From Neptunicoccus sediminis (GTDB taxonomy: Bacteria; Pseudomonadota; Alphaproteobacteria; Rhodobacterales; Rhodobacteraceae): 64,000 nt of DNA. The DNA is taken from NCBI RefSeq assembly GCF_001719615.1, contig NZ_MDVX01000011.1, forward strand, positions 124,001-188,000. Reading direction: 5' to 3'. Position numbers and translations under genes: made by a program. This document shows, piece by piece, positions 1-64,000 of this stretch (its first letter is position 1; each line of letters starts with the position of its first letter). The notes beneath the pieces were generated by a model, which searched no databases, was not told the DNA's origin, and saw nothing but the letters and a program-made list of their open reading frames with translations.

Positions 1-528
1 TCTATTCAGGGGGCAGCGGATGGCGCGGTAGCCCTTCCCGGTACGCTCGACATTCTGCAGCAGGGCGAATTTGATCTGGCGTTGATTGCCTGTTTCGACG
101 ACACCGGACTGACCGAGACCACGAACAGAAATGTCATTGGTATCGGTCAGGCCGCCATGCAGACAGCCCATGAACTGGGCCAACCCTATGCCGTTCTGAC
201 CACGTCAGAGCTGTCGGTTCCGGTGCTTCAGGCCAATGTCGCGGCCTATGGGCTTGGCGAGCATCTGGTCTGCATTCGCGCCAGCACCATCGCAGTTCTC
301 GACTTTGAGCAACATCGCGAGTCTGCAAACCAACGGCTGATCGCATCGGCCCGCAGGCTTCTTGCGGATCATCCCGAAATCCGGGCAATTGTTCTGGGCT
401 GTGCGGGAATGGGCGGTCTGGCAGTTGAGATGGAGCGCCAGTTAAACCTGCAAGTGATCGACCCGATCAAAGCTGCCGTCGGCAAAGCCGTAGCGTCGCT
501 TGTGGTTCCGGCCCCGTCCATGCATTAG
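1..528 (+). CDS. Asp/Glu/hydantoin racemase family protein (5' end missing)
   Basis: The open frame runs from the first base of the window to a TAG stop, so the true start lies outside and only the last 175 residues are visible. Members of this family racemise hydantoins, allantoin or acidic amino acids through two cysteines. Both are present: one in an ACFDDTG segment (visible residue 31) and one in VLGCAGMGG (visible residue 134). The CFDDTGL...GIGQAA pattern is closest to hydantoin racemases. The convergent NCS1 permease gene fits uptake of a hydantoin or related ring compound. The exact substrate is inference; allantoin racemase and arylmalonate decarboxylase-like proteins are alternatives. 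Confidence 0.75.
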   Translation, partial: SIQGAADGAVALPGTLDILQQGEFDLALIACFDDTGLTETTNRNVIGIGQAAMQTAHELGQPYAVLTTSELSVPVLQANVAAYGLGEHLVCIRASTIAVLDFEQHRESANQRLIASARRLLADHPEIRAIVLGCAGMGGLAVEMERQLNLQVIDPIKAAVGKAVASLVVPAPSMH

Positions 529-558
529 GACAGGGCCGCAACAGTTTCAGGTCCGCGC

Positions 559-1977
559 TTATTTGCTGCGCAGATAGTAGATAAATCCGCCCAGCAACGA
601 CCCGATGATCCAGGCATAGCCGGAAAGCTGGCTTAGAACCGGCACCCAGACGGTGGCTACGGAGAATACCGCTGCAATGGCAAAAGCAACCAGCGCGTGT
701 TCGTTCCAGCCGTTGCCATAGTGATAGGTTCCACCGTCCATGTTATAAAGATCGTCGCGGTTCAGTTCCTGTTTGCGCAGGATGTAGTAATCCACAATCA
801 GAATACCATACAGCGGCGCCAGCGTTGCCCCAAGCGTGTTCACAAATCCACCGATCCCGAACTGGCTGATAAAGGCCGTCCACAAACCACCGATCACCAG
901 CGCGAAAGCCGAGGTGATCAGTCCGGCCTTGCGAAAGCTGATGGTCTTGGGCGACAGGTTTGCAATCCCGTTCACCGCCGGAATGAAGTTTGCCACAAGG
1001 TTGATGCCAACTGTCGCGGCAAAGAACGTGATCGCGGCAATGACGCCCAAAAGGACACTATCCGTGCGGGCAACGATCTCGGTCGGGTTGATGATCTCTT
1101 CCCCGTAAACCACCGCAGCACCCGCCGTTGTCAGCAAGGCCAGCGCGGAAAACAGAATCATGTTGAACGGCAAACCGGCCAGATTGCCCTGCACCATTGC
1201 AGATTTGTCTCTGGCGTAGCGGGAAAAGTCGGAGAAGTTGATCATAACAGCGGCGAAATAGGCCACCATTGTGCCGATGATGGCGACAAAACCTGTGAAC
1301 TCTGTGCCCCATGTGGAGTCTTCGTTCACAAAAATCGTCTGCGCCTGTGACAAAAGCTGGCCGTCCGCTTTGACCCAAAGCACCGCCAGAAGACCGATCA
1401 TCACCAGATAAACGAACGGACCTGCAATGTTGAGAAACGTCTCAACCCAGTTCATTCCACGCCAGAAAATGACAATGTGAAAGCCCCAGACGATGACAAA
1501 AGACAACCAGTCGATGCCGGTGAGCCCCAAAAACTCCGCACCGCCGCTGGCCCCTGTGAGAGAGCGGATCAGCAAGGCAACCGCAGTCGAGGCGAAATAG
1601 ACCTGCACCCCGTACCAGAACACCGCAACAATCGCACGCAAGACAGAGGGCAGTTTCGCACCCGAGGTCCCCATGCTCGCCCGTGCGAACACCGGATAGG
1701 GGATGCCATATTTCTCTCCCGCGGCCCCTGAAAGGTTCACCAGAAACATCACCATCAGGCCCGCAACAATCAGTGCAGCAAAGGCGGTCCAGCCGCTCAC
1801 CCCGTAGGAAATGAACAGAGATGCCACCAATGAATAGCCAAAGAGCGACTGGATGTCGTTCGCCCAGATGTTAAAAATGGCAAAAGACCCCCAAGTCTTT
1901 TCCTGCGGTGTCACCGGACGAAGCGCGTCACCCTGCATCCCGCCGCCCGAATGATTTCCGGCTGTTGTCGTCTCCAT
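559..1977 (-). CDS. NCS1 family nucleobase/hydantoin:cation symporter
   Basis: This 472-residue integral membrane protein has the normal NCS1 length and about 12 hydrophobic segments. Residues near 34-50 (NIWANDIQSLFGYSL) match the conserved first helix of the family, and an N-terminal cytoplasmic tail of about 25 residues precedes it. The family imports uracil, cytosine, allantoin, thiamine or hydantoins with Na+ or H+. The gene converges on the racemase-like gene and is divergent from a GntR regulator, which suggests a small purine or hydantoin salvage cluster. Substrate assignment is inference from the neighbour. Confidence 0.85.
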   Translation of the reverse strand: METTTAGNHSGGGMQGDALRPVTPQEKTWGSFAIFNIWANDIQSLFGYSLVASLFISYGVSGWTAFAALIVAGLMVMFLVNLSGAAGEKYGIPYPVFARASMGTSGAKLPSVLRAIVAVFWYGVQVYFASTAVALLIRSLTGASGGAEFLGLTGIDWLSFVIVWGFHIVIFWRGMNWVETFLNIAGPFVYLVMIGLLAVLWVKADGQLLSQAQTIFVNEDSTWGTEFTGFVAIIGTMVAYFAAVMINFSDFSRYARDKSAMVQGNLAGLPFNMILFSALALLTTAGAAVVYGEEIINPTEIVARTDSVLLGVIAAITFFAATVGINLVANFIPAVNGIANLSPKTISFRKAGLITSAFALVIGGLWTAFISQFGIGGFVNTLGATLAPLYGILIVDYYILRKQELNRDDLYNMDGGTYHYGNGWNEHALVAFAIAAVFSVATVWVPVLSQLSGYAWIIGSLLGGFIYYLRSK

Positions 1978-2087
1978 AAACTGAACTCCCTGTTCTAACG
2001 TTGCCTGCCAAACCCCAAAAAACGCGGAACGTCTTTTGACGACCGACTGTCCCTGTGCGGCCGTTGACTTGAAATATGATCAGCCAG

Positions 2088-2126
2088 TTTTACCTGTTGC
2101 TGTACGTAAAATGTTAGATAGTATCT
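2088..2126. promoter_or_regulatory. Candidate GntR operators in the permease/GntR divergent promoter
   Basis: Two inverted repeats lie in the 239-base gap between the divergent permease and GntR genes: TTTTAC-N12-GTAAAA at 2088-2111 and AGATA-G-TATCT at 2116-2126. FCD-type GntR regulators bind short AT-rich palindromes of this kind next to their own gene. No binding data support this; it is a sequence-based suggestion. Confidence 0.4.
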
Positions 2127-2216
2127 TTTAATGCGGGTATAGCCGAATTTCATGAAAGACTTTCAGGCTATCCCTGATAATCAACGGACAAACGTAGTGG
2201 TAGGACATGAGGTAAC

Positions 2217-2891
2217 ATGACACCAAAAAAATCCTCTCCCCTGCCGACGTCCCGTCTGATGACCGATCACGCCTATGCGGCGCTGGTGGACCGATTACGC
2301 AGTGGCGCTTTGCCCAGTGGTGCGTTTCTGTCCATGCCCGTGCTGGTAGAGCAGCTCGACCTGCCGATGGCGTCGGTGCGCGAAGCGGTGAAGCGGGCAG
2401 AGTCCGCCGGACTGGTTCAAATCCTGCCCAAACGGGGTTTGATGGTCATGGATGCGGGGCCGGCCACCACGCGGGAGTGTCTCGAACTGCGCGCCATGTT
2501 TGACTGCGAAGGGGCGCGGCTGTTAATTGAACGCGCCGAACAGGTGGATCTGGGCAGTTTGCGCGAAGCCCATGAAACCCTGCGCGATGCTGCGCGGGGG
2601 GATATGGCGCCCGAACTCACCCGCCGCGCGGTTGAAACCGACCTGTCGCTGCATAATGCTTTGGGGGCTGGCAATACATCTGCACTGGCAGAGCGGCTTT
2701 ACCGTGAAAACCGCAACCGGATCGCCGTGATCCAGAATACGCGGCCGTTTCTGGCCAACCGGATCGTTTCTGCGATGGAGGAGCATCTGCAAATCATCGC
2801 CGCGTTAGAGGCCAGAGACACCACAGCGACCCTTGATGCGATCCGGTCCCATCTGCGCAGCACCCTGCAATGGTGGGGCATCCCCGCCTGA
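2217..2891 (+). CDS. GntR family transcriptional regulator, FCD type
   Basis: This 224-residue regulator has an N-terminal winged helix (about residues 15-80) and a C-terminal all-helical FCD ligand domain (about 90-220). The FCD domain carries the typical [14 protein letters not shown] helix, a D-x4-H metal or ligand pair (DLSLH) and the EEHLQII...ARD...IRSHL segment. The ATG is preceded by GAGGT. It is divergent from the NCS1 permease, so it probably controls that gene in response to the imported compound. The copA promoter begins shortly after its stop codon; it is not part of the copper module. Confidence 0.88.
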
Positions 2892-2920
2892 TATTTTTTA
2901 CACAAACGGTCGAATCTGCC

Positions 2921-2951
2921 TTGACCCTCCAGTGACTGGAACCCCCATATC
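2921..2951 (+). promoter_or_regulatory. copA promoter with CueR-type operator
   Basis: A TTGACC -35 box (2921-2926) is separated by 19 bases from a CATATC -10 box, the overlong spacing used by MerR-family activators. The spacer holds the dyad TCCAG-TGA-CTGGA (2929-2941), similar to copper-responsive CueR operators. The cueR gene lies directly downstream of copA, which supports the match. Confidence 0.75.
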
Positions 2952-2979
2952 AGGGGAAACAGACCAAAGAGGACCGGTC

Positions 2980-5493
2980 ATGGAACAGAAAACCAGCTAT
3001 AGTTTCGGCATCGACGGCATGTCTTGCGCGTCCTGTGTCGGGCGGGTTGAGAAAGCCCTGAACGCTGTTTCAGGGGTCAGCTCTGCCGAAGTGAACCTTG
3101 CCGCCGAAAGTGGACGGATTGAGGCTGATACATCTTTGAAGGCCGCTGATGTCGCTGCCGCGCTTGACGCGACGGGCTATCCGGCGCGCACCTCTACCTT
3201 TCGTTTTGCCATTGAAAACATGACCTGTGCGTCTTGCGTCGGGCGGGTAGAAAAGGCGCTGCTTGCGGTGCCGGGTGTGGTTGCTGCCACAGTCAATCTT
3301 GCGAATGAACAGGCAACCATCGAAGTTCTTGGGGCTGACGTTGCCCCCGAAACCATCGCCCAAGCAGGCACGAACGCAGGCTATCCAACCCGCGTGGTGG
3401 ATGACGGTCGCGCGGCTGAGGACACCACTGCCCGCAAAACCGCCGAAAGCGCACATCTGCGCCGGATGACCCTGATCGCCGCCGTTCTGACCGCCCCTGT
3501 TTTCCTGATGGAGATGGGCGGCCATGCCATACCTGCGCTCCATCACTGGATCATGGCGACACTCGGCCAGACCACAAGCTGGAGCATCCAGTTTGTTCTG
3601 ACAACGCTGGTCATGGTCTGGCCCGGACGGGTGTTTTATCAAAAGGGCTTTCCGGCGCTGTTCAAAGGGGCACCGGATATGAACGCGCTGGTGGCTGTCG
3701 GCTCCGGCGCGGCATGGGCGTTTTCCACCGTCGCGCTCTTTGCGCCGGCCCTGCTGCCCGAAGGCACCCGTGTGGTTTATTTCGAAGCCGCCGCTGTGAT
3801 CGTCACGCTGATCCTGCTCGGGCGCAGTCTTGAGGCGCGGGCCAAAGGACGCACCGGGGAAGCCATCCGCAAACTGATGACGCTTCAGGCCAAAACTGCC
3901 CGCGTAGAGCGCAACGGCGCGTTCGTGGAACTGCCGGTAGAGGACATCGTTGCGGGTGACGTGTTGCAGGTACGGCCGGGCGAGAAAATTCCGGTGGATG
4001 GTGTGGTGACACAGGGCAGCTCTTTTGTGGATGAGAGCATGATCACTGGCGAACCTGTGCCGGTTGAAAAAACGACCCGAGCCAAGATCGTTGGCGGGAC
4101 GGTGAACGGCACCGGCGCCCTGACCTTCAAAGCGACCCATGTGGGGCGGGACACGATGCTGGCCCAGATCATCCGCATGGTCGAAGACGCACAGGGGGCG
4201 AAACTGCCAATTCATGATCTGGTGAACCGCATAACCCTGTGGTTCGTGCCTGCTGTCATGGCGGTGGCGCTGCTGACCTTTCTCAGCTGGCTGGTGTTCG
4301 GGCCAAGCCCGACGCTTGGCTATGCTTTGGTGGCGGCGGTTGCGGTTTTGATTATTGCCTGCCCTTGTGCGATGGGTCTGGCAACGCCCACTTCTATCAT
4401 GGTGGGCACCGGACGCGCTGCTGAACTTGGGGTGCTGTTCCGGCAGGGTGATGCCTTGCAAAGCCTGCATGACGTCAAGACCGTCGCGCTGGACAAGACC
4501 GGCACGTTGACCGAAGGCCGCCCCGAACTGACCGATCTGATTGTGTCCGACGGGTTCGAAAGCGCTGCGGTCCTTCGCAGCGTGGCCGCGCTTGAGGCAA
4601 GTTCCGAGCATCCGATCGCGCAGGCCATCGTGCGCAAGGCGCGGCTGGAAGGACTGGAGTTGCCCCCCGTTGTGGATTTTCAGTCAATCACCGGCTACGG
4701 GATCAGCGGGCGCGTTGACGACAAGTCTGTTCTCGTCGGGGCCGACCGTTTGATGACGCGGGAGTCTGTGGCGCTGGAGGATGCCAAAACCACGGGTGAC
4801 GGGCTGGGGCAAGAGGGTAAAACCCCGCTTTATGTGGCCATTGACGGACAACTGGCAGCGGTGATTGCAGTCTCTGACCCGATCAAGCAAGGCACCCCCG
4901 AAGCCATTGCCGCCCTGCATGAACTGGGCCTGCAAGTGGCAATGATCACTGGCGACAATCAGGGCACCGCCGATGCCATCGCCCGGCGTCTGGGGATTGA
5001 TACCGTTGTGGCCGAAGTCCTGCCAGAAGGCAAAGTCACCGCGATAGAGCATTTGTCACAAGCGGATGGTCCGGTCGCCTTTGTCGGGGATGGAATCAAC
5101 GATGCGCCTGCCCTTGCCCGCGCTGATGTGGGGATTGCCATCGGCACCGGCACGGATGTCGCGATTGAGGCGGCGGATGTGGTTTTGATGTCCGGCGATC
5201 TGGCCGGTGTGGTCAATGCCATCAACGTCAGCCAGCGCACCATGACAAACATCCGTCAGAACCTGTTCTGGGCCTTCAGCTATAACGGGTTGCTGATCCC
5301 TGTGGCCGCAGGCGTGTTCTACCCACTGTTCGGCTGGTTGCTGTCCCCCGCGCTTGCCGCGGGTGCAATGGCCTTGTCGAGCGTGTTTGTTCTGGCAAAC
5401 GCCCTGCGCCTGCGCTGGATCACACCGGCGCTGCGCGACCACACAAAAACCGAAACCGGCCAGCAGGCGCTCGTGCCTGCCGCCGCGCAATAG
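2980..5493 (+). CDS. copA: Cu(I)/Ag(I)-exporting P1B-type ATPase CopA
   Basis: This 837-residue inner-membrane pump exports monovalent copper or silver from the cytoplasm. It carries two N-terminal heavy-metal domains with GMSCASC (C16, C19) and NMTCASC (C83, C86), the transmembrane metal site CPC (C461, C463), the phosphorylation motif DKTGT (D505) and the hinge GDGINDAP (703-710). I chose the ATG at 2980 because AGAGGA lies just upstream and the CueR-type promoter ends before it; an earlier in-frame start would overlap the promoter and the GntR gene. cueR follows after 10 bases, forming a self-contained copper resistance unit. Confidence 0.96.
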
Positions 5494-5503
5494 GAGCCGC
5501 GTG

Positions 5504-5899
5504 ATGAATATCGGAGATGTTGCCAAACAGGCGGGTTTGCCCGCTAAAACCATCCGCTATTACGAAGACATCGGGTTGGTCAAACCCCTTCGGGACCCCA
5601 ACGGCTACCGCGCTTTCCGGCCGAGCGACGTGCATAAACTGGTGTTTCTGGGCCGCTCTCGCGCGTTGGGTTTCACGATCGAAGACTGCCGCGCGCTCCT
5701 CGCGCTGTGGGAGGATCAGGACAGGGCCAGTGCAGATGTGCGCGCGATTGCCAAGGATCATCTTGCGCAGATCGAAACCAAGATTGCCGATCTGGAAGCC
5801 ATGCGCAACACCCTGTCCGATCTGGTGCGCGATTGTGCAGGGGATTCCCGTCCCGACTGTCCGATCCTGCAAAAACTGGAGGATTTTCCGACCGGATAG
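5504..5899 (+). CDS. cueR: Copper-responsive MerR family regulator CueR
   Basis: This 131-residue protein has the MerR winged helix (residues 1-70, with [10 protein letters not shown]), a dimerisation helix and a C-terminal metal loop. The loop cysteines C111 and C119 have the C-x7-C spacing of CueR, and S76 matches the serine that makes CueR selective for +1 metal ions. It should activate copA through the 19-base-spaced promoter at 2921. A GTG sits directly before the ATG at 5504; the ATG fits family length and alignment better. It lies in the copA transcript, ten bases downstream. Confidence 0.93.
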
Positions 5900-5979
5900 C
5901 GGCAACAAAGTTTCAGAACCGTTGCCACAGGCGCAAGAATATTCTAAACGACCGCAGCCAAAGCAACCATAGGACGGAC

Positions 5980-6819
5980 ATGAGCCAGTCAGCCCCGCAG
6001 AAATCTTTGACCGCTACCGATATTCGGGACCGGAAGGGCAAGACCCCTCTGGTCTGCCTGACCGCCTATACAACACCCGTTGCGCAACTGGCCGATGCCG
6101 AATGCGATCTGGTTCTGGTGGGCGACAGTGTAGGTATGGTGCTGCACGGTCTTCCCTCAACCCTTTCGGTGACGATGGAGATGATGATCCTGCATGGACA
6201 GGCTGTTGCGCGCGGGGTCAACCGTGCGCTGATGGTGGTGGATATGCCCTTTGCCAGCTACGAGGAAAGCCCCGCACAGGCCCTGCGCAACGCGGCGCGG
6301 CTGATGGCAGAAACCGGCTGTGGCGCGGTCAAGCTGGAAGGTGGGCAGCATATGGCCGAAACAATCCGTTTTCTGGTGGATCGCGGCATTCCGGTCATGG
6401 CCCATATCGGCCTGACGCCCCAATCCGTAAACGCCCTTGGCGGCTACCGCGTGCAGGGCAAGGGCGCGGATGCCGACCGTATCCTGAAAGACGCGAAAGC
6501 CGTTACCGATGCAGGGGCTTTTTCAGTGGTGCTGGAAAAACTACCCGCCGCACTCGCAGACCGGATCACCGCAGAAATCCCGATCCCGACCGTGGGCATC
6601 GGGGCTTCGGCGGGATGTGACGGGCAGATACTGGTGATCGACGACATGCTCGGCCTGTTTGACGCTTTCAAACCTGCGTTCGTTAAACGCTACGCCCATC
6701 TTGCAAAAGACGCCGGCACAGCAATCAGTACCTATGCGCAAGAGGTGCGCAGCCGCGCCTTTCCAGCCGCAGAACATGTATTTTCCGACAAAACCGCAGA
6801 AAAAGACCCCACCGAATGA
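5980..6819 (+). CDS. panB: 3-methyl-2-oxobutanoate hydroxymethyltransferase PanB
   Basis: PanB makes ketopantoate from 2-oxoisovalerate and methylene-tetrahydrofolate, the first committed step to pantothenate and CoA. The 279-residue protein shows the family signatures [42 protein letters not shown] and TVGIGAS. The ATG at 5980 follows AGGACGG and gives the usual N-terminus; longer in-frame starts would overlap cueR. It overlaps panC by four bases (ATGA), so the two are co-translated. If the replicon is extrachromosomal, the location is notable because pantothenate synthesis is normally a housekeeping function. Confidence 0.97.
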
Positions 6820-7661
6820 GAATTATCCGCAGTAAAGCCGCGCTTCGCACGCTCACCGATGAATGGTTGCGCGGGGGAGAAACCATTGGCGTCGTCCCTA
6901 CGATGGGCGCCCTGCACGCTGGGCATCTGTCCCTTGTTGGAGAGGCAAAAGCCAAGACCGACAGGGTGATTGTCACCCTCTTTGTGAACCCCCGCCAGTT
7001 CAACAATCCCGACGATCTGGAGAATTACCCCCGTACCGAGGACAGCGACGCCATAAAGCTCGCACCGTTTGCAGTGGATGTGCTTTATATTCCCGACCCC
7101 GACCAGATCTACCCCGATGGGTTTGCCATCAACATCTCTGTTTCCGGCGTAAGCGAGGGCCTGTGCGGTGCGGCCCGACCAGGGCATTTTGACGGTGTGG
7201 CAACGGTTGTGTCCAAACTGTTGTTGCAGACCGCAGCGGATGAGGCGTTTTTCGGGGAAAAGGATTACCAGCAGCTTCAGGTGGTGACGCGGCTGGCGAA
7301 GGATCTTGACCTGAAAACGAAAATTATCGGTTGTGAAACCGTGCGCGAACCGGACGGTCTGGCTATGTCGTCGCGCAACCTGCGGCTTGGAACAGAGGCC
7401 CGCAAGGTCGCCCCTGTGGTGCATCACGTCTTGCAGGACATGGCCGGAAAACTGTCACAGGGCGCCCCGCTGTCAACGCTTCTGCCGGATGCGCAGCAAA
7501 AGCTAAAGGCGGCCGGATTTGGCACGCTGGACTATCTGGAACTGCGCAGCGCAGAGGGCCTCGACCCGTTAGAAACCGCAGACCGCCCTGCCCGTCTGTT
7601 CATCGCGGTCTGGCTGGACGGGGTGCGGTTGATCGACAATATTGCGATCCCTGCCACTTGA
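6816..7661 (+). CDS. panC: Pantoate--beta-alanine ligase PanC
   Basis: PanC joins pantoate and beta-alanine with ATP to form pantothenate in the cytoplasm. The 281-residue sequence carries [10 protein letters not shown] (HAGH at residues 34-37, the HIGH-like nucleotide motif), [20 protein letters not shown] and the AMSSRN motif. Length matches the family. It overlaps the panB stop codon by four bases. The gap to the next gene contains a weak GC hairpin near 7740-7754 without a T tract, so its terminator is not clear. Confidence 0.97.
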
Positions 7662-7785
7662 AAATTGCCCGATGAAAATAAGGCTGACAAATTCCATCGT
7701 CAGACCCTTCATCATATTAGTCGTTGTACTCTTTCCACCGGCGGGCTTTCCGCCCCGATTATGCTTGGAAAATTGGCCATATCTG

Positions 7786-8448
7786 TCAGGCGTTATGTTC
7801 TGCCTGTTCGCCCAAGATAAGATTGCGCAGATCGTTGTGCGTCATGTCTTCTGAAAAGAAATCGGATCCGATCAGAATTTCCGCATAGTAAGGTATGTTT
7901 GCCAATCGTTCTTCAAGCGTCTCTTCTACGCCCATCCAGTAGTAACCACTTTGATGGAAATAAGTCATTAAGGCGCGCACTCTGGCGGCGCGCTGATTAA
8001 AGCCCATCTCGCCAAACATAGTTTGCAATTGGGAGATGCGCTTATTGTCAACGCGTGTCAGAACTTCCCGCGTCAATTCATTGGAATTGGCCCAGTCGCG
8101 CATGGCGCTATCGTATTTCGGGTCATAGCCACTTTCTTTTAATACAACGCGCACGTATCCGATGTATTTTTCATAACAATCCAGCTTGGAATGATCGAAA
8201 ATGGCGTCGAAGGCGGCAGAGTTGCGCGTCTCCCAGTCTTTTCGCAACCCTGCGAGCATATCTTCCAGATTTGAGAAAAGCCAATAAAACGCGCCGGTTG
8301 TGGCACCCAATCTGCTTGCGATTCGTCGCAGGCTTAGGCTGGAAACCCCTTCTTCAATCAGCATAGTGCGGGCCGTATCAATCCAATCCTGTCGTGTTAA
8401 CGGGTTGTTCTTATTGCTGTTCTCGCCCGTCGTTTTCATTGCACCCAC
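7786..8448 (-). CDS. TetR family transcriptional regulator
   Basis: This 220-residue regulator has a TetR helix-turn-helix in residues ~20-65 (LSLRRIASRLGATTGAFYWLFSNLEDML) and a diverged C-terminal ligand domain. I prefer the GTG at 8448, because GAGAGGA sits six bases upstream; an ATG at 8439 is the alternative. It is divergent from a TRAP transporter operon whose promoter holds a perfect 8-4-8 palindrome (8514-8533), its likely operator. Base composition is visibly richer in A and T than the neighbouring panC. The ligand is not evident. Confidence 0.85.
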   Translation of the reverse strand: MGAMKTTGENSNKNNPLTRQDWIDTARTMLIEEGVSSLSLRRIASRLGATTGAFYWLFSNLEDMLAGLRKDWETRNSAAFDAIFDHSKLDCYEKYIGYVRVVLKESGYDPKYDSAMRDWANSNELTREVLTRVDNKRISQLQTMFGEMGFNQRAARVRALMTYFHQSGYYWMGVEETLEERLANIPYYAEILIGSDFFSEDMTHNDLRNLILGEQAEHNA

Positions 8449-8477
8449 ATTAAATCCTCTCAATCGGCAGCCAGTAT

Positions 8478-8533
8478 TTGACAAGCTACATAGTTCATCT
8501 CTAACAATATAGGAACATAACACCCGTTATGTT
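8478..8533 (+). promoter_or_regulatory. TRAP operon promoter with perfect TetR-type palindrome
   Basis: A consensus TTGACA -35 box at 8478 is followed after 18 bases by a weak -10 (TAACAA, 8502). Directly downstream lies AACATAAC-ACCC-GTTATGTT (8514-8533), a perfect inverted repeat where a repressor would cover the transcription start. The divergent TetR gene at 7786-8448 is the obvious candidate ligand-responsive repressor. Confidence 0.65.
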
Positions 8534-8579
8534 ACGAAAAGTGATGAATTGCTCGGAAGCGATTCAAGGGAGGACACAG

Positions 8580-9563
8580 ATGAAAAACTGGATCATCAAA
8601 GGCGCGGCGGTTCTGTCATTGCTCGCTACTCAGGCTGCGGCCGGGACAACATTGAAGATTGCAACTGACTCGGGACCAGAAGGCTCACCATCGGGGAATG
8701 CCATTGCGAAGTGGGCGGAACTGATCGAAGAGGGATCTGACGGCGAGATCGACGTACGCGTTTTCTATCAGAACCAACTTGGCGGACAGCTTGAAGTGTT
8801 CGATCTGTTCGTCGCTGGCGATGTGGATCTTATGCTAAGCTGGCCATCGACATCATATGATAAACGCATTGGCGTGCTGAATGCGCCATACATGGTGACG
8901 TCGTGGGAAGAAGCGCTGGTCGCTTATCAACCGGGCGGCTGGGTCAATGGAACGCTTAATTCTGTCTTCGCGGATCTTGGCATCCGCTATTATGGCGCAT
9001 GGCCCGAAGGTTTTGCTGGCGTTGCGACCCGCGGCAGTTACGCGTTGGACATTGAGAGCGCGAGCGGCTTGAAGGTTCGCACGCCCCCGTTCTTTCCGAT
9101 CCCGCAAACACTTCAGGCAATGGGCTATCAAACAGCCTCTATCGACTGGTCTGAAGTCTTTACCTCAATCCAGACTGGCGTAGTAGATGGCGATGCCGGG
9201 AACGTCATCTATTGGGATTATGAGTATTTCGGAGAAATACTGGACTACTACGTTCGCACAAAACACATCTTTGTCACCGGCAATCTGATTGCCAATGCGC
9301 AAAGCATGGATAACCTCTCGCAAGAGCATCAGGACCTGATCCGGGATTCTGCGATTACCATCATGGAAGAGCAGTTCAGCGCGGCCAAAGCCGAAGATGA
9401 AAAGAATGTCGCGATCGCTATTGAAGGTGGCATGGAATATTTCGAGCCGAGTGAGCAAGACCTGCAACCGATGATCGAGCATGTACGCGCCGAAGTCTGG
9501 CCATTGATGGAAGCCGATATCGGCTCGGAAATCGTAGATCAGATGCGCGCAAACGCAAAGTGA
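8580..9563 (+). CDS. TRAP transporter solute-binding protein, DctP family
   Basis: This 327-residue periplasmic binding protein starts with a signal peptide (charged MKNWIIKG, hydrophobic core, AAAG cleavage region near residue 22). The mature domain begins TTLKIATDSG and includes the GLKVRTPPF segment, whose arginine normally pairs with the carboxylate of the ligand in DctP proteins. GGAGGA lies six bases before the ATG at 8580; the longer in-frame start would overlap the operator. It heads the dctPQM-like operon and should deliver a carboxylate-bearing solute to the membrane pair. The substrate cannot be read from sequence. Confidence 0.92.
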   Translation: MKNWIIKGAAVLSLLATQAAAGTTLKIATDSGPEGSPSGNAIAKWAELIEEGSDGEIDVRVFYQNQLGGQLEVFDLFVAGDVDLMLSWPSTSYDKRIGVLNAPYMVTSWEEALVAYQPGGWVNGTLNSVFADLGIRYYGAWPEGFAGVATRGSYALDIESASGLKVRTPPFFPIPQTLQAMGYQTASIDWSEVFTSIQTGVVDGDAGNVIYWDYEYFGEILDYYVRTKHIFVTGNLIANAQSMDNLSQEHQDLIRDSAITIMEEQFSAAKAEDEKNVAIAIEGGMEYFEPSEQDLQPMIEHVRAEVWPLMEADIGSEIVDQMRANAK

Positions 9564-9616
9564 CCAAAGCAGCGGCGCCCTGAAACGGGTGCCGCCATTC
9601 TAAATCGGGGGGATAT

Positions 9617-10123
9617 ATGCGGACCTTTTTTGATTTTTTCGACCGCTGGTTGATGAGACTTATGTCTGTTGTGATCTTCGTCAGCACCGCAGCGATTATC
9701 TGTCTTATCAGCTTTTTGATCCTGTCGCGGTTTGTTTTCGGCTGGTCGATCGTCGGCCTGCTAGAGCTGTCCACACTTAGTGCGCTGTGGCTCTATATGG
9801 TTGGCGCAATCGTCGCGTCACGCAACCGCGAACATATCACGGTCGATTTCATCACACAGTCACTCAACTCCCCCCGACTTCGTGCGGCCCATGAAGTCGC
9901 GGTTTCCGTGATCATCTTTGTGTTTGGGCTGTTCTTTTTGTCTTTAACAAAGGACATGATTGATTGGTCGCTACACAGACCGCAAGTCACCCCGGGACTG
10001 GGCATTTCTTTGTTTTACGGTCAGGCTGCATTGGTCGCGGCGGCGGTTGTGGGCACCGCCTATACCCTTCGCGATATCATCAAATCGGCAGGCGTACTTG
10101 TTCACGGCAACAGGGGGGCCTGA
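9617..10123 (+). CDS. TRAP transporter small permease, DctQ family
   Basis: This 168-residue membrane protein shows the four hydrophobic helices of DctQ subunits and the LSTLSALWLYMVGAIVASRNREHITVD pattern that marks the family (E before HI on the second helix). It partners the large subunit encoded two bases downstream. GGGGGGAT lies just upstream of its ATG. Confidence 0.9.
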   Translation: MRTFFDFFDRWLMRLMSVVIFVSTAAIICLISFLILSRFVFGWSIVGLLELSTLSALWLYMVGAIVASRNREHITVDFITQSLNSPRLRAAHEVAVSVIIFVFGLFFLSLTKDMIDWSLHRPQVTPGLGISLFYGQAALVAAAVVGTAYTLRDIIKSAGVLVHGNRGA

Positions 10124-10125
10124 TC

Positions 10126-11421
10126 ATGGAACCAATTTGGGCAATACTTATCCTGATCGGGCTGATGGTGTTCGGCATTCCCGTCGCTTGGAGCTTTGCC
10201 GGAGTGCTGATGTTCCTGATCTGGGCTTATGACGTCAGCACCACAACTTTGCTATTACAGGGGTTTCGATCGCTTGATTCAGTGATCCTGCTGGCGTTGC
10301 CACTGTTCGTTCTTGCGGGATACCTGATGCAAAGCGGCGGTGTCGCGCGTCGATTGATCGGTTTTATGGAATTGATGGTGCGCGGACGCAAAGGTGGCCT
10401 TGGCGCGGCGCTCGTCCTGTCATCCGGCGTGTTCGGTGCGATCTCTGGCACTGCAACAGCGGCTGTTGCCTCAATCGGCACGATCATGGTGGATCCGCTG
10501 GCAGAACGGGGCTATCCGCGCGGCTATACCTCTGCCTTGCTGGGGCTATCATCGCTGCTGGGGATCCTGATCCCGCCATCGCTAACAATGATCTTGTTCG
10601 GAGTCGTCACAAGGCAGTCGATCACAGCGCTGTTCGCAGCAACGATTGTGCCCGGTATCATGCTGCTGGTCGCTTTGATAATCTTCAACCGTTTCATGGC
10701 CAAACGCTTTCTTCCTGTCGATGCCGAAACGGGCATACCGGGACAAGCTCGGGAACGGGGCGGTATGGTTTTCGGCAAGGCGCTACCCGCGCTGTCGATG
10801 CCGGTCATCATCCTTGGGGGCATCTATGGCGGTGTCTTTACCCCGACCGAGGCGGCAGCTATCGCTTGCGTGGTGGCGATCTTCATCGGCTTTTTCATCT
10901 ACCGCGATCTGACGTTCCGCGGCTTGTGGAATAGTTTCGTTGAAGCGGGGCAGACCACAGGAACCATCATCTTCATTCTGCTGTTTTCCTTCATGATAGG
11001 GCGCGTGATGGTGTCCGAAGGCGTGCCACAGGATCTGACCCGAACCGTTGCTGCCCTGACTGACAACCGCATTCTGATCCTGCTTCTGGTCAACGCATTC
11101 CTGATCTTTGTCGGGATGATTATGGATGATCTTTCGGTTACGGTGGTTATCGCGCCGCTGTTCATGCCTTTGATGCGGGACGTTGGCATTGACCCCGTGC
11201 ATTTCGGCTCAATCGTGGCCTGTTCGGTTGTGATCGGGGCCAACAGCCCGCCGGTGGCACCGATCCTTTATATGGCGTGCCGCATCGGAAAGGTGTCAAT
11301 CCATCACGCGGTCCTGCCCGCCTTGCAGATGATCGTTTTTGTGGCCTTGCCCATCATGATCGCAGTCACCTTCTTCCCCGCGCTGTCGCTGTTTGTGCCG
11401 CGACTTTTGGGCGTTCACTAA
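10126..11421 (+). CDS. TRAP transporter large permease, DctM family
   Basis: This 431-residue integral membrane protein carries the Na+-driven transport pathway, with about 12 helices and the signatures ALPLFVLAGYLMQSGG, GAISGTATAAVASIGTIM and LGILIPPSLTMILFG. The ATG at 10126 begins two bases after the dctQ stop; the longer in-frame extension upstream is only a reading of dctQ in another frame. Together with the two preceding genes it forms a complete TRAP system, and the transcript probably continues into the amidotransferase gene 18 bases downstream. Confidence 0.93.
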   Translation: MEPIWAILILIGLMVFGIPVAWSFAGVLMFLIWAYDVSTTTLLLQGFRSLDSVILLALPLFVLAGYLMQSGGVARRLIGFMELMVRGRKGGLGAALVLSSGVFGAISGTATAAVASIGTIMVDPLAERGYPRGYTSALLGLSSLLGILIPPSLTMILFGVVTRQSITALFAATIVPGIMLLVALIIFNRFMAKRFLPVDAETGIPGQARERGGMVFGKALPALSMPVIILGGIYGGVFTPTEAAAIACVVAIFIGFFIYRDLTFRGLWNSFVEAGQTTGTIIFILLFSFMIGRVMVSEGVPQDLTRTVAALTDNRILILLLVNAFLIFVGMIMDDLSVTVVIAPLFMPLMRDVGIDPVHFGSIVACSVVIGANSPPVAPILYMACRIGKVSIHHAVLPALQMIVFVALPIMIAVTFFPALSLFVPRLLGVH

Positions 11422-11439
11422 ATTTAGGACCGGTTAATA

Positions 11440-12144
11440 ATGATGAAAATCTGCATTCTGGAAGCGGACACGCCAAGCGACGATCTTGTGGGCATTGCGG
11501 GCACCTACGGCGACATGTTCGAAACCTGGTTGTCGCCAGTCCTGCCACATGCCCGTTTTTCGTGTATCGCGGCGTATAAGGGCGATTTACCCGCATCGGT
11601 TGATGATTACGACGGGTACCTGATCACCGGGTCGCTTAACAGTGCCTATGACGACATTGCGTGGATTCACAGCCTTCGGGATTTTGTGCGTCAGGTTATA
11701 TCATGCGGTGTCCCAGTCGGCGGCGCCTGCTTCGGCCACCAGTTAATTGCCGAGGCGATGGGTGGCACAGTGGCTTTGTGTAAAAGCGGCTGGTCCGTTG
11801 GAAAAACCGAGTATCGAGCCACATCAGTGGGCAGTACGTGGTTCGGCCAAGATATATTGCAGGTACTGGCCTTTCACCGTGATCAAGTGGTGGAATTGCC
11901 GCCCACCGCGACGCCACTGGCGGGGAACGATCATTGCCCTTGGGCGGCACTTGCTTATGGGGATAAGGCTTTGTCCATCCAATTTCACCCTGAATTCGCG
12001 CCGGAATATGTCTCGGCCCTGATCCTTAAGGACTCAGAAGGATCAATTCCGGCCGAGCTGGCAATATCTGCGGTCAAGAACATCGGGCTAGGCGATACTG
12101 ATGTTGTCGCACGCGCTTTTGCAAAATTGTTCGCTGTGCAGTGA
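11440..12144 (+). CDS. Class I glutamine amidotransferase-like protein
   Basis: This 234-residue protein has a class I GATase fold: nucleophile elbow GGACFGHQLI (C97), and the H183/E185 pair in QFHPEF completing the catalytic triad. It lacks any synthetase partner domain, as in stand-alone GuaA-like amidotransferases that hydrolyse gamma-glutamyl amides. It lies at the end of the TRAP operon, so it likely processes the imported compound by releasing an amide or glutamyl group. That role is inference; many stand-alone members have no known substrate. Confidence 0.85.
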   Translation: MMKICILEADTPSDDLVGIAGTYGDMFETWLSPVLPHARFSCIAAYKGDLPASVDDYDGYLITGSLNSAYDDIAWIHSLRDFVRQVISCGVPVGGACFGHQLIAEAMGGTVALCKSGWSVGKTEYRATSVGSTWFGQDILQVLAFHRDQVVELPPTATPLAGNDHCPWAALAYGDKALSIQFHPEFAPEYVSALILKDSEGSIPAELAISAVKNIGLGDTDVVARAFAKLFAVQ

Positions 12145-12237
12145 ACGCGGGGGTGCGCTACGTTACGGTAATGTCGCCGCCGCGATTGGTGGAAATCCGC
12201 CGCAGATGGCCAAGCCTCCCTGCTACCCCGAGCTAAA

Positions 12238-13557
12238 CTACCACCCTGCAAAGGGCGCGACCTCGGCGTTGCTGACCAGACCGGCGCTTGCATCTGTGAC
12301 CGCCTGCAACAGCAGCGCAGCGCCCTCTTCGGCCTGTTGCGCCGTCAGTGTCAGCGGTGGCGTCAGTTCCAACACGTTTGATTGCATCCCGACGTAGTAG
12401 AACACAGCCCCAAGCTGCCAAGCGCGGTAGACGGTTTTTCGGGCCAGATCCGGATCAGGGGCATTGGTCTGCGGGTCGACCAGTTCCACCCCGATGGCCA
12501 GTCCCCGCCCGCGGATGTCCCCGATTTGCGGTATCTCCGTGGCCCCTGCGCGGAGGCAGCCCGTCAAAACCTCGCCTGTCGTGCGGGCCGCATCCGCCAG
12601 ATGTTCCGCACCGATCCTGTCCAGCACGGCAAGCGCAGCAGCGGCGCAGACCGGATTGCCGTGCAGGGTTTGCATGGAAAAGGCTGTCGCGTGATCCATC
12701 ACCCAAGCCGGACCGATCACTGCAGAAATGGGCAAACCGCCACCCAAACCCTTGCCAAGCACCAGTATATCCGGCGTAAATCCTTCGTGCATGTAACAAT
12801 GCAAGGAACCTGTCCGCGCCAGTCCGACCTTGACCTCGTCACAGACCGTCAGAATGCCGTATCGGGCGCAAAGCTTTGCCAATCCGGCAAGAAATCCCGT
12901 CGGCGGCACGATCAACCCGCCATCCGCCTGTATCGGTTCCAGAAAGAAGCCGGCGACGTCCTCTCCCGGACAGGTGGTTTCCAGCAGATGTTCGATGTGA
13001 TCCAGCAAAGCCTGCCCGCTGGCATCCCCTTCAAACGGGCGGAAAGGATCGGGATAAGGCACCAGCGTCAGCCCGCCGTCCTTGGCGACACCTTCCTGTG
13101 CGCTATGGCCCGACACCGCCATAGAGCCTTGCGTACCACCGTGATAGGCTCCTGAAAATGCCATAATACGGGGGCGCCCTGTCGCCGCTGGCAAGACCCG
13201 CGCCACGGTTTCATTGGCATCACTTCCCGAATGGCCAAGCCAGACACGGCGCTCCGCCGCACCCGGTGTCAGGCGCAGCAGGGTTTCAGCCAGTTCCACA
13301 GCAACCGCATTCGTACCCGACAGGATAGAAGCCCCCGCCTGCCCTGAAAGCGCCCCGTCGATTGCGCGGCGCAAGGCCGGATGCCCGTGCCCAAGGCTGG
13401 CCGCGCCCCAAGAAGCCGACAGATCCAGCAAACGGCGGCCACCTTCCTCGATCAGGTAACAGCCCTCGCCCCGCTCAACCGCCAGCGGAAAGAACCGTAG
13501 TTTCTGCAAGGTGGACAGCGCCGCTTTATCGCGGGAATAAAGCGGCGCTTTGGTCAT
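12238..13557 (-). CDS. Class III PLP-dependent aminotransferase
   Basis: This 439-residue cytoplasmic enzyme transfers omega-amino groups using PLP. Visible elements include the LGHGHP segment, SGSDANE (cofactor phosphate region, residues 111-116), FSGAYHG, D240 in CDEVKVG (binds the PLP nitrogen) and K269 in LGKGLGGGLPI (Schiff base). The start at 13557 overlaps the upstream isochorismatase stop codon by four bases. It is the last gene of the leftward operon that starts with the Liv-type transporter. A 4-aminobutyrate, beta-alanine or 2-oxoacid amino donor is plausible; the substrate is unknown. Confidence 0.9.
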   Translation of the reverse strand: MTKAPLYSRDKAALSTLQKLRFFPLAVERGEGCYLIEEGGRRLLDLSASWGAASLGHGHPALRRAIDGALSGQAGASILSGTNAVAVELAETLLRLTPGAAERRVWLGHSGSDANETVARVLPAATGRPRIMAFSGAYHGGTQGSMAVSGHSAQEGVAKDGGLTLVPYPDPFRPFEGDASGQALLDHIEHLLETTCPGEDVAGFFLEPIQADGGLIVPPTGFLAGLAKLCARYGILTVCDEVKVGLARTGSLHCYMHEGFTPDILVLGKGLGGGLPISAVIGPAWVMDHATAFSMQTLHGNPVCAAAALAVLDRIGAEHLADAARTTGEVLTGCLRAGATEIPQIGDIRGRGLAIGVELVDPQTNAPDPDLARKTVYRAWQLGAVFYYVGMQSNVLELTPPLTLTAQQAEEGAALLLQAVTDASAGLVSNAEVAPFAGW

Positions 13558-14201
13558 GATTTTACCTGCGCCAGTTCGTCGATCAGCTCTTGCGTGGTCA
13601 TCTGACGGCAATAGCCTTTGATCGTGCGGATGGAATGGTCGTGGCGTTCCTGCGAATAGGTCATGCAGGCATCCGTGACCTGCGTGACCAGATAGCCCAG
13701 ATCACAGGCATCACGGATTGCGCCTTCAACGCATTGATCGGTAACGATGCCGCTGATCACCAGTTGTTTCACCCCGAGATTGCGCAACACATAGTCAATA
13801 TGGGTCGACACAAATACGGAAGAAGAGGATTTCGGAAAGACGATTTCATCGTCACCCGGGGCGATTTCGTCGATCACCTTTCCGTCCCATGACCCTTTGG
13901 GAACGTTAAACCCTGTGATCTTGTAATCAAGGCTGCGGTCGCGTCCGTCTTTGGTCAGGCTTTCGATGGTAGTATACAACACCTCTCCCTTGGCCGCACG
14001 AAACGCAGATTGCAGGCGCTGCATGTTCGGGATGACGCGGGTATTCATCTGGTCAAAGAACCAGCCGTATTCCGCCTCAAATTCCGCGTCCGGCATGTCC
14101 TTGAACTCTCCGCCATCGCGACGGGCGGCAAAATTTTGCACGTCGATGAACAGCAGGGCGGATTGGTCCAACACCAAAGGGACTTCGCGGGTCAGTGTCA
14201 T
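13554..14201 (-). CDS. Isochorismatase-like cysteine hydrolase
   Basis: This 215-residue protein has the cysteine hydrolase triad of the isochorismatase superfamily: D20 in LLFIDVQN, K124 in VFPKSSSS and C157 in GIVTDQCVEG, followed by the usual RDACDLGY helix. Relatives hydrolyse amides such as N-carbamoylsarcosine, nicotinamide, ureidoacrylate or biuret. It sits between an N-formylglutamate amidohydrolase-like gene and an aminotransferase, both with 4-base overlaps or near contact, which suggests amide cleavage before deamination. The start at 14201 was chosen for fit to the family N-terminus. Confidence 0.9.
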   Translation of the reverse strand: MTLTREVPLVLDQSALLFIDVQNFAARRDGGEFKDMPDAEFEAEYGWFFDQMNTRVIPNMQRLQSAFRAAKGEVLYTTIESLTKDGRDRSLDYKITGFNVPKGSWDGKVIDEIAPGDDEIVFPKSSSSVFVSTHIDYVLRNLGVKQLVISGIVTDQCVEGAIRDACDLGYLVTQVTDACMTYSQERHDHSIRTIKGYCRQMTTQELIDELAQVKS

Positions 14202-14977
14202 TTCAGGTCCTTTTCTACAAATATGCGGATCGCCTGCGTCAGCCATTCCGCCCAGCGGGACTGGCCTTCGCCGTCAGCGATCTGGTCGTTACAAATCTCG
14301 ATCAAACTGTGGGGCAGGTTTTTTGCCTCTCCGTGGCGGGGCACAAACCAGTCGCTTTCATCGTCGATCTGATAAGGCTCGTTCAGGCCGATACGCTCTG
14401 CCGGCACAAATGCTTCAAACGCGCTGGCCAGCGTTCGGGATGTGGTTTCATCGTTGCGAAACAGAAAACCGATGTCCCACGGGCGATGCTGCCCGGCCAT
14501 GCTGCGGGTAAAGCTGTGAATTGACAGCACCGCGTTGCAGGCCGGTTTGCCCAATTGTTCGTCCACGACCGTTTGATAAGGCGTGAAAATTTCGTCTATA
14601 CGCTGGCGTTTTTGTTCGGGTGTCAGGTTCTGGTTCGCTGGCACCACCACCCCGTCACTGACCACAGGCATTGCGGTTTCGCTTTCGGGCGGGCGGTTAC
14701 AGTCAATCACCAGACGGCTGTAGCGTTGCAACACCAGCGTCGCGCCAAGCTGCGAGGCAACCTTTTGCGCCACGGCCTCCGCACCGATGTCCCATGCGAT
14801 ATGGGCGGTCAGGTCGTCCCCCGTCAGCCCCATACGCCCGAGCGTTTCCGGAATCCTGCGCCCTGCATGTTCGCAGACCAGCACAACCGGATAGGCACTG
14901 TTAGGGTTAACCACTTCATACGGTGTGGGATCATCCGGCCCCAGCAGGCTGTTTTGCGGTGTCGTACCAGAGTTCAT
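14198..14977 (-). CDS. N-formylglutamate amidohydrolase family protein
   Basis: This 259-residue protein matches the N-formylglutamate deformylase family: PVVLVCEHAGRRIP, DIGAEAVA, LVLQRYSRLVIDCNRP and VLSIHSFTR, with conserved acidic and histidine residues for a zinc site. The family removes the formyl group from N-formylglutamate at the end of histidine breakdown, but many paralogs act elsewhere. No hut genes are present here, so the natural substrate is probably another N-acyl or N-formyl amino acid. The ATG at 14977 follows GGAGAAAG at the end of livH; a TTG two codons earlier is less likely. Confidence 0.87.
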   Translation of the reverse strand: MNSGTTPQNSLLGPDDPTPYEVVNPNSAYPVVLVCEHAGRRIPETLGRMGLTGDDLTAHIAWDIGAEAVAQKVASQLGATLVLQRYSRLVIDCNRPPESETAMPVVSDGVVVPANQNLTPEQKRQRIDEIFTPYQTVVDEQLGKPACNAVLSIHSFTRSMAGQHRPWDIGFLFRNDETTSRTLASAFEAFVPAERIGLNEPYQIDDESDWFVPRHGEAKNLPHSLIEICNDQIADGEGQSRWAEWLTQAIRIFVEKDLK

Positions 14978-14979
14978 AA

Positions 14980-15873
14980 TCAAACTTTCTCCGCTTTCAA
15001 AGTGGCCGAGGGGATAAGTCCGTTGGGACGGAACAGCAAGACCAAGACGACAATCCCAAGCCCGATCGGTTCACGGAATTCCTGCATTTCAGGGGGCAGG
15101 AAAGCAGAGAGGTAAATCTCGATGAAACCAAGCAGAAAGCCACCGGCCACAGCGCCGCGTAAAGACCCGAGCCCGCCAAGGATGGCCGCGATAAAGGCTT
15201 TCAGCACCGGCATGAACCCCATCAACGGATCGACCGAGGCCCGCTGACTGACCCAAAGCACCGCCGCCACGCCAGCCAGCAGGCCGGACAGGGCAAATGC
15301 CCCGGCAATCACTGTGTTGGCGCGGATTCCCATCAGGCGGGCCACGGCGAAATCCTCGGCTGCGGCGCGCATGGCAATTCCGGTTTTCTGGTGTTTCATA
15401 AACCAGTCAAGGAACACCAGCATCACCACCGTCGCGATAATCGCGGCGAGCTTGTTCACCCCGATCACCATCCCCGCGATATGTACGCTGTCCGACAGCA
15501 TGGCCGGCAGCAAAACCGGTTGGGAGCGGGTGGAGATCAGGTTCTGGAACAGCACTTGTAAAATCATTGCCACGGCAAAACTGGTGACGAGCATGGTTGC
15601 CCCCGACCCGTTGCGCACCGGGCGAAAGGCGATCCGTTCCATCAGGACAGCCGCCAGCACGGAAGCCATCAGCGCAAGAGGCACAGCCACCACGAAAGAC
15701 ACCCCTGCAATGCCGCAATACATCAGCACATATCCCGCAATGGTCATCAGTTCGCCGTGGGCGAAGTTGATCAGCCCCATGATGGAGAACACCACCGCCA
15801 GCCCCAGTGCGAGCAGCGCATACGTGCCCCCGAGCGCCAGCGCATTCACGGTTTGCTGTAGGAAAATATCCAT
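14980..15873 (-). CDS. Branched-chain amino acid type ABC permease, LivH family
   Basis: This 297-residue inner-membrane permease has the LivH pattern: N-terminal FLQQTVNALALGGTYALLALGLAVVFSIMGLINFAHGE split across the first two helices, and a C-terminal GGLGSLRGAVAGGFLLGFIE segment that contacts the ATPases. It pairs with the LivM half of the fusion protein encoded further upstream in the operon. The transporter should import an amino acid, amide or urea-like compound. Confidence 0.92.
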   Translation of the reverse strand: MDIFLQQTVNALALGGTYALLALGLAVVFSIMGLINFAHGELMTIAGYVLMYCGIAGVSFVVAVPLALMASVLAAVLMERIAFRPVRNGSGATMLVTSFAVAMILQVLFQNLISTRSQPVLLPAMLSDSVHIAGMVIGVNKLAAIIATVVMLVFLDWFMKHQKTGIAMRAAAEDFAVARLMGIRANTVIAGAFALSGLLAGVAAVLWVSQRASVDPLMGFMPVLKAFIAAILGGLGSLRGAVAGGFLLGFIEIYLSAFLPPEMQEFREPIGLGIVVLVLLFRPNGLIPSATLKAEKV

Positions 15874-15876
15874 AGG

Positions 15877-16593
15877 TCAGTTCGCTCCTAGATAGGCATC
15901 TTGCATGGTGCCACTGGCTGTCAGTTCCGCAGGTTTGCCCTGCTCCACCACTTCGCCGTTCACCAGAACATAGGCGCGATCTGCCACTTGCAGCGTCTTG
16001 GCCACATTCTGTTCCACCAGTAAAAGCGTCACGCCTTGCTCTCGCAGTTTCAGGATAAGATCGAATATCTGGTCCACGATCAGCGGTGCCAACCCGAGCG
16101 AGGGTTCGTCAAGCAACAGCACACGGGGATTGGACATTAGCGCCCGACCGACCGCCAGCATTTGTTGCTGACCCCCCGACAGGGTGCCCGCATATTGGTC
16201 TTTCCGTTCCAGCAGGATCGGGAACAGGTCGTAGACCCGCGCATAGGCGGCCTCTACCGCGTCTTTGTCACTAAGGGCGAAGGCGCCCATCCGCAGATTG
16301 TCCGCGACACTTAGCGTGCCAAACACCCGCCGCCCTTCGGGTGACAGGGTCAACCCGCTCGGGGCGAGCGTTTCGGGCGCGGCGCCGGTAATGTCGCGCC
16401 CTTCAAACGTCACCTGACCGGAGGCGGTGGGAACAAGGCCGGTAATCGCATTCATTATAGAGGATTTACCGGCCCCGTTCGCGCCCAGAAAGGCGACGAT
16501 CTCGCCTTGCCGGATTTCAAAATTCACCCCGCGCACCGCTTTCACAGCGCCGTAACTGACGTGAAGGTCGTGGGCGGACAGAAGCGGTTGCAT
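15877..16593 (-). CDS. ABC transporter ATP-binding protein, LivF family
   Basis: This 238-residue ATPase has a Walker A GANGAGKSS, signature LSGGQQQMLAVGRALM and Walker B LLLDEPSLGLAP, in the arrangement typical of LivF. It forms a heterodimer with the LivG domain fused to LivM at 17788-19569. It ends four bases before livH begins. Its product is cytoplasmic and membrane-associated. Confidence 0.93.
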   Translation of the reverse strand: MQPLLSAHDLHVSYGAVKAVRGVNFEIRQGEIVAFLGANGAGKSSIMNAITGLVPTASGQVTFEGRDITGAAPETLAPSGLTLSPEGRRVFGTLSVADNLRMGAFALSDKDAVEAAYARVYDLFPILLERKDQYAGTLSGGQQQMLAVGRALMSNPRVLLLDEPSLGLAPLIVDQIFDLILKLREQGVTLLLVEQNVAKTLQVADRAYVLVNGEVVEQGKPAELTASGTMQDAYLGAN

Positions 16594-16605
16594 GGGGCGG
16601 CGTCC

Positions 16606-17760
16606 TTATTGCATACGCGGCGCTGGGATCAGCGCGGCATCGGGGCTGGGGGAGCCAAGAAATTCACGGCCCGCATCCTTCACGCGGATCAGGGACACCT
16701 GACGCACAGGCATACCATCCGTACCCTTATAAGTGATCGCACTGGTCGCACCCTGCACGTTTTCCAGATTTGCAATCGCATCGCGCAGCGCTTTCGGATC
16801 GGTTGACCCGTCTGCTGCCAGAACCGCTGCCTCGATCACCTTGATCAGATCATAGCCCACCGCGTTGAACACAGTTTCGGACTCACTGCCTGTGGTTTCC
16901 TTGTATTTCGCATTGAATGCCGCCAGCGGAGAGCCGTCTTCGGCGTAACCGGCCGTGGTAAAGACAACGCCTTCACCAGCCTCGCCAAGCGAGAATGTTG
17001 TCGGGCTGTCGATGCCGTCAGAGCCGATCATCTGGCTGGTCACTCCGGCAGAGCGCAGGGCTTTCAGCATTGAAGGGAAGTCAGGTTCGTAGGATGAAGT
17101 CATGATCACATCGGGCTGTTCCGGCAGCGCCGCGATGCGTGTGGCGATGGCCGAGAAATCCTGCTGGCCGATGGAATGGGTGTCCTGACCCAGCACCGTA
17201 CCGCCCATTTTCTCAAACACTTCGGCAAAATAGAGCGGCATGGTGGTGTACTGGCTGTCGGGCGAATAGATGATGTAAGCGGTGTCGTGCCCTTGCTCTT
17301 GCGCCCAAGCCGCAGAAACAGTTGCCTGTACGTTATCGCCGGGGAAGTTTGCGAACATGTAATCGCCCCCGATCATCGGTAGGGTCGGAGAGGAGGCACA
17401 GGTCGAAATCGCCGGAATTTCTGCCGAGGATACAATCCCGATTGCAGCCAGCGCCGGATCAGCGTCACAGGGAAGGATCAGGGCGGAAATGCCGGTGTCC
17501 ACTAGTTCCTGCACCGCGATCGAGGTCTGCGCCGCATCGGAACGCACGTCTTTTTCGATCAATTCGATCTTGGTGGTTCCGCCGATCCCGCCAGCCGCAT
17601 TGATTTCGTCGATAGCGATGTGGATGCCTTCCATCACCGGCGCATCATAGGGCGCAAGCCCGCCGGTCTGTGCCGTGGCCGCGCCAATGCGCAGGGTGTC
17701 GGCAAAGGAGGGTGCCGCAAGCAGCGCCCCTATAGCTGTAAGAGTAAGTAACTTTTTCAT
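16606..17760 (-). CDS. ABC transporter substrate-binding protein, LivK type
   Basis: This 384-residue periplasmic protein has a signal peptide (MKKLLTLTAIGALLAAPSFA, cleavage near residue 20) followed by a type I periplasmic binding fold of the Leu/Ile/Val/amide group, beginning DTLRIGAATAQTGGLAPYDAPV. The ATG at 17760 is preferred because GGAG lies just upstream; an in-frame ATG four codons earlier contains that ribosome site. The receptor lies inside the operon between the permease-ATPase fusion and livF, so it should set the substrate of this system. The ligand is not predictable by eye. Confidence 0.9.
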   Translation of the reverse strand: MKKLLTLTAIGALLAAPSFADTLRIGAATAQTGGLAPYDAPVMEGIHIAIDEINAAGGIGGTTKIELIEKDVRSDAAQTSIAVQELVDTGISALILPCDADPALAAIGIVSSAEIPAISTCASSPTLPMIGGDYMFANFPGDNVQATVSAAWAQEQGHDTAYIIYSPDSQYTTMPLYFAEVFEKMGGTVLGQDTHSIGQQDFSAIATRIAALPEQPDVIMTSSYEPDFPSMLKALRSAGVTSQMIGSDGIDSPTTFSLGEAGEGVVFTTAGYAEDGSPLAAFNAKYKETTGSESETVFNAVGYDLIKVIEAAVLAADGSTDPKALRDAIANLENVQGATSAITYKGTDGMPVRQVSLIRVKDAGREFLGSPSPDAALIPAPRMQ

Positions 17761-17787
17761 TGTCTTCTCCATGTTGATGTTGGCGGG

Positions 17788-19569
17788 TCAGGAATGACCC
17801 AGATAGGCTTCTATGACGGCCGGATTTTTTCTTATGTCTTCGGGAACGCCCTGCGCGATCTCGGCGCCCTCGTTTAATACGATGATCCTGTCGCAAAGCT
17901 GGTTGATCAGCTTGAGGTCGTGATCGACGATCAGCACACCCAGCCCCAGTTCCCCTGTCAGCTTTTGCAATGTCGCCATCAGATCATCGGTTTCCTCGCG
18001 GTTCATACCTGCCGCCGGTTCGTCCAGAAACAGAAGCGAGGGTTCACAGGCCAGCGCGCGGGCGATTTCCACACGGCGCTGGTCGCCGTAAGACAGGGTG
18101 TTGGCGTCACTGCCGGCGAACTGGCTGATCCCCATAGCCTGAATTGCGCTTTCGCAACGCTCTGTTGCCCGTTCGCCCTTGTTGGTGGACAGCGCCGCTA
18201 TCAGAACGTTCTGATAGACGGTCAACGTGTCAAACAGGCGGATGTTCTGAAAGGTGCGGGCAATCCCGTGGTTCGCCACCTCGTATGGTTTCGCCTGCGT
18301 CAGATCCGTATCGCCGCGCAGGACCTTTCCCTCGCTCGGGGCGAGCACGCCGGACAGCATGTTCAAAAGCGTCGTCTTGCCCGATCCGTTCGGACCGATC
18401 AGCCCGACGATTTCCCCGCTGTGCACCGTGATGGACACATCCTTAACCGCGACAAGCCCGCCAAACCGCATGGTCAGATTTTGCCCCTGCAACGGGGTCG
18501 GATCGACAGGTTTCGCCGCCCCTGCCGCTGCGGGTTGTGCCGGATCAACGCGGTGGCCGGGGAAGAAGCGTTCTTCCAGTTCCTTCAGCCCGGCCAGTCC
18601 TTCGGGTTTGCGGAACATGGCAAAAAGAATGATCAGGCCGATACCGATTTGCGTGGTGCCAAAGACAGCGGGCATTTCCAGTCCGGCCAGATTGAACCCG
18701 CCTTCAAAGCGGCGCAGGATCTCTGTCACCAATGTGATGGTCACAGCCCCTGTGATGGCACCTGTCACAGTGGACATGCCACCCACGATCAGCATCGCCA
18801 GCAACAGGAACGTATCTGCAAAGTAGAATTTTTTCGGGCTGAACGCGCCAAGGAAGTGGGCGATTAGCGCACCGGACAAGGCCATGATTGCCGCGCTCAG
18901 CACCCATGAAATCAGCCGCTCCTTGCGAATGTTTACACCAACCGCACCGGCGGCAATGGCGTTTTCGCGTCCCGCCCGCAACCGCAGCCCCGAAACGGAA
19001 TCGCGGTAGAGCCTTGCCGCGATTAGGGCCAGAATACAGAAAACCGCCGCGGCCCAGAGGGTTGTTTCCCGCGGGACACCAAAGAAAGATTGCGAACCGC
19101 GGGTCACATCGCGCCAGCCGATGATGACACCGTGGGTGATGATCAACAGGCCAAGTGTTGCAATCGTCGCCGCTGATCCTTCCAGCCGGTTAAGCGCCAG
19201 TCCCACAATCAGGGCCAGCACCGAGGTAACGACCACCGCGATCAGAATTGCGCTGAGAAACCCGGTCTCTGTCGCCGCCAACCAGTCCGGCAGCTTGGGC
19301 AAGGTCGCCATTTTCATCTGCGCAGGCAGGGTCAGCAGCCCTGATACATACGCGCCGATGCCCATAAAAGACAGATGCCCAAAGCTCAGGATGCCGCTGT
19401 TCCCAGAATACAGCCCCATACCTACAACCGCGATCAAAGAGATGAAAAACACGGTCAGGATACGTTCGCTCGCAGGGCCAAGCGCCGTTGCCACAAGGCT
19501 GGCGGCAACAGCCAGCACAACGATGCCGGCGAGGGATGCAAGAAGATGTCTGGCAGGTGAAGTGGTCAT
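17788..19569 (-). CDS. LivM-LivG fusion: ABC permease joined to ATP-binding domain
   Basis: This 593-residue protein joins a LivM permease (about residues 1-320, including YSGNSGILSFGHLSFMGIGAY and GGMSTVTGAITGA) to a LivG ATPase (about 345-593, Walker A GPNGSGKTT, signature LSYGDQRRVEIARAL, Walker B LLFLDEPAAGMN). A proline- and alanine-rich linker lies between them. LivM and LivG are usually separate, so this is a single-chain variant. I prefer the ATG at 19569 because an in-frame start at 19605 falls inside a repeated promoter element. It is the first gene of the leftward seven-gene operon. Confidence 0.9.
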   Translation of the reverse strand: MTTSPARHLLASLAGIVVLAVAASLVATALGPASERILTVFFISLIAVVGMGLYSGNSGILSFGHLSFMGIGAYVSGLLTLPAQMKMATLPKLPDWLAATETGFLSAILIAVVVTSVLALIVGLALNRLEGSAATIATLGLLIITHGVIIGWRDVTRGSQSFFGVPRETTLWAAAVFCILALIAARLYRDSVSGLRLRAGRENAIAAGAVGVNIRKERLISWVLSAAIMALSGALIAHFLGAFSPKKFYFADTFLLLAMLIVGGMSTVTGAITGAVTITLVTEILRRFEGGFNLAGLEMPAVFGTTQIGIGLIILFAMFRKPEGLAGLKELEERFFPGHRVDPAQPAAAGAAKPVDPTPLQGQNLTMRFGGLVAVKDVSITVHSGEIVGLIGPNGSGKTTLLNMLSGVLAPSEGKVLRGDTDLTQAKPYEVANHGIARTFQNIRLFDTLTVYQNVLIAALSTNKGERATERCESAIQAMGISQFAGSDANTLSYGDQRRVEIARALACEPSLLFLDEPAAGMNREETDDLMATLQKLTGELGLGVLIVDHDLKLINQLCDRIIVLNEGAEIAQGVPEDIRKNPAVIEAYLGHS

Positions 19570-19601
19570 CAGGAGTCCCGTTTCGTGTAGGAACAGCATT
19601 G

Positions 19602-19651
19602 ACATAAAACTTTCACAGTCAAGATTTTTGTTCTGTTTGACACAAAACTTT
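19602..19651. promoter_or_regulatory. Direct repeats in the liv/RpiR divergent promoter
   Basis: Two copies of ACA(T/C)AAAACTTT occur at 19602-19613 and 19640-19651, 38 bases apart, in the short gap between the livMG fusion and the RpiR gene. RpiR-type regulators often bind repeats beside their own divergent genes, so these are candidate operators. The motif similarity is seen directly; the role is inferred. Confidence 0.45.
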
Positions 19652-19716
19652 TAGTTTGCTTTATTGTCACGAACGCCACAGGCTCTGCCGGAAGCGTTGC
19701 GACAAGGGACACCGAC

Positions 19717-20571
19717 ATGGACGTAAAAAGCCGCATTGAAGATATGTCTGCGGAGCTGACCGCGACCGAACGGCGGCTGAGCGCCAGCCTGTTGGTAGAC
19801 TATCCCTTTGCGGGTTTGCAGCCGATTCAGGAGCTGGCGCAAAAGACGCAAACCTCCTCGCCGTCCATATCCCGCTTTGTATCCAAACTCGGCTTTTCCG
19901 GCTATCAGGATTTCCAGCGCCAGTTGATCAGCGAGTTGAAAGACGGCCAGCGGTCCCCCGTTGATCTGCAAAAGACCAGCGTGCCAGTGGAAGGCGCTTA
20001 TCTGACAGGCTTTATGGAGCGGGCACAACGGATCGTCAATGAAACCGCGCAGGCGGTAACGGATGCCCAGTTCGAACGGGTCTGCACCCTGCTGAGCGAT
20101 CCCAAACGCAGCGTATATGTGATCGGCGGCAGGATGAGCGATACGCTCGCCTCTTATCTGTCCCGTCACCTGCGCCAGATCAGGGGCAAGGTGTTTCACC
20201 TGCCCCCCGATCCCGAAGTCTGGCCGGAATACCTGTTGCGCATGCGACCGCGCGATGTCCTTCTGGTGGCAGATTTCCGGCGCTATCAAAAAAGTCTGAC
20301 GCCGCTGGCCGCCAGTGCACAGCGCAACCGCAATGCGCAGATTATCCTGCTGACCGACAAATGGCTGTCCCCTGTGGCCACCCACGCGACCGAAGTGATC
20401 GCCGTGCCGATCGACAACGGCACGCTTTGGGACTGTTACACAGGCGCAATGGCGCTAGTGGAGGGGGTTGTGACCCGCGTGGCGGAATCCAACTGGGACA
20501 AAACAAAAGACCGCATCGAAGCATGGGATGCCAATCGTATCGAATTTGGAGCAAATGATGAAAACAACTGA
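19717..20571 (+). CDS. MurR/RpiR family transcriptional regulator
   Basis: This 284-residue protein has an N-terminal RpiR helix-turn-helix (about residues 1-80, with TSSPSISRFVSKLGFSGYQDFQRQL) and a C-terminal SIS domain (about 125-255, with VYVIGGRMSDTLASYLSRHL) that normally senses a phosphosugar or similar metabolite. It is divergent from the liv operon and overlaps the glutamine-synthetase-like gene by 14 bases. It most likely controls both sides of this divergon. A non-sugar ligand would be expected from the neighbouring amine or amide genes. Confidence 0.88.
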   Translation: MDVKSRIEDMSAELTATERRLSASLLVDYPFAGLQPIQELAQKTQTSSPSISRFVSKLGFSGYQDFQRQLISELKDGQRSPVDLQKTSVPVEGAYLTGFMERAQRIVNETAQAVTDAQFERVCTLLSDPKRSVYVIGGRMSDTLASYLSRHLRQIRGKVFHLPPDPEVWPEYLLRMRPRDVLLVADFRRYQKSLTPLAASAQRNRNAQIILLTDKWLSPVATHATEVIAVPIDNGTLWDCYTGAMALVEGVVTRVAESNWDKTKDRIEAWDANRIEFGANDENN

Positions 20572-21874
20572 ACCGCTGGTCTTTGCAGCCACATCGGATC
20601 TGGCCGGTATCACACGGGGCAAGGCCTTCCCGCTGTCCAAGCTGGACAGCCGGATGAAAAAGGGCGTTGGCTGGACCCCGACAAATGTGATGATCACCTG
20701 CTTTGAGCATATCGCAGAGGGGCCGTTCGGTGCGCTTGGCGATCTGTTGTTGAAACCTGACGCGGAAACGCTGGTGGAACTGAACCTTGGCGAAAAGGCT
20801 CCGGTGGAGCGTTTCGCGCTTGGGGATATTACCGATCTGCAAGGCGCGCCTTGGGAATGTTGCACGCGGTCTATCCTTAAAACGGCCCTTGCGCGGCTGG
20901 AGCAGCTTGGCGGTGTCGGACTGCTGGGCGCATTCGAGCATGAATTCCAGTTTCGCGGTGATGTTCCCGCAGGGCCGCAGGGCTATACGCTGAACGGGTT
21001 CTCACAGCGCCGCGCCTTCGGGGAATCCCTGATGGCGGGTCTGGAACAGGGCGGGTTAGAGACCGATACGTTCATGAAGGAATACGGCGAGAACCAGTAT
21101 GAGGTCACAAACGGTCCCGCCAAGGGCGTGCGTGTCGCGGATGAGGCAGTGATCCTGCGGGAAGTCACCCGAATGACCGCCCGCTACCATGATGAAGCCG
21201 TGACCTTCACCCCGATCCGCGACACAGCGGGCGTCGGCAATGGCGTCCATATCCACATGAGCTTTACCGATGCCGCAGACAAGCCGGCCACTTGGGATGC
21301 TGAGGGACCGTTCGGGATGTCCAAAATCACGGGGTCTTTCATCGCAGGGATCCTCAAATACCTCGACAGTATCGTCGCACTGACCGCGCCTTCCGCAGTA
21401 TCCTATCTGCGGCTAACCCCGCACCGCTGGAGCGCGGCTTTCAACAATCTGGGGTTCCGCGACCGCGAAGCCTCCGTCCGGATTTGCCCTGTCACTTCGG
21501 ATGACCCCGAAAAGATTGCCCGTCAGTATAACTTTGAATATCGCGCGGCAGATGCTGCGGCTTCGCCCCATCTGGCACTGGCAGCGATTGTGCATGCGGG
21601 GTGTCAGGGGATCGAAGAAAACCTGCCCGCCCCTGCCGTGACACAAGAAGACCTGTCCGAACTGTCCCCAAAGGCGCTGGCCGAACGGGGCTATGTCCGC
21701 CTGCCCCAATCCCTTGAAGACGCGCTGGACCGTTTTCAGAGCAACGAAACCGTCTGCGGCTGGTTCCCCGGACAATTCCCATCCGTGTATGTTTCCCATA
21801 AACGGGGCGAATTAAGCGTGGTTCAAGATATGGACGAAGCCGGACGCTGTGCCGCCTATGAGGCAGTTTATTAA
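20558..21874 (+). CDS. Glutamine synthetase family ligase (gamma-glutamylamide synthetase-like)
   Basis: This 438-residue protein has the catalytic half of the GS fold: EHEFQF (metal glutamates), GVGNGVHIHMSF (residues near 225-235, equivalent to the HxS/T helix of GS) and TPHRWSAAFNNLGFRDREASVRICP (ATP and substrate arginines). It resembles the GS-like enzymes that couple glutamate to amines rather than to ammonia. The ATG at 20558 is chosen because GGAG lies six bases upstream. Its partners (RpiR, Liv transporter, hydrolases and aminotransferase) fit a gamma-glutamylated amine pathway, but the amine is unknown. Confidence 0.85.
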   Translation: MKTTEPLVFAATSDLAGITRGKAFPLSKLDSRMKKGVGWTPTNVMITCFEHIAEGPFGALGDLLLKPDAETLVELNLGEKAPVERFALGDITDLQGAPWECCTRSILKTALARLEQLGGVGLLGAFEHEFQFRGDVPAGPQGYTLNGFSQRRAFGESLMAGLEQGGLETDTFMKEYGENQYEVTNGPAKGVRVADEAVILREVTRMTARYHDEAVTFTPIRDTAGVGNGVHIHMSFTDAADKPATWDAEGPFGMSKITGSFIAGILKYLDSIVALTAPSAVSYLRLTPHRWSAAFNNLGFRDREASVRICPVTSDDPEKIARQYNFEYRAADAAASPHLALAAIVHAGCQGIEENLPAPAVTQEDLSELSPKALAERGYVRLPQSLEDALDRFQSNETVCGWFPGQFPSVYVSHKRGELSVVQDMDEAGRCAAYEAVY

Positions 21875-21880
21875 AGCGGA

Positions 21881-21899
21881 GGGGCTGCGATCCGGCCCC
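21881..21899. terminator. Small GC hairpin between convergent genes
   Basis: GGGGC (21881-21885) can pair with GCCCC (21895-21899) in the 35-base gap between two convergent genes. No clear T tract follows on either strand, so it is at best a weak bidirectional terminator. Confidence 0.3.
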
Positions 21900-21909
21900 G
21901 CGCATATTT

Positions 21910-22749
21910 TCATGCAGTCCTGAGAGGAACCCCAAGGATCTCGCGGGCCTGCTGCCATGTGGCGACAGGGCGTTTGTATTTCTCGCAGAGTTCAGCCGCG
22001 CGGCGCACCAATGCGGCGTTAGAAGGCGCAAGCCTGTCGCGGTCAAGGCGCACGTTATCTTCCAGCCCTGTGCGGGCATGACCACCACTGGAAATTGCCC
22101 ATTCGTTCAACACCACCTGCTGTGCACCAATCCCCGCGGCACACCACGGCGTATCTTCTCCAAACAGGCGCTTCACGGTTTTGATGTAAAAATCAAACAC
22201 CTCGCGGTCCGCTGGCATGGCATTTTTCACGCCCATTACAAATTGCACGTAAGGGGTATCCTTGATCTGTCCCTTCTTGTGCATCTCTGCCGCTTTGAGA
22301 ACATGGCTAAGGTCAAAGGCTTCGACCTCTGGCTTTATGCCGTATTCCAGCATCTCGGACGCCAGCCAGTCCACCAGTTCCGGCGGATTCTCGTACACCC
22401 GCGTCGGGAAATTGTTCGATCCAACGGACAGCGATGCCATATCCGGCGCAAGCGAAAGCATGCCGCCCCGCGTCTTGCCCGCCCCCGACCGGCCTCCGGT
22501 GGAGAACTGGATAACCATGCCGGGGCAGTGTTTTTCCAACCCCTCCTTCAGGCGCGCGAATTTCTCGGGGTCGGCAGAAGGTGTTTCGTCATCGTTGCGG
22601 ACATGGGCATGAAAGATGGTTGCCCCTGCCTCAAAGGCTTCTTGCGTGGAATCCACCTGTTCGGCCACGGTTATCGGAACCGCCGGATTGTTCGCCTTGG
22701 TCGGCAGGGAACCGGTGATCGCGACGCAGATAATGCAGGGGTTTTCCAT
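21910..22749 (-). CDS. Beta-keto acid cleavage enzyme (BKACE, DUF849)
   Basis: BKACE enzymes are zinc-dependent and convert a beta-keto acid plus acetyl-CoA into acetoacetate and a new acyl-CoA. The 279-residue protein has the FHAHVRNDD metal motif (HxH), an FSTGGRSGAGKTRGGM loop, SLSVGSNNFP and the EVEAFDLSH segment. The ATG at 22749 follows GAGAGG and lies next to the pcaG stop codon, so the gene is the last of the pobA-pcaCHG operon. With 3-oxoadipate it would yield acetoacetate and succinyl-CoA, finishing the beta-ketoadipate pathway in one step. That substrate is inferred from context only. Confidence 0.88.
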   Translation of the reverse strand: MENPCIICVAITGSLPTKANNPAVPITVAEQVDSTQEAFEAGATIFHAHVRNDDETPSADPEKFARLKEGLEKHCPGMVIQFSTGGRSGAGKTRGGMLSLAPDMASLSVGSNNFPTRVYENPPELVDWLASEMLEYGIKPEVEAFDLSHVLKAAEMHKKGQIKDTPYVQFVMGVKNAMPADREVFDFYIKTVKRLFGEDTPWCAAGIGAQQVVLNEWAISSGGHARTGLEDNVRLDRDRLAPSNAALVRRAAELCEKYKRPVATWQQAREILGVPLRTA

Positions 22750-22757
22750 GATGCCTC

Positions 22758-23372
22758 TCAAATATCAAAAAAGATGGTTTCTTTCGGGCCTTGTAGATGG
22801 ATGTCAAAACGATAGCTGCCATCGGCCGATTTTTCAGCCAGCAGTGTCGGGATACGGTTCTGGTGTTCGATCCGTGTCAGGATCGGATCGGCGGCGTTGG
22901 CTTCAGTCTCATCCGCGAAATAGATACGGGTATGAAGGCCAAGATTGATGCCCCGCGCCACGATCCAAACGGTGATATGTGGCGCCTGCATGCGCCCGTC
23001 CGGAAACGGCACAGCGCCCGGCTTTACGGTTTCAAAAGTAAACTCGCCCGTGTTCATATCGCCCGGCGATCGGCCCCATCCGGTAAAGTTCGGATCGGCT
23101 TGTCCACGGGTTTCGTTGGCAGAGGCAAACAGCCCCGCCGCATCCGGTTGCCAGATCTCGATCATCGCATCGCGCAGCGGTGTGCCGGTGCCGTCATAGA
23201 CAACGCCTTTGATGGTGATCTCCTCTCCCTTTACAGGACCGGTTTTCATCGAGGTGCCAAGATCCCCGCCGTAAATTTCAATGCCGGTAAAATTCGGCGT
23301 ACACCCAATATGCACATAAGGACCGGCGGTCTGGCTGGGGCTTTCTTTCAGATAGTCGAGCCGTTGGGTCAT
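22758..23372 (-). CDS. pcaG: Protocatechuate 3,4-dioxygenase, alpha subunit
   Basis: PcaG is the structural alpha subunit of the intradiol dioxygenase that opens protocatechuate to 3-carboxy-cis,cis-muconate. The 204-residue sequence begins YLKESPSQTAGPYVHIG and carries GVVYDGTGTPLRDAMIEIWQPDA, typical of the family. It lacks the full iron ligand set found in the beta subunit, as expected for PcaG. It follows pcaH after two bases and precedes the BKACE gene. Confidence 0.95.
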   Translation of the reverse strand: MTQRLDYLKESPSQTAGPYVHIGCTPNFTGIEIYGGDLGTSMKTGPVKGEEITIKGVVYDGTGTPLRDAMIEIWQPDAAGLFASANETRGQADPNFTGWGRSPGDMNTGEFTFETVKPGAVPFPDGRMQAPHITVWIVARGINLGLHTRIYFADETEANAADPILTRIEHQNRIPTLLAEKSADGSYRFDIHLQGPKETIFFDI

Positions 23373-23374
23373 GG

Positions 23375-24112
23375 TTACAGCCCCTCCTTGCGGTTCTCAA
23401 AATAGGTCTGCCGTCGTCCGCGCAATACCATGTCAAACTTATAGGCGCGGCTGTCCATTGGAACGGTGCGGTTCATGTCCAAAAGGGCCGTCAGCGCATC
23501 CACCGCTTCCTGACTTTTCAGAACCCCGACGATCGGGCAGAGTTTGATATGGGGGTCGCCGTCAAAATACATCTGGGTGATCAGACGCTGTGCAAACCCG
23601 TGGCCGAACACCGAAAAATGGATATGGGCAGGACGCCAGTCGTTCATTCCGTTTGGCCAGGGATAGGGGCCGGGCTGGATGGTGCGAAACTCGTAAGAGC
23701 CGTCTTCCGCCGTGATCGTCCGCCCGCAACCGCCAAAGTTCGGGTCAAGCGCGGCCTGATACGCCTCTTTCTTGTGACGATAGCGCCCGCCTGCATTGGC
23801 CTGCCAGAACTCCACTAATGCACCCGGTACACCGCGCCCGTTTTCATCAAGTACGCGACCATGCACAATGATCCGCGGACCAATGGCAGATTCACCCGGT
23901 TTGGCGTAGTTCAGGATCAGGTCGTTATCAAGTTCGCCCAGAATGTTGTGCCCGAACACCGGAGAGGTTTCTTCGGACAGGGTTGTGGGAAAGGACAGTA
24001 ACGCTGCTTGCGGGCTGCGCTTTACGCTGGTTTTATAAGGGGGCGTCAGCGCATCGGGCTGCCAGTTCCGGTCCCGCGGGATAAAACCGCCAGTGGGTTT
24101 GATCGGGCTCAT
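23375..24112 (-). CDS. pcaH: Protocatechuate 3,4-dioxygenase, beta subunit
   Basis: PcaH holds the non-haem iron site of the dioxygenase. The 245-residue protein shows the intradiol dioxygenase signature (GRVLDENGRGVPGALVEFWQANAGGRY split by a short stretch), a tyrosine in GGRYRHKKEAY and the tyrosine/two-histidine set in PYPWP...WRPAHIHFSVFG, which bind Fe(III). It overlaps pcaC by four bases. The alpha subunit follows two bases downstream. Confidence 0.96.
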   Translation of the reverse strand: MSPIKPTGGFIPRDRNWQPDALTPPYKTSVKRSPQAALLSFPTTLSEETSPVFGHNILGELDNDLILNYAKPGESAIGPRIIVHGRVLDENGRGVPGALVEFWQANAGGRYRHKKEAYQAALDPNFGGCGRTITAEDGSYEFRTIQPGPYPWPNGMNDWRPAHIHFSVFGHGFAQRLITQMYFDGDPHIKLCPIVGVLKSQEAVDALTALLDMNRTVPMDSRAYKFDMVLRGRRQTYFENRKEGL

Positions 24113-24489
24113 AGGTCTATCCCCAATTCCTTGTAAGTCTCCTTGGCCAGCTTAATCGCATGGTTTGCTTTTGGCACCCCTGCATAGACCGCAACGTGCA
24201 TGAACGCTTGCATCACCTCTTCCGGATTGGCACCAGTATTCTGCGTCGCGCGAATGTGCATGGGAATTTCTTCGAAATTCCCCATCGCCGCCAAGAGCGT
24301 GAGCGTCAGCAGGGAACGATCCCGCCGCGAAATCGTGTCATCCGCCCAGAGCGTGCCCCAAGCCCCTTCGGTAATCAGGCTTTGGAACGGTTCGTCAAAG
24401 GCGCTTTTGCCCGCTTCGGCACGATCCACATGGGCCGCACCCAAAACGTCACGGCGCACGGCCATGCCTGTGTCAAAACGCGTGGTCAT
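24109..24489 (-). CDS. pcaC: 4-carboxymuconolactone decarboxylase
   Basis: PcaC converts 4-carboxymuconolactone to the beta-ketoadipate enol-lactone. The 126-residue protein matches the family length and shows the AhpD/CMD fold features ISRRDRSLLTLTLLAAMG, EIPMHIRATQNTGANPEEVMQAFMHVAVYAG and PKANHAIKLAKE. Four-base overlap with pcaH indicates translational coupling. pcaB and pcaD, which act before and after it, are not in this cluster and must lie elsewhere if the pathway is complete. Confidence 0.95.
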   Translation of the reverse strand: MTTRFDTGMAVRRDVLGAAHVDRAEAGKSAFDEPFQSLITEGAWGTLWADDTISRRDRSLLTLTLLAAMGNFEEIPMHIRATQNTGANPEEVMQAFMHVAVYAGVPKANHAIKLAKETYKELGIDL

Positions 24490-24499
24490 TAAAGTCTCC

Positions 24500-25669
24500 T
24501 TAATAGGGCAGGCCGACGTAATTTTCCGCCATCGCCTGTTGCGCCGCCTTGTTGGAGCGCAGGAATTCCAGATCAGCGATCTGCATTTTCAAATCGAAAC
24601 CGGATTGGTCAGGGTAGCGGTGCATCAGGGAAGAGAACCACCATGAGAACCGTTCCGCCTTCCACACCCGTTTCAGGGCCTTTTCGGAATAGGCGTCGAT
24701 GCCGTCTTCCGAGCCGTTTTCGTAATAATCCCGCAACCCGTTAAACAGATAGTTCACATCAGACGCTGCCGTATTCAGCCCCTTGGCCCCCGTGGGCGGC
24801 ACGATATGGGCGGCGTCACCACACAGGAACAACCGCCCCCAGCGCATCGGCTCGGTCACGAAAGAGCGTAGCGGCGCGATGGATTTTTCGATGGATGGCC
24901 CTGTCACCAGCGCGTCGGCGGTCTCTTTGGGAAGGCGGCGTTTCAATTCCATCCAGAACGCCTCGTCCGTCCAGTCCTTGGGACTGTCGCTGAGCGAACA
25001 CTGGATATAATAACGGCTGAGGTTTTCATTGCGCATGGAACACAGCGCAAAACCCCGTTCGGAATTGGAATAGATCAGTTCGTGGTTAACAGGGGGTGTT
25101 TCGCTCAGGATACCGAGCCAGCCGAACGGATAGACTTTTTCATATTCCTTGCGCACATCAAGCGGGATCGTCTGGCGGCTGACACCGTGGAACCCGTCAC
25201 ACCCCGCTACGAAATCACACTCAATCCGGCGGCTTTCACCCGCGACTGTATAGGTAACGTAAGGCGCGTCGGAATTGGCGTCATTGATCACCACATCCTC
25301 GACTTCAAACTCGATCTTCCCGCCGGCTTTTTCCCGTGCGGCGTAAAGATCTCGGGTCACTTCGGTTTGGCCATAAACCATCACGGGCTTTCCGGTCAGT
25401 TCGGCAAAATCGATGCGGAAAATCTCATCCCCGTAGGACACCAGAGTGCCGTCATGGGGATAGCCCTCGGCGTGCATCCGCTCGGCGCAACCGGCCTGTT
25501 CCATCAGCCCGACCAGCCCCTGTTCCAGAACACCGGCACGAATCCGGCCCAGAACATAGTCCTTGGTTTTGCGTTCCAGTACGATGCTGTCGATGCCGTG
25601 TTTGTCCAAAAGCTGGGACAACAAAAGACCCGAAGGACCACCACCAATGATTGCAACTTGTGTCTTCAC
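24500..25669 (-). CDS. pobA: 4-hydroxybenzoate 3-monooxygenase
   Basis: PobA is a soluble flavoprotein that hydroxylates 4-hydroxybenzoate to protocatechuate with NADPH and oxygen. The 389-residue protein has the FAD motif GGGPSG (residues 9-14), the CDGFHGVSR segment and GDAAHIVPPTGAKGLN, with normal length for the enzyme. It starts at a GTG preceded by GGAGG. It heads the leftward operon pobA-pcaC-pcaH-pcaG-BKACE and is divergent from pcaQ. Confidence 0.96.
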   Translation of the reverse strand: MKTQVAIIGGGPSGLLLSQLLDKHGIDSIVLERKTKDYVLGRIRAGVLEQGLVGLMEQAGCAERMHAEGYPHDGTLVSYGDEIFRIDFAELTGKPVMVYGQTEVTRDLYAAREKAGGKIEFEVEDVVINDANSDAPYVTYTVAGESRRIECDFVAGCDGFHGVSRQTIPLDVRKEYEKVYPFGWLGILSETPPVNHELIYSNSERGFALCSMRNENLSRYYIQCSLSDSPKDWTDEAFWMELKRRLPKETADALVTGPSIEKSIAPLRSFVTEPMRWGRLFLCGDAAHIVPPTGAKGLNTAASDVNYLFNGLRDYYENGSEDGIDAYSEKALKRVWKAERFSWWFSSLMHRYPDQSGFDLKMQIADLEFLRSNKAAQQAMAENYVGLPY

Positions 25670-25752
25670 ACCTGCCTCCGAGATTTTTCACCTCTTGTTA
25701 CTACACTTTTCACAGTATAAAAAATGATAAAACAGGTGGTTTAGTTGCGATA

Positions 25753-26673
25753 ATGGAAAGTAACCGGTTACGTAAAATTAAAATGCGCCATCTCTCTGCA
25801 TTTGTAGAAACGGTGCGGCGGGGCAGTTTGAAGGCCGCGTCCGAACAGATCATGCTGACCCAACCGGCGATTTCCAAAACCCTTCGGGATCTGGAGGACA
25901 TTCTCGGGGTGACGCTGTTGCATCGGGATCGGGGCGGCATCCGCCTGACCCGTGAGGGCGCGGTATTCCGCCAGTTTGCCGAACAGGGGTTGGCTGCGCT
26001 GAACCACGGATTGGCGAGCCTTGATGCATTGTCCGCAGGTCGTGCCACGCCGCTACGGATTGGCACTTTGCCCAGCGTTGCCGCCGATCTGCTGCCCGAT
26101 GTGATCCTGCAATTTGGCGAACTTTCCCCTGCCACGCCGGTCACGGTCGAAGACGGCGGCATCCGGACCCTGCTGGAGCGGTTGCGCTCCGGCGCGCTTG
26201 ATCTGGTGCTGGGGCGGATGGGGCAGCCGGAGATGATGACCGGCCTGTCCTTTACCCAGCTATACGCTGAACATGTGGTCTTTGCCGCGGCCAGCGACCA
26301 CCCGCTAGCTCAGGAAACGCGGCTCGCTGCATTGACCGACAGCCTGATCCTCTACCCCCCGAAGGAGTCAGCCATCCGTCCGCTGGTGGACCGCTTCCTG
26401 ATTTCGCAGGGCATCACGGATTGGCAGCACCGTTTGGAAACCGTGTCGAGTTCATTTGGCCGATCCATGACCCTTGGTCCGGCGCAGGCAATCTGGATCA
26501 TCAGTCAGGGGGTTATCGCCCGCGAGGTTGCGTCGGGCCAGATGGTGACATTGCCGATTGATACGCAGGCTATGGCCGGACCTGTCGGGATCATGGCGCG
26601 CAGCGAGGAGGACCCGACCCCCGCAATCCGCCTGTTCCGTCAGGCACTGGTGACTGCGATAGGCAACGGCTGA
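25753..26673 (+). CDS. pcaQ: LysR family activator of the pca genes, PcaQ
   Basis: PcaQ-type LysR regulators of alphaproteobacteria activate protocatechuate genes in response to pathway intermediates. The 306-residue protein starts with a typical LysR HTH (KMRHLSAFVETVRRGSLKAAS, TQPAISKTLRDLEDILGVTLLHRDRGG) and has a LysR effector domain. It is divergent from pobA with an 83-base shared promoter. The ATG at 25753 gives the N-terminus seen in PcaQ relatives. A GTAACCGGTTAC palindrome overlaps codons 3-6; an autoregulatory role is possible but unproven. Confidence 0.9.
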   Translation: MESNRLRKIKMRHLSAFVETVRRGSLKAASEQIMLTQPAISKTLRDLEDILGVTLLHRDRGGIRLTREGAVFRQFAEQGLAALNHGLASLDALSAGRATPLRIGTLPSVAADLLPDVILQFGELSPATPVTVEDGGIRTLLERLRSGALDLVLGRMGQPEMMTGLSFTQLYAEHVVFAAASDHPLAQETRLAALTDSLILYPPKESAIRPLVDRFLISQGITDWQHRLETVSSSFGRSMTLGPAQAIWIISQGVIAREVASGQMVTLPIDTQAMAGPVGIMARSEEDPTPAIRLFRQALVTAIGNG

Positions 26674-26685
26674 ACTGCCCGCCGT

Positions 26686-27072
26686 TCAATCCCCGCCCGT
26701 CCGGTCATGGGTGTAACACACGGTATCGGGAAATTCAGGCAGCCAGCTTTCGCGCCGTGCGCACCACAGCTCATACGTCGGTTTGAACATATTCGGCGCA
26801 TCAAGGGCGCCAAGGTGTATTTCGATCTCGGCGCCGCTGCGCGACAGGACCGATGAGCCGCAATCCGGACAGAAGGCGCGACCTTCATAGGCTTTGTAAT
26901 TGCCCTGCACCTCTATGGCGGTGTCGGGGAAAATTGCCGAGGCGTGAAAGACCGCGCCGTGATGTTTGCGGCACGACAGGCAGTGGCACAGCCCCACCCG
27001 CAGAGGTTCACCCTTGGCGGTAAACCGGATGTTCCCGCACAAACAGCCGCCTTCGCATCCTTCTGCCTGCAT
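26686..27072 (-). CDS. GFA/CENP-V domain zinc protein
   Basis: This 128-residue protein has the glutathione-dependent formaldehyde-activating enzyme (GFA) fold. The zinc cysteines are in GGCLCGNIRF (C10, C12), LCHCLSCRK (C29, C31, C34) and FCPDCGSS. GFA adds glutathione to formaldehyde in some bacteria, but most family members have no proven reaction. It converges on pcaQ with a gap of only 12 bases, and lies downstream of the glutaredoxin-MauE gene in the same direction, 16 bases away. Confidence 0.88.
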   Translation of the reverse strand: MQAEGCEGGCLCGNIRFTAKGEPLRVGLCHCLSCRKHHGAVFHASAIFPDTAIEVQGNYKAYEGRAFCPDCGSSVLSRSGAEIEIHLGALDAPNMFKPTYELWCARRESWLPEFPDTVCYTHDRTGGD

Positions 27073-27088
27073 AACACACCTTCCTTAA

Positions 27089-27904
27089 TCAGCCGCTAAA
27101 ATACGGCAGCAACATCCAGAGCCCCATACCAACCATAATCAGGTTCTCTGACAGCGAAATCACCCCGAGCGGCACATTGGACCCGCCGCCTACGCAAGCA
27201 CAAGTCAGCTCTCGTCGGTCGATATACACCGCCTTAATCACACTGACCGCGCCGATAAAGCCGATAAACAGGGCCACCGGCGCCACCAGCCAGATCAGGA
27301 AACTGTCGCGTCCGATCAGGGCTATCATCCCGATCCCCGCGTAAAGCTCCAGAAACGGATAGGCATAACCGTAGGGCACATAGCGGCGGGCAAGCAGGTC
27401 GTAGCCGAGGAATCCGTTAACAAATCCCTCAACATCCTGAAGCTTCTGGATCGCCAGTGCCACCATTGATGTGGCAAAGAACCATTTCAACAGGATCAGA
27501 AGCGGAAAGCCTTCATACAGGTTCAGAACAATCGCCAGCGCCATCAGTGCGGTAGAGGCAAAGATCGCGATGACCGGTTGATAGGTCGTGTCATCCTCGC
27601 CCAGCACCTTATAGCCGAAAAATTCTTTCAGGTCCGAATATCCGCCCACCTGTTCGCCGTCGATATAGGTGATCGGCGTCGTCTCAACCCTGTGGGACTC
27701 TTTGAATGCGTCTACCTCTTCGCGGGAGGTCAGCTTGGTATCCTCAACCTTGTACCCTTTGCGCTTCAGCAGGGATTTGGACTTCAAACCGAAAGGACAT
27801 AAATGCCCCGGCATTGCCATCCGGTAAAGCGCGGCGGTCTTAGCCTCGCCTGTGGATTTGCTCGCGGCGGTTTGCGGCGTGTCAATCATTTCGGCCTGAG
27901 TCAT
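27089..27904 (-). CDS. Glutaredoxin-MauE fusion membrane protein
   Basis: This 271-residue protein joins an N-terminal glutaredoxin-like domain (about residues 20-100) to a membrane domain with about four helices related to MauE/DoxX. The redox motif is CPFG (C36) in place of CPYC, so only one active-site cysteine remains; TPITYIDGEQVGGYSDL is the normal glutathione-binding region. Near the end, CACVGGGSNVPLGVISLSEN matches the conserved MauE cysteine loop. GGAGGTAGGG directly precedes the ATG at 27904. MauE proteins help form disulfides in methylamine dehydrogenase; here no mau genes are seen. It is divergent from an Hsp70-like gene. Confidence 0.82.
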   Translation of the reverse strand: MTQAEMIDTPQTAASKSTGEAKTAALYRMAMPGHLCPFGLKSKSLLKRKGYKVEDTKLTSREEVDAFKESHRVETTPITYIDGEQVGGYSDLKEFFGYKVLGEDDTTYQPVIAIFASTALMALAIVLNLYEGFPLLILLKWFFATSMVALAIQKLQDVEGFVNGFLGYDLLARRYVPYGYAYPFLELYAGIGMIALIGRDSFLIWLVAPVALFIGFIGAVSVIKAVYIDRRELTCACVGGGSNVPLGVISLSENLIMVGMGLWMLLPYFSG

Positions 27905-28097
27905 CCCTACCTCCATCGCTTTCGGGGCGCGCAAATGGGTGCCGGCGCCTGCGGATTTCACTGTCACGATAACGGTAGACCGCGCGGTCCTGTTTTCAAT
28001 ACCGGCCATGGGGCTTTGGACGGGGGGCGGCGCTGCTTGACTTGTGCTGTCAACCTCCCTAGACCCCCGCTTCCGTCTCAGAACAGGAGCCTTCGCA

Positions 28098-29348
28098 ATG
28101 GTCCAGAACAGCCACACACTCGGGATTGATTTCGGCACGTCGAACTCTGCCGCAGGATATTTGCGCGATGGCAAACCGCAGTTGATTAAGATGGACGGGG
28201 GCGACACCACCTTGCCGACCACCTTTTTCTTTGACTTTGAAAGCCGCAAAACCCTTATCGGGGAACCGGCAAATCAAGCGCTGCTAGCGGGGGCGGAGGG
28301 ACGCTTCATGCGGGCGCTCAAACGGGTTCTTGGCACCAGCCTGATGCATGAAAAACGTCAGTTGTTTAACGAACGTATCAGCTTTGTCGATATTATCGGA
28401 CGGTTTCTGGCAGAGATCAAATCCCGCGCCGAAGCCCAATCCGGACAGCAATTCACCAAAGCCCTGTCGGGGCGGCCTGTGGTGTTTCACGGCAGCGACG
28501 ACCCGCGGGAGGATCAGGCCGTAGCAGACCTGCGCGCCTGTTATCTCGCCGCCGGTTTTGATGAGGTGAGCTTCATGGCCGAGCCGGAAGCCGCCGCCAT
28601 TGCCAGCGGTGCGCTGGACCAGTCAGGCGAGATCGGGCTGATTGTGGACATCGGCGGCGGTACATCGGATTTTTCAGTGTTCCGCAGCCGCAACGGTGAG
28701 GTGGAAATCCTCGCCAATCACGGGATACGGATCGGGGGCACCGATTTTGACCACGACATCAGCTTTGCCCGCGTGATGCCCCTGCTGGGCAAAGGCAGTC
28801 TGCTGCGCGATGTGTTGGGGTCCGGCACAAAGCCCGCGCCCAATGCGATCTTTAACGATCTGGCCACTTGGGAGAAGATACCCTTCCTCTACACAGCACA
28901 GAACCGTAAAATGGTGGCGGATATGGTGCGGCAGGCGGAAGAGGTCGATAAGCTGCAACGTCTGGCCGAAGTGTTGGAGGACGAGCTTGGCCATGAGGTT
29001 GCCTTTGGCGTGGAGCAGGGCAAGATCGGCGCAAACAAAGGCCTGCCCGATGCTGCAATCCCACTAGACGGAATTGCAGCCGGGTTAAAGGCGCCATTGT
29101 CGGGCGAAACCCTGTCCGAACTGCTCTCCCCCTATGACACTGCGCTGCGCGTTGCGGCGCAGGACACTGTGAAACGGGCGGGACTGAAATATGCGCAGAT
29201 TCACAAGGTGATTTATGTGGGCGGCTCAAGCCTGATGTCGGTTGTCTCCCGCTCCATGAAGGTGCAATTCCCCGATGCGGACCACAGTTTTTCCGAAGTT
29301 TTCACGGCGGTGACGGACGGTCTGGCGTTGGCGGCAGGCAGGGTTTAA
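28098..29348 (+). CDS. Hsp70 family protein (DnaK/YegD-like, short form)
   Basis: This 416-residue protein has the actin-like ATPase core of Hsp70: phosphate loop IDFGTSNSAAG (10-20), the connecting FMAEPEAAAIASGA segment, IVDIGGGTSDFSVF and a C-terminal VIYVGGSSLM adenosine motif. It lacks the substrate-binding domain of DnaK, as in YegD relatives, so it may be a dedicated chaperone or regulator rather than a general one. The ATG at 28098 follows AGGAGCC. It is divergent from the glutaredoxin-MauE gene, with which it may share a role in maturing a membrane or redox protein. Confidence 0.88.
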   Translation: MVQNSHTLGIDFGTSNSAAGYLRDGKPQLIKMDGGDTTLPTTFFFDFESRKTLIGEPANQALLAGAEGRFMRALKRVLGTSLMHEKRQLFNERISFVDIIGRFLAEIKSRAEAQSGQQFTKALSGRPVVFHGSDDPREDQAVADLRACYLAAGFDEVSFMAEPEAAAIASGALDQSGEIGLIVDIGGGTSDFSVFRSRNGEVEILANHGIRIGGTDFDHDISFARVMPLLGKGSLLRDVLGSGTKPAPNAIFNDLATWEKIPFLYTAQNRKMVADMVRQAEEVDKLQRLAEVLEDELGHEVAFGVEQGKIGANKGLPDAAIPLDGIAAGLKAPLSGETLSELLSPYDTALRVAAQDTVKRAGLKYAQIHKVIYVGGSSLMSVVSRSMKVQFPDADHSFSEVFTAVTDGLALAAGRV

Positions 29349-29366
29349 CCTGCCTGCGCATTCTCT

Positions 29367-30713
29367 CTAGTAGAACCAGCGCACCAGAACCATGGTGATC
29401 GAGGGGAAGGCCACCAGAATGGCGATCCGCACAATATCGGACGCCACAAACGGCAGTGAGCCGCGATAGGTTTCCCGAATGCTGATATTTTTTGCCATCG
29501 CATTGATCACAAACAGGTTCATGCCCACGGGCGGGGTGATCAGGCCGATTTCGGCAGACATCAGCACAAGAATACCGAACCAGATACCGACTTCTGCGGG
29601 CGGAATGCCAAAATCCAGTTGCGTGATGATCGGCACAAAAATCGGCACAGTCAAAAAGATCATCGCCAGAGAGTCCATCACCGTTCCGAGCACCACATAA
29701 AGCACCAGCATACCGATCAGGATTGCCCATGGGCTGAGGCTCGCCTCCAGAAAGACGGCGGCGAGTGTTTGGGGCACTTGGGCAGAGGACAGGAAAGAGT
29801 TGAACACCCCTGCTGCAAGGATGATGAAAAAGATCATGCCAGAAGTACGTGCCGTAGACAAAAGCGCGTCTTTTACCGCAGGCCAGTTCAGCGCCCGTTT
29901 GGACATGGCAACAATCGCTGTGCCTGCCACACCTACAGCCGCCGCAGCGGTGGGGGAAAACGCGCCTGTGTAAATGCCACCGATCACCAGTGTGAAAATC
30001 ACCACCACAGGCCACACTGCGACAAGCGCGCGGAAGCGGTCACTATAGGGCATCCGTGGCAGGCTGTTGCCACTGCCCGGCACCATGCGCGTATAGATCG
30101 CAACCGTCACCATATAGCCGAGCATCGCCAGAATGCCCGGAACCAGCGCAGCGGTGAACAGTTTTTCAATATTTTCTTCGGCCAGAATTGCATAGACCAC
30201 CAGCACAACAGAAGGCGGGATCAGGATGCCAAGCGTGCCGCCCGCCGCCAGTGCGCCGGTAGACAGGGCCCCGCTATAGCCCGCACGGTCGAGTTCGGGC
30301 AGCGCCACGCGGCCCATGCTCGATGCCGTGGCAAGGGAGGATCCGCAGACCGCTCCAAAACCGGCAGAGGCACCGATGGCCGCCATCGCCAACCCGCCTC
30401 GACGGTGGCCAAGCCATGCTTCGGCTGCTTTGAACAGGCTGGAGGACATCCCCCCCCGCGTTGCAAACTCGCTCATCAGCAGGAACAGCGGGATGATCGA
30501 CAGGGAATAATTGGTCAGCGTGCCATAGGCAAAGGTCTTAAGCTGGCTGTCCATCATCCGCATGTTTCCGGCCACCAGATAGGTGCCAACCAGCCCGACA
30601 ATGAACATGGCAGCGGCAAGGGGAATACGAAAGCCGATCAGAACCAGCAGTACCGGAAAGCTGAGCATGCCGATTTGGAATGGCGTCAGCGCATTTGAGA
30701 TCAGGTCCAGCAT
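29367..30713 (-). CDS. TRAP transporter large permease, DctM family (second system)
   Basis: This 448-residue protein has about 12 helices and DctM signatures SIIPLFLLMSEFATRGG, AVCGSSLATASSMGRVALPEL and GTLGILIPPSVVLVVYAILAEE. It is the last gene of a leftward dctP-dctQ-dctM operon, three bases after dctQ. It is not closely similar to the first DctM in the window by eye, so the two systems are probably not a recent duplication. Its 3' end converges on the Hsp70-like gene. Confidence 0.92.
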   Translation of the reverse strand: MLDLISNALTPFQIGMLSFPVLLVLIGFRIPLAAAMFIVGLVGTYLVAGNMRMMDSQLKTFAYGTLTNYSLSIIPLFLLMSEFATRGGMSSSLFKAAEAWLGHRRGGLAMAAIGASAGFGAVCGSSLATASSMGRVALPELDRAGYSGALSTGALAAGGTLGILIPPSVVLVVYAILAEENIEKLFTAALVPGILAMLGYMVTVAIYTRMVPGSGNSLPRMPYSDRFRALVAVWPVVVIFTLVIGGIYTGAFSPTAAAAVGVAGTAIVAMSKRALNWPAVKDALLSTARTSGMIFFIILAAGVFNSFLSSAQVPQTLAAVFLEASLSPWAILIGMLVLYVVLGTVMDSLAMIFLTVPIFVPIITQLDFGIPPAEVGIWFGILVLMSAEIGLITPPVGMNLFVINAMAKNISIRETYRGSLPFVASDIVRIAILVAFPSITMVLVRWFY

Positions 30714-30716
30714 GGA

Positions 30717-31334
30717 TCAGACTTCCGTAGTATGGGGAGAGAGCAGTGCACGAATACGCCGCCAGACACAAAACAGCGCCACAAGAAAAAACACGGCGAC
30801 ACAGATTTCGGCAACGATATAGGTCGGCCAGAGCGGCAGGCCGAGGATCTGGGATTCCTGACTGGTGCGCATCCGGTCGGCGGCTGCAGCGAAATCCCCC
30901 TGCAACAGAAGATTGCCAAGCGGCTCCTTGGAGCCACGCGCCTTGGAAAACAGCATGTACCACTGGCGGGTCAATATCAGATAGGCCAGCGCCGCAAGGA
31001 TTACATCCCCGATCAGGTCGAGAACACGGTTGAAACGATCACCAAAAACCGGCTCGAACAGGTCGATCTTGATATGGCCCCGCTGGATCATGACCCAAGG
31101 CAGCGCCGCGAACAGCGCAAAGCCGACACCATATGTCACCAATTCTTCTTCCCCGAGGATCGGACGCAGCCAGCTTAGGGATTCTTGCGTGTTGTCAAAA
31201 ATGCGGCCACCCAGTTTCAGAAGGATACTGACGCAGGTGACGAGCGTTGCAAAAATAAGCCCCATGCCGCCAAGCAGGGCCAGTCCAGCCGCAAGCCGTG
31301 TCATGCCGCGTTCTGTGCGTTCGTAAAATGTCAT
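30717..31334 (-). CDS. TRAP transporter small permease, DctQ family (second system)
   Basis: This 205-residue protein has the four helices of DctQ plus a longer than usual cytoplasmic or periplasmic loop in the middle (about residues 125-160), which places it with the larger DctQ forms. YGVGFALFAALPWVMIQRGHIKIDLFE carries the family pattern. A GC-rich hairpin lies between this gene and the upstream binding-protein gene. Confidence 0.88.
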   Translation of the reverse strand: MTFYERTERGMTRLAAGLALLGGMGLIFATLVTCVSILLKLGGRIFDNTQESLSWLRPILGEEELVTYGVGFALFAALPWVMIQRGHIKIDLFEPVFGDRFNRVLDLIGDVILAALAYLILTRQWYMLFSKARGSKEPLGNLLLQGDFAAAADRMRTSQESQILGLPLWPTYIVAEICVAVFFLVALFCVWRRIRALLSPHTTEV

Positions 31335-31341
31335 GGAAACA

Positions 31342-31380
31342 TCCGGTCGGGGGGTCCGGCCCCCCGCTTCGGGGACCGGA
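31342..31380. other. GC-rich nested hairpin between dctP and dctQ genes
   Basis: TCCGGTC (31342-31348) pairs with GACCGGA (31374-31380), and runs of G and C between them can form an inner stem. It lies in the 66-base gap after the solute-binding gene. Such hairpins often protect the upstream mRNA or partly stop transcription, giving more binding protein than permease. No T tract is present. Confidence 0.5.
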
Positions 31381-31400
31381 CAGTTTCGGGTTGGAGAGTT

Positions 31401-32420
31401 TTACTGGTTGTCAGCGATCAGCTTGCGGGCTTGCTCGATTGCAGCAGCACCGTCAAAGCCTTCGTCGTTGGCCCGTGCAGTCCAGCGGTCGTATACCGGC
31501 TGGGCCGCTTCGATCCAGCGGGCCACTTCGGCTTCGTCCAGTTCAATAATGTTGTTGCCTTCGGCTTTGGAACGACCGAACGCATCCGCATCCAGCATGG
31601 CCTGCGCCGCTTTCACACCCAGCGCCTTGCCGGTTTCGGCGTCCAGAATGGCCCGCAGGTCGTCAGGCATGCTTTCATAAACATCCCAGTTCATCGCCAG
31701 AACAAAAACCGCCGTGTAAAGTGCGCGATCTCCGCCCAGTTCGGTGTGATTGCTCACCAGTTCGGCCAGCTTGATCGACGGGGTCACTTCCCAAGGCACA
31801 ACCGCGCCGCTGATTACACCTTTGGACAGGTTCTCGGGGATCTTTGGCAGGGGCATACCCACCGGCGTTGCACCAAGTTCGCCCAGCAGGTCTGTGACCA
31901 GACGGGTCGGGCCGCGCATTTCCTTACCGGCAAGATCTTCGAGTTTGGCGATAGGCTCTTCAGAGTGGATCACACCCGGACCATGCACCCAACCTGTCAG
32001 TACCTTTACGTCGGCCAGTTCGCCGTCCTGCAATTCGCTTTCCACCAGATCGTAATAGGCTTTGGATGTGGCCACAGCGTTTTGCATGATGAAGGGAAGT
32101 TCAAAGACTTCGGTGCGGTTGAACCGGCCCGAGGTGTAGCCCGGCAGGGTCAGAACAGCCTCAACCGCGCCGTCTGCGGCCTGATCGAACAGATCGCCCG
32201 GACGCCCGCCAAGGGACATGCTGTCATAAGGCTCCAGTTTGATGCGCCCGTCGCTGGCTTCGGCCAGACGTTCTGCCAGTGGCACAAGGAACTTGGCGTG
32301 CAGCGGTGCTTTGGCGGACATGAAGTGGTGCACACGAATTGTGACCTCTTGGGCCTGCGCAAATGTCGTTGCACTGGCAAGCGCCAAAGCTGTGATGGAT
32401 GTTTTAATGAACCGGTTCAT
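31401..32420 (-). CDS. TRAP transporter solute-binding protein, DctP family (second system)
   Basis: This 339-residue periplasmic protein begins with a signal peptide (MNRFIKTSITALALASATTF, cleavage near AQA) and the mature segment EVTIRVHHFMSAKAPLHAKF. LAGKEMRGPTRLVTDLLGELGATPVGMPLPKIPENL includes the conserved arginine region that grips the ligand carboxylate. It is the first gene of the second TRAP operon; the 181-base gap upstream should hold its promoter. No regulator lies beside it and the substrate is unknown. Confidence 0.92.
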   Translation of the reverse strand: MNRFIKTSITALALASATTFAQAQEVTIRVHHFMSAKAPLHAKFLVPLAERLAEASDGRIKLEPYDSMSLGGRPGDLFDQAADGAVEAVLTLPGYTSGRFNRTEVFELPFIMQNAVATSKAYYDLVESELQDGELADVKVLTGWVHGPGVIHSEEPIAKLEDLAGKEMRGPTRLVTDLLGELGATPVGMPLPKIPENLSKGVISGAVVPWEVTPSIKLAELVSNHTELGGDRALYTAVFVLAMNWDVYESMPDDLRAILDAETGKALGVKAAQAMLDADAFGRSKAEGNNIIELDEAEVARWIEAAQPVYDRWTARANDEGFDGAAAIEQARKLIADNQ

Positions 32421-32556
32421 CGGGTCCTCCCTTGGTTTAATGTAATCACTGATCCATTTGCGCCTTAGTACGGTTTGGTCTGGCTTGGATCGTTATTGTC
32501 GAGTCATAGAGCAAAATTGCCTCGCTGTCGCAATAACCGTTTCACTTAATACGATC

Positions 32557-32586
32557 AATAGGTCGTTCCAAATGCAACGATCTATT
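32557..32586. promoter_or_regulatory. Imperfect inverted repeat upstream of the second TRAP operon
   Basis: AATAGGTCGTT (32557-32567) and AACGATCTATT (32576-32586) match in 10 of 11 inverted positions with 8 bases between. The repeat lies 137 bases upstream of dctP and just beyond the end of the ABC permease gene. It could be an operator for the TRAP operon or an AT-rich stop for the ABC operon; no T tract follows, so an operator is slightly favoured. Confidence 0.35.
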
Positions 32587-32601
32587 CTGCACCCTACCCG
32601 A

Positions 32602-33372
32602 CTAACGGCTGGGGACAGAGTTCTCGAACTTGCGAAACAGGAGTGTGATGACACCGGCAATGATCAGGTAGAACAACGCCAAAAGCAGCAGCGGTTCATA
32701 GACAATCAACATGTCAGAACGCACGCGGGAAGAGACAGCGTAAATCTCGACCACGGTGATTGTCGCCACCAACGGGGTTGCTTTCAACTGCAAAATTGTC
32801 TCCCCGCCAAGGGTCGGCAGCACACTGCGGATTGCCTGTGGCAGCCAGATGCGGCGGAACATGGTAAAGCGGGGCATGCCAAAGGAGTTGGCCGCCTCAA
32901 GCTGGCCTTTGTTCACACTGGAAAAAGCCCCTCGCATGACCTCGCCTTCATAGCCTGCATAAGACAGGGTCAGCGCCAACACTGCATAGGGCCATGCCTG
33001 GCGCAGATAGGGCCACAGATCGCTGCCGCGAATCCACGGGATTTGCGGGAATAGCGACCCCAGCCCGTAATACAACAGCCAGATTTGCAACAGCAGCGGC
33101 GTCCCGCGAATAACGGTGCAAAACACCCGTGCCGGCGCGGCGAGATACCAAGGCCCGATCGCCTGTGCCAGTCCCAACGGTATCGCCAGCAGAAACCCCA
33201 GAATACAGGTAACAATCAAAATCCAGATGGTGCGCCACAAACCTTCAAGGGCAAGCGGGGCATATTGCGGTATCCAGTCCCAGCGCAGAGACAGGGCGCA
33301 CCAGATCACGAAAATCGCGAACAGCGCCATCATGACGATGCGGTGGGGTTGCAACAGGGCACGCAATGTCAT
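32602..33372 (-). CDS. Polar amino acid ABC transporter permease, HisM type
   Basis: This 256-residue inner-membrane permease has about five helices and the EAA-type loop GMPRFTMFRRIWLPQAIRSVLPTLGGE that contacts the ATPase. GYEGEVMRGAFSSVNKGQLEAANSFGM is the usual HisM/QM-family signature. The ATG at 33372 overlaps the preceding permease stop by four bases (ATGA). It is the last gene of the operon. Confidence 0.92.
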   Translation of the reverse strand: MTLRALLQPHRIVMMALFAIFVIWCALSLRWDWIPQYAPLALEGLWRTIWILIVTCILGFLLAIPLGLAQAIGPWYLAAPARVFCTVIRGTPLLLQIWLLYYGLGSLFPQIPWIRGSDLWPYLRQAWPYAVLALTLSYAGYEGEVMRGAFSSVNKGQLEAANSFGMPRFTMFRRIWLPQAIRSVLPTLGGETILQLKATPLVATITVVEIYAVSSRVRSDMLIVYEPLLLLALFYLIIAGVITLLFRKFENSVPSR

Positions 33373-34085
33373 CGGCTTTGCCCCGCCCGCAAGGAGGGCT
33401 GGCCCCGTCGCGCCCATTTCTCGATGCGCCCGAACACCACGCCGGATAGAAGTGTGACGATAAGATAGAGCGCACCGGCAGCCAGAAAGAAAGTGAAATA
33501 GGCCCGCGTACTTGCCGCGGCCTGTTTTGTCTCAAGGGTCAGCTCGCTAAAGCCGACAATCGCCAGAAGTGCGGTATCTTTGGTCGCGATCAGCCAGAGG
33601 TTCGCCAAACCCGGCACCGCAAATGACATCATCGCAGGGATCGTGACGCGGCGCATCACCAGCAAGGCGGGCATCCCGTAGGCGCGTGCGGCCTCCATCT
33701 GGCCTTTGGGCACGGCCTGAATCGCGCCGCGCAGCACTTCGGTTGAATAGGCCCCCTGCACAATGCCAAGCACCCAGATACCGGCCACAACGCCGCTGAT
33801 TTCAACACGACCATAGCCCATCGCCTCGGCCGCTTTGTTGATCAGATCGGTTCCCACGTAATATAGAATGAGGATCAGCACCAGTTCCGGCACCGCCCTG
33901 ATAACAGTCGTATAAATGCCGAGGAGGTCACGAATGACCACCCCGCCATAAAGTTTACCATATGCTCCGAAGAGCCCGATCACCAACCCCAACCCGAAAG
34001 CGCCAAAGGCGATTTGCAGAGAGTTGACCAGCCCACGCAGAAGGTTGCCGCCCCAGCCCGGGGGCGAAAGCGACAACAATTCCAT
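33369..34085 (-). CDS. Polar amino acid ABC transporter permease, HisQ type
   Basis: This 238-residue permease pairs with the HisM-type subunit. It has IRAVPELVLILILYYVG, the STEVLRGAIQAVPKGQMEAARAYGM signature and the VMRRVTIPAMM coupling helix. I took the ATG at 34085, which gives the MELLSLSPPGWG start similar to other HisQ proteins; an in-frame TTG at 34124 would add 13 residues and cannot be excluded. It lies downstream of the binding-protein gene. Confidence 0.88.
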   Translation of the reverse strand: MELLSLSPPGWGGNLLRGLVNSLQIAFGAFGLGLVIGLFGAYGKLYGGVVIRDLLGIYTTVIRAVPELVLILILYYVGTDLINKAAEAMGYGRVEISGVVAGIWVLGIVQGAYSTEVLRGAIQAVPKGQMEAARAYGMPALLVMRRVTIPAMMSFAVPGLANLWLIATKDTALLAIVGFSELTLETKQAAASTRAYFTFFLAAGALYLIVTLLSGVVFGRIEKWARRGQPSLRAGQSR

Positions 34086-34136
34086 GCTCTGTGCAAGACC
34101 GAGCGTATCTAACAGAGTTTCCAAACCGGCGTCTTA

Positions 34137-34907
34137 TCAGTAGATGCTGGTCGTGAAATATTTGGAGGTGATTTCGGCATGGGTGCCATCGTCCAGAATC
34201 TTCTTGATGCCTGAATTCAGCTTTTCGCGCAGCGCGTCTTCACCCTTGCGCACGCCTGCACCGACACCTTTGCCAAGGATCGCGGGATCGTCCTCTACAG
34301 CGCCTTTGATTTCACAGCATGCTCCATTGTCGGAGTTTACGAAATCCGCCATCGCGATGCTGTCTGCCTGTGTTGCATCAATCCGGCCGGCAACCAGATC
34401 CTGGTTCGCTTCGTCTTGTGTCTGGTACACTCGGATTTCGGCGGCATCCTTGAAATGCTCGTTCGCATAGGCTTGATGGATCGTAGAGGCTTGAATGCCG
34501 ATGATCTTACCAGCCAGCGATTCTGGGGTTGGTTCGATGTCCATAGATTTATCCGCAACAATCACGGCAGGTGTGTTGTAGTAGGGATCGCTGAAATCAA
34601 TGGTTTTCATCCGCTCTTCGGTAATCGACATGGACGCCATGATCGCATCCACGGTGCCACTGGTCAGGGATGGGATGATCCCGTCCCAAGCAACCGGCGT
34701 AATCACACAGTCCATTTTCTCGGCGGCACAGACTGCGTTGATCACATCCACTTCCCAGCCGTTCCAATTGCCAGCGGAATCAACCGAAGCAAAGGGCGGA
34801 TAGGGTTCGGCGGCGATGCCGATTTTCACTTCTTCAGCACTGGCAGCGGCTGCGGCGCCCAGCACGGCGGCTGTCACAGTCGCCTTGATAATAGTCTTCA
34901 ATGTCAT
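34137..34907 (-). CDS. Polar amino acid ABC transporter substrate-binding protein
   Basis: This 256-residue periplasmic protein has a signal peptide (MTLKTIIKATVTAAVLGAAA, cleavage near ASA) and the mature segment EEVKIGIAAEPYPPFAS, typical of family 3 binding proteins for arginine, lysine, histidine and opines. The WDGIIPSLTSGTVDAIMASMSITEERMKTIDFSDPYY segment supplies ligand contacts. With dimethylargininase and a PLP aminotransferase encoded nearby, arginine or a methylated arginine is the likely ligand. A disulfide-prone CAAEKMDC pair is visible. Confidence 0.9.
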   Translation of the reverse strand: MTLKTIIKATVTAAVLGAAAAASAEEVKIGIAAEPYPPFASVDSAGNWNGWEVDVINAVCAAEKMDCVITPVAWDGIIPSLTSGTVDAIMASMSITEERMKTIDFSDPYYNTPAVIVADKSMDIEPTPESLAGKIIGIQASTIHQAYANEHFKDAAEIRVYQTQDEANQDLVAGRIDATQADSIAMADFVNSDNGACCEIKGAVEDDPAILGKGVGAGVRKGEDALREKLNSGIKKILDDGTHAEITSKYFTTSIY

Positions 34908-34936
34908 GGTGTAGTCTCCTTGTTGAATGGGCCGGT

Positions 34937-35737
<801 letters not shown>

Positions 35738-35782
35738 TTGTATCCCCTTCAATTCCTGTCTTGTAGTAATGCAAGATTCGGG

Positions 35783-35804
35783 TAATTATGCAAGCGTATA
35801 ATTA
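35783..35804. promoter_or_regulatory. Perfect inverted repeat between ABC operon and TetR gene
   Basis: TAATTAT-N8-ATAATTA (35783-35804) is a perfect inverted repeat in the short divergent gap. Two TGCAAG direct repeats (in TAATGCAAG at 35767 and TTATGCAAG at 35786) overlap it. It is the best candidate operator for the adjacent TetR protein, controlling itself and the transporter. Confidence 0.5.
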
Positions 35805-35820
35805 GTACAGGAAGCATCCG

Positions 35821-36501
35821 GTGCCAGAGCCCCGTCCAAAATTCAGGAGAGAGCCCGCGACCCAGCGGAAAGAGGCGCTGATCCATGCCGCCCTGAGCCT
35901 GATTTCCGAACAGGGCATCGGCGGCGCCACGGTCCGCGCCATCGCCCAAAGGGCTGATGTGACCCAAGGTTTGATCCGGCATTATTTCTCCAGCAAGGAA
36001 GAACTGATCGGCGCGGCCTATGAATACCATATGGACCAAATGACCGAACTGACCGCCACGCCAGCCGCCGCACCCGATGTGTCAGCACGCCACCGGCTTG
36101 GCGGATTTGTGGCGGCGGGCCTGACCGCGCCAGTGATGGACACCCGCTCTGTCACGCTTTGGGCCAGCTTTATCAGCTCCCTGCGTCAAGATAACAATAT
36201 GCGCGCCATGCACCAGCGCACCTATTACAACTTTCGCAACCGGCTGGAGACGCTGATTGCCGAGGCACTGGCCGAGGCCGGAACGCCAGCATCACAGGTT
36301 GAATTGCGCCGCATGGCCATCGCGGGGAACGCGGTGATCGACGGGCTTTGGATGGAAGGCGGGGCATTGCCCGAAGCCTTTGAAGCCGGAGAACTGGCCC
36401 GTATCGGCCTGCACTCTGTCGGGGCGATTGTCGGGCTCGATCTGACCCCGAGTTTGACCGCACAAAATGACGAAAAATACCTAACAACTCAGGAAGGGTG
36501 A
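35821..36501 (+). CDS. TetR family regulator, BetI-like
   Basis: This 226-residue protein has a TetR HTH (about residues 20-60, with GGATVRAIAQRADVTQGLIRHYFSSKEELIGAAYEYH), which is close to the BetI subgroup, and a C-terminal domain with WASFISSLRQDNNMRAMH. It starts at a GTG with AGGAAG six bases upstream. It is divergent from the ABC operon and followed after three bases by the aminotransferase gene, so it probably controls uptake and catabolism together. Confidence 0.87.
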   Translation: MPEPRPKFRREPATQRKEALIHAALSLISEQGIGGATVRAIAQRADVTQGLIRHYFSSKEELIGAAYEYHMDQMTELTATPAAAPDVSARHRLGGFVAAGLTAPVMDTRSVTLWASFISSLRQDNNMRAMHQRTYYNFRNRLETLIAEALAEAGTPASQVELRRMAIAGNAVIDGLWMEGGALPEAFEAGELARIGLHSVGAIVGLDLTPSLTAQNDEKYLTTQEG

Positions 36502-36504
36502 GCC

Positions 36505-37692
36505 ATGAAACTTGCTGCAATCACAGACCGGCTTGCAGGGCTCGGCGGCGCGAAGTGGGAAATCCATGCGCTTGCACGCAGACTGTCCGCGCAGGGGCGG
36601 GACATTATTGAACTGACCATCGGGGAACCGGATGTACCAACGCCAGATGTCCTTGTTTCGGCAGCGATAGATGCGCTTGGCCAACACCGCACCGGCTATT
36701 CCAGCGGCGAAGGCGAACCCGGTCTGCGGGCAGCGCTGGCGGACCGTTACAGCATGCGCAACGGCCGCGAGATCACAGCGGATCAGATCATGTGTTTCCC
36801 CGGCACACAGACCTCTCTTTACGCAATCTTTACCGGAATCGGGGAGAGTGGCGATGAGGTGCTGGTGGGCGATCCGATGTATGCCACCTATGAAGGTGTC
36901 ATCCGTGCCAGCGGTGCCACAATGGTGCCGGTTCCCCTGCGCCCCGAAAACGGCTTTCGCATGCAGGCCGCAGACATTGAAAGCCGGATTACACCCAACA
37001 CGCGGGCGATTTTCCTGAACACGCCCCACAATCCCACGGGGTCCATCCTGACCGCCGAAGATATTACCGCAATCGGTGCGCTGGCAAAAAAGCACGATCT
37101 CTGGATCATCTCGGATGAGGTTTATGAGGACCTGATCTTTGATGGCAGTGATTTCACCTCTCCCCTGTCTTTCCCCGATCTGGCAGACCGCGTGATCGTG
37201 GCCTCTTCCATCTCCAAATCCCACGCCGCACCGGGGTTCCGCAGCGGCTGGCTTGTGGGGCCGGAAGCCTTTACCGCTGCGCTGTTGCCGCTGGCGGAAA
37301 CCATGTTGTTCGGCAACCAGCCCTTCATCGCGGATATGACGGAAAAAGCCGTTCGGGACGGGTCTACCGTTGCAAAGGGCATGTGCGAGCGCTTTTCCAA
37401 ACGGGCAGCACTTTTGGAGCGGCGGCTATCAGCCGAAAGCGATCTTCTGGTCCATCGCCCTGACGCGGGTATGTTCGCGCTGATCAATGTGGCCTCCACC
37501 GGCATGAGCGGGCTCGACTATGCAAAACACCTTTTGGAACACGGCAATGTGGCGGTCATGCCCGGCAGTTCTTTTGGCGACTCGTTAAAAGACTGGGTGC
37601 GCGTTGCGCTGACGGTGGATGACACCGCTTTTGACACCGCCTGCGACCGTATCATCAAACACGCACATTCTTTGCAAATGGAAACAGTATGA
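36505..37692 (+). CDS. Class I/II PLP-dependent aminotransferase (arginine:pyruvate-type candidate)
   Basis: This 395-residue enzyme has the fold type I aminotransferase signatures: IELTIGEPDVPTP, LNTPHNPTGS (174-180), ISDEVYEDLIF, and SSISKSHAAPGFRSGW with K238 as the Schiff base lysine. Arginine:pyruvate transaminase of the ATA pathway belongs to this group, and the neighbours (cationic amino acid ABC transporter, dimethylargininase) make arginine or methylarginine a reasonable substrate. The downstream gene overlaps its stop by four bases. Aspartate or aromatic aminotransferase activity cannot be excluded. Confidence 0.85.
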   Translation: MKLAAITDRLAGLGGAKWEIHALARRLSAQGRDIIELTIGEPDVPTPDVLVSAAIDALGQHRTGYSSGEGEPGLRAALADRYSMRNGREITADQIMCFPGTQTSLYAIFTGIGESGDEVLVGDPMYATYEGVIRASGATMVPVPLRPENGFRMQAADIESRITPNTRAIFLNTPHNPTGSILTAEDITAIGALAKKHDLWIISDEVYEDLIFDGSDFTSPLSFPDLADRVIVASSISKSHAAPGFRSGWLVGPEAFTAALLPLAETMLFGNQPFIADMTEKAVRDGSTVAKGMCERFSKRAALLERRLSAESDLLVHRPDAGMFALINVASTGMSGLDYAKHLLEHGNVAVMPGSSFGDSLKDWVRVALTVDDTAFDTACDRIIKHAHSLQMETV

Positions 37693-38471
37693 CAGACCCG
37701 ACCTTTGAATTTACCCGCGCCATCACCCGCAAACCGGCGGCGAGCATTATTGACGGACTGCGTGCCGAGGACATAGGCACACCAGATCTCGACCGGATGC
37801 TGGCGGCCCATGCCCATTACGTTGAAACCTTGAAAAAGACCGGCGCGGAGGTGATCGAACTGCCCCCGCTGGAAGAGTTTCCGGATGCGGTCTTCGTGGA
37901 AGACACCGCCCTGTGCCTGCCCCAAGGGGCTGTCCTGATGCGCCCCGGCGCACCAAGCCGTCTGGGAGAAGTGGCGGAGATGAGCCCGACACTGCACCGC
38001 GTCTACGACGATGTGCGCCGGATCGAAGGACCGGGCCACATCGAGGGCGGCGATATTCTGGTCACAGGCCGCGAGGTTCTGGTGGGTCGTTCCGATCGCA
38101 CCGATGCCGAAGGCGTGGAAGAGTTGCGCAACATCATCAGCGAGTGGGGCCACAAGCTGCGAGAGGTCTTCACCCCTCCGGGCGTGCTGCATTTCAAAAC
38201 CGACTGTTCCTTGCTGGACGGAGAAACCATCCTGTCGACCAAACGGCTTGACGAGTCCGGCTGTTTTGAAGGCTACCGCGTGCTCCACACCGCAGAAGGC
38301 GAGGAAGCCGCAGCCAACAGCATCCGCTTTAATCAGTTCGTCATCTGCCCCGACGGTTTCCCGCGCACGGCCGAAATGCTCGACAAGGCGGGCTATGAGG
38401 TGGTGCAAATCGACAATTCCGAATGCGCAAAACTCGACGGCGGCATGTCCTGCCTGTCCCTGCGCTTCTGA
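37689..38471 (+). CDS. ddaH: Dimethylargininase (DDAH)
   Basis: DDAH hydrolyses N-methylated arginines to citrulline and a methylamine. The 260-residue protein has the catalytic set E119 (GHIEGGD), H168 (GVLHFKTDCS) and C255 (GGMSCLSLRF), with an FPDAVFVEDTA substrate loop. Positions fit bacterial DDAH closely. It overlaps the aminotransferase gene by four bases (ATGA). Together with the ABC transporter and TetR gene it suggests uptake and use of asymmetric dimethylarginine from protein breakdown. Arginine deiminase-like activity is the main alternative. Confidence 0.9.
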   Translation: MTDPTFEFTRAITRKPAASIIDGLRAEDIGTPDLDRMLAAHAHYVETLKKTGAEVIELPPLEEFPDAVFVEDTALCLPQGAVLMRPGAPSRLGEVAEMSPTLHRVYDDVRRIEGPGHIEGGDILVTGREVLVGRSDRTDAEGVEELRNIISEWGHKLREVFTPPGVLHFKTDCSLLDGETILSTKRLDESGCFEGYRVLHTAEGEEAAANSIRFNQFVICPDGFPRTAEMLDKAGYEVVQIDNSECAKLDGGMSCLSLRF

Positions 38472-38495
38472 GTCAGACATTCCTGAAAGTTCAGT

Positions 38496-38524
38496 CGGGC
38501 CGTCCCCTTTAAAAGGGCGGCCCG
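38496..38524 (+). terminator. Hairpin downstream of ddaH
   Basis: CGGGCCG (38496-38502) pairs with CGGCCCG (38518-38524), with an inner CCC/GGG pair and a TTTAAAA loop. It follows the ddaH stop by 25 bases and would end that transcript. There is no strong T tract after it, so termination may be partial. Confidence 0.5.
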
Positions 38525-38612
38525 CTGTGTTCGGACCCCGTTAATTTCCCCTCTTTTGCCCGTGACAGCAGGCGGTCAACTTGCCATAGTCCGGCCAAAT
38601 GAGGAGAAAACA

Positions 38613-39785
38613 ATGACACATGACATATGCATCGTCGGCAGTGGCCACACGAAATTTGGCCGGTTGGACGAAAATCTCGAAGATATGATTGTTGCCGCCA
38701 CCCGCGAAGCTATTGAAGAAGCGGGTGTTGATCCGGCGGATATTGATGCGTTGTTTCTGGGGCATTTCAACTCCGGTATGGTCAGCGACGGTTTTGCGTC
38801 TTCGCTGATCATGCAGGCCTATCCGGAGTTCCGTTTCAAACCGGCGATGCGGGCCGAAAACGCATGTGCGTCCGGTTCTGCCGCGATTCATGCGGGGATG
38901 AATGCGATCAAGGCGGGCAAGGCGAAAACCGTGCTGGTTGTCGGGGCGGAAAAGATGACCCATCGCCCGACCGCGGATATTACGACTGCGCTGGCGGGTG
39001 CGGGATACCAGAACGACACCACCGAAGCAGGGCTAAGTTTCCCGCAGGTGTTTGCTCTGGCGGCCAAAGCCTATGGCAAACAATACGACGACCCGCTTGA
39101 TGCGATGGCGCGGATTGCGTCCAAAAACCACATGAACGCGATGGATAACCCGCTGGCGCAAATGCAAAAACCCTTCACCTTTGAGGATTGCAGCCAGATC
39201 ACCAATCGCAATCCGGAGATCGCACCGCCTTTGCGCCTGACCGACTGTTCGCTGGTAACGGACGGGGCGGCGGCTGTGGTGCTGACCTCCGGCGAGAATG
39301 CGGTGAACTTCCCCAAGGCGGCGGGCTTCCGTGCAGCGGCCCATGTCAGCGATACGCTGCCCATGTCCTCCCGCGATTTCCTGAAATTCGAAGGGCCGGA
39401 GCGGGCGTTCCAGAATGCCTTTGAAGAATCCGGCACCACGGTGAAAGACATCGACTTTGCCGAAGTGCACGACTGTTTCACCATTGCCGAACTGCTCACC
39501 TACGAAGCAATGGGCCTGACCGAAAAGGGTCAGGGCGCACGGGCGCTGGAAGACGGCACAGTGTTCAAGGATGGCGCATTGCCGGTGAACCTGTCCGGCG
39601 GGCTGAAGGCGAAAGGCCACCCTGTTGGCGCCACCGGCGTGTCGATGCACGCGCTGGCCTTCCGTCAGGTGACGGGACAGGCAGGCGGCATCCAGAAAGA
39701 CGGCGCGAACCTTGGTCTGGTCTTTAACATGGGCGGGTCCGGCGTGGCCAACTATGTCTCGGTACTGGAAACTGTAAAAGCGTGA
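38613..39785 (+). CDS. Thiolase family protein (acetyl-CoA acetyltransferase/SCP2-like)
   Basis: This 390-residue protein is a thiolase of the SCP2/acetyl-CoA acetyltransferase-like group. The nucleophile is C85 in ENACASGSAAIHAG, and EVHDCFT and GGLKAKGHPVGATG supply the other active-site elements. GAGGAGA lies just upstream of the ATG at 38613. It opens an operon with an acyl-CoA ligase four bases downstream, so it probably cleaves or forms a beta-ketoacyl-CoA made from the ligase product. The chain length is not predictable. Confidence 0.88.
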   Translation: MTHDICIVGSGHTKFGRLDENLEDMIVAATREAIEEAGVDPADIDALFLGHFNSGMVSDGFASSLIMQAYPEFRFKPAMRAENACASGSAAIHAGMNAIKAGKAKTVLVVGAEKMTHRPTADITTALAGAGYQNDTTEAGLSFPQVFALAAKAYGKQYDDPLDAMARIASKNHMNAMDNPLAQMQKPFTFEDCSQITNRNPEIAPPLRLTDCSLVTDGAAAVVLTSGENAVNFPKAAGFRAAAHVSDTLPMSSRDFLKFEGPERAFQNAFEESGTTVKDIDFAEVHDCFTIAELLTYEAMGLTEKGQGARALEDGTVFKDGALPVNLSGGLKAKGHPVGATGVSMHALAFRQVTGQAGGIQKDGANLGLVFNMGGSGVANYVSVLETVKA

Positions 39786-39789
39786 TAAA

Positions 39790-41289
39790 ATGAACCTCGC
39801 CCATTGGCTGCACCAGACTGCGCGGGCGCGTCCCCTGCACCCTGCGATCCGGAAGGGCGAGGTTCTACACGCCACCTATGAAGATTTCGCATCGCAAAGC
39901 TGCGCCATAGGTCAGCAGCTTGCAGCCCGTCACGGCATCATAAAGGGCGACCGCGTTGCCCTTTTCACCCGAAATTGCACCGAATATCTGGAAATCCTTT
40001 ACGGTGTCCTGTGGATCGGCGCCGTAATTGTTCCGATCAATTACAAATTGCACCCGCGCGAGGCTGCGTGGATCATCGACAACGCCCGCGCGGCGATGGT
40101 CATTACCGAGCATGGCGATGTATTCGGCGGGGATGTGCCCCTGCCCTGCCCCGAACTTGGCTTGACCGATTTCAGTTCACTGCCCAACGCCAACTATCAA
40201 CCGCCTGGCCCAGTGGCGATGGAGGATGTTGCGTGGCTGTTTTACACGTCCGGCACCACGGGGCGCCCAAAGGGGGTGATGATCACCCACAGAAATATTC
40301 ATGCGATGGCGGGCAGTTACACGCTGGATGTGGACAGTGTCGGCCCTGATGATGTCTCGCTTTACGCAGCGCCAATGTCACACGGGGCGGGACTGTATAA
40401 CTTCCAGTTCGTGCGGGCCGGTGCCTGCCATCTGATCCCCCCGTCCCAAGGGTTCGATCCGGCGGAGATCGCCGTACTTGGCCAAAGGTTTGGCAACCTT
40501 GTGTTTTTCGCCGCCCCTACGATGATCAAACGGCTGGTGGAATACGCCAAGACCGAAGGCTATGACGGCAGCGGTATCCGCACGGTGATATACGGCGGTG
40601 GTCCGATGTATCTGGCCGATATAAACGAGGCATTGCGGGTGTTGGGGCCTAAGTTCGTGCAGATCTACGGACAGGGCGAAAGCCCGATGACCATCACCGC
40701 CCTGCCCCGCGAACTGGTGGCGGACCGCGACCACCCCAAGGCCGAAGCGCGGCGGGTTTCGGTTGGTTTTGCGCAGACCTGTGTGACACTGCGAGTGGTA
40801 AATGACGCGATGGAAGATGTGCCAAGCGGTGAAACCGGCGAGATCGTTTTGCGCGGTAACAGCGTGATGGCGGGGTATTGGGACAATCCGGAGGCAACCC
40901 GCAAAACCTTGCAAGACGGCTGGCTGAAAACCGGCGATATGGGTCGGCTCGACGAAGACGGGTTTCTGACCCTCACAGATCGTTCCAAAGATGTGATTAT
41001 CTCGGGTGGAAGCAATATCTACCCCCGCGAGGTAGAAGAGGTTTTACTGACCCATCCGGATGTGTTTGAAGTGTCGGTCGTCGGGGCAGCGGATGCGGAT
41101 TGGGGCGAGGTTGTCGTGGCTTTCATCGTGTTTGAACAGGGCAGGACCTGCGATCCGGCAGTGCTTGATCAATGGTGCAAGTCGCAAATCGCCTCATTCA
41201 AAAAGCCCAAGCGCTATGAGGTTTTGACCGCCTTGCCCAAAAACAGCTATGGCAAGGTGCTGAAAACAGAGCTGCGGCAGCGGCTCTGA
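39790..41289 (+). CDS. AMP-dependent acyl-CoA synthetase
   Basis: This 499-residue ligase activates a carboxylic acid with ATP and CoA. Motifs are YTSGTTGRPKGVM (152-164), the IYGQGES acyl-binding strand, GWLKTGDMGRLDEDGFL and the C-terminal KNSYGKVLK lysine. It resembles medium-chain and acetoacetate- or cyclohexanecarboxylate-type ligases, without a fused domain. It is encoded between a thiolase and a patatin gene, consistent with use of a released fatty or hydroxy acid. Confidence 0.9.
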   Translation: MNLAHWLHQTARARPLHPAIRKGEVLHATYEDFASQSCAIGQQLAARHGIIKGDRVALFTRNCTEYLEILYGVLWIGAVIVPINYKLHPREAAWIIDNARAAMVITEHGDVFGGDVPLPCPELGLTDFSSLPNANYQPPGPVAMEDVAWLFYTSGTTGRPKGVMITHRNIHAMAGSYTLDVDSVGPDDVSLYAAPMSHGAGLYNFQFVRAGACHLIPPSQGFDPAEIAVLGQRFGNLVFFAAPTMIKRLVEYAKTEGYDGSGIRTVIYGGGPMYLADINEALRVLGPKFVQIYGQGESPMTITALPRELVADRDHPKAEARRVSVGFAQTCVTLRVVNDAMEDVPSGETGEIVLRGNSVMAGYWDNPEATRKTLQDGWLKTGDMGRLDEDGFLTLTDRSKDVIISGGSNIYPREVEEVLLTHPDVFEVSVVGAADADWGEVVVAFIVFEQGRTCDPAVLDQWCKSQIASFKKPKRYEVLTALPKNSYGKVLKTELRQRL

Positions 41290-41381
41290 GCCTTCGCTTA
41301 GAACAGTCGCGTAAAGGTGAGACCGCTTTTCCTTCGCATTTGACCTGATCCGGCCTAAATGTGGTCAAAGAAAGCGATGCA

Positions 41382-42530
41382 ATGACACCAAAGACTGACA
41401 CAGAAAAAACCGTTCTGGTACTGCAAGGCGGCGGGGCGCTCGGCTCTTATCAGGCGGGCGCGGTAGAGGAAATGGACGCACGGGGGCTACACCCCGATTG
41501 GGTCGCAGGAATTTCAATCGGTGCGATCAATGCGGCGATCATGGCGGGCAATCCGCCCGAGACCCGCGTTGCGCAATTGCGGAAATTCTGGACGCGGATC
41601 ACCGCGAACACCGCCTGCCTGACGCCGCTGAAATTCAACACCGCGTTGACCGTTTTCAACAACATCAGCGCAACGGCAACCATGACCACCGGCGCCCCGG
41701 GCTTTTTCAAACCCCGCGTGCCCCCTGCCGTGATGCGCCTGCCCGGACAGCATGGTGCGGACAGCTATTACGATACCTCTGAACTGCGCGAGACCCTGCT
41801 TGAAATGGTGGACTTTGACCGGATTAACAACGGTCCGACCCGACTGAGCGTCGGCGCGGTCAATGTGGCCACCGGAAACATGACGTGGTTTGACAGCGCC
41901 CGCGACACCATTCGCCCCGAACACATCATGGCGAGCGGAGCCTTGCCACCGGGCTTTCCTGCCGTAGAGATCGACGGACAGTTTTACTGGGATGGCGGGT
42001 TGGTGTCCAATACGCCGCTGAAATACGTACTGGATCATCCCGGCGACAGCACCTCATTGTGCATTTTCCAGATCGACCTGTTTAATGCGCGCGGGCCTGT
42101 GCCCCAGTCGGTGTGGGACATAGACTCCCGCATCAAGGACATCCGCTATTCCAGCCGCACGCGGTTTAACACCGAGATGATGAAACGCCTGCACCAACAG
42201 CGTGAAGCGGCGGAAAGACTGTATAAAAAGCTGCCTAAAGAGCTGCAAAACGATCCAGACGCCCGCGCCTTGTTGTGTGAAGACGGTGAACCGGATATCG
42301 CAATCGTACACCTGATCTACCGGCAAGCCCAATACGAAGGTGGCTCGAAAGATTACGAGTTTTCACGCAATTCTATGCTGGACCGTTGGGCCGCAGGGCG
42401 CGAAGATGTGATGGAAACCCTGACCCATCCGGACTGGAAAAACCGCCACAACTCCGCCAGCCGCATCGGTATTTTCGATCTTGCTGGTGACAGATGGAAC
42501 AGACACAGGACGACAAAGGAAACAAAATGA
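41382..42530 (+). CDS. Patatin-like phospholipase family protein
   Basis: This 382-residue protein has the patatin catalytic dyad: oxyanion loop [13 protein letters not shown]46 in GISIGA and D204 in DGGLVSN. The C-terminal extension (about 250-382) carries the helical segment found in roseobacterial patatins that are often linked to polyhydroxybutyrate genes. The ATG at 41382 is preferred; an in-frame GTG seven codons upstream is the alternative. It overlaps the next gene by four bases, coupling it to 3-hydroxybutyrate dehydrogenase. It could be a lipase or an intracellular hydroxyacid ester hydrolase. Confidence 0.87.
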
Positions 42531-43309
42531 ATTTGAAAGACAAAGTTTGCATCATCACCGGATCTGCCCGAGGTATCGGGGAAGCCATTGCACGGCGTTA
42601 CATGGAAGACGGCGCGAAAGTTGTGATCGCGGATCTTGACCTTGAGGCGGCAAAAGACACCGCCGCGCGGTTGAGCGATGAATACCCCGGAACCGCCATT
42701 GGCGTGGCGATGGATGTGACCGATGAAGACGCCGTGAACGCAGGCGTGGCCGAGGTTATGGACACTTGGGGGCAGATCGACGTGCTGGTCTCTAACGCCG
42801 GAGTGCAAATTGTCCACAAGGTTGAGGATTTCCCCTATTCCGCGTGGAAAAAGATGCTGGCAATCCATCTCGACGGCGCATTCCTGACCACCAAAGCCTG
42901 CCTTCCCCATATGTATAAGGCGGGGTCCGGTTCGGTTATTCTGATGGGTTCGGTTCATTCCAAAGAAGCCTCACCCTTGAAGTCCGCCTATGTTACGGCA
43001 AAGCACGGATTGCTGGGTCTGTCCCGCGTGATTTCTAAAGAAGGCGCGGCCCACGGGGTACGCTCTAACGTGATTTGTCCGGGCTTTGTCAAAACACCGC
43101 TGGTGGAAAAACAGATCCCCGAACAGGCCAAAGAGCTGGGCATCTCCGAAGAGGAAGTGGTCAAGACCGTGATGCTTGGCAAGACGGTGGATCAGGAGTT
43201 CACGACCGTCGAAGACGTAGCAGAGGTCGCCCATATGTTCGCCGCCTTCCCCACCAACGCGTTGACCGGACAGTCCTTGGTGGTCAGCCACGGCTGGTTT
43301 ATGGAATAG
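42527..43309 (+). CDS. 3-hydroxybutyrate dehydrogenase (SDR family)
   Basis: This 260-residue enzyme matches D-3-hydroxybutyrate dehydrogenase in length and motifs: [10 protein letters not shown] (11-20, NAD binding), SNAG (89-92), and the catalytic S142, Y155 and K159. The C-terminus [11 protein letters not shown] is typical of the family. It oxidises 3-hydroxybutyrate to acetoacetate with NAD+. The ATG at 42527 overlaps the patatin stop (ATGA). Its 3' end overlaps the convergent histidine kinase gene by 11 bases. Confidence 0.9.
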
Positions 43310-44678
43310 CACCCTCAGACGGTGGAAAGCGTAGACTGACCCGCAAACCGGGCTCGTTTGACTCCAGTGTCAGGCGGGCCTCATGCAGATCGGCAATCAC
43401 CGAAACAAGGCTAAGGCCAAGCCCGCTGCCCGCTGTGGTGCGGCTTTGTTCCAGTCGGTAGAGGCGGCGCAAGACATTATCCCGCTCTGGTTCCGGTATC
43501 CCCGGCCCCTTGTCGGCCACGCTCAGCACCACCGCGACACCGTCCCGCGCAAGCCTGATATGGATCGGCGTGCCGTCGGGCGTGTGGCGCAGGGCATTTT
43601 CAATCAGATTTGCCAGAACCTGCCCCAATAGAACCTTATCGCCCGTCACCATAAACTGCTGGTCTGCGGGTGCATGGACCGTCAGGCTGTGGCCCGTTTC
43701 CTCGGCGGAGGGTTCATAAACTTCGGCAAATGTCGCCGCCAGCACCGCCAGATCGACGGGTGCAAAGCGGGATTTCGGACTGCCCCCTTCAATCTGGGCA
43801 ATTTGAAGCAAGGACTGGAAAGTTGCGACGATCCCTTCGGTTTCCTGTCCGGCGCGGTGCATCAAATCCTCCAGCTGCGGTGGAAGATCCGGCATTTCGC
43901 GGGCCTGATTCAGCATCACGGCAACCCGCTGGATCGGGGTTTTCAGATCATGGGCTATATCCGCCGAAACCTGCTTTAGCGCCGCCACCGAGGATTGCTG
44001 CGCCTGTCCCATCCGGTCCACATGGGTCGCAATGAACGACAGGTCATCCCTGCGCCCTGAAAGTTTGGGCACCCGCGCCCCGAGATCGCCGCCCGCCATC
44101 TTGTCCAGAGTGTCCCCGATGGCCCTGATCCGCCGCGCTGTGCGCCGTGCCAGAACCAGCCCGGCGGTCAGACCGATAGCGGTGGTCGGTAGAACGCTAA
44201 GCAGCAGGATTTTTATGAAAAAATCGCTCAGGTTGTCGATCTGCGCCCGACTGATGGCAATGGTCAGCCGCCCCCCGTAAAGCGGGCGACTGACCGCCAG
44301 ATAGGTCAGTTGTGACAGGTCATCGTCTTTAGAAATTGACAGCACGCGAAACCCGTCTTCGGTCAGGGCGATGTAACCGTTGCCATAATGCCGCCCGTCC
44401 GGTGCGGTGTAGCTGAGAATACGACGGTCAGAACGTGTGACAGCGGCCTCGGCCTTGACCAAAGCGGCCACGGCCCCGGCGGTCGGGGCGGCTTGGAAAC
44501 CGGCAAATTCCTGTGTCAGATCGGACCGCATGGACTGCTGCATGGAATCCCGGATCACCAGATAGGCCGCCCCGAGACTGATCAGGCTGACCAGAGCGAA
44601 CATCGAAATCAATCCCACGGTCAGGCGCAAGGGCGTGGATTGTAACAGGTTGATCCGTCGGGGTGCGCGCTCTGCCAT
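43299..44678 (-). CDS. Sensor histidine kinase
   Basis: This 459-residue membrane kinase has two transmembrane segments (about 18-43 and 154-177) flanking a small periplasmic sensor, a HAMP domain (about 178-230), the H box [11 protein letters not shown] (H243) and an ATPase domain with [13 protein letters not shown] and GPGIPE. The gene lies directly downstream of the response regulator, so the two form an OmpR-type pair. A divergent DegP-like protease suggests envelope stress sensing. The ATG at 44678 follows the regulator stop by three bases. Confidence 0.92.
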
Positions 44679-44681
44679 CAA

Positions 44682-45356
44682 TCAGGGCGCCTCTATGCGG
44701 TAGCCCGCACCGCGCACGGTTTTAATCAGCTCTGTGTCAAAGGGTTTGTCCACCTTGGCCCGCAAGCGGCTGATATGGGTTTCCACAACATTAGTCTGGG
44801 GATCAAAACTGATGTCCCAGACAGCCTCTAGCAGCATCGTACGTGTCTGCACGCGGTTCTTGCGCCGCAACAGATGTTCCAGCAAGGCAAACTCGCGCGG
44901 TAGAAGATCAATCTCTACGTCGCCCCGCGTGACCTTGCGCCGGATCAGATCCATTGTCAGATCGCCTGCGTGAAGCGTATCTTCCTGCGCTGTCAACTTT
45001 GGACGCCGCGCAAGGGCCGCGACCCGCGCGGATAATTCTCCGAACGCGAAAGGCTTGATCAGATAGTCATCCGCCCCCGCATTCAACCCGTCTATCCGGT
45101 CATCCACCCCGCCAAGCGAGGTCAGGAACAAAACTGGCGTCAGGTTTTTCGCACCGCGCAGGGTTTTGACAATCGACAATCCGTCAAGATCCGGCAGCAT
45201 CCGGTCAATCACCAGAATATCGTAATCAGAGGTGCTGGCACGGATCAGACCGTCCCGACCATTTTCCACCAGATCAACCGTATGGCCCTCTTCGCGCAGA
45301 CCGTGGGCGACATAATCGCCTGTTGTCTTATCGTCTTCGATTACAAGAATTTTCAT
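44682..45356 (-). CDS. OmpR/PhoB family response regulator
   Basis: This 224-residue regulator has a receiver domain (1-120, phosphorylation site D51 in LVIDRMLPD, acidic pocket E7/D8/D9, K in YLIKPF) and a C-terminal winged helix (about 130-224, ending TVRGAGYRIE). It is upstream of its kinase and divergent from the DegP-like gene. Repeats in the shared promoter (45433-45468) are candidate binding sites. Confidence 0.94.
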   Translation of the reverse strand: MKILVIEDDKTTGDYVAHGLREEGHTVDLVENGRDGLIRASTSDYDILVIDRMLPDLDGLSIVKTLRGAKNLTPVLFLTSLGGVDDRIDGLNAGADDYLIKPFAFGELSARVAALARRPKLTAQEDTLHAGDLTMDLIRRKVTRGDVEIDLLPREFALLEHLLRRKNRVQTRTMLLEAVWDISFDPQTNVVETHISRLRAKVDKPFDTELIKTVRGAGYRIEAP

Positions 45357-45432
45357 CCGGCCTTCCTGTATACTTCACGCCCGAGCGGTCCTGCTGCTCT
45401 ATCATCCCAATAGCCTAGCGCAGAGAGCCATT

Positions 45433-45468
45433 CTGCAAAGATTACAAATTTGTATAGCTGCTGCAAAG
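45433..45468. promoter_or_regulatory. Repeat and palindrome upstream of the protease gene
   Basis: Direct repeats CTGCAAAG at 45433-45440 and 45461-45468 flank a perfect 12-base palindrome TACAAATTTGTA (45443-45454) in the gap between the response regulator and the DegP-like gene. The symmetrical layout suggests a regulator site and promoter element; the response regulator next door is the simplest binder. Confidence 0.5.
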
Positions 45469-45529
45469 TCATCCTTAGTTGCATGCCCCATCTCCTTTTC
45501 ACAGGAACAAGACTACGGAGTAGCAACAC

Positions 45530-46639
45530 ATGACACCGACATTCATTACCAAACCCCGAAAAACCCTGACTGCCGCTTTGATGGCAGCAACGATCGCATC
45601 GGGCGGCGCAATTGCCCTTTCCCCCACAGCCGCCCTTGCCGTCCCCGCCGGAGGCTACGCCGATCTGGTTGAAACCGTCAGCCCGAGCGTGGTCTTCATT
45701 GAAGTCACCCAGAAAGCCCTGCCCGTTTCCGCAGATAGCGAGCTTATGCAACAATTCCAGAACCGCTATGGGCGGCAACTTCCGGTCCCGCCGCAGGCAA
45801 CACCGCGAACCGGATTAGGCTCCGGCTTTATCATCAGCGCGGATGGGGACATTGTAACCAACCATCATGTTGTGGCCGATGCCGATGAAGTTAAGGTGAA
45901 AATGGCAGACGGACGCAGCTTTACCGCCACGGTTGTGGGCAGCGACCCGTTGACCGACATCGCCCTTTTGCGGATTGAAACGGACGAGGAATTGCCCGTG
46001 GTGAAATTCGGCAGCTCCGAAGACATCCGCGTTGGCGATGAAGCGATTGCTGTTGGCAACCCCTTTGGACTGGGCGGCACTGTGACGACGGGGATCATCT
46101 CGGCCAAGTCCCGTGACATCAAATCCGGTCCCTTCGACAACTATATCCAGACCGACGCCGCCATTAACCGTGGTAACTCCGGTGGGCCGCTGTTTAACGC
46201 AAAGGGTGAAGTAATTGGCGTGAACACTGCTATTTTCTCACCCGATGGTGGTTCGGTGGGCATCGGGTTTGCCGTCCCCGCGGATATGGTCAAAACCATC
46301 GTGGCCGACCTGTCAGCAGATGGCACCATTGATCGCGGCTGGCTTGGCGTGCAAATTCGCCCGATGAGCGATGAAGTCGCTGCTGTTTTGGGCTATGACG
46401 CACCCAAAGGGGCGGTGATCGAGGCGGTTCAGGCCGACAGCCCTGCGGCCAAAGCAGGGTTCAAAGCCGGCGACATTGTGATGTCCTTTGCAGGAACCGA
46501 GATCGAGACCCTTCGCGACCTGCCCCGCGCAGTTGCAAGTGCCGAGCCTGAGACAAAGCAGACCGTCACTATTCTGCGCAAAGGGCGTGAAATGGAACTG
46601 GACGTCACCCTTGGCCATCTGCCCAAACAGGACGCCTGA
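45530..46639 (+). CDS. DegP/HtrA-like periplasmic serine protease
   Basis: This 369-residue protease has an export signal (about residues 1-38), a trypsin-like domain with the triad H113 (TNHHVV), D143 (LTDIALL) and S217 (RGNSGGPL), and one C-terminal PDZ domain (about 270-360). Family members with two PDZ domains form cages; a single PDZ resembles DegS or HhoA forms. It is divergent from a two-component system that probably controls it and is followed by a clear terminator. It should degrade misfolded envelope proteins. Confidence 0.93.
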   Translation: MTPTFITKPRKTLTAALMAATIASGGAIALSPTAALAVPAGGYADLVETVSPSVVFIEVTQKALPVSADSELMQQFQNRYGRQLPVPPQATPRTGLGSGFIISADGDIVTNHHVVADADEVKVKMADGRSFTATVVGSDPLTDIALLRIETDEELPVVKFGSSEDIRVGDEAIAVGNPFGLGGTVTTGIISAKSRDIKSGPFDNYIQTDAAINRGNSGGPLFNAKGEVIGVNTAIFSPDGGSVGIGFAVPADMVKTIVADLSADGTIDRGWLGVQIRPMSDEVAAVLGYDAPKGAVIEAVQADSPAAKAGFKAGDIVMSFAGTEIETLRDLPRAVASAEPETKQTVTILRKGREMELDVTLGHLPKQDA

Positions 46640-46737
46640 TCCGTAAATTCCAATTTGAAAGGGTCTACAGTCAGCCCTGACAGATTGGACCCCTCTATTG
46701 GCCGAACCGCTCTGACGCGCAAGGCTTAAGAGGGCGA

Positions 46738-46768
46738 ACACCGGCGTAGCAACGCGCCGGTGTTTTTG
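46738..46768 (+). terminator. Rho-independent terminator after the DegP-like gene
   Basis: ACACCGGCG (46738-46746) pairs perfectly with CGCCGGTGT (46755-46763), with an 8-base loop and a T tract after it. It lies about 100 bases past the stop codon. The rest of the 246-base gap up to the replicase gene shows no other recognisable element. Confidence 0.85.
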
Positions 46769-46885
46769 TTTGCGTCACAAGGGTTGATACGTTTTTCTCC
46801 CGGCATTTGGATTTAGTCGGAAATCTCGTAACGGCGCTTTAACAGATGAAATTCGTGTATAAGCGCCCCAGCCTGATGTTCTCCG

Positions 46886-47692
46886 CTAGACAGAAATAAG
46901 GATTTCGTCGAGCACTCCGTACTCCTGCTCCAGAGCGTGATGAAGCTCGTCAAAGAGATGAGTCTGAATGTAATTGGCAACAAACCGGCTGGGCGCCAGA
47001 ATCTCTGCCTTGCGATCCTTGCAGGCTTTCAGACTGAGACGGGAATACCAGTTTTTGAAGATTGCCTCATCCTTGTCCCGAAGCGCATGCTGCACCGCCC
47101 GCCACGTCCCTGAAGGCGCGTCTTTCGGTTCCTGCGCAATGGCGGTCACATTCGCTGCCGAGAAATCCACCTTGACCACATTCTCTGCCCGATGGGGGAA
47201 ATACCCTGCCATCCGTTCCGCGAAATCCGGCCCGACTGTTTCCCACTGCTCCGCCGAGAGTTTCGCAATAGCAGAAAGGTTCAGCACATAGGCCCCTACC
47301 CTGCCCCGCACGCCTTGGCGTTTGCAGGTCAGAATCTTGCTGTCGAGCAGCCGCTTGATTTCCCGTTTTACTGTCCGCTCGTTCACGGCCCACATCCGCG
47401 CCATGTCCCGCTGACCCACCGAAAGTTCATTCGCCCGCCAGTTATACCGCGCCGTCACCAAAGCGGTCAGTCTGAGAACTGTCATTTGCTGGGTAGCGGT
47501 TCCGTTCAGCCCGATCAGGGTCAATGCTGTGAGAATGTCATATTTAAGCGCCCCGGCTTCGGGGCCGGTTAATCGCTTGGGTTCCATAATTTGCCTGTCA
47601 TACTGTCTGCCTCTGCTGCGATCGACTTTTTTAGAAGTGTCGATTCTGTCTGCATTTGGAGAAGGCACGAAATCCCGTTTTTTGTCAATCAC
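46886..47692 (-). CDS. DnaA-like plasmid replication initiator
   Basis: This 268-residue protein (GTG start at 47692; ATG at 47587 is an alternative) has an N-terminal winged helix (about 45-150, with RDMARMWAVNERTVKREIKRLLDSKILTC) and a C-terminal segment (about 190-268) that reads like DnaA domain I: TWRAVQ, FKNWYSRL, ILAPSRFVANYI. It lacks the AAA+ and DNA-binding domains of true DnaA. Such DnaA-like initiators define a known plasmid type of Rhodobacterales. It is divergent from parAB, with iterons in between. It should recruit the replisome to this origin. Confidence 0.85.
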   Translation of the reverse strand: MIDKKRDFVPSPNADRIDTSKKVDRSRGRQYDRQIMEPKRLTGPEAGALKYDILTALTLIGLNGTATQQMTVLRLTALVTARYNWRANELSVGQRDMARMWAVNERTVKREIKRLLDSKILTCKRQGVRGRVGAYVLNLSAIAKLSAEQWETVGPDFAERMAGYFPHRAENVVKVDFSAANVTAIAQEPKDAPSGTWRAVQHALRDKDEAIFKNWYSRLSLKACKDRKAEILAPSRFVANYIQTHLFDELHHALEQEYGVLDEILISV

Positions 47693-47705
47693 TTTGAAAT
47701 ATCGG

Positions 47706-47757
47706 GAAAACCTGAAAAAATCTTAAAAAAGAGGAATAGATTAGGTTAATTGGTTAA
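47706..47757. other. AT-rich segment, candidate DNA unwinding element
   Basis: The stretch beside the iterons contains A-runs and TTAA-rich sequence with very few G or C, unlike the rest of the window. It lies between the initiator start codon and the repeats, the usual position of an unwinding region in plasmid origins. Confidence 0.5.
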
Positions 47758-47837
47758 GGGGGACATCTTGAGTGTCACCTTAAAGGAACGATGCTGTCAC
47801 CTTATTTGCCTGTATAGGCAGGTTCGCTGTCCCCCTA
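47755..47837. repeat. Iterons of the replication origin
   Basis: Four copies of a TGTC(A/C)CC(T/C)TA-like motif are visible: one inverted at 47755-47765, then direct copies beginning at 47773, 47795 and 47828. The direct copies are 22 and 33 bases apart, multiples of about one helical turn, so they face the same side of DNA. The first and last copies also form GGGGGACA/TGTCCCCC inverted ends. This is the expected layout of an initiator-binding origin. Confidence 0.7.
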
Positions 47838-47867
47838 TTTTATCTCTCAACCCGCAATCCGCGGCGT

Positions 47868-47907
47868 TTTTCCTGTTTTTCATCCGAATCGGGGGATTAC
47901 AGGAAAA
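47868..47907. promoter_or_regulatory. Inverted repeat in the parAB promoter, candidate parOP
   Basis: TTTTCCTGT (47868-47876) and ACAGGAAAA (47899-47907) are a perfect 9-base inverted repeat, with an inner ATCC/GGAT pair. It lies 77 bases before the parA start. ParA proteins with an N-terminal HTH usually repress their own operon at such a site. Confidence 0.5.
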
Positions 47908-47983
47908 TATCGAAAATTCGGTTTTGCTCTTTCTGTCAATTCCCGTTATTCAACATCTATGTGGCAAAAACAAGAGTAGAGCA

Positions 47984-49294
47984 ATGCGCAATCATAAAGA
48001 CCTGCAACAAATGAATGAACGTAGTCTCGCACAACAGGCAGCGGTGCGACGTTCAACCTTTTCCCCCGGTGAGGTTAAAACCCTCCGTCCTTTCTCTATA
48101 TGGGAGATCAGCCAGTTTATGTTTGATGTTTCCGCCGATACGTTGCGGAAGAAACTGATGGATGACCCGTCCCTCCCCCAAGGCTCCACAGAAGAAGACG
48201 GCCGTCAACGCTGGTTTTCGCTTGAAGAGATCAATGAACTGCGCCGCCGTGCCAAGTTTCGGGGCAAGACCCTGCTTCCCAAACGTCCCAAGGGGCGCGC
48301 GATGCGGGCGGCTGTGTCGAATTTCAAAGGCGGGGTTGGCAAGACCGTCGTGGCACAACACCTTGCCAATGCCGCCGCACTGGACGGGTATCGCGTGCTT
48401 TGCGTGGATTTCGATCCCCAAGCCACCTTGACCCACTCTATGGGTCTGACCGAGGTTAAAGAATGGAATACAGTGTGGGGCATTATGTGCCGCGATCTGT
48501 GTCGTGAAGCCGACCGTATTATAGAGAGCTATGATGATCCGGACGACTGCCCCTACCCGTCTTCGGAAGAGCTTCCGGATGATGTGCGCTCTATAGGTTC
48601 GCAGCGGGTGCAGGATTTTATCCAGCCAACTTGCTGGCCGACGATTGATATTATCCCCTCCTGTGCCAATGCCGCCTTTGTAGAATTTGCCTCCGCGCAA
48701 TACCGTGCCTTGCACAAAGCCTGGAGCTTTTTTGGTTGCATGGCCCGCTATCTTGATGAACTGCCGGACGACCAATACGATATTATAATTTTCGATTGCC
48801 CGCCTGCGATTGGCTATCAATCTTTGAACGCAGCTTTTGCCGCGGATATTCTGTATATCCCCTCCGGTCCCGGCTACTGGGAGTATGACAGCACGACCAG
48901 CTATCTCGGTCAGTTGGGGGATGCAATGGCGGACATCTCTGATGGTTTCGGCGCTTTGGCGGAGGATGCTGGAATTACCCTGCCCAAAGCCTTTGCTGAC
49001 ATACGGGTTTTGATGACCCGTTTTGAGAACACCAACCCGCTGCACGCTGCTATGATGGATGCGTTTCGGAACGTGTTTGGCGCAGATGTGTGCCAAAACC
49101 CGATTGAAATGACCCGCGCGGTGGAGCAATCGGGGCGCTTTCAAATGTCGGTATACGAACAGGACTACCGGCATATGACACGGGAAACATGGAAGCGGGC
49201 GCGGCACAGTTTTGATCGGGCTTATGGTGAATTTCTGGGCACCGTGCTCGATGCTTGGAACAAAAGAAACGGCAGTGAGGGAGCGAAGCAATGA
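47984..49294 (+). CDS. parA: Plasmid partition ATPase ParA, HTH type
   Basis: This 436-residue protein has an N-terminal HTH-like region (about 33-92, FSIWEISQFMFDVSADTLRK) and a deviant Walker ATPase: NFKGGVGKT (K120), DFDPQATLTHS and FDCPPAIGYQS. The HTH marks it as the class that also represses its own operon. The ATG at 47984 follows the inverted repeat at 47868. It overlaps parB by four bases. It should move plasmid copies apart with ParB bound to parS. Confidence 0.93.
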   Translation: MRNHKDLQQMNERSLAQQAAVRRSTFSPGEVKTLRPFSIWEISQFMFDVSADTLRKKLMDDPSLPQGSTEEDGRQRWFSLEEINELRRRAKFRGKTLLPKRPKGRAMRAAVSNFKGGVGKTVVAQHLANAAALDGYRVLCVDFDPQATLTHSMGLTEVKEWNTVWGIMCRDLCREADRIIESYDDPDDCPYPSSEELPDDVRSIGSQRVQDFIQPTCWPTIDIIPSCANAAFVEFASAQYRALHKAWSFFGCMARYLDELPDDQYDIIIFDCPPAIGYQSLNAAFAADILYIPSGPGYWEYDSTTSYLGQLGDAMADISDGFGALAEDAGITLPKAFADIRVLMTRFENTNPLHAAMMDAFRNVFGADVCQNPIEMTRAVEQSGRFQMSVYEQDYRHMTRETWKRARHSFDRAYGEFLGTVLDAWNKRNGSEGAKQ

Positions 49295-50343
49295 CATCTA
49301 AAAACAAATTCGGATTTGGCCCTTTAGACACATCAGGTCCGGTATCCCGCAGATCGCGCAGCGTTGGACCGATGGGCGCCGCCGTACGTGAAGCGGCAGA
49401 CAGCTTACAGGAGACCACCGAAGCGAAGGTCGAACAGCGCCGGTTGAATGCCCGCGATGCGAAAGAATTTCGCGAAGCATCGCAACAGGGTCGCGTTCTG
49501 CAAGCCATCTCTCTTTCGGAAATTTCTACCGATGAATTGCCAAGGGATCGTCTTGAATTGGATGCGGTTGCCGTATCCGCAGAGATGGACGAGCTGAAAG
49601 CCTCCATTCGCGAACGGGGTCAAAAGGAACCTATCGAAGTGTTTCCGGGGAAGGACGGGCGGTATCAACTGAAGAAAGGCTGGCGGCGGTTTACGGCCTT
49701 GTCCCAGCTTTTGGAAGAAACCGGGGATGCGCAATTCTCGACAATACTGGCCCGTGTGGATCGGGCCGAAGACGACCGGATCACCCGTTACATCGACATG
49801 GTCGAAGAAAACGTTGTTCGTGAAGACCTGACCTTCGCAGAGATGGCGCAGGTGGTGATCGCTGCCGCGCAGGATGATCAGGTAGAAGGCAGCGATCCGG
49901 ATGCTTTGGTGGGTCGGTTGTATGCTTCTCTTCATAAAATGAAACGCTCTTACATCCGCAGTTTTGTCTATCTACTCACCACGCTTGGTGATGCGCTGCA
50001 ATGGCCCAAGGACGTTTCGCGCAACCTCGGGGCTGAGGTGGCACGAGCGTTGAAGTCGGGGCAGGGTGACGTTTCAGACCTGCGGGCGTCTCTGGCAAAT
50101 TGTGCAAGCCGTGATGCGCAGGCGGTGGTTCTCGCGGGGTTTGTGTCTGGTGCTAAATCTGGCAGCGGAACGAAAACCATCAAAACCGAGCCGAAAGAGA
50201 AGTTTGAGTTCCACGTCGGTGACTTGAAAGTGACAGCACGGAACGGAGAGTGCCGGATCGTCGGGCGCGTCGACTTTGCCGGCGTTCCAAAGGATCAGTT
50301 GGAACGTGCCATTCGGGCCTTTAACGCGGCGCTTGACGACTAA
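49291..50343 (+). CDS. parB: Plasmid partition protein ParB
   Basis: This 350-residue protein has an N-terminal linker (1-80), a ParB/Srx-like CTP-binding domain (about 85-175, with QLKKGWRRFTAL and MVEENVVREDLTFAEMA), a central HTH region (about 190-255) and a C-terminal dimerisation part (about 290-350). It binds the centromere and stimulates ParA. It is translationally coupled to parA. Candidate parS palindromes begin two bases after its stop codon. Confidence 0.9.
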   Translation: MTSKNKFGFGPLDTSGPVSRRSRSVGPMGAAVREAADSLQETTEAKVEQRRLNARDAKEFREASQQGRVLQAISLSEISTDELPRDRLELDAVAVSAEMDELKASIRERGQKEPIEVFPGKDGRYQLKKGWRRFTALSQLLEETGDAQFSTILARVDRAEDDRITRYIDMVEENVVREDLTFAEMAQVVIAAAQDDQVEGSDPDALVGRLYASLHKMKRSYIRSFVYLLTTLGDALQWPKDVSRNLGAEVARALKSGQGDVSDLRASLANCASRDAQAVVLAGFVSGAKSGSGTKTIKTEPKEKFEFHVGDLKVTARNGECRIVGRVDFAGVPKDQLERAIRAFNAALDD

Positions 50344-50344
50344 A

Positions 50345-50388
50345 GTAACCCGCGGGTTACGTTGGTGAGGGGGTAATCCACGGGTTAC
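50345..50388. other. Candidate parS palindromes
   Basis: A perfect 16-base palindrome (GTAACCCG/CGGGTTAC, 50345-50360) lies directly after parB, and a second copy with two changes occurs at 50373-50388. Centres are 28 bases apart. Position and symmetry fit ParB sites; the second copy is also part of a terminator. Binding is untested. Confidence 0.5.
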
Positions 50389-50398
50389 TCCCTTTTTT
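50368..50398 (+). terminator. Rho-independent terminator after parB
   Basis: AGGGGGTAA (50368-50376) pairs with TTACTCCCT (50385-50393, one G-T pair), followed by T6 to 50398. It ends the parAB transcript. The 343-base gap up to udgX holds this terminator, the palindromes, an AT-rich stretch and a second terminator on the other strand; no gene is convincing in it. Confidence 0.75.
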
Positions 50399-50532
50399 GT
50401 GCGAGAGCGGCGCAGTGGCTGGGTAACGCCCGTTTTTCAAGTCTATTAGGATAAAAGTCGTTAGAAATCAATCGGTTAAATCTTTTTTGGCGTGATTTTT
50501 CGCTAACAATCTTGGAAATGGCCGCTGGAAAG

Positions 50533-50559
50533 AAAAAAAACGTAGGATGTAATCCTACG
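50533..50559 (-). terminator. Rho-independent terminator of the radical SAM-udgX operon
   Basis: On the minus strand, CGTAGGAT-TAC-ATCCTACG is a perfect 8-base stem with a three-base loop, followed by eight T. It lies about 130 bases downstream of the udgX stop codon and is well placed to end the leftward repair operon. Confidence 0.85.
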
Positions 50560-50686
50560 GATACTAACAGATCCCCAAAACGGTCACGCAACCCGAAATT
50601 AAGTCCGCAGGCAGCGGCCGACCCAGCGCGAATGCAAGGTAGGGCAGGGGGCTGGCCGATTGTTCCACCCTCACGGCCGGATGTTT

Positions 50687-52126
50687 CTAAACAGAGATGT
50701 TCTGCGCGAGTTGATGGGCGCGGGTGAGGTCGAGGCGCAAAAGTTCGCTCGCCTCTTGTCGCGCCACCGGATCACGCAAGCGCAAAAGATAGGAGGGGTG
50801 GAACGAAAGCACCACCGGAGTTCCGTCATCAAGCAGATGTACCTTGCCGCGTCGTTTGCCGATCCCTTCGCCATTTCCGGTCAGGGACTGGGCGGCACTG
50901 GCACCCAGCGCAATAATCGCGCGGGGTTGAACGGCGGTCCGCTCTGCATCCAGCCACCATTTGCACTGCTCAATTTCGGTCGTGCTCGGCTGTTGGTGAA
51001 TGCGCCTTTTGCCACGGGGTATGAATTTGAAATGCTTCACCGCATTGGTCACATAGGCGCGGCTGCGATCCACATCCGCTTTCGCGCAAATTTCGTCAAA
51101 CAATTTGCCAGCAGGACCAACAAAAGGCCTCCCCGCGAGGTCTTCTGTGTCGCCAGGTTGTTCTCCGACAATCATCAGGGGCGCATCCATCGGACCTTCG
51201 CCGTGCACCGCTTGCGTGGCGTGGCAATGCAGCGGGCATCGGGTGCAGGCGGAAATCTCGGCTCGCAGCGCATCCGCGTCACCAGACCAGACCGACTCTG
51301 GCAGACGCGCCAGTTGCTGCTGTACCTTTTCGACCCGCAGCGGCGGAAGCGTGGGAGCAGCCTCGTTCATTGCGCGCACGCGGGCAGGGGCCGATGCGAT
51401 AAGATCGGGAATCGCGGCGGCCTCTGGCATATTCTTCCAGTATTTCTTAGGCATCTCTGATTGCATCGCTTTCACTTTCACCCGTGCCGGATTGAAAATA
51501 TTGCGAAAATAGGTGGTCCAAAGCTGCTCGCTTGCGTCTTCGGGCAGGGGTGGTTTGGACTGTCCGGCGCTAAACGCGATCTTCCCATCGACAAAACTTG
51601 CGGTGACGCTGGGCGTGATGATGCGCCAGTCCATATCTCCGAACCGGCGCGCAAAGAACGGTGCGGTGGGTTCGACGGTGAAATGGCTGGGTTCAAACCA
51701 TGCGGCAAAAGAGCGGCGCGGATCCTCGGGGGAGCCGAGTTCTCGGAAGCGGACGAACGCCTTCATTTTATGCTGGCACCTGTGCACGTTTTTTTCCATC
51801 CGCCGCAACTGCGCCAGTTCCGGATCTGCCCGATCGCTGAGCAGATGGGGTGTGTCGCGCAGCCTCCACAAGACACGGTAGAGTAGGGCAAAGCGGCTGG
51901 GATCGCTGTGCCAGACAACGGAACGGGCGATGGAAATGAACTCTTTCGGGACCGTCAAAACCTTGTCAGTCCGGGGCGGCGGTAAGCTATCCCATAGGCC
52001 GGCAGGGGTCGTTTCATCCCCCCAACTGACATCGCAAGGCGCGACATTCGCGTTGATCAAACCCCGTGCCGCATCCCGCCACGCCTGCGCGGTGCCGATC
52101 ATTGGCATGGTCATCCGAATCGTCAT
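50687..52126 (-). CDS. udgX: UdgX-type uracil-DNA glycosylase with N-terminal DUF4130 domain
   Basis: This 479-residue protein joins a DUF4130 domain (about 1-260) to a family 4-like UDG domain (about 285-479). The UDG part has an iron-sulfur CTRCPLHC set (C294, C297), GEQPGD (321-326), the UdgX-specific loop RGKRRIHQ with H377, and HPSYLLR. In characterised UdgX the histidine forms a covalent bond to DNA at the excised uracil. It overlaps the radical SAM gene by four bases (ATGA) and shares its SOS-box promoter. The role of DUF4130 is unknown. Confidence 0.93.
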   Translation of the reverse strand: MTIRMTMPMIGTAQAWRDAARGLINANVAPCDVSWGDETTPAGLWDSLPPPRTDKVLTVPKEFISIARSVVWHSDPSRFALLYRVLWRLRDTPHLLSDRADPELAQLRRMEKNVHRCQHKMKAFVRFRELGSPEDPRRSFAAWFEPSHFTVEPTAPFFARRFGDMDWRIITPSVTASFVDGKIAFSAGQSKPPLPEDASEQLWTTYFRNIFNPARVKVKAMQSEMPKKYWKNMPEAAAIPDLIASAPARVRAMNEAAPTLPPLRVEKVQQQLARLPESVWSGDADALRAEISACTRCPLHCHATQAVHGEGPMDAPLMIVGEQPGDTEDLAGRPFVGPAGKLFDEICAKADVDRSRAYVTNAVKHFKFIPRGKRRIHQQPSTTEIEQCKWWLDAERTAVQPRAIIALGASAAQSLTGNGEGIGKRRGKVHLLDDGTPVVLSFHPSYLLRLRDPVARQEASELLRLDLTRAHQLAQNISV

Positions 52127-53358
52127 AACAGGCTGAGTTGCTCTGGCGGGGGGGCGAATTTGGCCCGCAAATCCGCGCTGTCGGTCAGGGCTGCGGGCGA
52201 CCAACCGGTCGCCGTGACAAAGGCGCGGGCTTTCTTCATCGAAACCCCCATGCGGGTCAGATCCTCATAGCGCAGATTTCTGTGCCGGCGGGTGGAGAGA
52301 ATCCGGTTTACCGTGCGCACTCCGAAACCGGGAACGCGCAGCAACAGTTCCCGGCTGGCCCTGTTCACATCAAGCGGAAAGAGACCCCGATGGGCCAGCG
52401 CCCAAGCCAGTTTCGGATCATAGTCCAGTTGCAGATTCCCGTCCTGTGTCACCGAAGTAATTTCGTCCAGTTCAAACCCGTAGAACCGCAACAGCCAGTC
52501 CGCCTGATAGAGCCGGTGTTCCCGTTGCAGGGGAGGGCGGATCAGGGGCAGGTTTTTTGAACTGTCGGGGATGGGGGAAAAGGCCGAATAATAAACCCGT
52601 TTCAGCCCGTAGCTGGAATAAAGACGCGTGGACTGGCCCAGAATGGTCGCATCGTTAGAAGCATCCGCACCGACAATCACCTGCGTAGACTGACCGGCAG
52701 GTGCGAATTTCGGCGGTCGCTTTCCTGTGTGAGAGCGGTCTTTGCTATTTTCCTTGCGCAACCGGACGTGTCCCATCGCCTTGCGAATCTGTGCGGGATC
52801 CTTTTCAGGGGCGTATTGGGTGACTGCCGCATCGGTGGGCAGTTCCACATTGATCGACAACCGGTCCGCCAGCAGTCCCGCCTCGGCTATCAGTTCGGGC
52901 GCAGCGTCCGGGATCGTTTTAAGGTGGATATAGCCGCGGAAATTTTCTTCATGTCGCAGCTTTCGGGCGATCTGTACCATTTCGGACATGGTCACATCAG
53001 GAGAGCGGATAATCCCCGACGACAGGAACAGGCCCTCGATGTAATTTCTGCGGTAAAATTCAATGGTTAGCTTAACGACTTCATCCACTGTGAATCGCGC
53101 TCTTTCCACATTGGAAGACACCCGGTTCACGCAATAGGCGCAGTCGTAAATGCAGAAATTCGTCATCAGGATTTTCAACAGCGAAATGCAGCGCCCGTCC
53201 GGTGCGTATGCATGACAGATACCGCTGCCAGTATTAGACCCGAGCCCCTTACCGTCGCGGGAATCCCGTTTGGTCGACCCGGAGGAGGCGCAGGACGCAT
53301 CATATTTCGCAGCATCGCTGAGAATGGCAAGTTTGGATTCTATGGATCGTGTGCTCAT
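52123..53358 (-). CDS. Radical SAM protein, putative DNA modification/repair
   Basis: This 411-residue protein has the radical SAM cluster motif CIYDCAYC (C69, C73, C76) near the start and a helix-hairpin-helix-like C-terminal region (LLRVPGFGVRTVNRILSTRRHRNL) expected to bind DNA. It belongs to the radical SAM family that is regularly encoded next to UdgX-DUF4130 proteins. I chose the ATG at 53358 because the earlier in-frame start at 53379 would lie upstream of the SOS box (53361-53375). The reaction is unknown; radical chemistry on a damaged base is inferred. Confidence 0.92.
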   Translation of the reverse strand: MSTRSIESKLAILSDAAKYDASCASSGSTKRDSRDGKGLGSNTGSGICHAYAPDGRCISLLKILMTNFCIYDCAYCVNRVSSNVERARFTVDEVVKLTIEFYRRNYIEGLFLSSGIIRSPDVTMSEMVQIARKLRHEENFRGYIHLKTIPDAAPELIAEAGLLADRLSINVELPTDAAVTQYAPEKDPAQIRKAMGHVRLRKENSKDRSHTGKRPPKFAPAGQSTQVIVGADASNDATILGQSTRLYSSYGLKRVYYSAFSPIPDSSKNLPLIRPPLQREHRLYQADWLLRFYGFELDEITSVTQDGNLQLDYDPKLAWALAHRGLFPLDVNRASRELLLRVPGFGVRTVNRILSTRRHRNLRYEDLTRMGVSMKKARAFVTATGWSPAALTDSADLRAKFAPPPEQLSLL

Positions 53359-53360
53359 GT

Positions 53361-53375
53361 GTTCACTATATGTTC
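53361..53375 (-). promoter_or_regulatory. LexA/SOS box
   Basis: GTTC-ACTATAT-GTTC is an exact GTTC-N7-GTTC, the LexA site of alphaproteobacteria. It lies three bases before the radical SAM start codon. LexA bound here would block the operon until DNA damage. Confidence 0.85.
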
Positions 53376-53463
53376 TCATCTCGTCAGAAACAAGAGGAAC
53401 ACCCGTATAGCGTGCGACCTCCGGTGGAAATTCGCTTATAACGTAGCGGCAGGCAGCACGGCG

Positions 53464-54897
53464 CTAGCGCAGTAGGGCGCCGGGATTCATGATGTTATGG
53501 GGGTCCAACGCGTCTTTGATTGCGCGCAGGGCGGTCTGTTTGGCGGTGCTGGCATAGATTTCCAGATCGGCTGCCTTCAACCGTCCAATGCCGTGTTCCG
53601 CGCTGATAGACCCGCCACTCTTGTGGGTGACTTCATTGATCGCCATACGGACCGCATCCACCATGTCCGGATGTGCCCGCAGAAAATCCGCCTTAGAGGT
53701 GCCTTCGGGGGCAAAGACATTGTGATGAATGTTGCCGTCCCCGATATGCCCGTAAGTATTCACCCGCAAACCCGCATGAATATCGCGTAATGCCGCACTG
53801 GTTTCCTTCACAAAATCCGAAATCTTGCGGATAGGAACCGATGTGTCGCTGCTGCAAAAAGCCCCTTCCATCCGGTTTGCCTCGGGTGTGTTTTCCCTCA
53901 AGGCCCAAAGATCCTCGGACTGGGTTGCAGACTGGGCGATAACCGCGTCTGACAGAAGGTTTTTTTCTAACATCCGGCCCATAACCTCTTCGACCTGCGC
54001 TGGCATCCCCTTGGGGCCGTCGAGTTGCAACAACAGATGCCAGTCATGTCGTTGTGCGAAGGGCGCGGGGAATTTGGGAAAGTGACGGCGCACCAGATCA
54101 ACGCCAAAGCCACTCATCAGTTCAAAGGCGGAAAGAGACTCTCCCAAGTCGGCGCGCAATTCTTTATACAGGCTGACCCCGTCTGAATGGTCGCGGATGG
54201 CGCAAAAGACGGTGACGGATTCAGGGTCCAGCGGCTTCAGGATCAGGCTGGCGGCCGTGATGATACCTAGGGTTCCTTCGCTGCCGATTAACAGGTGGCG
54301 CAGGTCATAGCCGGTGTTGTTTTTCCGCAAGGGGCTGAGTTCGTTCAGGATTGAGCCGTCCGGCAGAACCGCCTCCACCCCGAGGCAGAGATCCCGCGCG
54401 TTGCCGTGGCGCAGAACCTGAATACCGCCAGCATTGGTGGCCAGATTGCCACCGATGCAGCAACTGCCTTTTGACGCCATGCTGAGCGGGAAAATCATGT
54501 TTTCCTGTGCAGCGCGGGCGTGGATGTTTTGCAGGATACATCCGGCCTCTGCCACCAAAACGCCATCCTCCACAGAGACTTCGCGGATTTTGTTCATCCG
54601 GTCCAGTGAAACGATCACAGCATTGGGGGTGTCAGGCGAAAGCTGTCCGGCGACAACGCCCGTGCCGCCGCTATAGGGAATAATCCCGATTTTATGGGCC
54701 GAGCAGTAGCACACGATTTTCGACACTGTCTCTACCGTGTCGGGCCGCAACACCAGTGTTGCCTGTCCGGTAAACCGTCCGCGCGGGTCTTCGAAATAGC
54801 GGGCCATATCCGCCCCATCCCGCCAGCCGCCAGAACCGGCGATGTCTTTTAACGCGGCCACGGCCTGTGGTTCGGGAGGGGTGAAACCTGCTGTCAT
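53464..54897 (-). CDS. FAD-linked 2-hydroxyacid oxidase, GlcD/D-LDH type
   Basis: This 477-residue flavoprotein has the FAD_binding_4 fold (IIPYSGGTGVVAGQLSP, GNLATNAGG and LLIGSEGTLGIIT) and a C-terminal VAO-type cap ending in ISAEHGIGRLK. The family oxidises D-2-hydroxyacids such as D-lactate, glycolate or D-2-hydroxyglutarate at the membrane. Its neighbour is a LysR gene, and a LysR-like repeat at 54962-54975 lies upstream. With the FMN enzyme at 60093 it gives oxidases of both possible stereochemistries near a sulfopyruvate decarboxylase-like pair. Confidence 0.9.
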   Translation of the reverse strand: MTAGFTPPEPQAVAALKDIAGSGGWRDGADMARYFEDPRGRFTGQATLVLRPDTVETVSKIVCYCSAHKIGIIPYSGGTGVVAGQLSPDTPNAVIVSLDRMNKIREVSVEDGVLVAEAGCILQNIHARAAQENMIFPLSMASKGSCCIGGNLATNAGGIQVLRHGNARDLCLGVEAVLPDGSILNELSPLRKNNTGYDLRHLLIGSEGTLGIITAASLILKPLDPESVTVFCAIRDHSDGVSLYKELRADLGESLSAFELMSGFGVDLVRRHFPKFPAPFAQRHDWHLLLQLDGPKGMPAQVEEVMGRMLEKNLLSDAVIAQSATQSEDLWALRENTPEANRMEGAFCSSDTSVPIRKISDFVKETSAALRDIHAGLRVNTYGHIGDGNIHHNVFAPEGTSKADFLRAHPDMVDAVRMAINEVTHKSGGSISAEHGIGRLKAADLEIYASTAKQTALRAIKDALDPHNIMNPGALLR

Positions 54898-54961
54898 GGT
54901 CGGCGCCTGTGTTGTTTCCGGTTAGGGTCCGGCCAAAACTATCCGAAAGTTTTTCTTGCGC

Positions 54962-54975
54962 AAATCATTTGATTT
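54962..54975. promoter_or_regulatory. Perfect inverted repeat upstream of the FAD oxidase
   Basis: AAATCA-TT-TGATTT is a perfect 14-base palindrome between the oxidase and LysR genes. A close copy (TGATTTGATTT at 55958-55968) lies upstream of the TPP enzyme genes, suggesting that the same LysR protein binds both. Confidence 0.45.
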
Positions 54976-54996
54976 TTAGCGAACGTAAAGCAAAAA

Positions 54997-55890
54997 TTAC
55001 AAAGCCCGACCGGGATGGTTGTCTTCGATAGTGGCATGGATCTGGTCGTAGAGCCGCTGCACAAGGCGGATTTTGGAACAGTCGGTGCGCGTCAGAATAC
55101 CCAATGTTCGCGCCGTCGCAGTGGGGCCAAGGGGGATTTTTCGCAATCCCTCAAAGATCGGATCGGGGACGCAAATGTTCGGCCCGATGGATACACCCAG
55201 ATCATGGGCAATCATGCTGGCCAGATTTTCAAGCGATCCCATTTCCATCGCATCATGGACCGTCACTTTATTGGCAGACAGCCATTCCTCGGCCAGCATC
55301 CCGACCGAAGCCTGTCGCGTGTGTCGGATGTAGGGTTTCTGGGTGAGGATCTCTATAGGATCGTCCTCGGTCACTTCGGGAGAGGTCAGCAGAACCAGCT
55401 CTTCCTGTACAAAAGGTTTCCAATCGAGATTTCGGGGCAGGCGGGTCGGTTCGCTAAGCACGGCAGCATCCAGCGTGCCCCGTTCGATCTGCTCCAGAAG
55501 ATTGGGGGACAGGTCCGGCACCACGCGGATGTGTAGATCGGGGTAAAGTTGCACCAGCCGCTTCATGGCCTGCGGGATCAGTCCGCGAATGGTAGAGGGC
55601 ACCGCCCCCAACACCAGTTCCCCGATCATGCGAGGATCGCCTGTCAGATCATCAAGAATAGTGTCATATTCCGCCACCACCGCCTTGGCCTTAGGCACCA
55701 GTGCCTTGCCCAACTGGTTCAGGCGCGGGGTTTTGGCAGAGCGGTCGAACAGGGACACATTCAGCGAATCTTCAAGCCGTTTCATCTGTTGACCTACAGC
55801 CGCATGGGTGACGCAAATCTCCTCTGCGGCGGCGCTAAAGCTGCCGTGTTCGGAAATGGCGATCAGGGTTTTGAACAGGGCAATGGTCAT
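54997..55890 (-). CDS. LysR family transcriptional regulator
   Basis: This 297-residue protein has a LysR HTH (residues 1-60, TIALFKTLIAISEHGSFSAAAEEICVTHAAVGQQMKRLEDSL split by family variation) and a substrate-binding regulatory domain. The ATG at 55890 is chosen over an upstream in-frame start because it gives the typical LysR N-terminus. It lies between the FAD oxidase (same strand) and the divergent TPP enzyme operon, and probably activates both in response to a sulfonated or hydroxyacid inducer. Confidence 0.9.
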   Translation of the reverse strand: MTIALFKTLIAISEHGSFSAAAEEICVTHAAVGQQMKRLEDSLNVSLFDRSAKTPRLNQLGKALVPKAKAVVAEYDTILDDLTGDPRMIGELVLGAVPSTIRGLIPQAMKRLVQLYPDLHIRVVPDLSPNLLEQIERGTLDAAVLSEPTRLPRNLDWKPFVQEELVLLTSPEVTEDDPIEILTQKPYIRHTRQASVGMLAEEWLSANKVTVHDAMEMGSLENLASMIAHDLGVSIGPNICVPDPIFEGLRKIPLGPTATARTLGILTRTDCSKIRLVQRLYDQIHATIEDNHPGRAL

Positions 55891-55957
55891 AAGGCGCTTT
55901 CGCTGGCAGAGGTCTGGACGCACCTAAACATAAACTTTACTTACACGCAAATATTAA

Positions 55958-55968
55958 TGATTTGATTT
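55958..55968. promoter_or_regulatory. LysR-site-like element upstream of comDE-like genes
   Basis: TGATTTGATTT (55958-55968) differs by one base from the element at 54965-54975 that precedes the FAD oxidase gene. It lies 54 bases before the start of the TPP enzyme operon, in the divergent gap with LysR. Confidence 0.4.
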
Positions 55969-56021
55969 AGATCGGCTTTACAACAACGGTAGTCGGGGAC
56001 TGTAACTTTTGGGATCTTACC

Positions 56022-56528
56022 GTGGATATAGACAAAAAGATCGTCGCGGATTTCGTGAACAACGACATCAAACTGGTGACGACCGTGCCGTGCAAACAAC
56101 TGGCAGGGGTAATTGATGAAATTGACGCCTGCAAGGACATCTATCACATTCCGAGCAATAAAGAGGACGAAGGAATCGGGATCTGCGCGGGCGCGTTCAT
56201 GGGGGGGAAACGTTCGGCCATCATCATGCAGAACACTGCCATTGGTGTGACGGTGAACACGCTGGTGACGCTGACACAATTCTACCGGATGCCGCTGCCC
56301 ATGCTGATTTCCTATCGCGGTGAGCTGAAAGAGCCGGTGGCCTGTCAGGTGGAAATGGCGGTTCACACCAAGGCGTTGCTGAACCAGCTTCACATCCCGA
56401 CCTATCACTTCCACCAGCAATCCGACGCAGAAGAGCTGGATACGATCCTGAAATACACATTCATGTGCAACAAACCGGTCGCGATCCTGACCGATGCAAC
56501 CTTCTGGGGAGGCTACGGCGACCAATGA
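56022..56528 (+). CDS. comD: TPP-dependent decarboxylase alpha subunit, sulfopyruvate decarboxylase-like
   Basis: This 168-residue protein is the PYR half of a split TPP enzyme: KEDEGIGICAGAFMGGKRSAIIMQNTAIGVTVNTL is the usual E-activator and pyrimidine-binding region, and it ends at the short form of ComD. Sulfopyruvate decarboxylase (ComDE) makes sulfoacetaldehyde from 3-sulfopyruvate. It starts at a GTG and overlaps the beta gene by four bases. Phosphonopyruvate decarboxylases are usually single chain, so the split favours ComDE; the identity is still inference. Confidence 0.83.
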   Translation: MDIDKKIVADFVNNDIKLVTTVPCKQLAGVIDEIDACKDIYHIPSNKEDEGIGICAGAFMGGKRSAIIMQNTAIGVTVNTLVTLTQFYRMPLPMLISYRGELKEPVACQVEMAVHTKALLNQLHIPTYHFHQQSDAEELDTILKYTFMCNKPVAILTDATFWGGYGDQ

Positions 56529-57088
56529 TCCGATCTGATGTTTTGAAAGAGCTTGTGCCGGTCATTTCCGACCAATTTGTCGTTTGTAATATCGGTCTGC
56601 CCAGTCAGGAGCTTCACATGCTCGACGACCAGCCGACAAATTTCTACATGCTCGGGACGATGGGTCTTGCCTCGTCTATCGGTCTTGGGGTTGCGCTGGC
56701 GCAGGAAAAGAAGGTGATCTCGATTGATGGCGACGGTTCGGTCCTGACCAATTTCGGTACATTGCCCACCATTGCCAATAACGTTGCGGACAATTTTATT
56801 CTGCTGATTATCGACAATGGCAGCTACGGCTCGACCGGCGACCAACCCACCTATGCGGGGAAGAAAACCTCGCTGGCGGCAGTGGCCAAAGCCTGCGGCT
56901 GTGAAACCGTGATCGAATGTCAGGCCGAAGACTGCGCCGATGTGATGCGCGAGGCGATTGCGGGTGACAAGATGACGGTCATCGTGTGTAAATGTGAAAG
57001 CGGAAATATCAAGGTTCCAGTCATAACCAAAGATCCGGTCGTGATCCGCGACAGGTTCATGACGGCGATACGGGAGGCAAATACCTGA
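56525..57088 (+). CDS. comE: TPP-dependent decarboxylase beta subunit, sulfopyruvate decarboxylase-like
   Basis: This 187-residue protein is the PP half of the same enzyme: ISIDGDGSVLTN supplies the TPP-Mg GDG motif with the matching NGSYGSTGDQ stretch further on, and GTMGLASSIGLGVALAQ is the preceding strand. It is coupled to the alpha subunit by ATGA. The downstream tripartite transporter and hydroxyacid oxidase suggest import of 3-sulfolactate, oxidation to sulfopyruvate and decarboxylation here. Confidence 0.85.
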   Translation: MIRSDVLKELVPVISDQFVVCNIGLPSQELHMLDDQPTNFYMLGTMGLASSIGLGVALAQEKKVISIDGDGSVLTNFGTLPTIANNVADNFILLIIDNGSYGSTGDQPTYAGKKTSLAAVAKACGCETVIECQAEDCADVMREAIAGDKMTVIVCKCESGNIKVPVITKDPVVIRDRFMTAIREANT

Positions 57089-57132
57089 CAGATCATTAAA
57101 TTAAGTATTCCAGCACAATAGGGAGGAAAATT

Positions 57133-58086
57133 ATGCTGAGAAGAACCATTCTGAAAGCCGGGGCCGCACTGGCGCTGGTGACAAGTCTTGCAACCGTTGC
57201 CTCGGCAGAACTGAGCGGCCCGGTTAATTACATCATTCCATTCGGTCCGGGCGGGGAGTCCGACATCTCTGCACGGTTACAACAACCGTTCTTCAAGGAG
57301 AAATTCGGGCAGGATCTGGTTGTATCCTACCAACCCGGCGGCGGCGGTGCCGTGGGTTGGGCCTCGCTCAACGGGTTGAGCGGGGACGGTCAGACCATCA
57401 TGGGCGTGAACCTGCCCCATATCGTGATCAAACCGGCGCAAAAGGATGTAGGCTTCAAGACCGAAGATCTTAACATTTTCCATATGTTCCATTTCACACC
57501 GGATGCACTGGTGGTGACAGCGGACAGCCCATATCAGACGCTTGAAGACCTGGTGGCGGATGCCAAGGCAAATCCTGGCCAGGTGACGATTTCGGGATCA
57601 GGCAAGGCCAGCGCAAACCATCTGGCGCAGATCAAGTTTGACAAGATGACCGGCGCAACGACCACCTATGTTCCGTTCAAGGGCACAGGCGCGGCTGTGA
57701 CGGCGCTGCTTGGCAAACAGGTCAAGGCAGAGTGGGGGTATACCACGGTAGGTGCCGCACAGGGGGATGCGGTGCGTCTGCTGGCCGTTGCAATGGAAGA
57801 ACGTCACCCCCTGTTCCCCGATGTGCCAACCTTCAAGGAACTTGGCTATGACATGGTCGGCGGTGCCTATCGCGGGATTGCCCTGCCCAATACGGCCAGT
57901 GACGAGACCACCAAGATGTGGTCCGACATGATCAGCGAAGTTAACGGCGACGAAGCCTTCCGCCAGAAAATGCTGGATGCGGGTTTTGCCTTGCTAGACG
58001 TTGATGCCGCCGAAATGGACGCCTTCATGGCAGAGCGTAAAGAGGAGTATCTGAAAGACGCCCGCGAAGCCGGACTCATTAAATGA
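57133..58086 (+). CDS. Tripartite tricarboxylate transporter solute-binding protein, TctC
   Basis: This 317-residue periplasmic protein has a signal peptide (MLRRTILKAGAALALVTSLA, cleavage near ASA) and the TctC segments VNYIIPFGPGGESDISAR, YQPGGGGAVGWA and TYVPFKGTGAAVTALLG. AGGGAGGAAAATT precedes its ATG. In sulfolactate-degrading roseobacters a TctC-type receptor (SlcH) is encoded with comDE. The ligand here is inferred from those neighbours. Confidence 0.92.
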   Translation: MLRRTILKAGAALALVTSLATVASAELSGPVNYIIPFGPGGESDISARLQQPFFKEKFGQDLVVSYQPGGGGAVGWASLNGLSGDGQTIMGVNLPHIVIKPAQKDVGFKTEDLNIFHMFHFTPDALVVTADSPYQTLEDLVADAKANPGQVTISGSGKASANHLAQIKFDKMTGATTTYVPFKGTGAAVTALLGKQVKAEWGYTTVGAAQGDAVRLLAVAMEERHPLFPDVPTFKELGYDMVGGAYRGIALPNTASDETTKMWSDMISEVNGDEAFRQKMLDAGFALLDVDAAEMDAFMAERKEEYLKDAREAGLIK

Positions 58087-58111
58087 TACTGGTCACGCCG
58101 GAGAGACGTCT

Positions 58112-59617
58112 ATGAATTTTGACCATTTTCTAACCGCCGCGACGCCGTTTAACCTGTGTTTGGCACTGTTCGGCGTGGCGGCGGGGACGATTGTCGGATC
58201 TATCCCCGGCCTGACCGCAACAATGGCACTGGCCGTTCTGGTGCCGATCACTTTCAGCATGGATCCCGCGTCAGCGCTGATCCTGCTGGGGGCGATTTAT
58301 ACTGGTGCCCTTTATGGTGGGGCCTATGCCGCCATTCTTCTGAATACGCCGGGAACGCCATCCGCGATTGCGACAACCTTTGACGGCTATCCGATGGCCA
58401 AGAAAGGGGATGGAGACCTCGCAGTGGCGCTGGCGTGTTTTGCCTCGGTCTGTGGCGGTTTGATCGGGGCCTTTGCGCTGCTGTTGCTTGCGCCGCCTTT
58501 GTCCAAAGTGGCGCTTGCCTTTGGACCTGTGGAATATTTCTGGCTCTCGGTCTTTGGTCTGTCCCTGATCGCGTCTCTGTCCACAGGCAACCTGATGAAA
58601 GGTTTGGCAGGAGGGGCCTTCGGGATGATCCTGTCCACTGTGGGGGTGGCCGAGATTTCCGCTGACATCCGCCTGACCTTTGGCAGCCAGACCCTGATCA
58701 GCGGCTTTGGTGTGGTGGGCACATTGATCGGCCTATACTGTATCCCCGTCCTGATAGACCTTGTGGCTGTACCGGACCGGCATCTGAAGGTTGAAAAAGA
58801 TGTGAAATCTGTGCGCATCGGAGAGGCATTCGGTCTGGCCATGCGCTCCAAATTCAATCTTGTGCGCTCTTCGATCATCGGCACGCTGGTGGGTATCCTG
58901 CCGGGAGCAGGGGGATCGGTCGCAGGGCTTGTGGCTTATTCCGAAGTAAAACGCGGCGCGAAACCCCATCAGAAGTTCGGTGAGGGCGAACCCGATGGTA
59001 TCATGGCCGTAGAATCCGCCAATAACGCGACCGTGGGTGGCGGGTTTATCCCGACGCTGGTGCTGGGTATCCCCGGAACGCCACCGGATGCCATCGTGCT
59101 TGGCGCGCTTCTGGTGCAAGGCGTGCGCACGGGTCCGACCATGTTCCAGCAAAGCGGCTCTATCGTTTACACCTTCATCTACGGTCTAATCATCGCAACG
59201 ATCATGATGCTGCCAGCGGGTCTGCTGATCGGGCGCTATGCCTATAAATCCATCGTCACCATCCCGAAGGCCGTACTGGTTCCGGCAGTAGGCTTTATGA
59301 CGATCATCGGCACCTTTGCCATCCGCAACAGTATCTCTGATGTGGTCATTATGCTGTGTCTTGGTGTCTTCGGTTGGGTCGTGGCGCGGTTCGGTTTTGC
59401 GGCCTCTCCGATTGTGCTGGGCCTGATCCTCGGCCCGATTGCAGAGCAAGGCTTTGTGCAGGGTTGGACCATCGGTGCCGCAACCAACAATCTGGCGGGG
59501 ATGTTTTTTGGTCGGCCCATCTCACAAGGTATTATCGCCTTCACCCTGATCACGTTGATCCTGCCGGTCTTCATGGCCCGCAGACAGACCAAGCTGTTGG
59601 AAAGGAATGCGAAATGA
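58112..59617 (+). CDS. Tripartite tricarboxylate transporter large permease, TctA
   Basis: This 501-residue permease has about 12 helices and the TctA signatures GSIPGLTATMALAVLVPITF, YGGAYAAILLNTPGTPSAIATTFDGYPMA, GILPGAGGSVAGL and TLVLGIPGTPPDAIVLGALLVQG. It works with the small permease encoded downstream (ATGA overlap) and the receptor upstream. Transport is powered by an ion gradient. Confidence 0.94.
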   Translation: MNFDHFLTAATPFNLCLALFGVAAGTIVGSIPGLTATMALAVLVPITFSMDPASALILLGAIYTGALYGGAYAAILLNTPGTPSAIATTFDGYPMAKKGDGDLAVALACFASVCGGLIGAFALLLLAPPLSKVALAFGPVEYFWLSVFGLSLIASLSTGNLMKGLAGGAFGMILSTVGVAEISADIRLTFGSQTLISGFGVVGTLIGLYCIPVLIDLVAVPDRHLKVEKDVKSVRIGEAFGLAMRSKFNLVRSSIIGTLVGILPGAGGSVAGLVAYSEVKRGAKPHQKFGEGEPDGIMAVESANNATVGGGFIPTLVLGIPGTPPDAIVLGALLVQGVRTGPTMFQQSGSIVYTFIYGLIIATIMMLPAGLLIGRYAYKSIVTIPKAVLVPAVGFMTIIGTFAIRNSISDVVIMLCLGVFGWVVARFGFAASPIVLGLILGPIAEQGFVQGWTIGAATNNLAGMFFGRPISQGIIAFTLITLILPVFMARRQTKLLERNAK

Positions 59618-60063
59618 GCGTTTCAACTTCTCAGGGGCAAATCGGGTCGCTGCTGACATCGGCGTTTTTCATGCTGGCAGGCGCGGCGACCCTCTATGAC
59701 GCGGCAAGCTACACGGATCGGGATAGTCAGGTGTTTCCCCAGACCGTTGCGGTGATCCTGATCATTACTGCGGGACTATCGCTGCTAACCCGGCTGTTGC
59801 GCCCGTCTGATCGGGGCGGTTTCGGCGCTGGAAGCTGGTGGCGGCGTATCCTTCTTGTGGTTAGCATGTTGGTTGCCTGTTTTCTTATGCCGGGGATCGG
59901 TTTCCTTCCTGCTGGTGTGATCGCTTTTGCCGGCGGCCTTATCGCCGCGATGCACGACAAATGGACCACACGCACGGTGCTGCTTTACTGGAGCAGCGGC
60001 GCGGTGGTGATGGTCTGTTTCTTTGCCCTGTTCAAATATGTGCTGAATGTACCGCTCCCCTGA
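59614..60063 (+). CDS. Tripartite tricarboxylate transporter small permease, TctB
   Basis: This 149-residue membrane protein has four hydrophobic helices (about 15-30, 43-62, 80-108 and 122-145) in the TctB pattern, including SQVFPQTVAVILIITAGLSLL. It overlaps the TctA stop by four bases. Its in-frame upstream extension is a misreading of TctA. Confidence 0.9.
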   Translation: MSVSTSQGQIGSLLTSAFFMLAGAATLYDAASYTDRDSQVFPQTVAVILIITAGLSLLTRLLRPSDRGGFGAGSWWRRILLVVSMLVACFLMPGIGFLPAGVIAFAGGLIAAMHDKWTTRTVLLYWSSGAVVMVCFFALFKYVLNVPLP

Positions 60064-60092
60064 ATTGGACCTGCCGGAAAGGGCGGCCTGCC

Positions 60093-61217
60093 ATGTTCTT
60101 CGATAACACGATCCACAGTTTTGAAGACGCCCGCCGGATCGCAAAGCGGCGGCTGCCGTGGATGGTGTTTGACTATATCGACGGCACGGCGGGGACGGGC
60201 TGCGGTGCGCGGACAAACCGTGCGGCCCTTGACGGGATCAAGTTGCAGCCGCGGGTATTGGACAACGTGGAAAATCGCTGTCTCTCGGCACAGGTGTTTG
60301 ACAGGGTAACAAAGCTACCCTTCGGGATCGCGCCGATGGGGATGTGCAATCTGGCCAGCCCTTCGGCGGATCGTTTGCTCGCGCAAATGGCTGCTGCCGA
60401 TCATATTCCCGTTGGTGTCAGCACGGTTGCCTCGACCTCTCTGGAAGAAATGTGGGAGCAATCACAGGGCAACGCTTGGTTTCAGCTTTATATCAGCCGC
60501 AGCACCGGAACTGCGGACCGTCTTATCGCGCGGGCCAAGGCTGTCGGGTATGAAACCCTCGTCCTGACGGTTGACGTGCCCGAGGTGGGTCGCCGCCCGC
60601 GGGAATTGCGCCGTGGCTTCAAGATGCCCTTCCGCATCGGCCCGCGTCAGTTCGTGGATTTCGCCTGCCATCCGGCGTGGTCTTTGCCTCAACTAATGAC
60701 GGGCAAACCACAGATGGGAAATTTCGGCGGCGCCTTCGGAGAGTTTGACCGCGAGGAAAGCCGCGCCGGGGCGGATTGGGACACGCTGGCACGGGTGCGC
60801 GATCAATGGTCCGGCAAGCTGGTGTTGAAAGGCGTAATGGACGCGCGGGACGCAAAACGGGCGCGGGATGCGGGGGTTGATGCCGTGCAGGTTTCAAGCC
60901 ACGGCAGCCGCCAGCTTGACAGCGCCCCGCCTGCCATCCACGCGCTGAAAAATATCCGTGAGGCACTGGGGCCGGAATTTCCCCTGTTCTATGACAGCGG
61001 CATCCAAAGCGGTGAGGACATCGTCAAAGCCTATGCGATGGGGGCGGATTTTGTCTTTGCAGGGCGGGTGTTTTCCTACGCGATTGCAGCGAACGGGGCA
61101 GGGGGACTACGCCAGATGCGGGAAGTTCTGGCGCAAGAGGTCAGTATCACGCTGGCCCAGCTTGGCCTGCGAAAGTTAGAGCAGATCACCCCTGAGGTGA
61201 TCGCCCCGCCCCTTTAA
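60093..61217 (+). CDS. FMN-dependent 2-hydroxyacid dehydrogenase (L-lactate DH/glycolate oxidase family)
   Basis: This 374-residue enzyme has the FMN TIM-barrel fold: MGMCNLASPSADRLLAQMAAADHIPVGVSTVAS is split by normal family variation, K246 contacts FMN and H270 is the catalytic base, with R273 nearby. The catalytic motif reads SSHGSRQLD where the family usually has SNHGGRQLD, so the loop is altered beside the active histidine. It closes the operon with comDE and the tripartite transporter and is the best candidate for (S)-sulfolactate oxidation. GGAAAGGGCGG lies upstream of the ATG at 60093. Confidence 0.87.
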   Translation: MFFDNTIHSFEDARRIAKRRLPWMVFDYIDGTAGTGCGARTNRAALDGIKLQPRVLDNVENRCLSAQVFDRVTKLPFGIAPMGMCNLASPSADRLLAQMAAADHIPVGVSTVASTSLEEMWEQSQGNAWFQLYISRSTGTADRLIARAKAVGYETLVLTVDVPEVGRRPRELRRGFKMPFRIGPRQFVDFACHPAWSLPQLMTGKPQMGNFGGAFGEFDREESRAGADWDTLARVRDQWSGKLVLKGVMDARDAKRARDAGVDAVQVSSHGSRQLDSAPPAIHALKNIREALGPEFPLFYDSGIQSGEDIVKAYAMGADFVFAGRVFSYAIAANGAGGLRQMREVLAQEVSITLAQLGLRKLEQITPEVIAPPL

Positions 61218-61231
61218 CTATGTCCCTCTGA

Positions 61232-62716
61232 TCATGCCCAATCGCGGCAGACGTATTTCACATCTGTAAACGCCTCCAGCCCCAGCCGCGATCCTTCGCG
61301 CCCCAGACCGGATTGTTTCACCCCGCCAAACGGGATCGGTGCGCCGGTGACTTTGGTGCGGTTCACCGCCACCATTCCGAATTGCAGCGCACGACTTGCA
61401 CGGTAAATGCGGCGGGGGTCCTGACTGTGAACATATGCGACCAGCCCGTATTCCGTGTCATTGGCCCGCGCGATTACCTCTTCCTCTGTGTCAAAGGTTG
61501 CAATGGCGGCCACTGGCCCAAAGGTCTCTTCGTGCATGATCCGCGCATCAGCAGGCACATCCGCCAGCACGGTAGGTTCAAAGAACAGCGGTCCCTTGGC
61601 GTGACGCTTGCCGCCGCACAGCAGCCGCGCGCCTTTGTCGAGCGCATCGCGGATTTGCTCTTCCTGCTTCACAACCGCGTTTTCGTTCATCAGCGGACCG
61701 ATGTCCGGATCGTCAATGCCTGCCCCGACGGTAAGCGCTTGCGTGGCTTTGGTAAACCCAGCGCAAAAGGTATCATAGCAATCCCGTGCAATGAGAAAGC
61801 GGTTCGCGCCGAGACAATCCTGCCCCGAGGTGGCAAATTTTGCCTTGATGCCTTCGGCAACAGCCCGTTCCATATCTGCATCTTCAAACACGATGAATGG
61901 TGCGTGCCCGCCCAGTTCCAACACCAATCGTTTGATCGTATCCGCCCCTTGGGAATAGAGCAGACGTCCGATTTCCGTGGAGCCGGTAAAGGAAACGGCC
62001 CGCACGCGGGTGTCTTTCATCCACGCGCCGACGATCTCGGCAGCGTCGCCAGTGACCACGTTAAAGACACCTTTGGGCAGGCCCGCCTGCTCGCCCAGTT
62101 CTGCAAGGGCCAATGCGGAAAACGGTGTTTCGCCGGACGGATGGGCCACGACAGTACACCCCGCCGCAAGTGCAGCACCGGCCTTGCGGGTCAGCATGGC
62201 CGAAGGGAAATTCCACGGTGTCACAAGGGCCGCAACCCCGACTGGTTCGCGCCAGACTTCGACCTCTGCATCCGGCAGATGGGAAGTGACACCTTCGATA
62301 TTCGGGCGGCGGGCTTCTTCTGCGTAAAACTCGAAAAACGCAGCGGCATAGTCGATCTCGCCGCGGGACTCCGAAATCGGCTTGCCCTGTTCTGCCGTCA
62401 TAATCTGCGCAAGGTCTTCTTTGTGTTCCAGCATCAAGTCATACCAGCGCCGCAAAATACGTGACCGGTCCTGTGGCAGCAAACCGGACCAATGGGAAAA
62501 AGCGGCTTGCGCGGCTGTGACCGCATCTTGCGCATCCTCTGATCCAAGGCGGGCGACTTTGCCAAGCACCGCCCCATTCGCCGGATCGGTCACGGGGAAA
62601 CTGTCCTGCGTGCGCCCCGCTGTCCAGACGCCGTCCACATAGGACTGTTCGCGAAACAGGGGGGGCCAAGCCAGTTGCGGAATGCCGGCGGGCGGGAAAG
62701 TTGCGTGCTGTGTCAT
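61232..62716 (-). CDS. NAD(P)-dependent aldehyde dehydrogenase (succinate-semialdehyde DH-like)
   Basis: This 494-residue enzyme has the aldehyde dehydrogenase set: PWNFPSAM, FTGSTEIGR, the general base glutamate in LELGGHAPF, and the nucleophile cysteine in GQDCLGANRF. The best match by eye is the semialdehyde group. GAAGGA lies upstream of the ATG at 62716. It is near a divergent Lrp/MocR pair, so aspartate semialdehyde (ectoine breakdown) or sulfoacetaldehyde from the preceding operon are both possible substrates. Confidence 0.87.
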   Translation of the reverse strand: MTQHATFPPAGIPQLAWPPLFREQSYVDGVWTAGRTQDSFPVTDPANGAVLGKVARLGSEDAQDAVTAAQAAFSHWSGLLPQDRSRILRRWYDLMLEHKEDLAQIMTAEQGKPISESRGEIDYAAAFFEFYAEEARRPNIEGVTSHLPDAEVEVWREPVGVAALVTPWNFPSAMLTRKAGAALAAGCTVVAHPSGETPFSALALAELGEQAGLPKGVFNVVTGDAAEIVGAWMKDTRVRAVSFTGSTEIGRLLYSQGADTIKRLVLELGGHAPFIVFEDADMERAVAEGIKAKFATSGQDCLGANRFLIARDCYDTFCAGFTKATQALTVGAGIDDPDIGPLMNENAVVKQEEQIRDALDKGARLLCGGKRHAKGPLFFEPTVLADVPADARIMHEETFGPVAAIATFDTEEEVIARANDTEYGLVAYVHSQDPRRIYRASRALQFGMVAVNRTKVTGAPIPFGGVKQSGLGREGSRLGLEAFTDVKYVCRDWA

Positions 62717-62853
62717 TGGGTCTGATCCTTCGTTGCAGGGCCTGTTTCGCGCAGGGTAATGCAAGGACGGGGGAGGGTGCTTCGGGATTTGCCGCCACGA
62801 TCCGAGGATTTTTCGCCACAGCGGGGGGCGCGGGCGATGATTTTTCGGTGGTC

Positions 62854-63339
62854 CTATTGCGTATCGAACAGCAGATCAAAGGGCAGGGGCGTCTGTTTTA
62901 CCGCTTTGGTCACGATATAGGTGAAATACCGCGCAAGCCCCGCGTCCTGTTCCAGCACCGTATCCATAAGCCGCTGGTAACTTTCTATATCGCGGCTGAT
63001 GACCTGCAACAGATAGTCAAATCCGCCGCCCAAAGCCCAGCATCCGGTTATTTCGTCATGGCTGTCCACGATGGCTTCAAAAGTCTGGAACGCCTCGGCC
63101 TTGTGGCTGGCCAGCTCTGCCAGCACAAAGACGGTGACATGAGGGGCAAGCTGGCGCAATTCGAAATCGGCGTGATAGCCTTTGATCAGACCGGAGCCCT
63201 CCAGCCGTTGCAAACGGTCCCAACAGGCGGTCGCGCTCAGATTCACCCGTTCCGCGAGGGCGGTTTTTGAGATCCGCCCCTCGGTTGCAAGGGTCTTGAG
63301 AATGGCGATGTCACGCCGGTCCAGTTTGGTAAAGCTCAT
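62854..63339 (-). CDS. Lrp/AsnC family transcriptional regulator
   Basis: This 161-residue regulator has an N-terminal HTH (about 5-60, LDRRDIAILKTLATEGRISKTALAERVNLSATACWDRLQRLE split across strands) and a C-terminal RAM ligand domain with GCWALGGGFDYLLQV. The ATG at 63339 gives the family length; the longer in-frame start is not supported. It sits between an aldehyde dehydrogenase and a divergent MocR gene. A pair of an Lrp-type regulator and a semialdehyde dehydrogenase is typical of ectoine catabolic clusters. Confidence 0.9.
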   Translation of the reverse strand: MSFTKLDRRDIAILKTLATEGRISKTALAERVNLSATACWDRLQRLEGSGLIKGYHADFELRQLAPHVTVFVLAELASHKAEAFQTFEAIVDSHDEITGCWALGGGFDYLLQVISRDIESYQRLMDTVLEQDAGLARYFTYIVTKAVKQTPLPFDLLFDTQ

Positions 63340-63404
63340 GTCCCAGTCATGGGCAGGACGGGAGGGCTTGTCAATTGTACTGATTATAGTGAGTATCCCC
63401 CACC

Positions 63405-64000
63405 ATGACAAAGTGGCTTCCAGACCCCGCATCCATCACCCGTCCGGCCTATCGTTCGCTGGTGCAGGCCATCGAACTTGCGATCCAGCATGGAGAGTTG
63501 AAACCCGGCGACCAACTGCCCCCGCACCGCAAGCTGGCTTTCGATCTCAAACTCAGCGTTCAGACCGTCAGCCGTGCCTATGACAAACTGACAGAGGCGG
63601 GCAGGGTCGTGGGGGAAGTGGGGCGCGGAACCTTCGTGCGGGGGGCGCAGGATGAAATCCCCGTGCCCTTTGTCAGCCGGACATTGGCGGGGAAGGTCCT
63701 TGATATGTCCATGATAAAGCCGGTGCTGGATCAGACCCATGACATCGCGATGGAAAAGGTCTTGCGCAGCATGGCCCGGTCCCTTCCTCCGGCTGTGTTA
63801 TCGGGGTTTCGCCCAGCCGAACCCCAAGACGGCGAAGCGGATTCCGCGCGGTGCTGGCTGCGGCTTTGCGGTCTGGATACGGGCAGTTCGGGTGTGGTAG
63901 AGACGAACGGCAGCACCAGCGCCATGAGCATGGCGCTGATGACTGCGGCGCAGGCAGGTGATTTGGTTCTGGCCGAGGATGTGGGCCATCACACCCTGCG
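63405..64000 (+). CDS. MocR family regulator (GntR HTH plus aminotransferase domain), 3' end missing
   Basis: The frame is open from the ATG at 63405 to the end of the window (198 residues visible). The first 80 residues are a GntR winged helix (HGELKPGDQLPPHRKLAFDLKLSVQTVSRAYDKLTEAGRV), followed by the linker and the start of a class I aminotransferase-like domain (ETNGSTSAMSMALMTAAQAGD). MocR proteins use PLP as a co-ligand. It is divergent from Lrp and an aldehyde dehydrogenase, as EnuR is beside ectoine genes; TauR of taurine use is the alternative. The rest is outside the window. Confidence 0.85.
   Translation, partial: MTKWLPDPASITRPAYRSLVQAIELAIQHGELKPGDQLPPHRKLAFDLKLSVQTVSRAYDKLTEAGRVVGEVGRGTFVRGAQDEIPVPFVSRTLAGKVLDMSMIKPVLDQTHDIAMEKVLRSMARSLPPAVLSGFRPAEPQDGEADSARCWLRLCGLDTGSSGVVETNGSTSAMSMALMTAAQAGDLVLAEDVGHHTL

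Follow-up and report, generated by a model that had tools for sequence, protein, structure and literature searches.

The window, a stretch of 64,000 nucleotides of Neptunicoccus sediminis DNA, contains on its minus strand a LexA box followed by a radical SAM gene and a partner gene encoding a DUF4130-UdgX fusion protein (Table 1). In the NCBIfam scan the radical SAM protein scored above the curated cut-off of TIGR03916 (rSAM_link_UDG) and matched no other model at E ≤ 0.001; we take this library to contain models of the spore photoproduct lyase SplB. The CxxxCxxC cluster named in the first-pass annotation is present and invariant among the aligned sequences, and together with a PF04055 match (34.1 bits versus a cut-off of 29.5) and fold matches it places the protein in the radical SAM superfamily. 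The closest solved barrels are those of HydE (Foldseek E 2e-6), lipoyl synthase (Z 16.0 over 226 residues, 3.5 Å) and biotin synthase, with about 6-17 % identity over the barrel and different extensions; sulphur insertion is unsupported here. Three further invariant cysteines and H49 may ligate an auxiliary cluster, in a stretch that is partly modelled with low confidence (pLDDT below 50 for residues 18-49). A helix-hairpin-helix (HhH)-like end, also claimed in the annotation, is probable: the 87-residue tail matched HHH_3 (E 1.6e-4, 22.1 bits versus 27 curated) and HHH (E 1.5e-3), both under Pfam's curated cut-offs, and the segment gave a weak RuvA match (E 0.78). Judged from these matches, the segment is a probable DNA contact.

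Table 1 Features of the radical SAM operon, with coordinates in the window
Feature	Coordinates	Strand	Evidence or remark
-35 element TTGTTT (predicted), 17 nt before the -10 element	53388..53393	-	read from sequence
LexA box GAAC-N7-GAAC (GTTC-N7-GTTC on the plus strand), 2 nt before the radical SAM start codon	53361..53375	-	
-10 element TATAGT (predicted), inside the LexA box	53365..53370	-	read from sequence
Radical SAM protein, TIGR03916, 411 aa	52123..53358	-	TIGR03916 580.3 bits vs cut-off 343.5
Three more invariant cysteines C23, C48, C57 and H49	53188..53292	-	56/56 aligned sequences
CxxxCxxC of the radical SAM [4Fe-4S] cluster, C69/C73/C76	53131..53154	-	invariant, 56/56 aligned sequences
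HhH-like segment, residues 329-359	52282..52374	-	HHH_3, HHH matches
ATGA overlap of radical SAM stop and partner start (translational coupling)	52123..52126	-	
Partner gene, DUF4130-UdgX fusion, 479 aa from ATG	50687-52126	-	
DUF4130/TIGR03915 domain, residues 11-236	51419..52096	-	TIGR03915 190.3 bits vs cut-off 112.25
UdgX domain, residues 238-468	50723..51415	-	TIGR03914 316.5 bits vs cut-off 189.95
R-loop KRRIHQ with H377 (479-aa numbering)	50993..51010	-	

Translational coupling of the two genes had been proposed earlier and agrees with the ATGA overlap; an alternative TTG start of the partner is listed at 52204 and would renumber H377 as H403. The UdgX domain has motif A (GEQPG at 321), the R-loop KRRIH and motif B (HPSYLLR at 443), and it matched the solved UdgX 6ajo with E 5.4e-48. 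The predicted trapping loop around H377 stands as annotated, in a domain over the TIGR03914 cut-off. An R-loop alignment of 47 of the 51 UDG-bearing proteins had histidine in the H377 column in 43/47 sequences; the four exceptions (three R, one gap) were extraction or alignment errors, as all four show KRR[ILV]H. Elsewhere the loop varies, R374 being kept in 33/47. The GEQPG, KRRIH and HPS motifs are shared with 6ajo and other solved UdgX entries, presumably of Mycobacterium smegmatis origin, from which the window's UdgX differs in being fused behind DUF4130 and in its place beside a radical SAM gene in an SOS operon.

The DUF4130 domain belongs to the TIGR03915 family and also matched PF13566 (130.1 bits versus a cut-off of 27). 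Its model gave no Foldseek match at E ≤ 0.001 and a best structural Z of 7.6. RecJ aligned with Z 7.0-7.2 (rmsd 4.2-4.4, 165-174 residues aligned), under the tool's own trust level, and a likeness to the DHH/DHHA1 phosphoesterases was set aside as unsupported, with Foldseek E values of 0.1 or worse and a profile comparison probability of 0.1 %, a rough comparison in that one row of the DHHA1 alignment is misplaced. Relative to TIGR03916, TIGR03915 and TIGR03914, all three over cut-off, only ordinary divergence was found.

The LexA box is of the alphaproteobacterial type (GTTCACTATATGTTC on the plus strand, GAACATATAGTGAAC on the gene strand) and was found where the first-pass annotation had put it, at 53361-53375; the spacing of three bases given there needs correction to 2 nt before the ATG at 53358. 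The ORF list opens the gene at an upstream ATG, 53379, which would place the box inside the gene, and the start at 53358 is favoured because relatives keep a start right after the box. As a motif alone the box is not evidence, since chance matches are expected: there was one match in the window versus 2.06 expected from shuffles, and 141 genome-wide versus 98 for a reversed control. What makes it convincing is its position and its conservation in relatives, together with the boxes that other lineages have of their own. Among 37 loci from the window's class, 35 had it no more than 150 bp upstream of the family match (four scrambled motifs, 0/37 each); it was present in 54 of the 56 loci of that class scanned, and 39 of 55 boxes in relatives end 1-6 nt before the start codon. 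That the box is a chance match, as the 2.06 expected in the window would allow, we regard as extremely unlikely given this sharing among relatives and the largely constant spacing to the start codon. The operon is predicted to belong to the LexA regulon, a lineage-specific box being kept at the promoter, and the SOS control claimed earlier is supported by comparison.

The predicted -10 element would be covered by the repressor site. Positions 6 and 7 of GAAC-oriented boxes are T (45/49) and A (45/49), and of the 39 boxes followed by a start codon at 1-6 nt, 24 have TTG 16-18 nt upstream of the box, other single positions giving 0-3. A consensus promoter scan of the sequence did not report the -35 element TTGTTT. 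The operon transcript would be nearly leaderless. The host's own lexA has a box of this type as well, 62 bp ahead of its family match. Across 12 regions with own-genome boxes among the matches listed, the genes adjoining three boxes resemble uvrA, imuA and tag, names assigned from the look of the sequences rather than from a family scan.

Other lineages have boxes of different sequence. Of the 22 other Pseudomonadota loci, 12 have a CTGT-N8-ACAG box, 3 have one with a single mismatch and 7 have no lineage box among those sought. In Bacteroidota a CTAA-N5-TTAG or GGA-N5-TCC box was found in 30 of 71 loci (31 if the interval searched reaches into the coding start), and the other 41/71 had none of the lineage boxes sought. 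Eight scrambled control motifs matched 0-3 of 56 loci in the window's class, 0-1 of 22 in other Pseudomonadota and 0-5 of 71 in Bacteroidota. As the compared loci are related, these counts are not independent. The scans left out one locus that was missed by the anchor, though its box had been seen in an earlier scan, and L144 and L147, which had none of the boxes in a different scan; L185 was left out of one scan. The set of family matches excludes L070-L081, which score below cut-off, and L052, L069 (incomplete, at the end of a contig), and 53 genomes of the phylum were over cut-off, seven of which, all of the window's class, were left out of the reading. In two flavobacterial loci scanned with Pfam, the divergent neighbour is a LexA-like gene encoding an HTH and an S24 peptidase domain. 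Among recurrent neighbours in 80 loci, the largest cluster, from 25 loci, consisted of what look like ORFs antisense to the radical SAM gene, and the second comprised HTH-S24-like proteins from 12 loci, 3 of which were matched by a regular expression.

Judged from gene order, the regular partner of the radical SAM gene is DUF4130, and UdgX is an add-on. DUF4130 follows the radical SAM gene in 55/57 loci of the window's class, 67/70 Bacteroidota loci and 10/11 other Pseudomonadota loci, whereas a UDG domain follows in at least 45 of the 57 class loci (some of which end early), in 2/11 other Pseudomonadota loci and in none of the 70 Bacteroidota loci. Of 34 genomes searched, all but one picked because they lack the fusion (33), 32 had no UdgX over cut-off. 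These counts do not support the functional pair of the first-pass annotation, in which a base repaired or marked by the radical SAM enzyme would then be trapped by UdgX. The ATGA overlap and the intact trapping motifs favour such a pair, as does the family sample, where TIGR03916, TIGR03915 and TIGR03914 were over cut-off in the same 21 of 120 genomes; the absence of UdgX elsewhere weighs against it, as do uracil excision and capture by UdgX alone, described in a passage of PMC10359453, and we consider the pair unlikely. As UdgX is often absent beside the radical SAM gene, the radical SAM reaction cannot generally depend on UdgX trapping its product; where the fusion exists, it may. One genome of the family sample had a weak TIGR03915 match (53 bits) in the absence of a radical SAM gene.

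We propose that the operon is probably a LexA-repressed, damage-induced DNA-repair module in which a lesion is handled by the radical SAM enzyme together with DUF4130 while UdgX guards uracil or abasic sites. The proposal draws on the box over the predicted -10 element, the HhH-like end, the DUF4130 partner and the fused UdgX with intact motifs, and the damage role suggested earlier is likewise supported by lineage-matched LexA boxes, UdgX and the HhH-like end. In this scheme DNA damage would lead to LexA cleavage and synthesis of the nearly leaderless mRNA, the radical SAM protein would dock on damaged DNA through its HhH end, and a 5'-deoxyadenosyl radical would reverse or convert the lesion. 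DUF4130 would be a needed partner, either as lesion reader or for a second catalytic step, and the fused UdgX would covalently capture uracil or the resulting abasic sites, protecting them during error-prone SOS synthesis and recombination. A precedent for radical SAM lesion repair is spore photoproduct lyase. By analogy SplB may share its radical SAM chemistry with the window's protein, here proposed to act on damaged DNA, whereas three extra invariant cysteines, an HhH-like end and a DUF4130 partner set the latter apart. A more speculative extension, which we hold only tentatively, is that the radical SAM protein together with DUF4130 represents a second class of radical DNA lesion repair, independent of SplB, with an auxiliary C23/C48/C57 cluster and an aromatic- and arginine-rich DUF4130 reader; some lineages would then have acquired UdgX to guard covalently the uracil or abasic sites that open up during SOS mutagenesis. 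DUF4130 has been linked to 'SplB-like' radical SAM proteins in a passage of PMC3765255.

During SOS the radical SAM enzyme might instead modify RNA, or a protein such as a repair factor or DUF4130 itself. Its fold neighbours include lipoyl synthase, pyruvate formate-lyase activase, MiaB and RlmN, and the substrates of such neighbours are RNA, peptides or small molecules rather than DNA; lipoyl synthase likewise carries additional cysteines N-terminal to its radical SAM motif. The HhH-like end and the UdgX fusion point to DNA, as do repair-gene neighbours on one plasmid, that of Phaeobacter inhibens, where the operon lies within 7 kb of an annotated cisplatin-damage DNA ligase, a ligase-associated exonuclease and topoisomerase IB; we therefore judge a protein or RNA target improbable. 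Counting against a repair role, a Sulfitobacter conjugative plasmid with the operon had no repair gene among the listed neighbours. The patchy spread (21/120 family genomes, 3/33 of the genus) and frequent plasmid carriage (158 records) would also suit an anti-phage or DNA-hypermodification system. Neither protein had a PADLOC match at E ≤ 0.01, a viral contig scan gave 2 loci only and LexA boxes occur in several lineages, which leaves this reading very unlikely. Ten phage records matched, and a viral origin was rejected: the one read, from Acinetobacter, contains genes of chromosomal type, glyQS among them.

That LexA-type boxes differing completely between lineages stand before a widespread radical SAM enzyme strongly suggests a genuine damage function, and a regular DUF4130 partner, rather than UdgX, tells which two proteins to purify together. 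These protein families may be included in the large mutant-fitness study by Price from 2018. If the radical SAM-DUF4130 pair does reverse a lesion, it would add a rare radical-based kind of DNA repair and would place UdgX, used as a tool in genome technology, in a natural context; the role of UdgX is called largely unknown in a passage of PMC10359453.

We take COG4277 to be the radical SAM/HhH family of the window's operon. SOS control of the operon and its protein families are already described: the passages of PMC8565304 seen predict a COG1573-COG4277 operon to be SOS-regulated in Bacteroidetes and attribute reports that a putative UDG-based repair system is SOS-regulated to Erill 2016 (Verrucomicrobia) and da Rocha 2008 (Alphaproteobacteria). 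That operon is alike in having two genes under LexA control; the Bacteroidota loci analysed here differ in carrying DUF4130, and as none of the 70 has a UDG domain beside the gene, the uracil-DNA glycosylase label may not fit, and may mislead, in this phylum. The promoter anatomy described here is not given in those passages. Neither radical SAM nor uracil is mentioned in the main text of three papers on the Caulobacter SOS response (PMC12700426, PMC6120978 and PMC13384398; the gene tables of the first are in its supplement). A radical SAM gene, of unstated family, does appear in the LexA regulon table of Streptomyces venezuelae (PMC9380542).

The two genes encode a 411-residue radical SAM protein (TIGR03916, 580.3 bits versus a cut-off of 343.5; also matched by PF04055) and a 479-residue protein consisting of a DUF4130 domain (TIGR03915, residues 11-236) followed by a UdgX domain (TIGR03914, residues 238-468), both above cut-off. 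The radical SAM stop codon overlaps the start of the second gene as ATGA, in agreement with the translational coupling proposed in the first-pass annotation. The UdgX domain, which matched solved UdgX structures with an E value of 5.4e-48, contains the motifs GEQPG, HPSYLLR and KRRIH, the last being the trapping loop with H377 that had been noticed earlier.

Features of the operon and the adjacent replication/partition genes
Feature	Coordinates	Strand	Remarks
LexA box GAACATATAGTGAAC	53361-53375		2 nt gap to ATG at 53358; read from sequence
Two-gene operon	50687-53358	minus	ORF reading and family matches
ParB-like	49291-50343		
ParA-like	47750-49294		
Protein with DnaA N-terminal domain	46886-47692		

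The first-pass annotation had paired the radical SAM protein with UdgX. Within the family all three models scored above cut-off in the same 21 of 120 genomes, one further genome having a weak TIGR03915 match (53 bits). By use of HMMs built from our own loci, DUF4130 was found after the radical SAM gene in 55/57 loci of the Alphaproteobacteria, 67/70 of the Bacteroidota and 10/11 of other Pseudomonadota, whereas the corresponding UDG domain counts were at least 45/57 (a lower bound, as loci extend only 1.5 kb past the match or end with the contig), 0/70 and 2/11. Thirteen loci fetched later and outside that count all had DUF4130, and four had the UDG domain. TIGR03914 scored above cut-off in 2 of 34 whole genomes, that of N. 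sediminis and one other alphaproteobacterium, although all except the former had been selected for DUF4130 lacking the fusion and completeness was unstated for 24. DUF4130 is thus the regular partner, and these distributions argue that radical SAM-DUF4130 is the core pair to which UdgX was added.

The box before the radical SAM gene had been correctly noticed, its spacing to the ATG being 2 nt. As a bare motif it is unremarkable: 2.06 occurrences are expected in the window by chance, and the pattern has 141 matches genome-wide versus 98 for its reverse. We accept the box as real because comparison across loci, rather than the motif itself, decides the question. A box lay within 150 bp upstream in 35 of 37 alphaproteobacterial loci (21 from the family sample and 16 from the class sample, excluding partial and under-cut-off matches), where four scrambled motifs gave none. 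In a larger scan of the class the box was present in 54/56 loci (57 minus one missed by the scan anchor) and eight scrambled controls in 0-3. The other two of the three operon-bearing genomes of the genus (33 sampled) have a box identical to that of the window, and the host lexA family match has GAACGCTTGTAGAAC 62 bp upstream.

Beyond the class the box changes. None of 22 loci from other Pseudomonadota (24 minus two dropped) had the GTTC box; 12 had the E. coli-type CTGT-N8-ACAG and three more were one base off. PMC9578287 tabulates the E. coli box and GTTCN7GTTC for Caulobacter. The motifs CTAA-N5-TTAG and GGA-N5-TCC, reported for Bacteroidota in PMC8565304, preceded 30/71 Bacteroidota loci (31/71 if the scanned region extends into the coding start), versus 0-5/71 for single scrambled controls. 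Four control palindromes pooled gave 5/71 in Bacteroidota, 1/22 in other Pseudomonadota and 10/56 in Alphaproteobacteria. Many loci come from related species, so these counts are not independent. Own-lineage boxes were absent from 41/71 Bacteroidota and 7/22 other Pseudomonadota loci scanned, the latter including four Moraxellaceae loci and L082, a locus whose protein is 88-91 % identical to Psychrobacter proteins. At least in Acinetobacter, LexA is not known to occur. Taken across loci, the SOS link of the operon, itself already known, is well supported.

Twelve flavobacterial loci have a homologous neighbour ORF in common; in the two that were scanned it encodes an HTH-S24 protein and runs divergently to the radical SAM gene. 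In both of these Flavobacteriaceae loci (HTH + S24-peptidase genes at L140:3087-3983 and L134:3083-3889) the shared intergenic region has three or four GGA-N5-TCC boxes, and the gene encodes a LexA-like repressor adjoining its presumed target. Three Chryseobacterium loci (L112-L114) have GAAC-N7-GAAC (GAACTAATTTTGAAC type) upstream in place of the two Bacteroidota motifs.

Among 55 alphaproteobacterial boxes 49 are in the GAAC orientation, of which 43, 45 and 45 have A, T and A as the opening spacer bases, and 39 of the 55 end 1-6 nt ahead of an in-frame start codon. TTG lies 16-18 nt ahead of the box in 24 of these 39 (exactly 18 in 15), whereas the count for every other position taken singly is 0-3. 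This would place a -35 element about 17 nt ahead of a -10 within the box. A Shine-Dalgarno-like core accompanied 1/39 close-start boxes versus 3/15 with a more distant start. We infer a LexA operator overlying the -10 of a transcript with little or no leader. A simple consensus scan did not report the predicted promoter, giving one other match, no more than shuffles did, and hence the prediction rests on conservation.

Six cysteines were invariant among 56 aligned radical SAM sequences: C69, C73 and C76 of the motif, which bears out the cluster noticed in the first-pass annotation, plus C23, C48 and C57. The protein may carry an auxiliary cluster, a suggestion we keep tentative because residues 18-49 and 70-82 are precisely the poor stretches of the AlphaFold model (pLDDT 74.5). 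Its barrel resembles those of HydE (Foldseek E value 2e-6) and lipoyl synthase (Z 16.0, 3.5 A, 226 residues), and its tail matches HhH models with scores under the curated values. For DUF4130 (pLDDT 79.7), Foldseek and structural Z comparison gave no trustworthy fold match. Its invariant residues in 132 sequences (R126, F127, P146, F158, R161, W167, W203, Y206, R215, P226, W230 and E235) are aromatic and basic with one acid, a pattern that suggests binding of nucleic acid or a base rather than a metal-dependent nuclease.

We take COG4277 to be the radical SAM/HhH family of the first gene. PMC8565304 places a COG1573-COG4277 operon in inferred Bacteroidetes SOS networks and cites earlier reports for Verrucomicrobia and Alphaproteobacteria. 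In other papers, CC2333 is one of four Caulobacter UDG-family genes (PMC1839093), the role of UdgX is called largely unknown (PMC10359453), and DUF4130 is a predicted mutagenesis-related enzyme linked to uracil DNA glycosylases and SplB-like radical SAM proteins (PMC3765255), whereas in the NCBIfam scan our radical SAM protein matched TIGR03916 only. Full-text searches, with most subscription papers outside coverage, gave no paper joining UdgX with radical SAM, no functional study of the operon among the matches listed (radical SAM with repair or SOS, UdgX with LexA) and, for UdgX with LexA, UdgX in none of the matches listed. The new content is modest: the corrected core pair, control kept across changing LexA boxes as seen per locus, and a promoter predicted to be leaderless. 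What the enzymes of the operon catalyse is a testable question.

The operon is patchily distributed. Plasmids often carry it: 158 PLSDB records matched, Phaeobacter being the most frequent genus (58), followed by Paracoccus (15) and Azospirillum (11). Our protein shares 86-87 % identity with plasmid genes of Sulfitobacter and Phaeobacter. One P. inhibens plasmid has the operon close to genes with the annotations DNA-damage ligase, exonuclease and topoisomerase IB, whereas the neighbours given on a Sulfitobacter pontiacus plasmid are not repair genes. Because a plasmid-type replication/partition module (46886-50343) lies about 340 bp from the operon end, the contig, 293 kb long, is possibly a plasmid or chromid. 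A record labelled Acinetobacter phage MD-2021a (L246, CAKLQH020000003.1), in which glyQS and other chromosomal-type genes adjoin the radical SAM-DUF4130 pair, seems to be bacterial DNA deposited under a phage name. Elsewhere in the window, 56022-57088 matched the sulfopyruvate decarboxylase alpha model barely above cut-off (148.9 versus 147.95 bits) and is followed by a thiamine-enzyme-like ORF, read from the sequence, and two transporter-like ORFs, neither of which matched an NCBIfam model.

Two other box clusters were seen in the host genome. At L201:1209-1245 (G000:C60:17708-17744) three head-to-tail GTTC-N7-GTTC boxes with half sites in common lie in the gap separating two convergent ORFs; no other ORF of at least 90 residues in the ORF list starts right beside them, and they possibly mark a small SOS gene or RNA. 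At L202:1167-1218 (G000:C55:26666-26717) three such boxes within 52 bp, two overlapping and one inverted, adjoin the 3' end of a gene that, judged by its sequence, looks recG-like.
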